Both the position numbers and the translations under genes were made by a program. From Tetracentron sinense (taxonomy: Eukaryota; Streptophyta; Magnoliopsida; Trochodendrales; Trochodendraceae): a stretch of 64,000 nt of DNA. The notes under the pieces are model-generated. The model searched no databases, had not been told where the DNA came from, and worked only from the letters and a program-made list of their open reading frames with translations. Shown here piece by piece: positions 1-64,000 of the stretch. How positions within the stretch are numbered: the first letter of the stretch is position 1; each line of letters starts with the position of its first letter. The stretch covers positions 40,738,875 to 40,802,874 of the forward strand of contig CM026561.1 of the NCBI GenBank assembly GCA_015143295.1, read 5' to 3'.

Positions 1-795
1 AAAAAAGTGTTTTGGCTGAAGAACATGGAATTCACAAATAAGTGATTCTACAATATAGAGCATTAACAATTAAGCACCTATTGCTATATAATTGCAATTT
101 TGTACAACACCTTGAGCTTTGGCTTAAGCCAAGTAGAGAGGTTGGATGTTGCTGATCTGTTGTACCAAAGATCGAGGAAGCTAGGTTCCAAATTGACTCA
201 ACTAGCTTCAATATTCTGATCGGTGAAGTACAGACTATTGAGGTTGAGGTAGAGCATCAGACAATTCGTTTCAAATAGCTAGGTTTTCTTTAAAGAACTA
301 TCTTATCAAGAAAACTACAAATCAAGACCGTCCAACATAGTGTCATGTGTATAAATTAATAGATCAACATGATATGTATGAAAATGGTATTGACATGTGA
401 TTTGGGAGTGTGTACTTATATGGGAATATGGAATTGTAGACGAAGAGTTGCTAGAAAAGAAAGAGGGTTAATCTTTTGGAAAATGATATTAATAAATAGT
501 CTAAAATTAATTTTAAAAAAGAAATCATAAGAAATTGTTTCCTTCTATCACAAAACTACATCATTTATTTTTTAATTTTGTAGGTAGGTATGAATGATTA
601 GATTGAGAGAGAGAGAGAGAGAGAGGTCTATTTTCTTCAATTTAAAAGAGAAAGGAAGAGAAGAGAAAGAAATAACTTTGTTAATATGTTTGGATGTATC
701 TTTTAACTGTATACAAAATAGGGACTAAATTCACTCATTTCATTATAATACAGCGATTGTAGGCTATAACAAGCTGCAATCTACTAGCCTTAGTC
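1..795. other. intergenic, no gene recognised
   Basis: AT-rich sequence with no open frame or protein similarity that I recognise. A short (GA)n microsatellite lies at about 606-626. The stretch runs up to the left end of the foldback element at 796. Confidence 0.5.
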
Positions 796-1557
796 CATAG
801 TTGCAGGGAAGTTATGTGCAGGTTGGGAAGCTCGTTTCCTAGACTTGATTCCTAGGAAGCTCACTTCCATCACGTCCCAGTTAATAGTCAAAGGGAGTTA
901 TATGTGTGAAACATAGTTGCAAGGAAGCTATGTACAGGGTGGAAAGCTCGCTTCCCAGGAAGCTCGTTTCCCAGACTCTCTTCCTCGGACGGAATCGTTT
1001 GCTCACTTCCATCACGTCTCATTTGATAGTCAAAGGGAACTGTATATGTGAAGTGATGGGGTAAACCACAGTCTATAACCCTAGGGTGAGACTCTAAGGA
1101 GCCACAGTCTATAGCCTAGGATGTAAACTCTAAGCAAGATAAAATCAAAGGTATAGTTACCTGTAATAACATAATGAGAATGAGGAGTCTATCTCTCATT
1201 TCTCACTTCTCATTTTCTAAGATTTTTTTTAGGCTCACTTTTCACTTTCGCTTTGCTTCTCATTTTCGCTTTCACTTTGCTTCTCATTTTTTATTTCGCT
1301 TTGCTTCTTATTTTGGTAATTATGGTGTGAAGTGATGGGGTAGACCACAGTTTAAAGTCTAGGGTGTAGACTCTAAGCAAGTATCATCGGTTTGGAACTT
1401 AATGCACCTAATTTCCACAAAAAAACTCATATAAGATAAAATCAAAGGCGTAGCTACTTATAATAACATAATGGGAATGAGGAACATATATCTCATTTCT
1501 CGTTTCTCTCGAGGTTTTTTTGAGCGTCGCTTCCCGCTTCTCGCTTTGGTAACTATG
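796..1557. mobile_element. hAT-like foldback element, GAAGCTCGCTTCC type
   Basis: The left end reads CATAGTTGCAGGGAAG and the right end, on the reverse strand, CATAGTTACCAAAGCG. The flanks CCTTAGTC and CCTTATTT match at 6 of 8 positions, as expected for an old 8-bp hAT target duplication. A second left end begins at 912 and a right-end-like sequence lies near 1311-1324, so this copy contains an internal partial duplication. It is homologous to the element at 7522-7951, sharing the GGAAGCTCGCTTCC and CTTCTCGCTTTCGC motifs. No coding capacity is seen. Confidence 0.7.
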
Positions 1558-2776
1558 CCTTATTTTTTAATTTTTAGACATTGGTTGCTAATACAATCAA
1601 AATATCACACTGAAAAATAAAATGTGATGATCCCGAAAAATGACATCTTTCACTTTTAACAGAAAGTTTCACATAATACCTAAGTTATTATCATAAGAAG
1701 TATCATATGCACATTTAGGCAACATCTCCAATTTCTTCAAATTTCATAAGAGAAGTGGATAAAAACCAGAAAACAGTAAGAAAAAAAAAGTATGATTCTT
1801 GAATAAGAAGAACATGGAGACATAAATGATCAAATTCAAATTTGCAAAAAAAAAGGATGATTGTGAAGGCCGCATAGGCGAAGTGAGTATGCACAAACAA
1901 ATTACAGAAAGCTAACACACGATCTGAAGCTGACTGGGACCTTGCTAGAGCAGCTCAATCTTGGAGCTAAAGAAGTATCCGAAAACCAGGGAACCATTAG
2001 AGCAGCTTGAGGATGCCTTAAGAAGGTCTTACAATCTGGTTTTCTGTATACATTAATTTTTAGGTATTGTGCAGTAAAATCTGAAATTTCTGGGGTTTAT
2101 TTGGTTTGATTCTGTTCAAAATAACTGAAATATCCAAATTTACAGAGGGACATGACATGACGAACACCTATCTATAGCAAATGACGAACATCAGTATATA
2201 CCAGGATCATGTTGTTGCATGAAGTAACAATTTGACATTTTTTTTTTTTGGTCCTGAAACTAATGCACAAGAAAAGCATGCTATTACACTACACGAAATT
2301 CATCATTCAGAAGTTAAAATCATTCAAAAGCATCAGAAAAAGATATAAAAGTAACAAAAAAGTAAAAGGAACATAAGATGAAATTGCAAGAGAAAATTTT
2401 CAGAGAAAACAGAACATCTACCTCAACCTTTAGGAATACTGCAAGAAGAATAAGATGAAGAAGTTGTTGGCGAGACGGAATGTAAAAATTAGGGCTTGTA
2501 TTGCTGTGCTTGCAAAAACGGAACGTAAGACTCTTTAGGAATTAGAAAGTAGTTGGAAATGGAGAAAATGAAAAGAGTACTAAATAGGGGAGATTGGTTA
2601 AAGTAGTTGCTCGTGTGAGAGAGAGAGAGACGAGACTGAGCAGAATATTAGAATACTCTTTGAAATTAGAAAGTCGTTAGAAATGGAGATAATGAATGGA
2701 AATTAAATGGCGCGAGGCGTCGTTAATGGTATGATGTAAGATTAGGCAGGTCTCACCTTGCTGATGAAGTAGAGGC
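1558..2776. other. intergenic, no gene recognised
   Basis: Non-coding, AT-rich sequence. A GAGAGAGAGAG tract lies at about 2619-2630. No open frame or repeat end was recognised before the foldback element at 2777. Confidence 0.4.
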
Positions 2777-3255
2777 CATGGTTTAAAATTTCGTTGAAAT
2801 TTCGTAAAATTTCGGTTTCGGACAATCCCACCGATATCGAAATTGTATTTATTTCGGAAATCAGATTTCGGTCGAAATTTCGAAGGATTTCGGAATTTCG
2901 GCCGAAATCTGATTTTTTTATTTTTTATATATATATTTTTTTTAATTAAAATTCTGAAATATTTCGAAATATTCCGAAATATCTCGAAATTTTTCGTGAA
3001 ATTTCAAAAATTTTATATATTAATTTTAAAAATAAAATAATAATATATATATAATTAATATTATATAAAAAAAATAAAAATTTCGGAATATTTCGAAATT
3101 TCGGACCCGAAATTTCGGAATATTTCGGCGAAATTTCGGATCAAATTTCAGAATAATATTTTATTATTAAATACGATTTCGGTGAGATTTCAGCCGAAAT
3201 TTCGAAAAATTTTGTTTCGAATGGGACATCCGAAATTTCGAAATTTTAAACCTTG
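2777..3255. mobile_element. hAT-like MITE rich in AAATTTCGG
   Basis: The left end is CATGGTTTAAAATTTCG and the right end, reversed, CAAGGTTTAAAATTTCG. The flanking octamers are GTAGAGGC and GTAGAGGG (7 of 8), a near-perfect hAT-type target duplication. The whole interior is composed of AAATTTCGG and its complement, so the single strand can fold on itself repeatedly. It is non-autonomous; any reading frame in it is low-complexity chance. Confidence 0.8.
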
Positions 3256-3325
3256 GTAGAGGGAGAGGTAGGGTCGAAGTCCAACCCGCTATTTGAATTT
3301 CAGAAACCTTCATTTTTTTGGGGGG

Positions 3326-4114
3326 ACAAAATACATTTACAACCCCTATGAGGTTTGGCGAAAATACACATAAATCTCAGTTTTCAGTCCTTGTTTTTCA
3401 AAATAATGGCACTTACACCCCTTCTGTATGTTGGCCTCAGTCAACCAACTAACCAGTTAGGCCCCCATAGGTGGCCACGTGTCCCTTTTTAAGCCCTTTA
3501 ATTGTGGTTAAGATTTATCCACTTCCTTGGTTTGTAGAAAAAAATTATTAACCTTGGTTAAAAAATTTTAACTCCTAGGATTAAATTTTTTAAAGTATTT
3601 TTTCTAAAACTAAAGATATTTTAGTGAACCCTAGGGTTGGGTGACCTAAACCACAGTTAAGGAGTGTAAAAAGGGACACGTGGCCACCTTAGGGGCCTAG
3701 CCGGTTTTTTTTACATGTGGCCACCTCAAGGGACATGTGTCCCCTTTTACACTCCTTAAATGTGGTTAAGGTCCCCCACCCCTCTAGGGTTCACTCAAAA
3801 TATCTTTAGTTTTAGAAAAAAATGTTTAAAAATATTTAACCCTAGGAGTTAGAAAATTTTAACCAAGGTTAATAATTTGTTATTATTTTTTTCTAAGAAC
3901 CAAGGAGGTGGGTGAATCTTAACCACAGTTAAAGGGTTTAAAAAGGGACACGTGGCCACCTAAGGGGCCTAACCGTTAGTTGATTGCGGTCAACACACAG
4001 AAGGGGTGTAAGTGTCAATATTTTGAAAAACAAGGGTACCTAATGTATTTTCTAAAAACTGAGGGGTCTATGTGTATTTTCACCAAACATCACGGGGTGT
4101 AAATGTATTTTCTC
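3326..4114. mobile_element. large palindromic foldback element
   Basis: Two arms of roughly 380 bp, meeting near 3712, are inverted copies of each other. The left arm carries in order AAAATACATTTAC, GGTGGCCACGTGTCCC and CTAGGGTT. The right arm carries the same blocks reversed. No coding sequence is present. Arms with the core CTTAACCACAGTTAA and GGACACGTGGCCACC recur at 4267-4565, 33384-33780 and 38700-38890, so this is a dispersed local family. No convincing target duplication was found. Confidence 0.75.
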
Positions 4115-4266
4115 TCTTGTTTTTTTTGGAACTCGGGGTGTTCCCGACCCTTTCGGTAGGACTAATCCCTGATGGTGCAATGTGAGCCCGCCACCCGCCA
4201 CATCCGTGCGGTTCTGAAATTATATTGCATTTCCTCAACATTTGATATCCCTTTCCATTAGATTGT

Positions 4267-4565
4267 AACCGGTTTTTGGCAAATCGGTTATGCCCCTATA
4301 GTCGCCACATGTCCCTTTTTACACCCTTTAACTGTGGTTAAAATTCATCTATACCTGGGGTTCATCCATAATTTTTCAAAAAAAATTAACCCTAGGAGTT
4401 GGTAAATTTTAACCACTATTAATAAATTTTTATTATTGTTTTGTCTAAAAACTAAGGATAGGTGAATGAACTCTAAGAGTTAGTAAATCTTAACCACAAT
4501 TAAGAGATTACAAAAGGGACATGTGGCCACCTTAGGGGTGTAACTGGCTTTGGCAAAACCGGCTG
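4267..4565. mobile_element. short foldback element of the same palindrome family
   Basis: The left arm, starting AACCGGTTTTTGGCAAATCGG and running through GCCACATGTCCC, pairs with the right arm that runs from GGGACATGTGGCCACC to TTTGGCAAAACCGG. It is a compact relative of the palindrome at 3326-4114. It is non-coding. Confidence 0.65.
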
Positions 4566-5169
4566 CCATTGGAGAAGAATAAGACTCTTTCATTCGGGGG
4601 ACAGATTTTAATTTTAATGATGTCATCATTTAAATATATTTTAAAATATCTAAAATTATTTTTCTTAAAACAAAGTCAACTAGTACAGTAAAATAAAATA
4701 AATAATAATTTAGTTTGGTAAGTATAAAAAACTTAAGTGTTAATAAAGACTTGAACACGAGTCTCCCTTTAGGTTCGAGTCTTTGGTGTGGCTGTTGACA
4801 CCCACCATGAGTGCTAACCGTGCTGTCCTGACATAGTTAGATAAATGATTAGAGCATAAGAAAAAAAACTAAATTTAATATTTTTCTTTTTTTTCTACAA
4901 CCATAGATGAACTCTCGGGTGAGTGAATCTTATCACGGAGGTGGCCGGAAAAAAAAAATTTAACTTTAGTTATGATTTCACTCATTCATGTGGTTAGTTT
5001 TTTTAAAGATATTTTTAAGGTTAGGTAAAACTTAACCACAATTAATGTGTCAAAGAGCACACATGATGAGCTTAAGAGGTGTGTATGTAATGCATGTTAT
5101 CACTTCTCTAATTAAATGCCTTTTCATTTGTCAGTTAAAAAGTGGTGCCCGATATGAGATGTTGGGCAT
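4566..5169. other. intergenic, degenerate repeat debris
   Basis: AT-rich, with scattered pieces of the CTTAACCACAATTAA core seen in the neighbouring palindromes. No gene is recognised. Confidence 0.4.
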
Positions 5170-5720
5170 ATGCCAGAGGTAATCCATTGTCAAGGGTAAT
5201 TAGGAAAGAGCAATAGTCACCTCCTCGGCAAGGAGGGGACTATTCCTCCTCGCTCTCACAAACACTTGGAATTATGGTTAAAAAATTAACCACCTCTTAA
5301 GGTTAATATTCTTTTAATAATCTTTTCTAAAAACCAAGGGTAGATATGTGAACCCTAGGGGTGACTGAATCTTAACCATAGTTAATGAGAGAAAAAAGGA
5401 GGACGAGACAATAAGTCACCCCCTTGGTCCGAGGAGGTGACTATTTTCCCCACGGGCGAGGAGCGAACTATTGCTCCTTGCTCTCACAAAGCTGCCCTAC
5501 CTTAACTGAGCTTAATTTCTAACCTGAAATTAAATTAAATTTATTTTATTTTTCTAAAAACAAAGAGTAGATGGGTGAACCGGATTAGTGATCCTAAAAT
5601 ACAGTTAAAAAGAATTTAAAGAGGAACACGTAGGTGAAAAGGAGACCCAAGACGCCCCTATGTGCGTCACCCACCGAGGAGGAGTTGAATATTTTCCTTG
5701 TATGAACAGTAAATGAAGCC
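5170..5720. mobile_element. composite foldback repeats (GAGGAGCGAACTATTGCTCC type)
   Basis: Blocks such as GTCACCTCCTCGG, CTCCTCGCTCTCACAAA and GAACTATTGCTCC occur in direct and inverted orientation around the AACCATAGTTAA core. The same blocks reappear at 31510-33000. The precise element ends were not resolved. Non-coding. Confidence 0.55.
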
Positions 5721-5769
5721 TGGACTGTTAAGACAGCAGATTAGACCTCTTTTAACGTCGAGAAATATC

Positions 5770-5949
5770 TATTCACCGACGCGAATTTAGCGATCCAACG
5801 CTCAAAATTCAGCTGAAACTAATCTTCTGCAACACAAATCGAAGCGAAGAAGCTGCGAGGATAGCTTATTTTACAAACAAGGAAAAAAAATTCATCTTTT
5901 TTTCTCTTTCATTTGGTTTTCGAATCATCGAGAACTGAAAGATTTGCAG
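5770..5949 (+). other. probable 5' UTR exon of the OTU protease gene
   Basis: A pyrimidine-rich leader-like stretch ends in TTTGCAG/GTATTC, a good splice donor at 5950. The next plausible acceptor in the same orientation is TTGATTTGATCAG at 9002, followed 38 bases later by the ATG of the OTU protein. The exon assignment is an inference; the transcription start is not identifiable from the sequence. Confidence 0.4.
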
Positions 5950-8900
5950 GTATTCTTTCCTTCAAAAGCATTCTCTTCTCTACTCGAATCTGTAGCTTTT
6001 AGTGGCACGCTTGGCAGATTTCATGCTTTCTAGGGTTTCGTGATTGTTCAATTCGTAGATTGGAGTCTCCGTCTCTCCATCTTTCTTTGCATTGTTGGAT
6101 CTAACAGGTTTAGTTCCCTTTTTCTAATTTTCTCTCTCTATCGTTTTGAATCGTTTCTATTGAGAATTATTGAATGTTTAATTGATATTGGGAGTTCAGA
6201 AATGCTGATAAAAATGCTAAGTTGCGCTTGGTATGTTTAAGAAGATTATTATATTACGCTAACTTGCGCGCAAAATGAAATGTTCTTTGTGGGAGAGATG
6301 ATTCTTAGATTTTTTGCATCATGATTTGTTAAATTTTCTTGTTCTCATACAATTTGGATTTTTGGTTATGTTAACAATTATAATACAATAAAACCTGATA
6401 TATTGATGCTTAGATGATCGAAACTTGAAAGAGAATTAACACACAAATATTTACATATTTAGAAGTATAAACCGAGGTTTAGAAGAACGAAAATAACAGT
6501 GGTAATGGTGGTAGACCTTTCTTGTTATTCACCACTATAATAATTATAGTAGTGGGTTCTTTTTATCGTTTTCCATTATTGTTTTCAATAATTTAAAAGG
6601 GATTTATTGTTCTTAATTTTCAAGAAATAACTAATTATTAATTATTATTATTTTAAGTTAATTAGGTCCTAAAATAACGGAATAATGGTCCATTACATTG
6701 GGGATGATGGTTAGTAATGGCTGCTATATTCAGCTGGAGTCAAACGTGCGTCGTCATTGGTTGCAAATATTTTCATCAGAAAAAAGATGGATGGGAACGA
6801 ATTGAACCCAGGTTGCTACAATGGCTATTCCTTTCAAGCCTGCACCATATGATCTATTCCAAGTTACTTGGACGATCAACACGACCATGGGCACAAACTC
6901 ATGTTGATCCCAGCATTGTGCACATGTGGGACTAAAGGTTCACCTGATTTGAAAAGTCCACTGAACCCCAAAAATAATATGTGAGTTGAGAATTCACAAA
7001 CCCAAGGAGGTGGCTAGGTCTTCCTAAGGTCCATCTACCTAATTTTAATTTTAACAATTTAAATTATTAACTAAGGGAAGATAAATTAATGTGCATAATT
7101 AAGAAAGAGAAACAAGCCACAACACAAGGATTTTTACGTGACCTCGTCCATCAAAGAGATATCACTAAGAGTAAAAACAAACAAATACTTACAAGACTCG
7201 AACTGTACTCAACCGGACTCGACACAATGATCCTCATTACTCAGTCCTCCACGCCTAGATAAACAATCACGAACTCTCAAGTCTCACAATCTACTGCAGT
7301 AGCCTGTGCTTCTCCTAAATTTCCACAACCACGATCTTTCGATCGATCTCCATCAATGACGAATCCGGATTCCTCTTTCCAAATAACTACGATCCTCCTC
7401 GGATCAATCTCCTTTGCAAAGGCTTTTGATTACACCGACCAAGTTGTTCTTTACAAGAACGGGCTGATGATTGTTCAATAACAAACCCTAGATTAATTCC
7501 AATCACATGGAATAAACAAATCATAGTTGCCGGGAAGCTATGTACAAGGTGGGAAGCTTGTTTCCCAAACTCGCTTCCTCGGACAAACTCGCTTCTTAGG
7601 AAGCTCATTTCCTCGAATAGACTCTCTTCTTAGGAAGCTTGCTTCCATCACGTCTCATCTAGTAGTCAAAGGGAGCTGTATGTGTGAAGTAATGTGATAG
7701 ACCATAATCTATAGCCTAGGGTGTAGACTCTAAGCAAGTATCATCGGTTTAAAACCTAAGGCACCTACTTTTCTACAAAAATCTCATATAAGATATAATC
7801 AAAGATATAACTCCCCATAAATAATATAATGGGAATGAGGAACCTATATCTCATTTCTCGCTTCCCGTTTTCTAAGGTTTTTTTAAGTCTCGCTTTCCGC
7901 TTCTCGCTTTCGCTTTGCTTCTCGTTTTCGCTTCTCGCTCTGGTAACTATGAAACAAACAAGGAACACTGACTTGCAAACTCTAGAGTGGAAGATGAAAG
8001 GAGAATGGGTTTGGGAAACCTTAATAATCTCTAAGACACTCACTCACAACTCTCTAAAACTCTTAGGTTCGAATGTGGAATCAAACCCTTATATAAATTG
8101 GCAAAATCAAATTAAAAGACTAATTTCTTGCACACCGGTCGACTGGTGGACATGGGGGGTCGACTGGTGGAAAACAACTCTCTGGAAAATAACACCATAC
8201 AAAATTTTGCACGGGCGGTCGACCGATCGCTCCAAAAAATGCCAGAAAACCCTTTTTCAAGCTCCAAAAAATGTAAGTAGTCACCTAGGATCTTTAGGAC
8301 AATTCTAAGTCAATTCCTCCTAAGGTAACTAGGTAACTAGGTCACTTGTCATCTTATGAGTGAAACGAAGGCAACGATGATCAGATATCTTCAGTTGATC
8401 TTTTTCGATCTTCATGTTCACTAGTATTGGATGCTTGTAGGCATTGAGAAATGACTTACTGTTTTGACAACGGAATAAGCCAATACCATATATGGACTTA
8501 CATGATTTATTGGATGCAACTATATGACAAGTTTTTTTTTATCCTAACTAACCCTTTGATAGATTACACGTGTTATGGATTGCCAATAAGACAATCTACA
8601 ATCCAAGAGTCCATTAATGATTCATTACATATCTATGCTGGTTATCTTGTAGGTAGGGATCATCAAGTAAATGTTTACAGAAGGGTGAATGATGAACAGA
8701 TTTTCCCTATATATGTGTATGTATGTGAGCCTTGAGGTGGGTGTGTGTGTGGTATATGTATTCTAAAAATTTATAGCAGTAATCATACATCTGAGAGAGA
8801 GGGGGAGTGTGTGTGTGTGTGTCTGTGTTAATTATTAAACACCTATATTAGTAGTCATGCATCTGACAGGAAGGGAGGGTGGCTTATGCACATACATCTT

Positions 8901-9002
8901 TGTACATGGTTATTTAATCAATTAGCTAATTATATACTTACATGTAGAGTCATATTTTTGAGGGCTGTGATTGTTAGCTAGTTGGCTACTTGATTTGATC
9001 AG
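5950..9002 (+). other. probable long first intron of the OTU gene, with repeats
   Basis: No coding sequence was recognised. The stretch holds the foldback element at 7522-7951. Around 7080-7500 and 7960-8440 there is retroelement-like sequence of unknown family, including repeated GGTCGACTGGT-type blocks near 8130-8225. A (TG)n tract lies near 8807-8825. Small open frames here do not resemble known proteins. Confidence 0.4.
7522..7951. mobile_element. hAT-like foldback element, GAAGCTCGCTTCC type
   Basis: The ends are CATAGTTGCCGGGAAG on the left and, reversed, CATAGTTACCAGAGCG on the right. The flanking octamers AAACAAAT and AAACAAAC match at 7 of 8. It is a second copy of the family at 796-1557. 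Non-coding. Confidence 0.8.
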
Positions 9003-9040
9003 GTGCAGAGAGCTGTGCTTGTACCTCTGGGTATGCCAAC

Positions 9041-11927
9041 ATGTTAGTTTGTTCTCCCATCAGTCCATGTGCAAAAGGCCTGGTTCGCCTGAGTGAACGT
9101 GTTGGAAAGCAAATGAGTGGCCATGTCTCTTGTGTGGTGTTTCAGTCTCCATCCAGTTCATGTTGTTTCTATTTCCATTCTGGGCACTCCCAACCAAAAT
9201 GTGTCGTCACGACTGTCTCTAGGACCTTCTCCTGTTCATCTGTTATTGGTTCTCAAGGTCTCCGGAGGTGCTCTCTTGGGTCTGGCTTCTCCAAACTGAG
9301 GACAAAATGGCATCCATTAACACCCAAAAACTTACAGAGCTCTACAGGGCACAAGACAAAATGTTTTGCAATTTCATCGCCATGTCAAAATATGAGTTTG
9401 AGGCTTTCAGTGCCGAAACAAGGAAGGCTTTCCAAAATCAGGTGGAACGTGGGACCTGCATCTTGGCCACAAAGAAGTGTTTCTGCTGGCTTGATTTTTG
9501 GATTATTCGTATGCTTTTCGAGTTCAGAACCAGTATATGCTGAAGCCATGCAACAAGAGAAGGATAAGGATGATGACTGTGATTCGACCTTGGTCAGCTT
9601 TTCACATGGGAAGAAAGTTTACACTGACTATTCCATAACTGGTGAGTGATACCTTCTTTTTGCAGGCTTTATACTGTCCTTCTTGGCACTGCTAGATTTA
9701 GTTCTTCTTTTGCTGTTTTATCAAAGCCTCTCTATATTTGAACTTGTGATGGTCAATTTATCTCCATTTCATGTGGTCAGGACATTGATAATTACTTCAT
9801 ACCATGCAGGGATACCCGGAGATGGGAGATGTTTGTTCCGCTCTGTTGCTCATGGGGCTTGTCTACGATCCGGGAAGCCATCTCCAAGTGAGAGCCTTCA
9901 AAGAGAATTAGCAGATGAGTTGCGCGCTAGAGTATTTTTTCTATGCCCCGTCATTTTATAGGGATAAGTTGAATAGCTACTTTAATTTGGTTTTTGTTTG
10001 TTCGAAAGGCCTAGCGGTCAGTAAGTTACATGGAAATTAGGTAATGAAGGGCTTTTAACCCAAGCCGCGATATCAACAGTCACAGACTGACTTTACCAAA
10101 CATAGCATGGTGTCTTTCTTCTAAATGTTTGGTGTCACCACTGGATAAGCCTTCTTAATGAGATTTGCGAGTCAAGAGATGCAAATGGGTTTTGACCCAA
10201 GACTTGTCACTCAATAATACAGGCTCTTACCAACCCAGACAAGTTGGTACCTTTATATGTTTGGTGTGACCACTGAATAAGCTTTTTTTCTTAATGAGAT
10301 TAGTAACTCAAGTGCAAACAAGTTTCAAACTCAAAACCTACCAATCCAGCAGTGCACTAGCTTTATCAACATAGCAAGCTGGCATCTTCTCAGTGTTTGG
10401 TGTCGCCACTGAGTAGACTTGCTTTAACAAAATAGGAACACAGGTGCAAATGAGCTTTTAAACCTAGTGCCGCCACTCAACAATACAGCCCCTTAATAAC
10501 CTAGACAAATATGCATTTTCTTAGATGTTTTGCCTTTGCCTCCAGGTAGTTAATTTGATTCAGAAGAAAACCCCCAGTCAGCCACCTTATCAATGCAGGT
10601 CACGCGTCACAGCTTGGCCTTAGCTTTTTGGGACCTTGCTTCTGCTCACCAGCTCACCTTTCCTAACTATCGCCCATTTATTCTGGAATAATTAAGATCA
10701 GTAACTCAAACATGCACACTGGTTCTGAGTCCAAGACCTATCACTCATCATTATATGCCCATACCAACTAAGTCAACTAGGCATTTGCGTAAATGGTTAG
10801 TGTTGACACCTGGTAATCCTGTTTTATGAGATCAGTTGCTCAAGGGGCAAACGGATTTATCCAGGACTTGTCAACCAATAATTCAGGCCCTTACTAACAA
10901 GAGCATGAATACCTAAGTTGCTTTTATTTGACGATAACCCAAATCATTTGATTGCACGCATAACTTCAAATAGTTCTCATTATGGTATAGTGTTTTTTAT
11001 GACTGCTTACTTGAATCTGTCGACTTTGACAGGTTGCAGATGAGTTTATTAAAAGGCGAGTGGAGACAGAATGGTGAGCTTGTTGAGTTGTATTAAGACC
11101 TTTAGTTTCAGTTTTTCCAAGTAGGCTGTACTTGTGCACATGAATCTAGCTAGCTAATGGGCCTGCCCCACGGTACTGGGGATATGACTGGCCAAGAACT
11201 CTATGACATTCATATTGTACAAGCAAGCGAAAAGCTCGGCTCATTTTCATGGATATCAAGATTATTGTAGACAGGGATAATTGATGAGACCACAATCTGC
11301 ACAGGTTTGTCGAAGGTAACTTTGACACTTATGTTTCACATATGAGGAAGCCACACGTGTGGGGAGGAGAGCCTGAGTTGTTCATGGCTTCACACGTTCT
11401 CCAGTAAGTCCTTTGTTTGATCTCTCTCTCCTCCCCCCCCTTAATATTATTTTCGGTGAATGCGCTAACCTACCTTCGGAGCATTTATCTGTCTCAAAGG
11501 TGGGGTTTATTTGTCCCTGTGCACTAAAAAACTTCAATGTACCTTAACATATTTGTATTTACTCCCTCAATCAAACTTTTGATCGCCTGTTCAAGTAACT
11601 TACCTTTTAAATGGAAATTCATGGGGAAACAACCTGTTCATAATGGAAGTCATTATGATGTATCACAGATTTTGTTTTTTTCTCCTAGAGCTTCTTCAGA
11701 ATCTCAAATTGAGGATAGCAAACTTATAAGAACCCATGGATTTTTACTACTGCAGGATGCCAATCACTGTCTACATGTATGATGAGGATTCGCGTGGCCT
11801 GATAACCATTGCCGAATATGGCCAAGAATATGGGAAGGAGGATCCAATCAGAATCCTCTATCATGGTTTCGGCCATTATGACGCATTGCAGATTCCTGGG
11901 AATAAGGGTGGTAAATCAAGACTTTAG
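9041..11927 (+). CDS. OTU-domain cysteine protease (OTU4-like deubiquitinase)
   Basis: Five exons (9041-9641, 9810-9931, 11033-11073, 11305-11403, 11756-11927) join with GT-AG borders and compatible phases into a 344-residue protein. Residues 1 to about 150 are Ser/Arg-rich and end in a hydrophobic stretch with SVSAGLIFGLFVCF, suggesting an organelle-targeting leader plus a membrane segment. The OTU fold follows: GIPGDGRCLFRSVAHG contains the catalytic Asp and Cys, and YHGFGHYDAL near the C-terminus supplies the His. The FSHGKKVYTDYSI lead-in and the HVWGGEPELFMASHVLQ block are typical of Arabidopsis OTU4 (from memory of the family). OTU proteases cleave ubiquitin linkages. The start is the first ATG of the long frame. 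Intron 2 is enlarged by SINE-like repeats. The gene looks intact; its location in the cell is inferred. Confidence 0.85.
10000..10920 (-). repeat. tandem tRNA-derived SINE-like repeats in an intron
   Basis: On the reverse strand about six diverged units occur, each with a block like GGTTGGTAAGAGCCTG followed by GTCTTGGGTCAAAACCC. These resemble the A and B boxes of a tRNA-type Pol III promoter. Clear heads lie near 10090, 10180-10245, 10325-10385, 10455-10510, 10725-10785 and 10860-10915. Each is followed by a shared body with GTTTGGTGTCACCACTG. All sit in intron 2 of the OTU gene, antisense to it. Confidence 0.5.
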
Positions 11928-14478
11928 CATTTATACCAGAAAAAGGTGAAAATGAAATACATGGTTAGTGAAACACATGTAGCAATAGCAGTCTTCTCTG
12001 TTTTATATCTTAATGACTATTAGTGTTTCTCTGGTGCCACCATAATTATGGCAATTCTTAGTCGATATTAGACAATTGATGTACATTATTTTCCGTCCAA
12101 ACTGTACAATCAATATAAGTATATAACTCATCTCTGAGACCTCTTAGACACAATTTTTCTTGGATGGTTTTAGTAATTGGATGAATACATTTCTTCTAGT
12201 AGATAGCTATCCTTATATTTCTGGTCGTTCAAAAAGAATATATCTGGTTCGGAGGTCAGGATAATATAGTTATGCTATTTTTTAGTCCGACATATCTTCC
12301 ATATGGTGCGTACAAATTGGACACATTAGATTGATCAGAATACATACTCGTTATATCGTAGAAACACAAACACAGACTACTAAAGGCATGGATGGTAGTA
12401 CAGGAACTACCTTCTGTATACGTCTTTTTTTCGTATCTTGTATATTTTTCCTTTGATCAGTGTATATCTTATGTATTTGTTCTCTCAAAGTAAATTGACA
12501 ATAGCTTAGTTCTTTATCTAAACTAACACCAACAGCACCTCATAGAACAGAATATAATTGCTATGGGAAAATATAGCTTCATGCAATGCCCATGCTTTTT
12601 ATACTTGTAGGTCCATACAGGGACTAAATGCCTTTATACATGATATGATATACAGCTACTCTTACTCTTCTTTAGATCCCTGTAACAACTTAGCTCGACT
12701 ATACTTAACGAAACCTTTGTATTTTTGTTTTTTCTTTTGCAGTTTTATACCATCTTGATTGATCTTGATGAACCTTGGCATTCTCTCATATAGTAAACTA
12801 TTCCAATTGTTGGCGGAACTTTTTTTGCGGGTGTGCTACATCCCAGTATCCTACTGAGTTGTCCTCTAACCTAATAAGTTTAGTAAATTTCTCTAGTTCT
12901 GTGTATTTCAATTTTCCAATTTGGGAATTGTATGTGCTACTTCACCTTAATTGTATGTGTATTTCAATTTTTTTTTGCTACCCCTCAGGTCCATTTGGCC
13001 TCCAATGAACCCAAAAAAAATAAAAATGAACCATGCTCGAACAAGGAGTCACTGATGTTGGGGGAGAAGGAAGGAAGAACCGCTAGCTTGTCCCTATGAT
13101 GCAAGCATCTAGGATACGTATGGTACCCTTTTTTAGGCTTTGCTGCAGAGAGACTGCCTTTGCAAATTTTAGGGTTCAACGAGCTTTAGATGGGCCCTGT
13201 TTATTGCAATTGCGAGCAGCTAATTCAAAAAATAAAGCACTAGACCTGTACTAAAATTATGAGCTGCTAGCAATTTCAATATCCTAGGCTTTTACAAACA
13301 CTAATGGTGGATTCCCATTTTCATTAACCTGTACTCTCTCTCTCTCTCTCTCTCATACACACACACACACACACACCCACCTGTACTACAATTACCTGGA
13401 AACCCTAGAAAGCAGGAATGATGTGAATATTACCTTGAAACCCTTATAAAATAAAATCTGAGGTGCTACAAAGCAGGAGTGATGTGAATATTGCAACAGG
13501 ACAGATCATAAAAAAAAGTAAAATTGACCTGTCAGTTAGCTACATGACTCACACCAATGGTCCAATAACATTTAAATGGCCAATTTCATTCAACTTCTGT
13601 ATAAACCACCTGGCCTGGTGTCCATATATGCCTCCCAGCAGAACAGGGGTTTCAGTACCGAAAGACCTGAATAAGCTGGTCTGTTTTGAACCATATATAG
13701 GGCATAGTCTAGCTGAGATTGCATCAAAGTGAATCAATAAGGAGAGGTGACCGAGTTTAACAAGCCATATTGAACTGGACTCGGAATGTTCCAATTTTCT
13801 GGTGCTTTAAGGTCCACAAATCTGTGTTCTTCTCGTTGATCCTGAATCTCTTTGGAGCCTTTTTATATCGCTTCTGTTGGTGATGTTACCACTTCTTCAA
13901 AGATCCCATCCAACCCAAAACTACCATCTGGAGAACGACTAAACCCGCTGGAATGAGTTTACCTTCTAGGGTCAAGCAGTTAAATCCTACTTGAACCAGA
14001 TCAATCCTAAACTTAGCAATTCAAGATCACCAAGAAATAAAGGTTAGAAGGTTAAGCATCATAAACCCTAAAATCAATTTTACATTCAAAAAAAGACACC
14101 ATACCAATACAAGACCTCATCCAAGAATACTATATGGCAGCATGAACAGGAATTAGTAGCATCTATCTACTATTATACGTGCTGATTCTGCAGGCACCCA
14201 AGAACAGGTTTTCTGACACAGTACAAAAAGTTTCAGCTTGGAGATAAATCTTGTTTCCATTGGGACATTTATTAGTCCCAGTTTCAAAATAGTTTACATG
14301 AAATACACTACTTCCTTTAAGGCTAAAGCAAGATGTTTCTAACGCAAATGCATTGATGCCATGTTTTGTAACTGTGCAGATCTCAGATCCTGCAATAAGT
14401 ATCATAAACCATTGTAAGGAAGGCATGCCTGTAATCATCCTTTACTAAACTGACTACCATATCTTGTGAAAATTGTTC
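11928..14478. other. intergenic between convergent OTU and FAR1-like genes
   Basis: This holds the 3' ends of both flanking genes, but I see no clear poly(A) site. A (TC)n/(AC)n microsatellite lies at 13337-13377. A short direct repeat, GGAGTGATGTGAATATT-like, occurs at about 13412 and 13475. No protein-coding frame is supported. Confidence 0.45.
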
Positions 14479-17400
14479 TCATTGTCCAAACAGCTGAATA
14501 GTTGGTAATCGAAAATCCAACTGTCCCTACAGGTTACAAGTATGCATCATTTAAACTATATATTATATGCACAGACAAATTTCTTTGCAAATAATTTGCG
14601 GTCATAATAGTAGCATTTCATCCCATTTCCTCATGCACTGTTGAGTGCCGTAACAACCATCACCGATCGGTGATCTTAAGACCAGTTGTCCTTACACCAC
14701 CAAGCGGAATTTAAGAATTACAATCATTTTATTATATCAAAGGTTAGGGATACTTAAACGAATTTCTTTGCAAATACATTACAACATAAACATAGTATGT
14801 TATGCTCCCAAAAAGGAAAAAAAATAATTTTAGTATGCTACTGCCATACAAGGCCGTGCCTGCTCTGTCGAGTGCCATAATAAGCATTTGGTGCTACTGA
14901 GTTTAACTGACCCTACAACAAGTATAAAACTCCAATTAAAGAATTATCATTTACATTTATATTGTATTGTTATAAGATCCAATTATATTATGTTTATAAT
15001 TAAGTATGTCATACCATCATCCCTTGCACATTCTGTTGACTGCCATAAAGATCATCAATGGTTGGTGCGCTTGAGCTTAACTGTTCCTACAACAAGTATG
15101 AAACTCCAACATAAGAAATACCATTATTCATGCTATTACTTAATTAGATACACATAAATCAAATTTCATTTCCAACATATTACGTTCATAATTATGGCAT
15201 GACATCTCTTGCATGCTCTGTTGAGTAACACTAGAAGCATCAAAAGTTGGCATTCAAGTGGAAGTGTCCATGCAACAAATGCAACAACCTACTTTAAAAA
15301 GCATCTTTGTTTGAACTCTATTAATATTAGGTGCACATGTCCGCAATCAAAATACTGCGATAGGTCATAATAAGGATTATGATATGACATACCATTTGTT
15401 GTAAACTGTCCTGCACCGCAACACTCTTTACTTTCGACTCCGAATGTAACTACAATACATACAGAGGTCTACTTTACTGAATTATACATTTAAAATAATT
15501 TAAAACAACAACATTATTAGATTAGAGCATGTCAACCATCAAATCTTAACTAACCTTTCTCTTTTTGTTTGCATTATTTTTATAACTCGTCTTTTCTATT
15601 CCAGCATCAACTCTACTTGGAGCCCCTTTTGTCTTAATTAGTTGAGGATAGAGTGCCTTGAGTATAGATGTTGTACTGTTAGCTTGATTCTCCCCTACAA
15701 TGTCGTGAACACCATGCAACTTCCTGCGCCTTGCAGCACTCTTAATAGACTTATTCACTCTTGCAGACTTGCTAGGCTTTGCACCACTCTTAATAGAGTT
15801 ATTCACACTTACACATTGCCTTAACGCCTTTTCTATTGCACAAAATGCAACATCGTAACTATCTTGTGATAATGACCCTTCTTCACCCAATATAATGGCC
15901 CGCCGACATAGATCGTTGTAACGTTGCACCCTAGATTGCATCTCATCTGATCTTTGATTTATGGTATGCCTGCTCTTAGCATCCTTTGTCCAACGTTTCA
16001 ATATATAGTGAGATGGGATGCTGAACACCCCGGAAATTTGGAGAACAATGATCGCATGTCTGCAAAGAAAACCTTTGTATTCAAATGAACGGCATAAACA
16101 AGAAATATCTGATTTTTTTTCACTCCATGCCACTATGAATTCCCGATTCTTTTCAAAGTCTTTGACTCTGAATGTGATGGTTGTCTCATCTTCCATTTCT
16201 TTTTTAAGATGACATGCCGCTGCTCCCAAAACCTCAACTTGGAATTTCTTGAATATTTCATGTGTGTACACTGTTAACATTTGTTTTTCGAAAGGTGATG
16301 GAGACATTAACTCTGGTCTTTCGTGCCATCCATCAAAATCCGCTTTGGCTTCCTCTTCATACCTGTCTTGTAGAACTACTTTGTATTGTTCTACAAACTC
16401 TTTCAATGTAGTTTCTCTATGGACATAAATGTCCAAGAAAGAGTTTATACTTTCAGATCGTTGACTAGTAGACATCCCAGCAAAACACACGTCTCTAATA
16501 TAAGTTGGCACCCATTTTTCACGATCTTCATATAATGATTGAATCCATTCGTCATCTTTAAGTTCAAATCTATCAACCATTTTCCACCACCTCTTTTCAA
16601 ATTGTTCATCTGTCCATGAACTATAAATGCATTTATTGAATTTCGTCATAAAACTTTCATGCTGTTTAATTACATGATCGAGCTTTTGAGGGATCTTTTC
16701 CAATATATGCCACAAACAAAAACAATGGCGTGCTTTAGGAAAGACCTCTGCAACAGCTGCTTTCATGGCTTTGTCTTGATCTGTAAGTATCATTCTTGGA
16801 GCACGTCCCCCCATTGCTCTAAGCCATGTCCGCATTAACCAAACAAAGGTAGGTGTAGTCTCATCCGCAATCAATGCACATCCAAGCAACGTGGGCTGAA
16901 AGTGATGGTTCACTCCAATAAAGGAAGCAAATGGAATTTTATATTTGTATGTGATGTAGGTAGTATCGAAAGTAACTACATCGCCAAAATTAATATGATC
17001 ATTCCTCCCTTTTGCATCAATCCAAAACGCATTTCTCAGACATTGCTCTTCATTCAAATCCACTGAATAGACGAATTTAGGATTCTCTTCCTGCATATGC
17101 ATAAAATGTTCAAGCATAACTTGCGCATCTCCCTCTTCTAAAGCCAAACTCCGTCCTTTATCAAACTGATTTCGAATATAATTCTCTAGACAACCAAAAT
17201 TTTGATATCCACTAAAAATATTGGGCATTACAGTAGAGATCTTACTCGTTCGTACACGGACTTCATTCTTGTTAATGGGATTGATACTCTTGTGACTTCG
17301 GAAGAAATGTGCTTGAGCTGGCAAAAGTTCATGATTATGATCCTTTATGAAACTATATACAAACCATTTTCCATCATCCCTTCTCTTCACATGCATGCTT

Positions 17401-17771
17401 GCATTGCAACCTATCTTGGGAGAAGGTCGCGGTTTAATAACATCGGCGGACTCATGTTTTCTTCCATATCTAGCACATGTAAATTTCGCATCAATGAATT
17501 CCTTAGATCTTCTTGAACGACGGCTGCTTAATTTGGCGGTGCCAAACCCCTCAGACTTGGCATATTCTTTATAAAATGAATATGCTGCCTCATTTGATTC
17601 AAATACCATACCTTTACGAGGCTTTAGATTTGTGTCTCCCATGATAGCAAAAGAATCCACTGCGGTTGTGGGAGAACTCAAATCCATTTCATCTTCACCC
17701 TCCGCCATCACATTTGGTCCAACATCTTCAATACCATGTTCTCGTGGACATAGTTCAAGATCAACTCCCAT
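14479..17771 (-). CDS. FAR1/FHY3-related transcription factor
   Basis: The long exon 17771-15555 is open for 739 codons. It starts at MGVDLELCP, which parallels FHY3; upstream in-frame sequence (to 17834) follows a splice acceptor and is probably UTR. Domains in order: FAR1-type zinc finger (FTCARYGRKHE, GCNASMHVKRR, DHNHELL), MULE-derived transposase core (VVTFDTTYITYKYKIP, MILTDQDKAMKAAV, CLWHILEK, STSQRSESINSF) and SWIM finger (CLCRSFEYKGFLCRHA). The exon ends at KRK/GTTAGT. Short phase-0 exons then follow at 15449-15393, 15086-15015, 14912-14850 and 14526-14479, giving about 818 residues and ending GQLDFRLPTIQLFGQ. Family members are domesticated Mutator transposases acting as nuclear transcription factors in light signalling. 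This one is intact in the long exon. The splicing of the 3' exons is my prediction; if the intron is not removed, translation stops two codons after KRK. Confidence 0.85.
14620..15290 (-). repeat. ladder of homologous mini-exons at the 3' end of the FAR1-like gene
   Basis: At least four homologous copies with a spacing of about 175-215 bp each encode a variant of QLNSxAPTxDxYYGxQQ. Copies at 15086-15015 and 14912-14850 keep acceptor, frame and donor. The copy near 15272-15200 has lost its AG acceptor and GT donor and contains a stop. The copy near 14700-14630 has a shifted acceptor and no donor. The terminal exon 14526-14479 carries a related start, GQLDF. Intron sequence next to each copy is also similar, so the unit duplicated as exon plus intron. 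Confidence 0.7.
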
Positions 17772-19966
17772 GAAGAAATCTAAACTGTTTTTCAATGATT
17801 CTAGTTTACAAAAGTACCTAAAAGATGAAAACAAAAGAGTTATATATTGAAGTCAATCTAAGAAACCTACAGTTACATAAAGAAGTTCTAACTTTTAATT
17901 GAATTCTAAAATACACGTATACCAATGAAAAAAAATTATCAGCGGTACTCAAATCTAAATCAGACCCCATAACTATATCACACAAAATAATGTGTAAATT
18001 ATTTAATCACAACCTATTAACTAAACGAGGCTAGAGTTTTGTGGCAACTTATGTTGCATGGATTACAAATAATTAAGTCCTGTAGAAAGTGATACTAGAC
18101 TATTAGTAATGAAATGGTTAAGAACACAAATAAATTTTTTTAAAGGGAACAAAAGTGAAATGTACAAAATATAACAAGGTGGATAAAATAAGAAGATTGC
18201 AAAATATAAGCATGTTTACAATCAGACAGCTAAACACCAGATATGAAATGCCATTGAAATAACAAGGTTGATAAAAAGAGATTGCAAATTACAATATTAC
18301 ATGCATTCCTACACACATACATGTATTGACATCAGGGTTAAATGTGCAGGGGAAAAAAACCAGATAGGACATAAATCCAAGCTTTGAAGCTTATATCTCC
18401 ACACTTGGTGGAGGAATATCTGACCCAAGGTTCAAAATATCGAGTATCAATACGTTTTGTACAAAACATATCACGATATTACCATGTCTTAAAAAATAAA
18501 TCGAGAGTTTTAATCAAACAAGTCGTATTGGTACTGATATGCTATGATATGTATCGTGGCATATCAAAACCAAATTCTTATAAGCCAATTTAAGGTTTCT
18601 AAAAACCACTTTGAGTTGTCCTTTGTCTTTGACTGCCAAACCCCTTTGCTCTAATCCAAAACAAGCATTCCATTACTTACAATCGATTGAAAAGCCCCTT
18701 TCTTTGCATAAACTTGTCAAGTAAGAGACTTGAGCTCTATAAGTTAAGGTTAAGAAAAGGCAGCAGCCCAATACCAGAAGGAGAGTCAACGATTGACTTA
18801 CCGCAGAGAATGCAGAAAATAATTACAGACCATAGAAAGGGAAACAACTTCAATTTTAGCGGTGATGGAATCAAAAACCCCTTTTCACTATTCATTGATG
18901 TATGTTTTATTCTTTTTATTTTTCATTCTTAAGATGTTAAATCCCTTGAAATTTACAAAAAAAAATCATTGAAATTAGTTAAAACATGCTTGTCGATCAT
19001 AGACTAAAATCATTGATATTAGTTAAATATATGTGTACAAAGAGGATCTATCAGATCCCCATGCTAAGCCTAATTTTAGGGAAAATATATTTTATTATAA
19101 AAATTAATATCTCAAAAATGAGATTATTGATCTTAACCTAAATATTATATGAAATTGTTGATTCAACCCAAATTCTAAGTATTTTATTTTTAAAGACATT
19201 AGTCTACGAGTTATCTATTAGACCTATAAACCAATCTTCATTTATATTAATTAATCATATTCTTAATTATTGTATAATATATAATTATTCAGAAATTTTA
19301 AACAATCTTTTTTTCACTTGGGCAGCTTTGATGACTAAACAATAAGAGCTTATTTCGGTTTTAGAGCTTTTGATAACTTATCGCACTTCTAAATATTTTA
19401 GAAAGGGGTAAAACATCTAAACAAATAAGTGGCAGGGAGGTTCCTTATTTTCATAAGTCAAAAACTTCAAAGGATCGACATCAAAAATTTTGCGGGTTTA
19501 TAGACGATTTTGACCTTACAAAATTATCGTAATGCCCATTGTGCCCCTTAATATAAAACCAAAAAAACAGAGAAGGGATGCCTTAAACCCATCTGTTCTT
19601 TGTCTCTCGGCAATTTCCATCTTTCTACTCTCGTAGGATTGCCGAAGAAGGGAGATCACCATCGTCAGAGCTCTGGACCACCAGGTCAATTTCCGTTCTT
19701 CTGCTGCTAGGTTACGATTTTCATGATGAATAGCCCTCTCGTTGTGTTTATTTTTTTAGAGTTGCGAAGCTCTCAACTTGTTCTGACAAACCCTAACATT
19801 GCTATTACATTCCCTGATTGATCTTTTCTAACAGATGCAACCATCTCTTTCACAGTTTGGAGATAACTTGGACAATCATCACATCACACGGTTTTAAAAT
19901 TTTTGATCGGTGTTGATTGCACAACAATAATCTGACGAGTGATTCTGCAGCTTTGTTACTATATAT
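17772..19966. other. upstream region of the FAR1-like gene, no further gene recognised
   Basis: CATCTTTTAG at about 17829-17820 on the reverse strand is a plausible acceptor, so a 5' UTR exon may lie further upstream. At 18426 a CAAGGTTCAAAATATCG end opens a possible partial foldback element running to about 18572, rich in TATCG motifs; no right end or target duplication was found. At 19560-19690 (+) a UTR-like pyrimidine-rich stretch ends at CCACCAG/GTCAAT. The rest is AT-rich. Confidence 0.4.
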
Positions 19967-20420
19967 CAATGTTACAAATCTCGTTCTCAGGTTTTTATCA
20001 GCCGAAGTTTTTCTCAGGAGATTTTCAAATCTAAAGGTTTCCGGGTATTTTTTGGCTAAATCTCGGTAATGATTAAAAATAATAATTTAAATTACAAAAA
20101 TAATAATAATATCACTCATTTATAAATTCATCAACCAAACTTCAAAACATTCACCCTAAACCATAATACCGCGATAACTCAACTCTCTCAAAGCATATAA
20201 ACTGATTGGAAAAAAGAAGCAAATATCGATATTTTGAAAGAAAAAAATAGAAGAGTTTAAATCGCAATATTTTGTAAATCTTGGGATATTTACTTGATAA
20301 AAAAGAGAAAATCGTATTTCTCGGAAGATTTTTTAAAATACTGTGATAAAATTGGATTTTTATACTTCAAATGCTTTTCTCGGGAGAAATTGGATATTTC
20401 TCGAGAGATTTGTAACAATG
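19967..20420. mobile_element. hAT-like foldback element rich in TCTCGGGAGA
   Basis: The left end CAATGTTACAAATCTC and the right end (reversed) CATTGTTACAAATCTC are inverted repeats. The flanks CTATATAT and CCATATAG match at 6 of 8. The interior repeats TCTCGGGAGAAAT-like blocks. Non-coding. Confidence 0.65.
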
Positions 20421-21575
20421 CCATATAGGTGACCTCTTCTAGTATAGAACATAACCTAAGCAGATTTTAGACAGTATATTGTTTAATATATGATCTCTTT
20501 GTTTGAGCAGATTTCTGATGCTCTTAGCAGTTAGCTCTATGTTAGAATGGGAATATGTTTATGAGATGCTCTTAGCTCCACATCAAAATGTGAAGATCCT
20601 CCCCTTGTTGGTGAACCACATAAGTAGGTGATGAATGTCAGAATCCATTCTTGTTTCGTTTATGATGATAATCATAATCCTGGAGAGATTTTAATCATGA
20701 GACCAACCGCCCCTAGTGGGTCAGTACAAATGTAAGACCTTCATTTGCTTGGCTAGCAATAATACTCGAAGGAGTTCTTCAAGTGTGCGGATTGCTTCAA
20801 TCTTACCGATCACGAGATGCCCAGATGGATTAAAAATCTGGACTCCGATCTGAATATGACTTCTGATTACCTTATTACTGGGGTCCTGGATATTACACCT
20901 GGGGAGGTGAGGATTTGATTGGATTTCAGTGTAGGAACTAGGACTTTTGCTGCAAGGATGGGGGAGTTCAATGTCACAATAGTCTCTACTACCATCAATC
21001 TTTGGGCCCCTTGAGGACTCATCTCTCTATACTCAACAATATACCAACGGCGGCCGCAATACTTCATTTCCTTCCATGACTAGTAGATGTCGTGGTTACT
21101 GGGCCTTTTATAAGAATGGGAGGTTAGGTAGTTGCATTCCTTAAAAATGACGTTTGTTACCCTTCAAATAAGCTCTTAATATCTGGGAATAGGTAGTTTT
21201 AACAAACATACTACTCCATAATTAGAGGATTTTTCGGATCGTTATCAAACGATCAAATTCTAAAAATATTTAGAGATTATTTTTAAGTGCTTATTATATG
21301 CGAGTAGAGTTTCCAAACTGACCCTTGGACTCTTATTAGCTATAATATAGCGTTACATTGCTCAAATTGATCTTGACCCCTTCACTATTTATTTATGTTA
21401 ATCAACTATATCTTTTTAATTAATTAAAATTTTATTATTTTTGTTACTTATATTCATATTAGATTTTATATGGTGTTGTACAGTTTTACTGCTTAAATTC
21501 AACATTTAAGTAGTATTTTTTCCTACTTACTAATTCTAAAGTATTCTCTTGAACTAATTTCTAAATTGAATCAGT
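20421..21575. other. intergenic, with an unidentified broken reading frame
   Basis: On the reverse strand, 21067 to about 20720 reads as a protein-like frame with one frame change near 20870. It includes GRRWYIVEYREMSPQG and later GHLVIGKIEAIRTLEELL. The composition looks coding, but I cannot assign it to a family. The remainder to 21575 is AT-rich without recognisable features. Confidence 0.35.
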
Positions 21576-21588
21576 ATGTTGCCGAGAA

Positions 21589-21906
21589 CATAGTTACCAA
21601 GTCAGAGATCAAGAATTATTTGTCTTAGGGAAAAATCGCGAAAATTCAAAAAATGTTGGGCAAAATATGATAAAAATACAAAATAAGATTATTAATTAGA
21701 AAATTAATAAACAAGCATATTTCATATATTAGATATTTATTCGAGATTTTTTTCAAAAGTCGCAAAAAATTCGCAACATTTTGAAAAAGTTGCATTTTTT
21801 TTTCTTCGTCAAAAATCACAAATACTTTGTGAATTAATCGTTCTAAGAAAAAGTCGCATAACATTAAAGACTTTTTGAAAAAAAAACGAAAAACTTTGTT
21901 ACTATA
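21589..21906. mobile_element. hAT-like MITE inserted next to the relic start codon
   Basis: The left end is CATAGTTACCAAG and the right end, reversed, TATAGTAACAAAG. Perfect 8-bp target duplications GCCGAGAA flank it (21581-21588 and 21907-21914). It is homologous along most of its length to the element at 36226-36560, sharing AAAATAAGATTATTAATTA and ATATTAGATATTTATTCGAG. It interrupts the transposase relic after codon 2. Confidence 0.85.
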
Positions 21907-22737
21907 GCCGAGAAAGGAGTGCCTAGGTGATGATGGATGGCAACATGGAGAACCAATTCAGGGGAATCAATACTAGACCAAGGGTAACTAATGTTGGTGG
22001 TGGGAAACTCACATGTAGCAACGATTGGCTGGGGAGTACTCTAATGTGTTAAATGTGTGACCAGTGCCCTCAAAAGATTAGGTCTACAATAAAAAAACAA
22101 AATAAGATAAGGGATGAGCCATCATGTCCCATTTGACTGGGTGATCCTACAGTTAATTAGATAATGTTGATGAGTATGATGATACACTCCTGCCGAAGTT
22201 TAGAGATCCTAAAGAAATAGTAGATGAAAACTGTCATGCGACAATCATGTAACGATGCTATAAAGAAGGAGAAGATGGCTAGGTCAGCTAGGTTTGGATA
22301 GTCTCAATACGAGGCTGGTGGTTCTAGTAGAACAGGGAAGTGGATCAAGTGGGAGTGGTCATAGAGGCTTGCACGGTCTAGTAGCATCAGAGATGCATTT
22401 AATAGATTCAGAAGGAAGGAAGTTGAGCACAAGGGGCCCTAAACCTACTCCTAACATTGAAGCATGGATCCCTTTGTGTATAGGCTGAAGGATATGTTCT
22501 TGGATGTTAAGGTGGGGAAGACGGTGAAAGATGCCATCAAAAAGTTTTCATATTTAACCACATAACTCCATACGCAGGAACATCCCCCTACTACCAGCTG
22601 ATGATCAACGAGATTGCACAGACCGATTAGAGTGTACATGGACCCACACCTTATGAGATTATGGGTCTGATATTAAATGTAGAGATTGTGAAGATAAAGA
22701 CTTGTATAAAGTGTTTTAAGAAGAATTGGGATACTTT

Positions 22738-23500
22738 CATAGTTAAGAAGATCGCAAGTTTCCTAATGTTTCCTATAAAATGATTCTTTTTGAGTGGATA
22801 CTAACACAAAACATACTCATGAGATCAAAATTACAGTATTTCCCGAGTCCAGACACATTTTCTATTGTTTCCTGCAAAACAAATCCTGTCTTTGGGAACC
22901 GACATGAAATTTACATGTGACTTACAAAATTAAAACATTTTAGTAACCTTCAGTATTTTAAAAGGCATGTGAGGCTTATGCCTTGAAGCCCACCTCGGGG
23001 CGAGGCTTAAAGAATAGCCTTGAGGCTTAACCTCGAGGCTTAAATTCCCTAAAGCATACGCCTTAAAATGTGAGACTCAAATAAGACGAAAAACCCACGC
23101 TTTGTGACTCGCTTTATGCCTGAGGCAGACACCTCAAGGTATATTAACTTTTAGTCATTGGCCAACAGGGCACGGGAACCTTGGATGTTAGAATTGTATT
23201 TGGTTCTACATTTGTTATGAATTATGAGCACTTTGAATGTTAACTATTAGTCTATTACCAGCTGAAACTTAGCGTCAAATTTTGTATTCCACTCTCGTTT
23301 CTTTTGCTAAATATAGACATAAAGAGATCAGCCTTGTCAATGCATATTTATGCTTAGTTATTCATCCCTAAAGTTGTCTTAGATTTCTAACATTCCCTTG
23401 ATATTTTCTATATATTTTACAGTGTTTTCTTGGACTTCTTTGAAATTTTTCACTTCTCTAGTGACGAAGTTTACACCAACACTGAACTTTAAAAACCTTG
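22738..23500. mobile_element. hAT-like insertion in the transposase relic, probably composite
   Basis: Flanking octamers GATACTTT and GATACTTA match at 7 of 8. The left end reads CATAGTTAAGAAGATC and the right end, reversed, CAAGGTTTTTAAAGTTC. The right 200 bp are homologous to the right part of the element at 29069-30072. An inner stretch at about 22951-23176 repeats AGGCTTAAG/CCTTGAGGC palindromes and may be a separate nested element. Confidence 0.65.
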
Positions 23501-24081
23501 GATACTTATGGTATCACTAACAAGTGTTATGGTTGGACAAAACTAACTCATTTGTCCATCATCAATTTCTTGGTGTATCGTAGGGGTGTAATTCAAGCTC
23601 GAACTCGGCTTGACCTTATTAAGCTGGGGTTGGGCTTAGCTCAAGCTCGATTCAAACTCGAATAGGGCTGTCAAAGGGCCGGGTAGGGGTAGGGCCGGGG
23701 TTAGCCCTAGCCCTGCCCTTCCTTATAAGAGTAGGGCCCTAGCCCAGCCCTAGCCCTTCAAGGGCTGGGATTGATTGGGCCCTAGCCCTACCCTCAAGGG
23801 CCGGGGTCGGGGCCGGGGCCGGGCCAAAGGGCCGGAAGAAAGAGCGGGAATTTTTTTGTCATTTGAGCTAACGAGATTTTTTTTCTACATCAATTGTTAA
23901 CCTGGCATGAAAATGGATACCCTCCTCTTTTATCCGGGCTTGGGACCGGCATTACAAAAAAAAGAGCAATGGCAAAGTTTTAAAAAAAAAAATTCCTGTC
24001 AGTGACAGGTAGACATAATTAAATAAAACAAAGTACAACTATATATAACAAAAACTATATATAACAAAATTTACAGTTTGT

Positions 24082-26169
24082 TTAATTATCTATATCATCC
24101 ATTAATATATCTAATTTTGACACTTCCATTAACTCTAACTCACTTTGTTTAGTTGTACGAATCCAATCTTGAAAACAAACCAAGGCTTCTACAGTGTCGG
24201 ATTTTAAACAACTTCTAAATTGGTGAAGTACCCTTCCTCTAGTACTAAAAGTAGACTCAGAAGCTACTGTTGTCACTGGAATCGCTAAAATATCACAAGC
24301 TATCATTGATCAAATTGGATATTTTTTTGAATTAACTTTCCACTAAAGTAATATATCTAAGTCGTCAGATTTATCTCTTGGCTCTTCCAAATATAAATCG
24401 AATTCTGATCTTACTTCTGAATCAGTACTTTGACTCATTTCTTCTTCAAATCTCAAGAAATCTTCATTTCTTCTCAGAATATTCTCCCCACTTGACTTCG
24501 AGATAGTAGGGGTACTAAATTTAGCATTATATTCCTTATACAAGTCTTTAAGATTCTTAAGGGTTTTTTCCTTTTGTGTCTTCACTATATCATTTTACCC
24601 AAATAACTTTCTCAAAACATATTGTAAATACAATTGTTTATGTTGAGGATAAAAAAATATAGCAAGTTCAACAATCGGATTATAATCTTCCCAATATTTA
24701 TCAAATTTTACTTTCATTCTTGTAGCTATATCACGGAGCAAAAGATCTTCACCATGTATTTTCTTCATTAATTTAATATGTATCTTAACTACTTCTTCCA
24801 AAAATAAATGTATAGTTGGGGTATTTAGTTCCAAAGAATATATTTTTAGCTTCATAAAAATTTTGTAAAAGCTCGCATATAATCTTTGCATGATTCCACT
24901 CATCATCTAAAGGATTAGTTTTATAGTTTGAGTCTATCACTTCTAATCGAGTAAAAACTTCCCTAAATTCTAATGCAGACTCTAGCATAAGATAAGTAGA
25001 GTTCCATCTCGTAGAAACATCGAGGGGTAACCCCTTAACAATATTTAACCCTAATTCGTTAACAATTTCCCGGAATTTATGTGTACGTGATGTTGAATTT
25101 TTAATAAATTTTATTGAATCCTAAATATTTTGAATAATCGGGCTTATTTCTCTCAACCCATCTTGCACAATAAGGTTGAGGATATGTACAGAACAACGCA
25201 TATGAAATAACCTACCTTCTAATGGAATAGCTTCTATTCTAGTAAGATGAGTTTTCATAGCTATTACAATACAATCATTTGTACAACAATTGTCTAAAAC
25301 TAAACTAAATATTTTATCATCAATTTTCCATTTATTAAATTTGATTTAATAGTTTCAGTTAAAACTACCCCTATATGGGGTTGATCAACATTAATAAAGT
25401 TAATTATTTGTTTTTTAAGGTTCCATTTAGAATCGATATAATGAGCTGTAATGGCCATATACCCTACTGTTTGGTTGGATGTCCACATATCAGATGTGAG
25501 ACTAATTCTCGGTAAATTACTTTCAAAATATTTTAACTATTTTGATTTTTCTTTTTTATAAATTCTCATGCAATCAAACTTGATGGTGTTACGTGACACC
25601 ATTTTAAATAGGGGTTGTAGTACGCTACTATAATAAATAAAGCTTTCATGAGAAACTATATTAAATGGATATTCATATTGAATAATCATTAATGCAAGTG
25701 TTTCTCGACACTTGTTTTGGTCAAATTTATGAGCTATAGGACCACTACCTTGCATAGACGACCTCAAGAGTAGTTGTATGGGGTCAAAGTTTGGCCTTTT
25801 CTTACAGGTTGATTCTAAGTGTCTTTTAATGTGATTGACTCCATTTTTAATAGAATTGTCCATTTTCATGGTACAATGATGACATACAACAATGCATACA
25901 TCTACTATTTTACCATCTTTTCTTTTTCTACTTACTACCTTTTGGGTGAAATGATCCCAAATTATTGAAGTCATTTTAGATTTTTTTTGCATGGGTTCAA
26001 GATCTTAAGTCTCTGGCTGGGAGGAAGAGGGTGATGGACGAAAAGGGTCCTCCGGATGTGTTATGTTCCCCTCTCCAACTTCTATAATTCTAGGGTCCTC
26101 GAGATGAACACCTATTGATGACTCAACTAAGGGAGAACTTGCATTACTACTAACACCGGGAGTCGACAT
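24082..26169 (-). pseudogene. hAT transposase, RICESLEEPER-like, broken
   Basis: The frame begins MSTPGVSSNASSPLVES at 26169 and meets a stop after SSSQPET. It resumes at once with a BED-type zinc finger (SIIWDHFTQK, then VCHHC and GVNHIKRHLESTC, down to about 25540). Middle parts follow in shifted frames, including WTSNQTVGYMAITAHYID (25488-25300) and fragments at 24988-24595 and 24585-24343. The C-terminal dimerisation domain is clear at 24306-24082 with TTVASESTFSTRGRVL and the CFQDWIR helix. I count at least five frame breaks or stops, one of them just before MIACDILAIPV. This is the element's own transposase; it is no longer translatable. Confidence 0.85.
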
Positions 26170-26189
26170 TTTACCCTAATAAATCAGAA

Positions 26190-26590
26190 TCTAATGAAAA
26201 ATATCAAGTTCAGATTCTATAGATTATAATCAAAAAATAGATTCTAATCAGAATCAGCAAGTTCAGATTCTATAGATTATAATCAAAAAACAGATTCTAA
26301 TCAACAAGTTCAGATTCTAATCAACAACAGTCAACAAATTCTAATCAAGAAAAAAATCAGATTATAATAGATTATAATCAAAAAACAAATTATAATAAGC
26401 AAGTTCAGATTCTAATTTCTAAAAGTAAACAGATTCTAATTAGCAACAGTATTCAAATTCTAATCAACAACAGAGTCTAATCAACAACAGCATTCAAACA
26501 TATTCTAATCAGCAAGTTCGGATTCTAATCAACAACAGTAAACAGATTCTAATCAGCAATAGTATTCAAACTCAACAATCAACAATATAA
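26190..26590. repeat. AT-rich tandem array, AGATTCTAATCAACAA unit
   Basis: Irregular tandem copies of CAGATTCTAATCA(A/G)CAACAG lie just upstream of the hAT transposase ATG, inside the transposon. They probably form part of its promoter or leader region. The function is unknown. Confidence 0.7.
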
Positions 26591-26629
26591 GGCAATACAA
26601 ATTCAAAATTCGAATCAGATTATGGACTG

Positions 26630-26960
26630 AGGTTAGGGTTAGGGTTTGGTGACTATCTAGGCTCGGAGCACTGAGCTTAAGGTGAGGGTTACTGGATTAG
26701 GGACTTAGGGTTTTAGAAATTCAGAAAGGAAAAATTAGGGGTTAGGGTTTTACGGGGTTAGGGTTAAGGTTAGGGTTTGGTCTGATCATTTAAGGGGTTT
26801 TGGTTTTACGGGGTTAGGGTTTTAGAAATTCAGAAAGGAAAAATTAGGGGTTAGGGTGGTTTTAAGGGGTTAGGGTTTGGTCTGATCGTTGAAGGGGTTT
26901 TGGTTCTACGGGGTTAGGGTTTGGTCTGATCGTCTAAAGCTCGGAGCACTGAGAGCAATA
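26630..26960. repeat. telomere-like and tandem repeats inside the hAT transposon
   Basis: GGGGTTAGGGTTTGG-type motifs recur. One longer block, beginning TTTAGAAATTCAGAAAGG, occurs twice, at about 26713 and 26829, so a unit of about 115 bp was duplicated. The motif resembles the plant telomere repeat TTTAGGG but is not a regular array. Confidence 0.6.
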
Positions 26961-27039
26961 GGGTTAGGATTAACAACCCTATCTGAACAAAAAAAAAATT
27001 TGAAACGTGCACCGTAGCCCATAGGAGAGTGATGGACTG

Positions 27040-27300
27040 ATGGTGGCCGTGAGCTTGAGCTTGATCAGAGAGCAATCTTCTGAGACTGAGAGAGAGCACT
27101 GATCTCCTGAGACTAAGAGAGAGAGAGAGCACCACTTAGAGAATCACCAAAGATGAGAGAGCAGAGCACCAATCGATTGTCTGAGAGAGCAGAGCACCAA
27201 TCTCCAGTAATCAGTACCGATGCTCGATAGTCTGAGAGAGCAACAAAGCACCAATCGATAGTCTAGGACCGAGAGAGGAAGAGATTGAAGACTGAAGAGG
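27040..27300. repeat. degenerate GAGAGAGCAGAGCACCAAT repeats
   Basis: Several diverged copies of CTGAGAGAGCAGAGCACCAA with interleaved TCGATAGTCT blocks lie between the telomere-like repeats and the right subterminal region of the hAT transposon. Non-coding. Confidence 0.5.
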
Positions 27301-29068
27301 CGAAGACAGGTGAACTTGGATGAGGATGATCGATACAGAACTCAAATCGCATGTGAATAGTGTTAGGGTTTGGACCATTTGGTTAATAGTTTGTATATAT
27401 AGTGGTCTTTGGTTTGGGCAATTACAAAACTACCCCTATTTCTTAACGTTAATGGGGGCATATTAGTAACTTTAATACTAATTATAACATATATAAGGAC
27501 GGGCTGGGCAGGGACGGGTCCTTGCCTGGCCCTACAAAGGACGGACTGCTTGGAATTGGACCCTGCCCGGCCCAAGGGCTGGTGGAGGGCCGGGTTTTGG
27601 CGGGTTTGGACGGGCCGGGCTTTGGCATGTTTGGACGGGCCAGGCAGGGCCGGGTACCCTTCGAAACGGGCCTTTTTGACAGGCCTAAACTCGAATGTAC
27701 AGGCTAGAAGCTCGGCTCAAACATGAAACATCAAGCTCGAGCTTGAATTGATTCAAACTCGAGCCAAACTTGACTTGGCTCAAACTCGGCTTGTACATTG
27801 GGTTGAACCAATTTATTTGAGTTGTCGTAGAAGATATTCCAAGTTGGGAAGAAATTCCCTGCAAAAACGATTGTTGCAATCGAAGCTAAGAAGCTTGGAT
27901 TTTGCCAAAAACAATGAAGAAATTGTTCCAGACGAGATAATGTTTGCTCTCCTTTAAATCGTCAAAATCAAATAAAACAAGTGAATAATTATAAGAGAAC
28001 AAGAAATAAATCATGCATTTCTTTGTAACAAATCCAAACTTGGAGCAGGGAAGAAGAACGGAAATGGAGCCAAATCGTAGGCTTCGTTGACTTTCACCTT
28101 CAATCAAACATTTCAGATATTGAGATCTGAACTCAAGATTTTTGATTCAACAGCAACAAATGAGTGATCTCTAAGGGAACTTTTGTTTGCATTCCAACAA
28201 ATCAACAAGAAATAAAATTAACGGAAAAGAAAGGCGAGATGTAGGTTTCGTTATTTAAGAGAGGAGAGACGTTACTCAAAAGAGGAGAGGAGGGGCATGA
28301 GGCTTAAAGGTTAGGTTTCTTACTAAAGAAGAAAGGTTTGGATACAAAAGAGATAGGAAATGTTATGGTGTATAACAAATATAAAATACATGATATGTAA
28401 TATGAATTATATATTTATAATAAATCAAGTCGTAAAACATGCCAAGCTTTGGGCCGAGCCAAGCCGAGTCGAATCGAACAGGGCCTAGCTCGAGCTCAGC
28501 TTGTTTCAAATTTCAAGCTGAAAAAAAAAAGCTCGTCTCGCCTCGATCGAGTTGAACCATCAAGCCAGCTCGGCTTGGATACACCCCTAGTGTATCGTTA
28601 TGGCAAGAAGGTGTTTTACAAGTCTGTCAACGCATCTAATCACATTACAAGGTGAAGAACGTGGTTGAGTAGGCCAAAATGGTGACAAACTCCATAGTCC
28701 ATTCACAATTATAATGGAGCCTTGCCAATGAGGCAGAGGCATACAGATGGTGAGATAGGGTGGCTTAGCGCCACTCGCTTTGTCACTAACGTCTTTGCTC
28801 GTTAGAGTATTTTGAGACATAAATCATGGTTAGAAAGGATGTTACATCAGAGCAATGACTAGCAAAGCTCATACGTAAGAAGATTGAAGAAATCATATGT
28901 AGTAACTTCTTCTGGGATCAGGTACGTTGGGTTGCAGAGATAGTGAAACCCATTGTCAAGGTTCTTAGATTGGTGGATGGCAGAAAGAGGTAACAACAGG
29001 TTATGCATATGAGGGAATGGAACATGCGCAGTTTCACAATCCAAGCAACTGCTCCACGCTCCTACAAT

Positions 29069-30072
29069 CATGGTGTCAAAAATCAACTCAATTCTGCCGA
29101 ATTTGACCGAATTGAGTCGACTTTCGTGGTGTCCAACTCCGAAGTGAAATGCACTTGTATTTTAAAAATATTAGACTTCTTGGTAAGCTTCGGTGAACTT
29201 CGGTAAACTTCGACAAAACAGGAAAAAAGTACTGAGAAAATACTAGTTCTACTCGCTCTAAACTTACTTTCTTCATAAGGAAAGATATGTGTCCCTATCA
29301 TTAACCTAATTATAAATATAATTAGCTTTCAAAGAGAGTGCTGCTAACATTTATCTTGTTACAAATCACAAGTTTATTATTAGAGTGTGCTTAGCATAGA
29401 CCTTATTATAAATTAAAATTTTATTATTCTAATAATTTTGTTTTTTGGTATATTTTGCCCATAAGGGCTTTTTAGTAATATTAAAAAGTAAATGATTTCC
29501 TAATAGTATTTCATATATTAAAAATTATTTAATTACACATTTCCTCCTCTTCACATATTGATTCAGTATTGTGAAAACATTGAGTTCATCAATTGCAGAT
29601 TGAAATAAGTTTAAAAACTATATTGAATTTCAATTATTTATCAACTTTAATGCGCATTCATAAGTTTTCCAGGTTTCTACAACAATTAACATGGATAATC
29701 ATTGAAAATAAAGAGAGTATATATCCCCTACATTTGACAAAGAGGATAAAATATAGTTTTAAAAAATTGACAATATAGAGAAATATTAAGAAGAAATTAC
29801 AGCTCAGACAAGCAGACAACGCATGTCACTTAACATGATTCTCACATTTGAGTACTACATGTTTGCTTCAGTAATAAAATAAATTATAGATGTGTATTTA
29901 TGCTTAAGTATTAAATTTCTAAGGTTTCATCTTAGAATTTCAATGTTTCGTTAAAATTTCCTAGACTTCTTTAATTTTTACATAACTTTCTTGGACTTCC
30001 TTAAACATCCTTGAAACGTGACAACTTCCTTAGCGACCAAAGTTTATACCGAAGCCGAAGTTTAATACCTTG
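29069..30072. mobile_element. 1-kb hAT-like non-autonomous element
   Basis: The left end is CATGGTGTCAAAAATC and the right end, reversed, CAAGGTATTAAACTTCGG. Flanking octamers CCTACAAT and CTTACAAT match at 7 of 8. It interrupts the transposase relic between TIQATAPRSY and the IDRRDQHLYHD block. GAACTTCGG-type motifs occur near the left end and GCCGAAGTTT at the right end. No coding sequence. Confidence 0.75.
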
Positions 30073-30146
30073 CTTACAATGCGCAGTGGACTATATTGAT
30101 AGGAGGGATCAACACCTCTATCATGACACACACACAACAGGTAACC

Positions 30147-31509
30147 TATTCTTGCTATTGTTTAAGCTAAAAGAGGAAGAGAAAGGCCAAAAATGACATT
30201 GGTGGAGTTAATAATAAAATATTTTATAATACACAACTTAACTGAAGTTATGGATTTTGAAACAATGGAATTGCGAAAGAGGCTTTGTGTTGCTTTTATA
30301 TTGATTTTACATAAAATTTACTATAAATTTTATATGGCAAAACAGATCGGTTGGTTACAGACATATAATTTGCTTATATATTTACCCCATTCTTTAACTT
30401 GACAACGCCTTTACTTTCATCCTCTGATTTGTATGTTATTACAAAAACTTTATATTTATTGCTAAGGTCCACCAAAATTTTATGAATATATGGTGATGTT
30501 GAAGAAAGTCTCCTACTGGGTTCATGCTTGACAAATGGAAAATGAGGGGGTTGTATTTCAACCAAAGCCCTGCTAAGGTATGTTGCAATCTGAACATTTG
30601 ACGAACCCCTTATTTCCCTCCTTGAACTTATTGCAAAAATATTTCTGTAAATTTCGAAAAGATTATTTTAACTTACTAAAAGCAAATGTGTCTCTGATTC
30701 CCATCACGATATAATTTATTCTAGTGAAGATTATTCCAGACATAAGTTTCCAGGTAATTTAAACAAATATAGTAAATGGTTCAGAATGCATGATCTTGTA
30801 CAAATTAATCTCTAATTGATTATCTAAAGATAATTGTAAGAATCGTAATTCCATCATAGAAAATTTCTAATAATAAAAGGCAAATCAAACTACAAAAGCA
30901 TGCGAATGAAGAGACGTGTGGTCCAATAACAAAGAAGCTATTGCAATCAAGCATTACAACACCAAAAGATTCATATTCACTTTAAACAAGTATAAGTGTA
31001 TGAAAAACATGAATGAGATTAGCAATTGCCTTAATTTGCAAAACTTAAGGCTAGGTAAAAAAACAATAACAGGATTGGAGATCACCCATCTAAAAAAAAC
31101 GAAAATAGTTTTAGAGGAAATCAACTAATTTGATTGCTCCATAATACATTTCGGAATTGAAATCTGTGGATCAAAGTGAAATTCATCACACACAAATAAA
31201 AAGCTAACACTTTGAACATTATAAATAGATTTCACAGACATCAACAGCTGCTCAATCAAAACCATAGATAGTGATAAATCCTTGTGCAAAAATTAGGGTT
31301 TTGTCCGACAGAACTTTTTTTTTTTTAAAGAGAAAATTGTGAAAGGAAACCCTAGATGGGGATGAGGAATACCTTCGACTGTATCTTCCTTCTTGTCTTC
31401 GTCTTCCTTAGCTTGTTAATGTTAAATATATACGTAGAAGTCGAAAGAGGTGAGAATGAGATGCCAAAGCGTGAGAGACAGAGTGAGATAGGAGAGAGGG
31501 AAGTTTCGA
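30147..31509. other. no gene recognised
   Basis: AT-rich sequence downstream of the transposase relic. Short open frames here have no similarity that I recognise. The hydrophobic frame starting at 31356 runs directly into foldback repeat sequence near 31520, which argues against a real gene. Confidence 0.4.
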
Positions 31510-33000
31510 AGGCGGGGAAGAAAATAATCACCTCCTCAGTAGGTGACGCGATCAGGGGCGTCTTGCGTCCCTTTCATGCCACGTGTCTCCATTTAAACTC
31601 TTTTTAACTATGGTTAAGTTTCACTAATCCCTGAGGTTCACCCATCCTTCCTTTGTTTTTAGAAAAATAAAATAAAAAAATTTAACTACTGCATTAAAAA
31701 TTAACCTAAGTTCATGAAAGGGCAACTTTGTGAGAGTGAGGAGCAATAACTTCGGTTTCACACCCGTGGAGAGAATTATTATTGCTGGGGCTGGGAGGTG
31801 GGACAGAGGAAAATAATCACATCCTCGGTCGGTGACGTCGGGAGGAGTGTCTCGGCTCCACTTTTTCTTGCCACATGTTTCCCTTTAAACTCATTTTAAT
31901 TGTGTTTAAAGATTCACTCATCTCGCCTGTGATTATAAACTTGAGTTGAGATTGGGGTTGTGTCATGTGTGACCGCTAAAAAATCACTGATCCGTAGATT
32001 CACACATCTGCCCTTGGTTTTGAGAAAAGTAAAATAATAAAATTAATCAAGGTTAAAAAAAATTAATCCTAGTTCATGGGCCTAGAGGGGGAACTCTGAG
32101 CTTGCTAAAAGCTCAGGTGGCTTATCAACAAGCTTGAACAGGTTTTTAGTCTGGTTTACTAAGGAAGCCAAGCTCAAACACCTTGCTACTCAGTTCATTT
32201 AAATATGTATAAATATATTAAAAATATAATAAAATACATTGATATATACTATATATGTATTAAAAAAAAAACAAAAACATAATGATATATGTATTTATAT
32301 ATATTAAAAATATAAAAAAATTAATAATATATGTAAATATACAATTTGAATACTTTAATTAAAGGGTTATTTTTAAATTAATCATACATTATAAGTTTTT
32401 TTTTAATTAACTATATTTATTCAAACTTGTTAAGAGCTCGGCTCAGCTCGAGCTCGGTTTGGCTCATTTATAAACGAGTTGAGTCAAGCTTGAACACCTT
32501 GAAAAATGTTAAAGTTCAATAAATGCTCAACTCGTTTACCAGGCTCGGCTCAATACCCAGTCCTAGATTCATGACAGTTGAAGGGCAGCTTTGTGAGAGC
32601 GAGAAGCAATAGTTTACTCCTTGCTCGTGGAGCGCACTTTTGCTTTATGTCAAAAATGAGCAATACACGGGCGAGGAGCGAACTATTGCTCCTCGCTTTA
32701 CAAAGCCATTCAATGTCCCATGAACTCTAGTTACTTTTTTTGAACTTCTATATTTAATTTTTTTCCCTTAAAAACTAATGATAGATTGGTGTAATTAATT
32801 TTTTCCCCTAAAAACTAATGATAGATTGGTGAACCTTAAGGGTGAGCGAAACTTAACCACAACTAAAAGGGAGTTAATAAGGAACAAGTGACAGAAAAAA
32901 AAAAAAAACCAAAAAAAAGGGCCCTCGAGATGCCCTCCTCGCGTCACCAATGGAGGAGGTGATCATTAACATCATCTTGGCAAGATTTTTCATGGTGAAT
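31510..33000. mobile_element. cluster of foldback repeats, same family as 5170-5720
   Basis: Blocks such as AATCACCTCCTC, CTTTGTGAGAG and GAGGAGCGAACTATTGCTCC recur in both orientations, with AACCACAACTAA-like cores. A direct duplication TTTTTCCCCTAAAAACTAATGATAGATTGGTG-like occurs at about 32760-32830. Individual element borders are blurred by mutual insertion. Non-coding. Confidence 0.55.
32083..32564. mobile_element. hAT-like element with GCTCGAGCTC subterminal motifs
   Basis: The left end TAGAGGGGGAACTCTGAGC and the right end, reversed, TAGGACTGGGTATTGAGC are imperfect inverted repeats. AAGCTC, GGCTCAGCTCGAGC and similar motifs lie near both ends, as in the larger element at 23581-28589. 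The surrounding foldback sequence reads AGTTCATG on the left and GATTCATG on the right, which hints at the insertion site, but the exact duplication is unclear. Confidence 0.5.
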
Positions 33001-33383
33001 AGATATGACTATCATCACAGTCATTGGGTAGTAAAAGTCGAATCAATCTCAAATTCTTTTAGCATAATTCCCTGAAATCCTTCGAATGGAACAATACAAT
33101 TTTACATCCTCTCACTATCCACTCTTATCAGAATTTCCTAAGATTACTCTCATTTTTAGAGGTGGTTGAGGATACGACTCTTCCTTTCCATACTACATAT
33201 ATTTTCAAAATGTTTTTTTTTTTTTAACTCTAGAGTGTAGCCCAGTGGTCGAAGGATGAACAATAAACTCAGAGGTCTCGCTTCCATCAATATTGAATGT
33301 ATGGATTGAGGGTTTACTTATGCATCACATGAGGCTAGTCTGAGTCCACATTTAAAAAAAAAACCCAAATCCTCTTTGTTATA

Positions 33384-33780
33384 ATTGGATTTGGCAAATC
33401 TGATGATGCCCCTGAGGTCACCACGTGTCCCTTTTGACACTTAATTGTGGTTAAGATTCTCTTAGGCTATTTTGGTTGCCAAGAAAATTGATGAAAACAT
33501 GGAAAAGAAAATAAAATTTTGGATTTTTAATACAATTTTTAATTGTTTCTTTTTCATGTTTTTACGTATTTTCTTGACAACCAAACATAGGGTTAGGGTT
33601 CACCCATCCATCATGGTTTTAGAAAAAAATATCAATTATTTTTAATATTAATATATTTTTTTTCTAAAAAGCAAGTATGGGTGGGTGAACCCTAAGGGCG
33701 ATTGAATCTTAACCACAGTTAAGGGTGTTAAAAAAGACATATGGCTACCTCACAGGCATAATCAAGTCATAACCGAGACT
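33384..33780. mobile_element. foldback element of the CCACGTGTCCC palindrome family
   Basis: The left arm (GGCAAATCTGATGATGCCCC, CACCACGTGTCCC, GGTTAAGATTC) and the right arm (GAATCTTAACCACAGTTAA through ATCAAGTCATAACCGA) are inverted. It is related to 3326-4114. Non-coding. Confidence 0.55.
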
Positions 33781-33900
33781 TTACCCAAAAAAAGCCTAAA
33801 AAAAAAAAGGTTATAACCGATTGGACAAAATTCCCAAAAAAAAAAGGCAATCTGGTGAACGCCCGAGCTGAGCGAGATAGGGGTTTTTTTTTCCCCCTTT

Positions 33901-34101
33901 TTGGCCTTGGGTTGTCTCTGGCGAAGCTAGAAAGGGCTTGTCTCCGGGTTCCATAGAATAGGTGACAAGTGGTGGAGAAGTCAAAATCATGGGAGAAAAT
34001 AGAATGACTTCTCCCTTTTTTGAATTCTCCACCACTTGTCACCTATTCTATGGAACCCGAGACAAGCGCTTTCTGGCTTCGCCAGAGACAATCCAAGGCC
34101 T
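33901..34101. repeat. near-perfect hairpin, 79-bp arms
   Basis: Arms 33901-33979 and 34025-34101 are inverted copies with only a few mismatches (TTGTCTCTGGCGAAGC, GGTTCCATAGAATAGG, GACAAGTGGTGGAGAA). A loop of about 45 bases separates them. Any transcript would fold into a long stem. It may be a MITE or a source of hairpin small RNA; the sequence alone does not decide. Confidence 0.75.
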
Positions 34102-34111
34102 TTTTTTTTAT

Positions 34112-34262
34112 GATGACGAGGATGTCTAGTCTAGAGCAGGAGTTTCTGGAATACTGCAAATATCTCTAGAGCTTGCTTTTATCAGGCCTTGGCGGATTCC
34201 GAGGCCGAGGCCACCCATCTTCTTCTGTCTCTCGACGAACAATCTCTCCCTCCCTTGACGAG
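34112..34262 (+). pseudogene. unidentified gene fragment
   Basis: The frame MTRMSSLEQEFLEYCKYL starts just after the hairpin, stops, and continues in the next frame as ACFYQALADSEAEATHLL and LSLDEQSLPPLTSIL. The composition and helical pattern look like genuine protein sequence with one small frame break. I do not recognise the family. It is probably a captured or decayed exon. Confidence 0.3.
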
Positions 34263-35330
34263 TATACTAATGTTGTCTATATTGTATAAAATGTTACTGT
34301 ATGTTATAAATGGCATACATGCAACTCACAGAATTAGCAGACCCAATTTCATGGCATAAAAAACAATTATAATGGAACATAAATAAAAGACAGTGCACTT
34401 TACTGATTGAGGCGACTGAGGCTTGAATTGGATTCAATGTCCTTAAGACAATACTGCCCCGCACAGGTGGTCACGGCCCACAGCAACTTGTCTCCCAAGA
34501 TACAACAGTCACGTCCAGGGTATTACCACTAGAAATCCGAGGACACATCGAACCTTTGATGTTTTGTAACCTCTCTTGATAGATATGCAAAAGGCTGAAT
34601 GCAGGAAGAAGATGGAAGACTAGGGATTAGAAGATCTCAAAAATTCGTACTCTAGAAAATGCAACAGAAGACTTTAAATATTTGAAAATGAGACTGTCCA
34701 GAAAAGTCATGTCTGTTGGGGTTTCAGTTTAAATCCAACAGACATGATTGTTGGATAATAAACTGCTAGGTCTTGATATAGGGGCCAGGCTTTAAGGCCC
34801 ACAAGAGCCAAGCCAGCCAGCCGGACGGACCGGACACGGCACGGGACGGGCGGTGGCGCGCGCATGTGTGGTTGGTTCCACCTTGGAGCATGGGCTCACT
34901 CCGTCGCAAAATTTGATGCCCCAAGGGCCCACCCTTAACTCCAAGGTAATAGTATATAAACCACACTATGATTTCAATAGTTTTCCAATGTGGGACTATT
35001 CTTTTCTACCATTCTTCAACTTACAAAACATATTCAAGTGACCTACTTTGAGATGAATTTCTCATTCACCACTTTACTGTTTTGGACAAGTAAATATACC
35101 AAGTTAATCTCCTCATGGAGGAGAAAACGGATCCACTTGGACCCGCCTCAAAACCCTTGTGGGTCCCACTTAAATTTTGGGTCAAAGTTTTAGGAAAACA
35201 CTGTTTTTTTCCCAAAACACTAAGTTTTTCCAAAACATAATTTTTTCCAACAACTAATTCATCTCTTTTTCTTTTTTCATGTACACCAATACGCATATAT
35301 ATCTGTATATTTTTGGTATTTTTTTTGCAG
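34263..35330. other. no gene recognised; possible LTR-like sequence
   Basis: A short perfect inverted repeat CATGTCTGTTGG/CCAACAGACATG spans 34708-34747. A GC-rich block with CGGCACGGGACGGG near 34830-34860 and a TATATAAACC stretch near 34955 resemble an old LTR promoter. The family and borders were not established. Confidence 0.3.
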
Positions 35331-35493
35331 GAACCTATCGGTACTCAACCATTACTTGCTGCTCTTCAAATGGGCGAGTATCCGATTCGACCGATGACAA
35401 CATCAAGAGCGTTGAGCGCCTTCTCGAAGAGAAATTGCGCGCAAAGTTGGCCTCCAGAATCGCTTCGGGCGAATTCACAGTGAAGCAATCTGG
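35331..35493 (+). pseudogene. isolated exon of a CYP97A-type carotenoid beta-hydroxylase
   Basis: An acceptor TTTTTTTTGCAG precedes, and a donor GG/GTATGC follows, a clean 163-base exon. Its translation contains CCSSNGRVSDSTDDNIKSVE, RLLEEKLRAKLASR and IASGEFTVKQSG. From memory this matches the region just after the plastid transit peptide of CYP97A3 (LUT5), a P450 that hydroxylates carotene beta-rings in chloroplasts. The expected next exon (FPS...NGLSKLG) and the transit-peptide exon are not found nearby. It is therefore either a captured or decayed fragment or a real exon with very long flanking introns; I favour a fragment. Confidence 0.6.
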
Positions 35494-36225
35494 GTATGCT
35501 TGATTAAGAACATATATATATTGCATGAAGAAAAAAATCCATTATTTTTATTCACTTGTGAAAGTAAATAGTGATCTGGGTATGCTTAATTTGTTTTGTT
35601 TCTTCATGCCAATTTTGTTGTTTCAATTTGGGTAGCACTGTGGTGCCTCTATCACCCGTTGAATGCTGGTGTGTGTTCCCAATCCATCAACAATGATGAT
35701 GCTTTCATGTTTTATATGTGTTACTATAATGTGATAACTCTCATCATTCTGGAGGCCCCCCCATTAAGCCTATAACCCAAAAATGCATATCTCAAACAGG
35801 TGTCTCAGAACCCAATTTCGATCTCTACTCCTTCAACCCTTCCTCCCGGTGGATAAATGACTTGTGATAGCACTATCTGAAACCAATACTACACGGATGA
35901 AATTATGAACCATAAAAAATGAAGTTGTGTACTTCTGTAATCTCTTTTGAACGGGTCAGTCACATATATCCCCTTGAACTTTCTGCATAATTGGCTTTGT
36001 TTTAACTGTAATTTTTTGTTAGAACCAAAACATAAAACAAAATGGCCAAACAAGGTTTCAAATTTTGGTTTCTCACATAAGTTTGGCCCTTTTGAACATG
36101 GGAAACTTTGCTGGATAGTTGCGGGTTGGTGTAATATTTCACACGATTATGGATTAATTTGAAAACTTTAGGAAGAATGTGGAAATTTTCAGTTGAAAGT
36201 TGTAGACACCCTGTTTTGTCTGGAC
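35494..36225. other. no gene recognised
   Basis: AT-rich sequence after the P450 exon. The donor-region sequence TCTGGGTATGCTT occurs again at about 35576-35588, a short direct repeat. No other exon of the P450 is visible. Confidence 0.4.
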
Positions 36226-36560
36226 CATGTTTACCAAGTTGGAGTTTGGGAATATTCGTCTTGGGAAAATTTTGGAAAAAATCAGCAAAATTCTGAAATA
36301 AATTGAAAAAATGTTGAGCAAGATATGAAAAAAATATAAAATAAGATTATTAATTATGAAGATTATAAACAAATATAATTCATATATTAGATATTTATTC
36401 GAGTCTTTTAAAAAAGTTGTGAATAATTTGTGGTTAATTTCAAAATTTTCAATTTTTTTTCTTCCAAAAGTCGCAAATACTTTGTAAATTAATTGTTTGA
36501 CAAAAAAAATTGTGTGATTCGGGACTTTTTGAAAAAAAATTAGAGAATTTTGTTACTACG
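36226..36560. mobile_element. hAT-like MITE, homologous to 21589-21906
   Basis: The left end is CATGTTTACCAAG and the right end, reversed, CGTAGTAACAAAATTC. Flanking octamers GTCTGGAC and GTTTGGAC match at 7 of 8. It shares long blocks with the copy in the transposase relic. Non-coding. Confidence 0.8.
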
Positions 36561-36844
36561 GTTTGGACAAGTACTCCTGACTTAATTTTCATTTTCTCCT
36601 TCTCTTGAAATCCAAGGCAAGGTGTATCCTTTAGGAACTTTTAAAACCCTCCAATACCTTTAGACCCTTTTAAAAACCCCAAAACATTAACCCTTAGATG
36701 TGGGTGTTTTAGTCATTTTGGTGGCACTAAAGACCCATGAACTAAGATACCATAATAGATTAAAGGGAAATTGACCTTTTAAAAGGGGCAGAGCAATCTA
36801 GCGGTAGAAAAACTGCTGCCAACTATTGTTTAAATTGTGAGAAG

Positions 36845-37830
36845 AGAGGAAATTTGAGTATAAGGAATTTCCAAGGTTGGAGGAGATTAGTTGGAAACAA
36901 AAGCTAGGATTTGATGATTAGACGTTAGAGCCTAGAGGGGGATTTAAATACTCACTTTTTCCATGGGTAGCAAACTATTGGAGGAAAAAAATCTGTGGAT
37001 AAATTGCAAGTGTATGAGAAGTGGAAGTCCAGTAGGAAGGAAATCAAAGAGAGTGCGGTTTTTTTCTATAAGGAGTTATTCAGGGAGAGACAAGGTTGGA
37101 GGCCAAAATTGGATGAATTAGAATTTAATAAATTGTCTAATGACCAGAAGGAGAATTTTGAGAGACCTTTTAGTGAGAATGAGGTGTTGTCTATTATCCG
37201 AGGTATGAAGGGGGATAAGGCCCTGGCCCCTGGTCTGGATGGTTTCTCAATTGATTTCTTTAAATCTTGTTGGGATATTGCGGATAAAGATTCTATGTGC
37301 ATTGTCTCAATTGATTTCTTTAAATCTTGTTGGGACATTGCAGGTAAATATTTTATGTGCATTGTTCAGGAGTTGTACGAGATAGAAAGATTTGATATGG
37401 TACTTAAAAGCACATTCTTGACCTTGATTTCGAAGAAGCAAGGTGCTTAAACATGACAGAGTTTCGACCAATTAACTTGGTGGGAAGTGTATGCAAAATT
37501 CTACCCAAAATCTAGTTAGTTAGGCTTAGGTTAGGAATGGGATCCCTTATTTCTCTCTCTCTCTCTCTCTCTGGGACCAGGGTGTCTTCATGATAGGGAG
37601 GTAGATCTTGATGGTATTCTTGTAGCAAATGAATGTGTGGGCGCTAGGCTTCGATAAAAAATCTCGAGGCTCTTGTGTAAACTAGACATGGAGAAAGCGC
37701 ATGATCATTTAATTGAGATTTTCAAGAATATGTGATGAGTAGAATGGGGTTTGGAAGGAGATTGAGGTGGTGGGTACGAACGTGCTACTCTATTGTGTCG
37801 TTCTCAATCTTAATTAACTAGAATGAGGCT
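36845..37830 (+). pseudogene. LINE reverse-transcriptase remnant with internal duplication
   Basis: Frame pieces correspond to the endonuclease-RT linker and RT start of plant L1-type LINEs: EGDLNT..FFHG, then YEKWKSSRKEIKESAVFFYK, RGMKGDKALAPGLDGFSIDF and FDMVLKSTFLTLISKKQGA. Exactly 60 bp (37244-37303) is repeated in tandem at 37304-37363, duplicating SIDFFKSCWDIA. After 37450 the frame degrades (FRPINLVGSVCKILPK, FSILIN) and breaks off near 37830. It may be the 5' part of the LINE that continues at 44380. Confidence 0.8.
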
Positions 37831-38143
37831 CGTGTGATGCACGGGAAAGTGCTAGAGGAAGAAAAAGTATTAAGTGATAATATGAAAAAAAAAAAAAAGA
37901 TGAACCCAAAACAAAGTTTTTAATTGCGTTTTAAAAAAGATGAACCCGAAACACAAATATGCATTTAAAAAAAAATCCTACTAAAAACACAATCATGACA
38001 TATCTATTGATTATGAACCTAAAACAAAGTTTTTAATTGGCGGGCAAATTGCGTCATGGTGGATAATGATCATTACCTATTCAATCACATGATATTAAGT
38101 CTAAACCATTATGTGGGAGTCTCCTTCAAATAAACTTATAGTG
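37831..38143. other. no gene recognised
   Basis: AT-rich sequence between the LINE break and the next MITE. The block GAACCTAAAACAAAGTTTTTAATT-like occurs twice, near 37900 and 38015. Confidence 0.4.
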
Positions 38144-38384
38144 CTTGGCAACACTACTATTAATTGCTTATTAGTTAAAATAAGTACTTATTTATAAATA
38201 AGTTTATTTGGTAAAAATAAATAAGTAAAAGTGGTTAGAACCCCCACTCCCCCCCCCCCCCCCCCCCAAAAAAAAAAAAAAAACTTATAAATAACACCAT
38301 ACCTATTTTTTTTTAAGTACTTATTTACAAAAACACTTAGTTATAAAAAGTACTTATTAACTTACAGTAGTGTTGCCAAATGCC
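38144..38384. mobile_element. MITE with TTGGCAACACTACT ends
   Basis: Inverted ends CTTGGCAACACTACT and, reversed, ATTTGGCAACACTACT bracket an AT-rich interior with AAGTACTTATT inverted blocks. A C-run followed by an A-run at about 38248-38283 is likely to be error-prone in assembly. No target duplication was resolved. Confidence 0.65.
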
Positions 38385-39213
38385 CCAATACTTAGGTCGT
38401 TTCCTTCTATGTATTAACAACGACATATGATTCCATATATCAAGGACTCAATCTCCAGAGCTCATCCAAAGATAGATCAGAATTTTCCTTTATTCATTCT
38501 AATTACCTCTATAAACTTTTTCAATCTATGGATAAATTGTATATAAAATAAAACTTATTGGCATTATCAATGGCTTTTCTTGGAAGGTCCCTAATTGGCA
38601 TATTCAGCAACGATATTACCATTATCAATACACGGTCAGTTCTCTACTCTTCACTTCCACCCCTTTCATGACTTGAAATTCTCTATGACAACACAATAGT
38701 CTTCTTTTAAGTCTGGTTAGCAACTTTAACCTTTGGAATTAATATTTTTTTTCTAAAACCCAAGATAGATGGTTGAACCCCAAGGGTTAGTGAATCTTAA
38801 CCACAGTAAAGGGGTATTAAAAGGGACACGTGTTGAATTGTGGGACGTAACTAGACAACAAGGAGTCTGGTTATAACTGTAGAGAATTTCATGTCCCCTT
38901 TCATTTGCCTTCTCATTTGAATTCCTTTACAGATTTTAATATCTTGATATATTATGAAATAAATCAACTCCTCCCTAAAAACATAGAAATAAAATAATTC
39001 CATGAGAGTTAATGGTTTTACACAAACTTTTCATCCCTTGCACATCTGCAAGTACAAACACTAATACACCAATGTATGTGATCAGATAGGAAACAGGGGC
39101 ACGCACGGGCACTTCTCAAAGTGATGAATTTGTTTTGATTTGAGAGGATAATAAGAGGAGACATCTTTGTAGATTCAGTATTAGATACGTTGTGTCTTAA
39201 ATATTATAGAGAG
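38385..39213. other. intergenic; part of a CCACGTGTCCC-type foldback at 38700-38890
   Basis: About 38700-38890 carries one arm of the local palindrome family (GTTGAACCCCAAGGG, CTTAACCACAG, GGGACACGTG). The rest is AT-rich with no recognised gene. The final five bases GAGAG (39209-39213) are the target duplication of the solo LTR. Confidence 0.45.
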
Positions 39214-42143
39214 TGTGAACACCCCATTTTTACACCCCTAAAATTCTTTTTTCTAATTTAATTTAATTAAATATTTTTATATATTTCTTTAATTTATTTT
39301 TCACATTATTTGTTTGGTCTCAAGAGAGAGAGAGATTGAGAGAGTTGGAGAGAGGTCCAAGTCCAAGTTCAAGACCAAGACCAAACCCCATCCAATTCCT
39401 AAAAACCAAACCCCAAATTCAATCCAGGGTCTTCTAAAGCCCAAAAGCCCATACCCATGTCTATAAGATCAAGAGAGGGGTATTCGAAACCCAAAAATCT
39501 CACTCGGTGAGAAGCAACCGCAGAGAGCCCCCTCTCTCTCCCTATTCTCTGGTCCAGCTCTGGAGAATCCCAGTTCCGGCAGATCACCTCTCTCCCATTT
39601 CTCTAGCTTCATTTCCGGGGAATTCGATTGCCATTTTTGGTCACCTCCAATCTAAACTTCGGCCATTCCATTGCCGGCATCGTAGAGCTCCGGCAAGTTG
39701 CGACAGTAGCAGTCTTCTTCTCCAAATCAGATTTGTTTATTTTCACCATAGAACCTACGCAGTCGCAGCTGGCCACCACCGCCGCACCTCATCTCTCGTT
39801 GGAAGTGAATCTGTGATCCAGACCAAGTTCGCACCGGATTCCCTGGCCTTCATCACTTCCGGCAAGATTTATTGTATTTGCGTAATCCCTATCATCTCCG
39901 ATCATCTTCATCGTTCCAATCAATGGATTCTCCTTCAGATCTGATCCGTAAATCCAACAGTAGTCCAATCTCTCCATCACAGGATCTTCTCCGACCAAAT
40001 CGCGTCCTCACCATTGATGGCGATAACTCCGGCCAATAATTCTTGGTTTCAGATCTAGAAATCTTCCAGATCTGGAAAACTTAAACTCCGGCCAGCAGCT
40101 CATCCATTCAGATGTGGTACTTTCAAACCAAGAAAATCCACCTACCTCACCTCTGACTTCTATCATTTTCGGTCGCAGTAGCAGCGACAGATGCTGACCC
40201 ATCTTCTCCGGCGAGATCGCGCCACTGCAGCAGCCCCTATCGTTAGATCAGCAGAGATCTCAGCTCGGTTCGAGCTCCGGCCATCATCTCTAGCCATCCA
40301 AAGTGGCAAAAACCTTTGCATGCTTGAACCGCCATAACAGCTCCGTCGACGGTCACGCACAGCACATCTCCACCAGATTTTTTCGCCGGCGAAAACTCTG
40401 TCTGGTGATTTCTCGTGCAGATCTCTTTCTCTCTCGGGTTCTCTATTAACCACCAGCTACGATCGGATCAGCAATTTCGTCCTCTCCGGCGAAATTCTTC
40501 ATTGTCTCCTCCAACTGGAGCAACAGTCCACGGTCTCTACTGTGTCACCCTTCACGCCCAACCTGGGTCAGGTATGACTTCTTCCCCTTCTTTAATTCTA
40601 CGATTTTCCTTTATTTCTTTTGTTATGATTTTCCTTTATTTCTTTTGTTATGATATATTGTTTGGGATCAGACAATGGTCGGATTCCCTTTTTCTCTTGT
40701 ATTTTAAGACCTGGAAGCTAAGGTTAAGAGATCAGGCGAGACCAACTATTTTGAAATCTAAAAGTAGAGAGGTTTTCTGTTCAAAATTTGAAATCAGGTT
40801 TTAAATCAGTAAGAGCAATTTGGATGTGGCCGTTCATTGCAAAACCATAGGGCTAGCAAGTTTTTCATGTTGTTTTGACTTCTAAAAACTCAAAAAGAAT
40901 TTTAAAAACCTGTAGCAGATTTGTATTTCGTGGTTTGAGCTAAATTTTATTGGAGGCCAAGGTTAGCCTTTGAGCCAAATTAGGCAATGACAGTGGCATT
41001 CCTTTTGTTTGTTTTTGTTTCATTCCATTTTCCTGGCCTCAGGATTAAGGTTTCACATTTGTTTAAAATTTAACCCTTGGATTGAACTTGGCCTCAGATT
41101 ATACTATTGGACCAGAGTTAATTGACTATGTTCGGCATAGATCAATTAACCTTGGCACAATAGTTTTATAGTTGGTTGGTCCCAACCTGATCTTCATTTA
41201 ACTTTTGATTGTATCTTTGTAAGAAATTAAGCCTTTTAATTAGGCCTTGGATCATTTCTCAGAATATGCTTTTGAGCCAAAGCCAGTTGACGATTAGTGG
41301 TCAATGGGCCTTGGCCCATTAGCTTCATTTTGGCCCCGGCTTGGTTTATTTTTTAACAATGGTTAAGTATTCGCTTTGTAATTTAACCCATGTGTGTGCA
41401 ATCATAAGATCAGGTGTAGTTTATTTTTCCTTTTGCCTACCTTGGGCACTTAGGTAAGTTCTTGACTAGTTAAACTTGTCAAAATTAAAAAATACAAAAA
41501 AATCAAAATACAAAATAACAAAAACATTCAAAAAATCTAAAATGAAAAAGAAATCTACCCTAATAAATGAACGCCCCCTAGAGCTCCCCCACGAGCACCT
41601 AGCCACGCAACCGTCTCTCGGAATGAGATTCATAAATCTCAATTCCACATCCCCCCAACTCAAACACGAGTTGGAAGTGACCACACTCCGAAACGAGTAT
41701 AAAAACAGTCACGGACCCCGAACTACTATGAGGGTCTGATTCCGACTAACCGGATAAGTAGGCAGCCCGAGCCAGGGTTCGACCCCAACCTAGGATAAAG
41801 ATCTTATACCCCTTTATGATTGTTTATGTTTGATTAGCAAAATTAATAATTGCTTTAGGAAATTTTAAGTGATTTAAATGTTTGGCTTAGACCTAGTGAG
41901 TAGGTTACCATCATTGGATGGAGGTCCTGGGGTGCCTAACCCCTTCCCCAGGACCTAAAGGGATCTCTTACCTAGACTACTCTGGACCGTAGACCCCCTT
42001 ATTTTGGATTATCTCGGGATCCTACTTCCCCTAAGTAGGTGGCGACTCTTAGAATAAATTTAGCGTTATTCCTCTACTCTCGGACCTTATCTCGACACTT
42101 AGAGTTGAGAGGGGAGGAAGGGCGGTAAATTTATGTGTTTACA
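39214..42143. mobile_element. 2.93-kb solo LTR
   Basis: The unit begins TGTGAACACC and ends TGTGTTTACA, giving TG...CA termini with an inverted terminal match. Perfect 5-bp duplications GAGAG lie at 39209-39213 and 42144-42148. No gag or pol frame is present inside. The GGTGGCGACTCTTAG-like block near 42040 resembles the region near the LTR end of plant Ty3 elements (established pattern, lineage not determined). A single terminal repeat with its own duplication is the product expected from LTR-LTR recombination. Short open frames within it are not genes. Confidence 0.75.
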
Positions 42144-42647
42144 GAGAGGGCGTTGAGAGTTTTTACAAAATGAAAGAGTTAAGTAATTGGCTCATAGTTA
42201 CATTAAAGAGTGAATTGTTTAGTAGCCATCAAGCACACATAAGGCACCAGCAGATCATATACTTCCTCTTAATCAGTATACATATATCATGCTTAAGGTA
42301 TCAACCCCTCTCAATTTTTCACAGTCAGCCTTCTAAATCCAAACACCATCACCTCAACCAGTGGACTTGTAATAATTTTAAGATAAATTAAAGACACGAA
42401 TAATAGAAAAAAACCACATGAACATTTAATGGAATTTGGGTACAAAGCAAAATCGGCTTCATCTGCATCATAAACCCATCTAGAAACGACCCTCCCCTCG
42501 ATTCCTTAGGGGCCATCAGATCACCCCCAAGATCCCCGTACTAAGAACAATATTGCTTTATCCCGGGGATGTAACTCTCTCTTTCCATTCCTATATATAG
42601 AATACTGCTCTTACCAATCAAAAAAAAAAGAACAATACTGCTTCATC
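42144..42647. other. solo-LTR flank and a probable truncated LINE 3' end
   Basis: From about 42400 the sequence ends in TATATATAGAATACTGCTC and then an A-run at 42620-42632. This resembles the 3' tails of the LINE copies ending at 46135 and 60302. Otherwise no gene is recognised. Confidence 0.35.
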
Positions 42648-43399
42648 CAAGGTTGTTAAATCGTAAAATCGTTTTAGGACCGATTAAATTCCAATCGTAA
42701 ATTGTAAGATTCAATCCATTTTTTTTAAATTGGTAAAAAATACAAAAAATTACTTAATAAATCAAAAAAATAGAATAATCTATCATCTAAAAGATTTCAT
42801 TCAAATCTATTGATAAAGTAAAGTAATGAACATTTCATCGCATACATTATAAAAAACGCAAATGAACTTAATAAAATGAAAAAAAAAAACTCAGTATCAT
42901 TAAAGATAAATCAACAAAAGTAAACTCATATAATCATGTTGTATGAGATCAAGCATCAAAAGACTTGTACAATTAAAAAGACTAATAAAATAAACTATCA
43001 AGTTTTCCCAAAATCCAACTCCACCATCTTTCTTCTTCCCCATTTCTTATATTTTTTTTCTTGTTTCACAGCATGTCAGCAACAGAGAGAAAAACCAAAT
43101 AGGGGTTTTGGCATGTTCGTAATAGGGGTTTTCCTATTCTATCTCTCTTCTTCAAAGACATAAAGTACCTTTAAAAAATCAAAAGAATAAAAAATATTTT
43201 TTCAGTATTAGTCCGTAAAAGAGATTTCGCGTTCGAATCGCATGAATCGTACGATTTGAATCACAAATCGTAATCAGAATCGTAAATCAAATGAGATTTA
43301 CCCAATTAAGATTTTCACATCCGATTTGAATCGTTTTGCTTGAGATTCGAATCGAATCATAAGATTTGAATCGCAAATTGCAAGGATTTAACAATCATG
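42648..43399. mobile_element. hAT-like foldback element rich in GATTCGAATCG
   Basis: The left end is CAAGGTTGTTAAATCG and the right end, reversed, CATGATTGTTAAATCC. Flanks GCTTCATC and ACTTTATC match at 6 of 8. Both terminal regions are rich in AAATCGTAA and GATTCGAATCG motifs. Non-coding. Confidence 0.7.
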
Positions 43400-44379
43400 A
43401 CTTTATCAATGGGGTCATTAGATATGGAGGGAATTCGAGCTTCCCTATCGAAGATAGAGCGGACCGTAGTTTATTATCAATGTTGCTACCGAGTCTTGAA
43501 TCTTCATTGAAAGACCACTACTTCTCCAAGAACCTGTAATTGAGTGATTTGGGGAGATCCACAACATATTACTCTAATGAGTTGGTTGGGAGAGAGAGTT
43601 TGTAAGAAAATAACATAGAGAGGTGGTGTTTCTGTCAAGTATTGTTGAGTATGGATAAGAGATAGGAAAGGCTACTGGCCCTTTAGTAGAAAAGTGAGGA
43701 GGGTCTTTCTAAAGATGCTATGTGAATAGGTGTGTCGGTTGCTAGTGGAGGCTAAACGGATCAGAGCTGCACATTTGAATAGCTACATCGCTTCCATGCC
43801 CGATGCCCCACATCATCATTCCTTCTTGTTGAAAGAGGAAGTCTAAGAGTTGTAACAATTTGGTGAAGGGTTGCAACGTTTTGGACGACACGCGTCTCAT
43901 GATCTCTCTCTCACACCACTTCTCCCAACCACCCAAAATCACTATGTAATAGCCAAGATAACAGAATTTGAAGAGTTGCATCCGTAAGTACGATAAAGAT
44001 GAGAAGTTGCGTTCTCCAGGAAATTTTTTTTTTTGAAGTGTTGCATCCATTAGTATGATAGAGATAAGAAGTTGCGTCCTTCATTAAGAGAGCGTAATTT
44101 GAAGAGTTGTGTCCGTAATGATCGCAGGGAGAACATGAAGCCGAGTCGAGAAGCATAATAGGAAGAATTTGAAAAGTTGCAACACAACCAATACGTAGTC
44201 CCATGTGGCGTAAAATAGCCTAAAATCCCTCTTGACCCACCACGTGTCCCCCTTCCCTAGCTTTAAGTTTATATAATGGGAGTCCTGTGGGATACTTGTG
44301 GTAGCTATAGGGGCCTTAGGCAAGGGAACCAATATCTCCATTCCTCTTCGTCTTTGTCACAGAGACACTAAATTGTATG
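43400..44379. other. no gene recognised; short tandem repeat at 43960-44125
   Basis: GAATTTGAAGAGTTGCATCCGTAAG-like units recur two to three times with about 66-bp spacing (near 43967, 44033 and 44101). The rest has no recognisable coding content; open reverse-strand frames here are products of the repeat. Confidence 0.45.
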
Positions 44380-46135
44380 ATCTCCATAATGGAGGGGGAG
44401 TTGATTGAGAGTTTTTGATTGGGAATGAGGGGCTTATCCATATCCCATTTGCAGATTGTGGATGATTTTCTATAAGGCATCTTGTAGACTATTGGTCTAT
44501 CTCCAATGCGTGCTTATTGCTTAAATGTTTTGGAGCGGTGTCAGGTCTAAGAGTAAACTTGGGTAAGAGTGAAATTATGAGGTTTGGGGATGTGCCTAAT
44601 CTAGAGGAATTAGTGGCTTATTTGGGTTGTTAGTCAAGGTCCCTACCAATATAATATTTGGGGATGCCCTAGGGTCTTGTTATAAATCCAAGTGGTTATA
44701 GGCTCTGGTGAGATAGATTTGCCAAAAGACTGTTGGGTTGGAAATCATCATTCCTTTCTAACGGTAGGAGCCCTTGGTAGTCTTCCCACCTATATCATGT
44801 CATTGTTGACAATTCCTTGTTCGGCGGCGTTTGACCAAGAAAAGATGCAGCGAGACTTATAGAATGAGAGGATTGAGAAGAGAAAATAGTCAAAATACCA
44901 TGTGATAGAGTGGGAATAGATGTGCATTCCTTAGAAGGTCGAGGATTTGAACATGAAATAGATGGTGGAAGAGAACATGGCTTTGTTGGGGAGGAGAGGG
45001 ACATCTTTGAAGGAAATTCATAGTCGCTAAATATGACGAAAAATCTGGTTACGATTCGAAAAATGTTGAGGTTTCTCATAGATTGGGTTGTGAAAAGGTA
45101 TCATGAGGCTAGCAACACGATTTTTGCCCAACATTAGATTCAAGGTGGATAATGGTGAGGCGATGAGGTTCTGGGAGGACTTGTGGTGGGGGGACTAGGG
45201 AGTCTTGTCTCAAGGACGATTTTGGGAATATTTTGAAGTTAGGGTCGATTGATCTACTTTAGTTGCTGATTACTTAGAGAATGGGTCTGAGGTGTGTGTG
45301 TGTGGTGTCCTGGTTGAGGCGTGCGTTGAATGACTGGGAGTTAGAGGACTTGCTTTGCGTTTCGAGTGTTGGAAATCATCTCCCATGCTATCCACTCTAG
45401 GGATGCTAGGGTATGGTCATTACTCAACAATGGTCGATTGTGAGATGATTTCTACTGTCGTTTGAGTCAAATCTTCACACCCATTTTCCTCACTAGTTTG
45501 TTTAGATTTCGCGAATTTCGTCAAGGTATCTTTCTTCCTTTGGACTGCCGCTCTGGACAAGTTCCTCACCGTTGATCACTTGAAGAGTAGAGGGTGGGGG
45601 ATGACAAATCGTTGCTTCATTGTAATTAGGTGAAGTCGGTAGATCATATGCTCCTTTGCGTATGCTGTTTTGGGTTACTTCCTTTCCCGACTGGGTGTGT
45701 GTTGGGTGTTTCCTTCTTTCTTTTCGAGTTTCTTGTCTTGTTGGCCCTCAGTGAGGTTGGGGGGGGGTTTCATGAGTGGTGGTTTGGAAAATTTTGCCAT
45801 AGGGTATTTGTTGGAGTTTTTGGAAAGAGAGGAACTTGAGGGTTTTTTTTTATGATACCTTCTCTCCGATCTCCATCTTGTGTGGTTGGATCCGGCATAT
45901 GCTTTTGTTGTGGTGCTCTTCTTTGAAGAAGGTTGAGGATTTGTGTGGCCTCCTCCTGGGAGAGTTGTCATGATTTTTGTGTTTTTGTATTAGTTTTCAA
46001 TTTGGTCTTATTTTCATTTTAGCTTGCTTTTTGTGATCTCTCGAGTTTACACCCTTGTGAGCTCCTTTTGGAGACTATCTTTTACTGATTTTATTATTAT
46101 ATATATATCCTTCATTACCAATAAAACAAATCAAC
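44380..46135 (+). pseudogene. LINE remnant: RT 3' part and zf-RVT region
   Basis: Degraded frames match the later part of a plant LINE: HLQIVDD (from FADD), LRVNLGKSEIMRFGDVPNLE, ELVAYLGC, DRFAKRLLGWKSSFLS, then a zf-RVT-like block KVSFFLWTAALDKFLTVDHL near 45520-45600. It ends near 46090-46135 in ATATATATCCTTCATTACCAATAAAA, typical of LINE tails. Orientation and order agree with the fragment at 36845-37830. One LINE split by later insertions is possible but unproven. Confidence 0.75.
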
Positions 46136-46728
46136 ACATTCTATAATGTTTCCTATGAAATGTGCCAGTTTCCATGGGTATTGACACGAAACCTAAATGT
46201 TACATAAACATTACAATATGTTCTGACACATTTTTTTAATATTTCAGTATATTTCTAGTTTGTAATTATTTTCTTTGTTTTATCAATACAAAGTTTCATT
46301 AGACATGTATGAAAATGTTGATCGGACGAGCATTTTGATACCCAAGTATGTGAAACTCTTGCTTCAGCTCAATTTTTTCATCTTCGCATCTATTTCCCGA
46401 TGTTTTTTTTTGGTAAAACTAACCAATCATTTGTGATTAATTTTTTAATCAATTATATTTTGAAAATTTTGAAGTAGCATAGAAGGTTTTAGTTTTTAAT
46501 AAATAAAATTTGTAATGATGACTCATTACATATATTTGACATTAATAATAATGACTAGGGACTTCAGTTAGTTGGTTACAACTAAACTATCTTAATGTTT
46601 ACCTCTCTCTCTCCCCCCCCCCCCCCCCCTTTTTGTCGCACCTATCATGTGTTTTTAAATAAAAATCTAGAAAATATTATTTTGATTAAAAATAATGTAA
46701 ATTTAAAAAAATAACAGTTTAAATACAA
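46136..46728. other. no gene recognised
   Basis: AT-rich, with a C-run at about 46613-46629. The start (ATAATGTTTCCTATGAAATG) resembles sequence near 22770, suggesting another shared repeat of undefined limits. Confidence 0.4.
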
Positions 46729-46916
46729 AGAGGAGCTTTGCTTCATGGCGGAAAGTGGAGCTCCCCCTTTTACCTATGGCAGTGGCAATCTTGTAATTAT
46801 AGACAAAAACTGTTTTGCAAAATTGTCACTATCTTTCTCCATAATTACAAAAGTGCTTCTGACTTTACACTAAAAAGGGTAGCTCTGCTTTTCCGCCACG
46901 AAACAAAGCTCCCCTC
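46729..46916. mobile_element. 188-bp MITE with 36-bp inverted ends
   Basis: The left end GAGGAGCTTTGCTTCATGGC and the right end, reversed, GAGGGGAGCTTTGTTTCGTG continue as inverted repeats to GGCGGAAA and beyond. Non-coding. No clear target duplication. Confidence 0.7.
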
Positions 46917-47640
46917 AAAATTTCAGTCAAAATATAAATATAAATCAGGAAGTCTTAAGATCAGCAAATTCTATGCATTATCTTCATAATTTAGTAATAA
47001 AAAACTATTTTATAAAAAATAATATTTCGAGCCACATCTATGTTGATGTGTGATATGTCCATATTATCTATTTTGTTTGTTGTATTATTTTGTGGTCATG
47101 ACTCATGACCAATGATCATTTATTGTTTATTAGCTTTTAAATCTTTAGAAATGTGTGACAACTTATGCTACCTCTAGTTAATTTCCCTATACCTTTTTTT
47201 TCCTGGTTTTGTTATATAGCAGGTTTTTAATGTGTTGACACTTATTTAGTTATTTTATTGTTTCCTAAAATATCAATTTTTGTTGCTATGGGTTTAATAG
47301 CTTATCTTTACTAGCTCCTCTTTGATAAGTCCTTGAGTCCAATGAAAGCTTAAAATGAGAGTAATAAGGTTTAGATTCCTAGATCTTCTCATCGATATCC
47401 CCCCACAACCAATGTGGGCTAGTAGAGACAAGACTTGGGTGACCAGAGTGATCAGAAGCTTGATCAGCTTAAGGGGCAGTTTCGCAGGTTTTTGAAGACA
47501 TATTCTCGTCGGTCAGTTTTCAGAGTTGATCCAACTTTATAATGGGAGAAGGAGGGGTATATGGCATTGATTGCCTTTTTTTTACATTAACAAATAAACC
47601 AGATACTATATTATCCTATTACTATTCAGTGAATAGATAT
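46917..47640. other. no gene recognised
   Basis: AT-rich sequence leading to the left inverted repeat of the Mutator-like element. No open frame is supported. Confidence 0.4.
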
Positions 47641-47790
47641 TTAAGGGTTTTAAAGTTGAGGAAAATACGGATTTGGGCCCCGTATTATGAAAAAACCCGT
47701 ATATGGGCTCCGGGTTTGAAAACTTATTCTTGTAGGCTCCCACGCGTGGGAGCCAAGTGCACGTGCTGCCCCTTCGCATTTTCTCCCCAA
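47641..47790 (+). repeat. left terminal inverted repeat of the MULE
   Basis: Contains GAGGAAAATACGGATTTGGG, CCCGTATTATGAAAAAACCC, ATATGGGCTCC and CTTGTAGGCT in order. The right end carries the same blocks on the opposite strand. Similarity fades inward but persists loosely to the GAAGAA leader. Confidence 0.85.
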
Positions 47791-48079
47791 AATACCCCTG
47801 GCTTGCTGTCAAAGCTTTCTTCCCAAGCTGAAGCTCGGTTACGAACCCTCGGTTATCCTGAAGCCCTCGGTTATCCTGTGATCCGAAATCCTTGAAGGCG
47901 CAAATTTGAAACCTGCAAATCCTTCCCCAAAGTAAAACCCTTGGGTACCCAGTACATCCGGAACTCTACGGGCTTCATAATAGCGTATTGAAGAAGAAGA
48001 AGAAGAAGCCAAAGAAGAAGAAGAACAACAACCCCGAAGAAGAAGAACAACCCTGTAAGTTTTAGCGGTTTTTAATAAA

Positions 48080-48820
48080 ATTTCAAACCTAAAAATGGGC
48101 CCCACAGTTAACGACTTCATTTTCGATGCTTTCAAGTAACCATTTTCGATGGTTATGATTAACCATTTTCGGTATTATTATTGATTTTTGCTCATTTTTC
48201 GTGATTTTCAATGGTGAAGTTAAAGTGCATTTTCGACCCTTTTGAGTTTATTTTCGGCAAAAATACATTGCAATTTCGATGGTTCTTACGACCATTTTCA
48301 GTGTTTTTTTACTCATTTTCGGTATTTTCAGTTATCAATGCTCATTTTCGGTATATTTATGTTTTTGCTTATTTTCGGTATTATTCAATTATGACATTGT
48401 TTTTTCGGTATTATTGTTGATGTTGAGCCCAATTTCGGGATTTTCAATGGTTATGTTATAATGCATTTTCGATGGTTTTGTGCTTAATTTCGGCAAAAAT
48501 ACAGCAATTTCGATATTTCGGTATTTTTGTGTCCTAGTAGAGTAAATTTTTGGTATTTTGCTTTCATGACTGCCATTTTCGATGTTTTTGTGTCCTGGCA
48601 GTACCTATTTTCGGTGTTTTTCTGCCTGGCAGTGCATATTTTCGGTATTTTTCTGTGATGACAGTGTCTATTTTCTGTATTTTTCTGTTATCCCAGTGCC
48701 TATTTTCGGTATTTTTCTGTTATCCCAGTGCTTATTTTCGGTATTTTTTGCTATGACTAGTTATTGTCAGTACTTTCGATGGTTATTGTTATGATAGTGT
48801 TTATTGTTTTTCAATTTTGC
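48080..48820 (+). repeat. CATTTTCGGT repeat block 1, leader intron of the protease gene
   Basis: Irregularly spaced copies of CATTTTCGGTATTTTT and variants (CATTTTCGATGGTT) fill the intron between the noncoding leader exon and the ATG exon. They sit on the sense strand of the gene. Spacing is roughly 20-45 bases. Confidence 0.85.
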
Positions 48821-50459
48821 AGCGACAAGATGCCTCGTACAAAGAGAAAAGCCGGTAGGGAAAAGAAAAAGAGAAAAGAGAAAGAAGATAAATATTTTCC
48901 TTCGATTAAATGCTCCCAAACGATATGGTTTGACGAGATAAAACCATTATTAGAGGCCAATCCAGAGAGAAAAAGAATTTGGATGGAGAGCTGCTTTGCC
49001 CACCTTTACAACATACCTAAAATACCACTGTGTGGCCAAGCAATCCACCATTTTCTACAGAGGCGTAAATGAGGGTTACGCTTCGAAGTATGCGGGAAGA
49101 GTGTAGAGTTCACAGTGTTGGACTTTACTCTGATCATGGGCCTTAATGCCCAAGTGTCTAAGGTTCCGGTCCTTAAACATGAAGCGCCACCAACCTCTCT
49201 CAAGTATCGAAAGTTTCAAAAGTTGGCGGTGATTAAAAAGGCAAGGCTTCTTGAGGAGTTGAAGGGATGTGATGATCATATGGATGCGGTGAAGCTATCA
49301 CTGGTCCTCTTTATTGAGTTGTTGCTCGTAAGCACCGGCACGCATGTGGGTGTTAACACAGGCCATTTGTGCCTAGTGGATGATTGGGAGGCCTTCAACA
49401 AATACCCATGGGGGACTTTGGGTTTTGAGTTGTGCAAAGTTGGCCTAGAAACTGCTCTTTATACGAAGAAGCAGTACAATATAAACGGATGTGCTCTTGC
49501 CTTCCAGGTAAACATATGACTACCTAAATTTTGTAAATTTTCCGTGTTAGCTAATTTGTGTTTACTTCTACTTGAACTAATAGTAAAATTTATGACTGAT
49601 GTCAGATTTGGGCTTATGAGTGCATCCCAGCACTTGGGAGGCTGTGTTCTCGTAATGCACCCCTAGGTGCGATGACATTCCCACGGGTTCTGCGGTGGGC
49701 GAATACATCCTATCTCAGCTACAAGTCACTTGCAAATGCCATATTCAATTTAAGTAAAGTATGTAATTGGACTTGTTGTTTTACAATATTCAACTTGCAA
49801 TATCCTTTGTTATTTTACAGATCATTTGTTATTTTATAACATATCCTTTGTTGTTTTACAGATCAAGCTGAGCAATATAAAGCCTACTCCTGCAGAGAAG
49901 GAGCAGCAGGTTGTGAAGGATGTGTTAGTACGATTGAGTGCTGAGGGTGATGATGATGAGGAGGGGGAGGAGGAGGATGATGAGGAGGGGGAGGGTGATA
50001 GTGATGGTGGTGATGGTGATGGGGGTGATGGTGGTGATAATGACGGTGGTGGTAGCGATGGGGGTGATGGTGATGATGATGTAAGTCCAACCCCATCTCC
50101 GGCGAAGAAGAGAAGGTTCGAGCAGAGGTCAAAAACGGTACAAATATTGATTGTGATTATTTTTTATGATTTTCAACATTTTTACATATAAATTGTCTAA
50201 TTTTTGGGATTTTTACTTACTAGTTGTTTGATGTTCAATATTTTCAGGTTCATGATATCAATTCCTCCGTTGAGCGGGCAATGGAGAGAGTTTTAGACCG
50301 TTATTTTGACCGAGTTGTTGATCGAGTTGTTGACCAAGTTGTCGACCGAGTTGTTGAGCGAGTATCCCCGCAAATAAAAAGCTTGTTTGAGCAATGGGCA
50401 GCGCAACAAAAAAAAGATGAAAAAACTTCTGGTGATGAAAAATCTTTCAGTGATAAGAG

Positions 50460-50665
50460 GTCTCCCATATTGAGTCCCGAAGCAGCGCCGACACAGGGAC
50501 ATTCTTTCGTTCATGAGAAGATGGATCCTATCTTCACTCCCGAAGCAGCGCCGACACAGGGACATTCTTTCGTTGATGAGAAGATGGATCCCATCTTCAC
50601 TTCCGAAGCTGCGCCGACACAGGGACATTCTTTCATTGATGAGAAGATGGATCCCAACATTGAGT
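50460..50665 (+). repeat. 63-bp coding tandem repeat
   Basis: Three to four copies of a 21-residue unit with PEAAPTQGHSF and EKMDP lie in exon 5 of the Ulp1 gene. Just upstream (about 50297-50365) a 12-bp unit encodes DRVVDRVVDQVVDRVV. Both are in frame, so the protein has a repeat-expanded linker. Confidence 0.85.
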
Positions 50666-51049
50666 TGACTCCCGTAGATTCGAAGGGGGGTGCAGATTCG
50701 AAGGGGGTTGAAGACCTTCTAGAGGTGTGTGTTTACATTCCTAAGACGTGTAATGAGAGTCTGTGAAATGGGTTTTCATCAAGCCGGAACTTATATTTGG
50801 CAATATATGCAGGTGTCAAAGAGACCGGTAGTGAAGTCTCAATATCTGCGATCCCCTTTCATTCAAATGAAAGGAAGGAAAATGACAATTGGAGCTGCTA
50901 ACCCCAAAAATCCTTTATCAAAAGAGGAGTCGAAGCAACTGCGCGATTTCATAAAGTCGGGAGCAACTTCAATTTTGATTGACAAGGTGATGGTGACAGC
51001 GGATATTGTGGGAGGGATTTCTAGCTCAACTACGTGGATTGATTCATTG

Positions 51050-51842
51050 GTAAACCCAGTACTTTTATTGATGAATCCAGTAGCCATTTTCGGTATTTCA
51101 GTTTCATTATCGGTATTTCAGTTTCATTTTCTGTATTTCAGTGGTTTTAATGATGAATCCAGTAGCCATTTTCGGTATTTCAGTGGTTTTAATGATGAAT
51201 CCAGTAGCCATTTTCGATATTTCTGTATAATTTTCGGTATTTCAATGGTTTTAATGATGAATCCAGTAGCCATTTTCGGTATTTCTGTATAATTTTCGGT
51301 ATTTCAGTGGTTTTAATGATGAATCCAGTAGCCATTTTCGGTATTTCTGTATAATTTTCGGTATTTCAGTGGTTTTAATGATGAATCCAGTAGCCATTTT
51401 CGATATTTCTGTATAAGTTTCGGTATTTCAGTGGTTTTAATGATGAATCCAGTAGTCATTTTCGGTATTTCAGTGTAATTTTTGGTATTTCTGTGGTTTA
51501 ATTGATGAATCCAGTAGCCATTTTCGGTACTTCAGTGTAATTTTTGGTTTTTCTGTGGTTTAATTGATGAATCCAGTAGCCATTTTCGGTATTTCAGAGC
51601 CATTTTCGGTATTTCAGAGCCATTTTCGGTATTTGTCTGTGTAATTTTCGGTACTTCAGTGGTTTTAATGATGAATCCAGTACCCATTTTCGCCATTACA
51701 GCACCCATTTTCGGTATTTAATTCTCATTTGTACATCCATTTTCAGTAGTTGAGGACCATTTTCGGTAGTACTATCACTATCCATTATCGTTATTTTCGG
51801 TATTCTTTTGTGAGATTATCTAACATTGAATAAATATGACAG
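51050..51842 (+). repeat. CATTTTCGGT repeat block 2, internal intron
   Basis: This intron is nearly all repeats. A higher-order unit of about 60 bp contains GATGAATCCAGTAGCCATTT, then TCGGTATTTC, and recurs many times from 51070 to 51700. Units differ by few bases, so this block expanded more recently than block 1. Confidence 0.9.
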
Positions 51843-52934
51843 CAAATTGACATGTATACGGAGTTATTGGCTCAAAGAAATGAGCAATACTCCTTGAAAT
51901 ACAATCAAGTCTGCGCTTTTGGCAAAACTTGGTTCACGGTAACTCATAATACTTTTGTTATGTTTTAGTTTATCCAATATATACATTTATCCAATGTATA
52001 TCCGCAATTTCTAAGTAACAATAATGTTCGTTATGTTTCAGTATTCGTTATTCAAGGAGTGTCACTTTTTGGACACCTACCATTCAACTTTGAATTCCAA
52101 GAAGCTGACTGAGGACATGACTAGTCAGGTGGGGCCAGATATGAAGGCCGCTATCATGGGGGTTCGAGGAGGGACCCCCATGTGGGAATGTGAAAGGATA
52201 TACTTCCCTGTGAACCCCGCTAGTCACTGGCTATTGGTTGTGCTTGAACCCCCCACAAGGCGTATCCTCCTCTTCGACTCATTTTTCCCACACCCGGCAT
52301 TACAACATGGAGATCATATCTCAGCTATCACAGTGAGGATGCCTGCACTGTTTCACATGTGTGGTGACAACTCAGCCTTCATAGGTCAAAAATGGGAGGT
52401 CATAGAAGTCAAAAATATACCAAAACAGAAGAATACGTAAGTCTTTCTAAAACATTTAATCTTATATTTACCAATACACTAACATGACTCATCCTAAGCA
52501 ACTGTAACTGTTTGTTTTGCATATTCAGTCGGGACTGTGGAGTATTCGTTATGAAATATATTGACTTCTTATGCGCTGACTTACCCATTACGTTCACTCA
52601 GGTATTTGTACATCCATTGGTAAATATCATCAATCATTTGTAGCATACTGACTTTTTCTAACTATTTTTGTAGGACGATATATCTTCAATGCGGAAGCGA
52701 ATAGCTTTCGATGTTATGACGGGGTCAGTGAAGGCGTGATGGGCTGTGATAACGTCCCAATGTTGGATGCTGAGGTCCCATGATGAAGAGGAGGGAGAAG
52801 ATAGGCCGGGGTGCAGTTTGTTGATAGACTATTATGGATGGATTGTGATGTACTATTATGGATTGTTGTGATGATGTTGTAATGTTGTAATATTGACTTC
52901 TTATGGACTATTTGTGTACAGTCCTGTAATATTG

Positions 52935-53560
52935 TGTATTTAGAGATGATTTTCGTCATTTATTACAATATCCAGTGCGGATTTTTGGTTTTTTCGTCAT
53001 ATTACAGATTATTTTCAGTTTTACAGGGCTCCATTTCGGCATTTTACAGTGTCCCAGTAGCCATTTTCGGCATAATAGGGCTCAATTTCGGCATTTTTGC
53101 CATTTCCAGTAGCCATTTTCGGCTTAACATGGCTGATTTTCGGGATTTTACACTGTGTAGTAACCATTTTCGGCATAACAGGATCAATTTTCGGTATTAC
53201 AGTCCCATTTTCGGTATTCTGCAGTACTGTATTTTTGGCATTTTTGCCATTTCCAGTACCCATTTTCGCCATTTTTCTGTCAAATTCAGCATTTTTGCCA
53301 TTTTCAGTACCCATTTTCGCCATTTTTAGCCAATTTCGATATTTTTCTGTCAATTTCGGCATTTTTCTGTTGAATTCTAGCTGTCATTTTTGCCATTTCC
53401 AGTAGCCATTTTCGGCATTTTTCGGTTTTTTCCTGTCAATTTCGGCATTTTTCTGTTGCAATCCAGTAGCCATTTTCGCCATTTTATTGCCATTTTCGGT
53501 ATTTTCCTGTCACTTTCGGCATTTTATTCCCATTTTCTGTCTTTTTCCATCTTTTTTGAG
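52935..53560 (+). repeat. CATTTTCGGC repeat block 3, between the convergent genes
   Basis: Copies of CCATTTTCGGCATTTTT and CAGTAGCCATTTTCGG occupy the gap between the stop of the Ulp1 gene and the stop of the transposase. They lie in the sense orientation of the Ulp1 gene. The repeat here prefers GCATTTT over GTATTTT. Confidence 0.85.
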
Positions 53561-53655
53561 ATTCTATAATATTGGATAAATAATAAAGAACCTTGAAACC
53601 AACCATTCATTAAGCATTACATGTTTTTCATTACATTCAACATTAGACACTACAC

Positions 53656-56248
53656 TCAACCACCATGGGGAACAAGATTATTACATGTTTGCCTATTGTG
53701 CCCAGTTTGTTTACATCTTCCACATCTTACAGTGGACCTTTCCTCACCCTGTGAGAGAATTCTATTCTTCTTCGGCCTTCCTGAACGTCTTCTTCCCACC
53801 GGTGGTTTAATCCTTTCCATCTCTACCATGATTTCAGGTGGGAGGTCCCATGATTTTTTGTCAAGCAGTGGATATATTGACTCTTGGTAGGTGGCTTGGT
53901 ACGTTAGTGATGTGTAGAATGGCGAACAATAGTTGTATGGATCTACCCGATACTTTCTACATCCAGCCAAGGCATGTGCACAAGGCAACCCTATTTTATA
54001 GAATTTCCCACAAGTGCAATTCCCATCCAGAAGCTTCACAGTATCTCGATTGTTTTTCCCAACCACATAATACTGATACATAGCAATTCCATGAGAATCT
54101 AAATAACGTGCCTGTGATTGTCCCTTTTGTATTTGCTCTTCGGCCCATGTTGTTAGCCTGCCATTCATTTGCATAGCACTGATTTTTCGGTTGTAGAACA
54201 TATTTTGTACCTTCAGTCGCACATTCTCCAAAAGCATAGTGACTGGATATTCTCTTGCTTCTTTCAGCAAACTATTCAAACTCTCGGTTATGTTCGTAGT
54301 CAGCACATTATACCTCTTCGCACTATAAAAGGCTCAGGCCCATTTCTCTTTTGGTATTGCATCCAATCATTGCACAACGAGAGGGTTTGCAGCTGCGAGT
54401 TCTGCCATTATCTCATGAAACTCGCTTTCTCTACATGTCTTCACGGCTTTCCAGAAATACGGAAACAATTGCTTATCCTTGAATGTTGCATACATATTTT
54501 GGCTAATGTGGAATGCGCAGTAGCCATGAATTGCATGTGGGAATACAACAGGGACTTGGCTTATCAAACTAACATGTCGATCTGTTACAATCACTAGATC
54601 ATCTATGTGTCCAAGTGCTCTTGATAATTGAGTTAAGAAAAAATTGTAAGTAACATTATTCTCCGACTCCGCTATCCCAAGGGCAACTGGAAATATGTGA
54701 TTGTCTCCGTCTAGAGCTGTTGCGGCAATTAGTATTCCTTTGTACTTTCCCTTTAAATGTGTCCCATCAATGGCTACCACTTTCCGTAAAGTCGTCTGAA
54801 AACTTCGAATACACGGTCCAAGAGCCATAAAACATCTTTCAAATGCCCCATTTTCAGGGTCAGCCACTATTGCTGTTACTGTGCCCGGATTAGTCCTTTT
54901 AAGTTCATGAAAATAGGTAGGGAGTTCAGCATAAGAGTGGTCGTATGAACCTCTAACTGTTTCAATGGCAATCTCCTTAGCTTTCCAAGCTTTCTTGTAA
55001 CTCATTCTAACCCCCATATTCTTCCCACACATCATGAATAATCTCTTTGGGCTTATACGAGACATTTGCCTCAATACGTCCCACAACCATGTCACTCACA
55101 ACTAAACTGGTTGCTTGTCGATGATCGGTACCACCTAAGGGATATCCACAAGAGTGATGTGAATTATAAGTCTTTATTTTGAAAACACCAACCTCATTCA
55201 CTTTCGATGCACGCAACCTTCAGGTGCAATTATCTATAAGACATCTAACTGTGTACTTTTGTTGATTTGAATCCATAACCTTGAATTGAAAATTGTTTCG
55301 CATCGCATATCTAGACAGTACATTTTGTAGACGTCTTTTGTCCTTAAATAATTTCCCAAGCGATATTTCACCAGCTTCCACTCCAGTTTCAAACTCTGAT
55401 GCTTCCCAATTTACATAGTCATCTACACCATCATTTAGTTGCATCACATTTGCCAGTGATTGTACTGGAGCTTGTGGTGATGATGGAGCTTGTGCTGACG
55501 GTTCTGGATGAGCTTGTGGTGATGCTTCTGGATGAGCTTCTGTATCTACTTGTCTTACTCGACGAAAAGCAGACGCTGAGGAACTAGGAATATCAGCATG
55601 CGGGGTATGAGAGTGTATAGTCCTTGTGTCCCACTCTGCTGTTGCCTCCCTATGTAAAAAGTCTTCAAGCTTATCGCAGACACCGTATGTTGCTACATCT
55701 TCATCTTGATTAAAATCACTATAAAAATCATGTTCATCTTCATTAGTTGAGCTTGAGTCTATACTTTTTAAACATTCATCACCGTTATCATTTTCAGCCT
55801 CCTGCATATGAGTCCCCTTATAGAAAGGAATGACAGTCTCCTGAATATGAGGATCAACAACCTCCTGAACACGCTGATATTCACAACTCGCATCATTCAA
55901 ACCAAACTGTGGTTGTGGTACAGATTTCCTCACCTTCGATATATATAATGGCGGCAAGTATTTATTTTCTACTTTCCTGACATGTGAAAGAAATGTCCGC
56001 AACTCTTCATCGTCTGTAATATCACTGGGAGGGATTGGCGCTGGTGTAGGAATCAAACACCTCACTATAATCTCATACTCTTCCAGTCGAGTGTTAGTCA
56101 ATTGATAAACTTTATCCAATAGTTTGTCATATGTCATTTTTGAAGATAATTGCAACAACTTTGATTTTCCACCACTGTACACGTACCCTCGAACACGGTC
56201 GTCAATGTTCCACTCACCGTCATAACAACAAACTACTGATATCGGCAT
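53656..56248 (-). pseudogene. MULE (MuDR-type) transposase with four lesions
   Basis: After a noncoding GAA-rich exon (donor GTAAGT at 57046) and a repeat-filled intron, the acceptor GATATTACAG precedes ATAATGCCG, so the start is the ATG at 56248. It is one coding exon of 863 codons if one extra base is ignored. Domains: N-terminal PB1-like MULE region (WNIDDRVRGYVYSGGK), DNA-binding region (SYKKAWKAKEIA), transposase core with VVAIDGTHLKGKYKG, VIVTDRHVSL, HGYCAFHISQNM and TESLNSLLKEAR, SWIM finger (CTCGKFYKIGLPCAHAL), and terminal zinc knuckle CGRCKQTGHNRQTC. Lesions: TGA at 55220-55222 in place of Trp, a one-base insertion in the G-run near 55012, and TGA codons near 54361 (Trp) and 54331 (Arg). 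Three of the four are single transitions, as expected from cytosine deamination. Confidence 0.9.
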
Positions 56249-56279
56249 TATCTGTAATATCGGGAAAACACTCAATCCG

Positions 56280-57040
56280 TTAAAGTAATCTGAAAAATTT
56301 CAAAAATGAGCGCTGTAACCATTGAAAATGCACTGTAATAACCAAAACCGCCGAAGATCACAAAATCATCGAAATAGCACTGTCATATCAAAATTGCAAT
56401 AACAGAAAACCCCCGAAAATGGGCATTGTATCCATCGAAAAGCAGTGTCAGAACAGAAAACCACCGAAAATGAGCATCAAAGCATCGAAACAGAACTGTA
56501 ATAACAGAAAACCACCGAAAAGGAGCATAAAATCATCGAAAATACACTGTAATATCGAAAATGCAATAACAGAAAACCACCGAAAATGACCACAAAACCG
56601 CCGAAATAGCACTGTAATAACAGAAAACCACCGAAAATGTGCATAAAATCATCGAAAATGCACTGTTATACTGGAAAACCACTGAAAATGGTCAAAAAAA
56701 CATCGAAAAAGCACTGTTATACTGGAAAACCACCGAAAATGGGCATAAAATCATCGAAAAGCCCTGTAAAAGAGAAAATGCAATAACATCAAACCCCCGA
56801 AAATGACCACAAAACCGCCGAAAATAAGCTCAAAACCACCGAAAATGAGAACTGTAACATTGAAAATGCACTGTAATCACAGATAACCACCGAAAATGAG
56901 CAAAAAAAATCAAACTTTATCACTACAACCATCGAAAATGAACTCTAATAACAGAAAATGAGGAAAATGAGCACATAACCCTAGCAAATACCGAATATGA
57001 TCACTGTAACCATCGCAAAATGGATCAAAAACATATAAAC
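56280..57040 (-). repeat. CATTTTCGGT repeat block 4, leader intron of the transposase
   Basis: Read on the reverse strand, which is the sense strand of the transposase, this intron contains CATTTTCGGTGGTTTTC, CATTTTCGATGATTTT and similar units. The motif core is the same as in blocks 1-3, but orientation is reversed to follow the gene. Confidence 0.85.
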
Positions 57041-57261
57041 ACTTACCCTATGTTCTTGTTCTTCTACTTCTTCTTCTTCTTCTTCACAAGGGTTTAGCTC
57101 AGTTGCAATGAAGGAGAAAGCTTCAACGAAGGGGAAAACTTAAGTCTAGCTCGTTGCAACGAAGGGGAAAGCTTGGGTTTCGGATGAACGCTTCGTTGAA
57201 GGGGAAAGCTTGAGCTCAGTCGCACGGTGTTTAAGGGTTCTCTAACAGGGATGGGGGGCAT

Positions 57262-57420
57262 TTTGGAGAAATTTTTTTTAAAGGAAACCACGTGCTCCAC
57301 TAAAATCACTGTAGAAGCCTACAGAAATAAATATTTCAAACTGGAGCCCATATATGGGTTTTTTCATAATACGGGGCCCAAATCCGTATTTTCCTCTTTA
57401 AAGTTTTCAAATCTATTAAC
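57262..57420 (-). repeat. right terminal inverted repeat of the MULE
   Basis: Reverse-strand reading gives GAGGAAAATACGGATTTGGG, CCCGTATTATGAAAAAACCC, ATATGGGCTCC and CTGTAGGCT, matching the left end. It lies upstream of the transposase leader and probably carries its promoter. Confidence 0.85.
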
Positions 57421-58030
57421 TTCAATCCCCTTAGATAAGGCTGATTCCCTCAACTATCTACTCCTGCTTTTTCTCTCCCCCTCTCCCACTCTCTATGTGT
57501 TTTCAACCGCCGCACAATTCATCATTTCTAACACATTTTCTCTCTTCCATGTCTCCCTTCTAACACGTGCATCACTTGGGTCTCCCTAGGGTCCCCTGCA
57601 TCGCATGAGCGGCCACTAGTGTGTGTGTGTGTCTATATATATATATATAATTGGTGTTGATTTCCAAAATTTTAACAATATAGAAAATCTCAAGGAAATG
57701 TTTCCACTTCTTTGGTGACTGACTGGTAATTATTGTATTATTTTCTTGCGTCACTTTAGTCTTTAATTTTGTTTTGAATGCTAGGAGCAATGTCCTAAAA
57801 TCTGGACTGGATATCATCTAATCAAGGGAATGGCTGGCCCAAACTGGTTGAACGGATTGGTAGATCCTGGTTGACCTAGTTAGATCCTAATTAAGATAGC
57901 AAACAATTTAAAAGTAGGAAATCTAGTTTTTTTTTCTTTTTTGTAGAAATAATACAATTGGATGAGGCAAGATTGCATTCATTAACCTGTATTAACCTGT
58001 AATATTCATTAACCTATCGTCACTTTGTAA
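57421..58030. other. MULE flank, no gene recognised
   Basis: A (TG)n(TA)n microsatellite lies at about 57619-57650. The start is pyrimidine-rich. No gene is supported. Confidence 0.4.
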
Positions 58031-58273
58031 TGGAATCGGAGATTTTCATTGTCACCCTCCTCAAAATAACAAAGCACACCTACAACCAAAGAATGGAATG
58101 CTAGAAGAAGATTTCCATCATTCGCCAATAACAAAGAAGACTGACCAACAAGAAGATTTTGACAGTCCACCATTACCAGAGAATGCAAACCAACAAGAAC
58201 ACATGGGTAGCCTGTCGTTAAAGAAGAATGCGGACCCACAAAATGATTTCCAGAGTCCAAACTTTGCAATGTA
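58031..58273 (+). other. unidentified short repeat-containing reading frame
   Basis: A clean frame of about 80 codons to a stop contains four to five imperfect 15-residue units: EDFHHSPITKKTDQQ, EDFDSPPLPENANQQ, EHMGSLSLKKNADPQ and NDFQSPNFAM. Internal period and composition suggest a real protein end, perhaps a captured last exon. I do not recognise the family, and no start or acceptor is convincing. Confidence 0.35.
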
Positions 58274-58589
58274 AACACCCATTGGGAGAATGTTCATGTC
58301 TGCTATCGAGTCCATTCTCAGTCTTCGGCTTCTCTTGCAATGGTTCTCTTTGTTTTCTTTGGTTCTTCTCATCTAGTTTCCTTCTCTCTTTTCTTTCATC
58401 TTCCTCTCCGTTCCTAGTCTATCATTATCCTCTGCTCTTTGTGAACATCCAAGTCTGTCATCTGCCTCGGCTCGTTTTGAGCATCCCCGTTGGCTTTCTT
58501 TCTTTTTTCGGTGGCCAATCTTTCGGTCCCTCTCTAGCTTTCTGGTTCTCTTGAGTGGTCTCGGTTCAGGTTGTTAGTTTGGTCCATCA

Positions 58590-60302
58590 GTCTCGTAGCA
58601 TGGGATTCCGTCAGAAAAGGTTAGCCATTGAATCCAAATTATTTGATATTCTGGAAATGGAGCAAGAGGTAGGGGGTGTCTCAAAATCATAGAACATGGA
58701 TGGAAGGGGGGTGTCAACATTCTATGGATGCCAAAAGAGGCTATTGGGTGGTTGAAGTAGATAGCCGAGAAGTGCATTGAGGAAAAACAAGGATATATGT
58801 TTCGAAAGTTTCGTGGGCAAAATGGTGTTCTCATAGGGGAGAAGAGAGTAAACAATAGAGGTGAATTTCTGGTTTCGTTATCCCTTCCAAGGCATGGCTT
58901 AGGGGGCAGAGTCATAATTCTTAGAGGACCCAAGGCATTTGGGTGGAAAGCGATCTCTAAGGCAGCTGAATTCTTTCTCTAATCTCCCCAACCAGAAAAA
59001 AGCTCTTTTCCAATCCTCCATTGTTACAGAGGATTGGGGTCATTACAAATCCAGGTGGTGCATGGATTAAGGGGCCTCTTGTCTCTCTGTTACAACCTCA
59101 GAGGAAGGTGAGTAGGGCTCTCTTGGAGGAGAATTTACATTAGATCGATGAGCCATCTGGAATTAGATGTCATGTAGAACAACAAGGTAGGGAGCAAAGG
59201 ATACGAGTGGATTTAGATGCAGGTTCCTTTCACTGATGATCTGAGGTTGTGGTATGCACAATCGGGGGTCATTCCCCATGGGACGATTGGGAAGGAGTGA
59301 CAAGGATCATTGATGGTGGTCGTCTGCGAATGTTCTATCATATACAAGATTATCCAAACCAAGATGGATAGCTGTGAGGGGTAGCCATAGATAGGAAGGC
59401 GTTTGTAGTGGATTACATCGTCCGAGATAGTGAGGGGGCTGCGTGGTGCCCTAGGTTGAGGAGGGGGCTTAATGACTTGGGAGATAGATGAGTTCGGTAG
59501 GCTTCTAGAGCGCTTAGGAAATCTCCTTCAGCTTCTCAGGGCAGAGATTGTAGGTTGTGATCTAGAGGCAACAATTGTCGATTTTCAGTGAGATCTCTAG
59601 TTCATTTGATCGGGTCTGTTACATCCGTCCATTTTCCCCATAAGCTTGTGTGGAATCTGGGTATTCCATCCAAAGTATCTTTCTTCCTATGGAATGTGGC
59701 TCTGAATAAAATTCTTACCTATGATCACTTGAAAAGTCGAGGGTGGAAGATGACTAACATGTGTTTTATGTGCTTCCGTGAGGAAGAGACAGTGGATCAC
59801 CTTCTCTTGCATTGTCTTTTAGCATGTGAAATTTGGAGTTCTTTCCTCTCCCGGATGGGAATAGCTTATTTCCCTCTTCCCTTCACAACTTCTTATCCTG
59901 CTGGGATTGGGTAAGTGGGGATGATTCGAGATTAGCTATATGGTTGGTCTTGCCTGAGGCTATATTATGGTCCATTTGGAAAGAGAGAAATAAGAGGGTG
60001 TTCGAGAATCACACATCCTCTCATCTTCGCATCCGCTCTGGGATTCGCTCGCTCATAGTGGGGTGGTGCTCATCTAGGCAAACTGGGGTGAATTTTGATA
60101 TTTTGTCAGAATAGTTCTTGCTGGGTGGCAATGGTTTTGTCTCTGGGAAATATCCAGCTTTATTTGTTTGTATCTTTGGCATGGTTCATGCCCTCATTAT
60201 TCATGAACCGTTTCTGTTTGTTTCTTAGGGTGGGATCTTTGTAATCCAGCTTCTCTTGCTTATTTATATATATTGCTCCGTTTTTATCTATCCAAAAAAA
60301 AA
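58590..60302 (+). pseudogene. LINE copy with ORF1-like piece, zf-RVT and poly(A)
   Basis: Upstream frames (58600-59250) resemble the N-terminal protein of plant LINEs in broken form. RT is mostly deleted. The terminal zf-RVT domain is well kept at 59588-60115: LVWNLGIPSKVSFFLWNVAL, then LTYDHLKSRGWKMTNMCFMC and EEETVDHLLLHC. The element ends in a tail TTTTATCTATCC followed by A's at about 60293-60302. Confidence 0.8.
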
Positions 60303-60561
60303 TTCATCTGGAGAGGAAGGCGTGTTAGTTTTTTTTTTCTTCTCAACCAAAGGTTTTCAGATAAGATGATTAACAACAAAACTATCTGAAGAAAATCTAC
60401 AAGTGCAGCAGTTGCAATCTATATTTGGATAAACTATAGTTGTCATACTTGCACCCGAACATCTAATCTGCGTGCATATATTAAAAAACGCGAGGGAGAA
60501 TTGAAACGCGTCATGTTGTCCTAGCAAATCTGCAAACAATAACAAATGTAATACTTTAGAT

Positions 60562-61020
60562 CATAGTTCGAAAACTTGGCGAGTTATCCGAGTAACTCGG
60601 CCGAGTTACTCGACTCGACTGAATTTCGAGTCGAGTCGCCTCAAAACTTGAAGAAGACACTATTTGCCAAGTTACTCGGGTGACTCGATCGAGTCAAGCC
60701 AAGTTTTTCGACTCGCTAGACTAGTTCGAGTCATAGAATAGTATTTTTATCATTTTTTCAAATTTAAACTCGAACATCACACTGTTTTTGCATCATATTT
60801 TTTTTGGTCTACAAAGGCAACCTACTATGGGTTCTGTTAAACCTAGTTTTTAGGTTTGAGACTGTAAAATCAGTGTACTTTGAGTTCTTTTAATCCAGGT
60901 TTTTCAAGTTATTACATATATATTCCGAGTTGGACCAAGTCGAGTTTTTCTTTAGTTTTCCGAGTTACTCAACCCGGCTAACTTTCGAGTCGAGTCGGGT
61001 TTTCGGGTTTTTGAACCATG
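60562..61020. mobile_element. hAT-like foldback element rich in GAGTCGAGTC
   Basis: Ends are CATAGTTCGAAAAC on the left and, reversed, CATGGTTCAAAAAC on the right. Perfect 8-bp duplications CTTTAGAT lie at 60554-60561 and 61021-61028. The arms are full of ACTCGACTCGA and CGAGTTACTCG motifs. Non-coding. Confidence 0.88.
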
Positions 61021-61028
61021 CTTTAGAT

Positions 61029-61500
61029 ATGTAAAACAATTAATAGTTCCCAAAAACGAATGATGAAAGGCTTGGAATGGCTGATCTCAGATATAGACAT
61101 TTAGGTTTGAAAGCCCCTTTCTTTCATGGTTTGCTTTGCAACATGCGATAACTATGGTTCCATTTAGCTTGTTTTTAGTTATTTTTATATAATAGTATTT
61201 TACATTGCTTGGGGTCTTGTAATATTAATAATTGAATATTGAGTATTAATCTTTTACCAGAAAGACTACAATTGTTTGACTCATGTAATACCTGGACGGT
61301 TCGCGGCAACCCACTCGGTTCAACCGGTTGCCGGTCAAACTGTCCTGGTTGATGGTTCTGTTGGATTTCAATGTTTCTCCAGGATGAAGATCCAACTGAT
61401 ATACTGGGATCTAGTCTAGATTCTAAAACATTGTGTGTGATGTTGATTTTTAACACAAGAAATTTTGTGCTTCTGTGATCAACCTGAATGTCAATTTCAG
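61029..61500 (+). other. probable intron upstream of the splicing-factor exons
   Basis: No coding sequence is recognised. It ends in TGAATGTCAATTTCAG, a good acceptor at 61500 for the exon that follows. If the gene is real, the preceding intron has been enlarged by the LINE and the hAT-like element. Confidence 0.45.
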
Positions 61501-61869
61501 GTGAGGGTCTGAGGAGCTCCAAAAGTGGTCGTGCAGATCCAATCATGCAAGGCAATGTAAAATTAAAGAACTTGGGGGTGGCAGCCAAACATTCTGGGGA
61601 GGTGACCCCTGACGATTACATCTCCGAGCAGTATAAGAAGCAGATGATGCTTGTTTACCGTTACTGACCAAACCATTTGGTATAACCACCTTTGTACTTG
61701 TTTTGCCTTATCTTACTATTTTTAATACCTAATTACTATTCCTCAAGAGACATTTTTTGTGATTTATTTATCAAATTACGGTATGTTTATTAGCTATTTT
61801 GGTTGATTTGTTATTTAATTTTGCTCCTTTTCCTCTTTTCAGAACAATCCTCGAAAAGCCTATTACTGA
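61501..61869 (+). pseudogene. last two exons of a SURP/G-patch protein (SUGP1-like), early stop
   Basis: Exon 61501-61679 encodes the end of a G-patch (GEGLRSSKSGRADPIMQGNV) and the tail EQYKKQMMLVYRY. The next codon is TGA (61665-61667), followed in frame by PNHL and a GTATAA donor. The last exon, 61843-61869, after TTTTCAG, encodes NNPRKAYY and a stop. Plant and animal SUGP1/SF4 proteins end in a conserved RYRPNPLNNPR...YY tail (from memory), so TGA replaces the CGA for Arg. SUGP1 is a nuclear spliceosomal factor that activates a DEAH helicase through its G-patch. Upstream exons are not visible in the 26 kb to the left. Either this is a truncated duplicate, or a real gene that has lost 12 terminal residues. 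Confidence 0.7.
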
Positions 61870-64000
61870 TGAGCTGTAAGGTATCTCATCTTGTTCTGTG
61901 GAATATGATTTTATGTTTTCTTTCAAGAATTGAAAAAAAGGAAAAAGAATATTGGATTGCTATTTTTTGTAACATATCAGACATTTTAGTATATGGTTTT
62001 GCTTCAACATGAAGCCTCAATGCTGAGTTAGGAAATGGATCCATTCTTTTTGTATCCACCCTTCATAAGAAAAATTTGTTAATTCAGTATGTATTTACCA
62101 ACAAAAAAATACTGTAAGTATTGTGAAAGGCATTCTTAGCTATTAGGCAATTGAAATACTTCAACTTCATAATTTCAAATTTTGCATGGTTGGAGTACAA
62201 TATTGACTACCCTGAGGGCCTCCCCACCCCAAGGTTAATGGTGTAGTTTCTCAATTGTTCAACAACCATCACCTAAATGTTATTTGACTTGTAGATTTAA
62301 AAATCCACAAATTATTCAAATGCTGTAAACGGTCATCTTAATCATCTCGTCAGCGTAGACTATCCACACTTCACACCTAACCTATTGTGTGGCCATTTTA
62401 TTAATCTTTTCAAGCTCTTGGTTCTAGGCAGCCATTGAATAGCTTTCTTTTGATTGTCTGAAAATGTCGGAAACAATTGTTGGTGTGTTAGTGCGTTACA
62501 GGCAGAATTATCTCAGTAGTTAGGATTTTCTTATCAGTGCAATTATATACCTTTGATCAATACTTCTGGTGGTGTTTTCTTTGGGTATTTTTGGATTTTG
62601 ATGAGATGGTACATTAGGTGAAATGTAATTGAGTTTGTTCAAAACAGGAACGTTTTAGATGTCTCTCATTAAAACCGGGCAATAACAGCAGCTACCCCTA
62701 ATGGTGTTTGTGGTGGCTGCCCATGATGCTAGTGACAATTACCTCCATTGTCAGCCTCTGCAGGGGTGGTTTTCATGAATTTCAGATTCTTGTTTTAATC
62801 CTAGAAATACTGGAGTGCACTCCATACTGGTTACTTTCATCTCAACTATGATTCATATTTGTCTGCATCTATTTACTTTTTAATATATGGAGAATATAAG
62901 GAAAGGTCCCTCAGAAACCTTTCATTTCTGTTATATCAAACCCCTTTATTTTATTTTTATGTTGATCTTTTTTTTCACTCCTAATACTGTGAGCTGGTAC
63001 ATTATATATTAGTTCTTATAGTGTCCCATTTTAGTTCATAGCATTGTTATTTGTTAGTGTTAGTGATTGCATGAATTTGTCTTATGGCAACACCACTAGA
63101 AAAACTTCAATCAAATTCATTTGAGAATTTTCCACAAGTCTTATTTGATGTTTCCATGACGCGGTCATGAGGAGCACAACTTTATCATCTTCCTTGAGGA
63201 ACCGGTGGGTGTTCCTAAACTCAGAGTTGCTTTAAGGAGCGAAAATATTTATCAAGTCTTGGACAAGGCGCTCTTGCAGTGATAAAGGAGCCCTAATCTG
63301 AGGTTTATGACATGAATAAGCACAATCTAAATGAGAAGTTTTTTTTTAAAAAAAGTTTAAGATGATAGTTCCTCGTCATGATGGCATTACCCTGGGTGGT
63401 GATATTCTCTTGTTATAGCCTTTTTCAGTTTCTTAACTTACCTTTATGCACCAAATCGATGATAGTTCTAAGGCAAATCCAAATGTGCCAATTACCAATG
63501 TGATCAATTCAATTTTCCAAAACTGACATTTCATCCCTCATTTGGGTATCCAGTTAGGTAACTGATACCTCACTTGAATGGAGGGTTGCCAATCTAACGG
63601 GTTAGGATTGATAAAACAAAGGAATGCTAGCCCAGGTATAAAATCCTTAAAGAAAGCTAAGCATACTCTCAAAATCTCCACGCCTAGCTTTTTAGATAAT
63701 GAAACAAAGGGTAAATTAGGCTGGCCACCCTGGAGGTTTGGTAGAAACCTCCCTTCTTGTTTATGAAATTATATTGTACTCTCCTCTACTTCCGTACTTG
63801 GTAAAAAAATCTAATTTTCAGTAGTATATCAATTTTTTTATTTATAATTTAATGGTCTATAAATGTCCGACCGCGCTGATTTTTGCCTATGCGTTATTTG
63901 GGAGACTCATCTTAACATCTAACGGACAGATTTTGGAACAACCCGGTCAGATTTTGGAACAACCCATCCGATGTCATGTTATTAGGAGTCTCTCATTGAA
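61870..64000. other. no gene recognised
   Basis: AT-rich sequence downstream of the SUGP1-like exons, with no open frame that I can support. The frame at 63578-63766 has no protein-like motif. No transposon ends with duplications were recognised. Confidence 0.4.

Follow-up and report, generated by a model that had tools for sequence, protein, structure and literature searches.

Sequence-specific anti-silencing arrays have previously been described in the VANDAL elements of Arabidopsis, in which VANC genes are linked with lost TIRs (PMC5735166, PMC10398659). According to the sections of the source papers available to us, VANC21, a DUF1985 protein, binds arrays of the word YAGTATTAY in VANDAL21 (Hosaka et al. 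2017, PMC5735166). These arrays lie in introns, intergenic and terminal non-coding regions of the element in the same orientation, and DNA methylation is lost at the bound regions. DUF1985 is a conserved domain of VANC proteins, which also have variable repeated regions, and VANC6 uses words other than that of VANC21 (PMC5735166). The same non-coding VANDAL regions are re-silenced by RdDM (PMC10398659). In the available part of a review, VANC genes that carry Ulp1 are termed KIUs, and KIU-carrying VANDALs are described as recognising motifs in each other's non-coding regions (PMC13317346). Ulp1-bearing MuDR-like MULEs also exist outside Arabidopsis, in grapevine and melon (PMC2528002).

Here we report a TIR-bearing MULE at positions 47658-57396 of a window of Tetracentron sinense DNA, the window being the whole stretch of 64,000 nucleotides analysed. 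Like VANDAL21 (Hiun) with VANC21, the element is a MULE that combines a DUF1985 protein with same-orientation arrays of a short word in non-coding DNA, and in both cases a related family uses other words (PMC5735166). Because the VANDAL21 arrays are bound by the element's own DUF1985 protein, such a layout is already on record, contrary to the original prediction, which knew of no described MULE that had it. The VANDAL21 word lacks a CpG, whereas the word of the window element, TTTCGGT, contains one; VANDAL21 encodes VANA, VANB and VANC, whereas two genes were recognised in the window element (PMC5735166), which, unlike VANDAL21, includes an Ulp1 domain. VANDAL TIRs are degenerated (PMC10398659), whereas the window element has an 81-bp TIR at both ends. 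KAONASHI (KI) MULEs, with KIU-type VANCs, resemble the window element in that the Ulp1 gene is reversed relative to mudrA, but they are non-TIR elements and also differ in motif and host (PMC13317346, PMC2528002). The grapevine and melon MULEs have Ulp1 in common with the window element; the available text of that paper mentions neither arrays nor DUF1985, and 'tandem repeat' occurs 0 times in a text search of it (PMC2528002). A description of the window MULE family was not found among the literature matches listed, which does not amount to proof.

Structure of the element and its arrays

A MULE transposase, TIRs and a perfect 9-bp TSD on both sides identify the element as a MULE, in agreement with the original prediction. 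The 23-bp sequences at its two termini are identical, and an end-to-end alignment shows that the two ends are alike over 81 bp. The element is filled by two convergent genes (Table 1). DUF1985 and an Ulp1/C48 domain are found in one gene on the + strand, and the gene on the - strand has the DBD_Tnp_Mut, MULE and SWIM domains of a MuDR transposase (both by Pfam). The + gene protein has tandem peptide repeats, consistent with the variable repeated regions that VANCs contain (PMC5735166). The window copy is damaged by a premature stop ahead of the DUF1985 exon and by breaks in the transposase frame at about 55000-55100 and 54340. A single-sequence structure model of DUF1985 (pLDDT 42.5) was too poor to show a fold. 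Elsewhere in the window there is a 768-aa open frame at 15546-17852 (-), which from its look by eye we take to be of the FAR1/FHY3 type, and a further DUF1985 match lies at C11:40819955, ~17 kb past the right window end.

Table 1. Features of the Tetracentron sinense element, in window coordinates.
Feature	Positions	Strand	Remarks
Left TSD TTTAAAGTT	47649..47657	.	
Left TIR, 81 bp, begins GAGGAAAATACGG	47658..47738	+	
Block 1, motif array (+ only); leader intron of DUF1985/Ulp1 gene	48055..48822	+	Splice sites by sequence only
N-terminal coding exon, followed by TGA at 49070-49072 in window copy	48830..49069	+	52% identical to family B
DUF1985 (PF09331) exon	49073..49510	+	E 2.2e-13, 50.8 bits, cut-off 35.1
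Further exons and intervening introns; acidic stretch, tandem peptide repeats	49603..50724	+	
63-bp unit x3.1, tandem peptide repeats of + gene	50463-50656	+	
Exon preceding block 2, without Pfam match	50813..51049	+	
Block 2, motif array (+ only); intron with 62/124-bp repeat units	51050..51842	+	
Exons and short introns, Ulp1/C48 peptidase domain (PF02902)	51843..52739	+	E 2.7e-10, 40.9 bits, cut-off 20.7
Block 3, motif array (+ only); intergenic, between convergent genes	52935..53560	+	
MuDR-type transposase (DBD_Tnp_Mut, MULE, SWIM), frame broken in window copy	53656..56251	-	
Block 4, motif array (- only); leader intron of transposase gene	56252..57046	-	Splice sites by sequence only
Right TIR, 81 bp	57316..57396	-	
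Right TSD TTTAAAGTT	57397..57405	.	

The four non-coding blocks share one core, as predicted: TTTTCG[G/A] occurs 15, 18, 9 and 17 times in blocks 1 to 4 (59 in all) and once in the remaining gene-coding span, in the transposase region on the + strand. For CATTTTCGGT, shuffles predict 0.18 copies in the window and 23 are found, 22 of them inside the element and one at 40164. The TTTTCG[G/A] motif keeps one orientation within each array: blocks 1 to 3 carry it on + only, and block 4, the right leader intron, on - only. The motif therefore lies on the sense strand in both leader introns and is reversed between them, and the leaders are alike in that both exons are GAA-rich and both introns start with GTAAGT, at 48055 (+) and 57046 (-); on these points the original prediction was right. 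Its wider claim that the motif follows gene orientation holds in three of the four blocks. By sequence, block 3 falls between the stop codons of the two convergent genes, so that its motifs read in the sense direction of one gene and in the antisense direction of the other, and inverted symmetry of the two ends fits the orientations equally well. Dense arrays of a short word, confined to non-coding parts and with one orientation per array, are what is expected of a VANC system.

A MITE-like inverted repeat with ends GGTTTAAAATTTCG, unrelated to the element, lies at 2781-3260 of the window. TTTCG occurs 21 times on the + strand in 2500-3499, and CATTTTCGGT is absent from the repeat at 2781-3260, indicating that the bare 5-mer is not specific.

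Motif spacing and CpG content

Helical periodicity of the motifs reportedly matters in VANC systems, and it is found here when the blocks are pooled, a regularity that the original prediction does not mention. Successive TTTCG cores are spaced at about 20, 31, 42, 52 and 62 bp, with a best period of 10.5 bp (R 0.68; 78 adjacent spacings, blocks pooled, scan 6-20 bp). When each distinct spacing was counted once per block, which reduces copying by tandem duplication, 45 values gave R 0.54 at a best period of 10.6. For the 78-spacing and the 45-spacing set alike, 0 of 2000 jittered sets were as strong. Pairwise distances up to 130 bp gave strong phasing at 10.4 in blocks 2 (R 0.84) and 3 (R 0.62). 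Phasing was moderate in block 4 (R 0.50 at 10.4, slightly stronger at 7.3 bp with 0.57). In block 1 it was weak, R being 0.21 at 10.4 and peaking with 0.30 at 10.9. Spacing by whole helical turns thus holds for the motifs pooled over blocks and is less clear for blocks 1 and 4 alone. Ten other copies of the same family (family A) have best periods of 10.5-10.8 for spacings of 15-110 bp, these copies not being independent of one another. The phasing points to double-stranded DNA.

The arrays have CpG observed/expected ratios of 1.01-1.27, compared with 0.59-0.66 in the exons measured and 0.58 in the window left of the element, but as evidence this is circular because 84 of the 97 array CpGs sit within TTCG or CGAA. 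Slower CpG loss in the arrays, considered as a sign of hypomethylation, was not seen: between copies, 18 of 771 CpGs were lost in arrays (2.33%) and 27 of 1203 in coding and other intron sequence (2.24%; Fisher p 0.88). Other C/G transitions were commoner in arrays (87/6306, 1.38%, against 87/16257, 0.54%), where the alignment is uncertain.

Family A copies and sister families

Across the 1.16 Gb of genome surveyed, the 15-mer CATTTTCGGTATTTC occurs 1234 times against 5 for its reversed control; specificity is lower for the bare 10-mer (5773 against 1869). The mature sequence of miR403, a miRNA not known outside eudicots, is present once in this genome (control 0), which makes a eudicot host likely. 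Sorted by hand, 99 of 100 CATTTTCGGTATTTC sites listed fall into 16 clusters of 2 to 9 and one is single. The motif is thus specific to the family and no general feature of introns, which bears out the predicted tie between motif and element. We read 10 of the 16 clusters as family-A copies. All four blocks are present in nine of them, and the same nine have the DUF1985 exon at 93-97% identity; the tenth (L015) has blocks 2-4 and is missing the left block and the DUF1985 exon.

Both TIR ends and a matching TSD were found in seven of these ten other copies, with one mismatch in one of the seven, and pairwise identity among the eight TIR-bounded copies, window included, is 96.5-99.7%. The 40 genome matches to the TIR that were scored, of 393 candidates, are 99-100% identical. 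Pairing was based on 95 of 100 listed ends (those on C1-C12, with 5 later rows left out; the genome total is 201), and 33 of 39 pairs span 9.2-9.9 kb. Given the identity of the copies and the lengths of these pairs, family A was probably active recently. An open frame of 385 aa surrounds DUF1985 in the copy at C1:839624, and a 1974-bp TIR pair at C3:28271529-28273502 is probably a non-autonomous copy.

Of the 558 DUF1985 candidates in the genome, 150 were scored, and all of these exceeded the cut-off. We read 3.3 kb at each of the 30 top-scoring matches, with motif classes picked after the k-mers had been seen. Sister families carry arrays of other words, ATCTCGAATTCGAGAT and TTTCGATATCGAAA. 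Arrays of ATTCGAGA are present at 12 of the 30 loci (family B) and arrays of TTTCGATA at seven (family C), and one locus (L034) has a variant word. At another, which has a family-C DUF1985 (L047), the leader region has given way to an unrelated sequence containing CGATCGATC repeats; the family-C word is present ~3.3 kb upstream of the DUF1985 match. The other nine loci, from other clades, have fewer than four copies of every scored word within 3.3 kb. That related families use different words, which go with the protein, is again as expected of a VANC system; at those nine loci an array was not seen within 3.3 kb.

On a DUF1985 tree of 40 rows (the window, nine family-A copies and 30 others), the word requires two changes, the minimum for three states, over 10 rows of family A, 12 of B and 7 of C, a 29-row count that leaves out the nine below-threshold rows, L047 and L034. 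Restoring the nine rows and L034, with L047 the single omission (39 of 40 rows), raises the number of changes to four. In DUF1985, family A has a median identity of 46% to B and 47% to C, and B and C share 70%. Genome-wide, 650 sites of the family-B palindrome were counted, against 1 in the control. Of 50 sites listed and sorted by hand, 42 have a scored DUF1985 match within 7 kb; six of the other eight form a cluster without a scored match and two are single. The family-C palindrome gave 39 rows, some of them two strands of one site, against 0 in the control; 19 of the 39 rows lie within 10 kb of a scored match (by hand), and two lie upstream of L047. For both palindromes, distances were taken to the 150 scored of 558 candidates.

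A 10-kb family-B copy (L059) aligns in order with eight of ten + gene pieces and three of four transposase pieces of the window element. Its 67 half-sites form four groups, in the left leader, the exon gap after the acidic exon, the between-gene gap and the right leader, with none in aligned exons. Families A and B thus have three of four array places in common, the internal one being different. Over at least 860 bp, the two ends of L059 match as inverted copies (824 identical columns among 928 aligned), which span the promoter, the GAA-rich leader exon and the leader intron with its arrays; the alignment reaches the right edge of the sequence read, and the very end and TSD lie beyond. The suggestion that one promoter-leader cassette stands at both ends is therefore correct for family B. 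It does not hold for the window copy, in which the alignment found no likeness of the ends beyond the 81-bp TIR except a GAA run. Family A keeps the outer TIR, leaving oppositely oriented arrays at the two ends.

Interpretation of the arrays

We put at roughly three in four the probability that a VANC/KIU-type anti-silencing system, sequence-specific and with a new motif, has the four blocks as its cis target arrays. This reading draws on the protein domains, the arrays and their confinement to non-coding DNA, the phasing, the conservation in the copies read and the use of one word in each of three DUF1985 clades. The window element has each sequence-level feature of a VANC system that was looked for, TIR loss excepted. 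By homology, an element-encoded protein probably strips host silencing marks; binding by the DUF1985-Ulp1 protein, demethylation and any Ulp1 role are proposed on the same basis. The protein, from the window copy or an intact sister, would bind the TTTTCGGTATTT-type word, and sites on the same helix face (10.5-bp phasing) would let many protein molecules bind together. Binding would remove DNA methylation, or keep it off, over the promoter-leaders, the middle intron and the intergenic gap, and the demethylated regions would allow both genes to be expressed and the element to move. Binding of the arrays by the transposase, intron-mediated expression and neutral minisatellites are all less well supported than anti-silencing arrays.

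That the arrays are functionless minisatellites spread within a selfish element is unlikely. In its favour, slippage makes tandem repeats grow, the units of period 62 in block 2 are 93% alike, and block 1 is weakly phased; but one core is common to four blocks that have different fillers, the exons are almost free of the motif (1 against 59), and the 10.5-bp period is kept in pooled spacings, also with unique spacings only. Family B likewise has another word and fillers unrelated to those of family A in largely the same places. A further locus (L060, C1:6237400-6240900) bears on both sides of the question. It is a coding-free, expanded array of ~2.2 kb with the family-A word in alternating orientation, adjoining right-leader-like sequence, and no TIR was seen in this interval by eye. 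Nevertheless L060, whose listed matches to block 4 and the adjoining flank are 67-76% identical, is still in phase, with R 0.75 at 10.2 on one strand and 0.80 at 10.4 on the other.

Still less likely are binding sites for the MuDR transposase, the first of the roles offered by the original prediction. CACTA and hAT elements have subterminal repeats that are transposase binding sites, and both the inverted symmetry of the two leader arrays and the position of the family-B arrays within long inverted ends would suit such a role. However, the outermost 397 and 348 bp of the window element lack the motif, and blocks 2 and 3 are found 3-6 kb into its interior. Moreover, families A and B retain 66-77% identity in the aligned parts of the transposase while the word has been replaced, and the faster-changing partner is the DUF1985 protein (49% identical between L059 and the window element). 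Intron elements for expression enhancement or exon definition, also offered by the original prediction, are very improbable, since the sense-strand motifs in three intronic blocks are countered by block 3 past both stop codons, by phasing that points to double-stranded DNA, and by the palindromes of families B and C, which lack a sense strand.

Beyond the anti-silencing reading, the words of the array-bearing families seen (TTTCGGT, CTCGAATTCGAG and TTTCGATATCGAAA) all centre on CpG, in contrast to those of VANC21 and VANC6 (PMC5735166). We raise as a tentative possibility that the DUF1985 protein could sense whether its own CpG-centred site is methylated, making the arrays a cooperative, helix-phased on/off switch. 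Host methylation would then prevent binding (or attract it) at exactly the cytosine that needs protection, and in family B the whole switch, comprising promoter, leader and arrays, would lie inside the long inverted ends.

In conclusion, a TIR-bearing MULE family of another plant has a VANDAL-like design, which suggests that TIR loss is not required for a VANC-type design. Its departures from the described pattern are intact TIRs, family-B arrays that fall within long inverted ends, and words with a central CpG in all three families (A, B and C). The three protein/word pairs in one genome provide material for finding which residues read which bases, and the CpG-centred words make a methylation-sensing switch directly testable.
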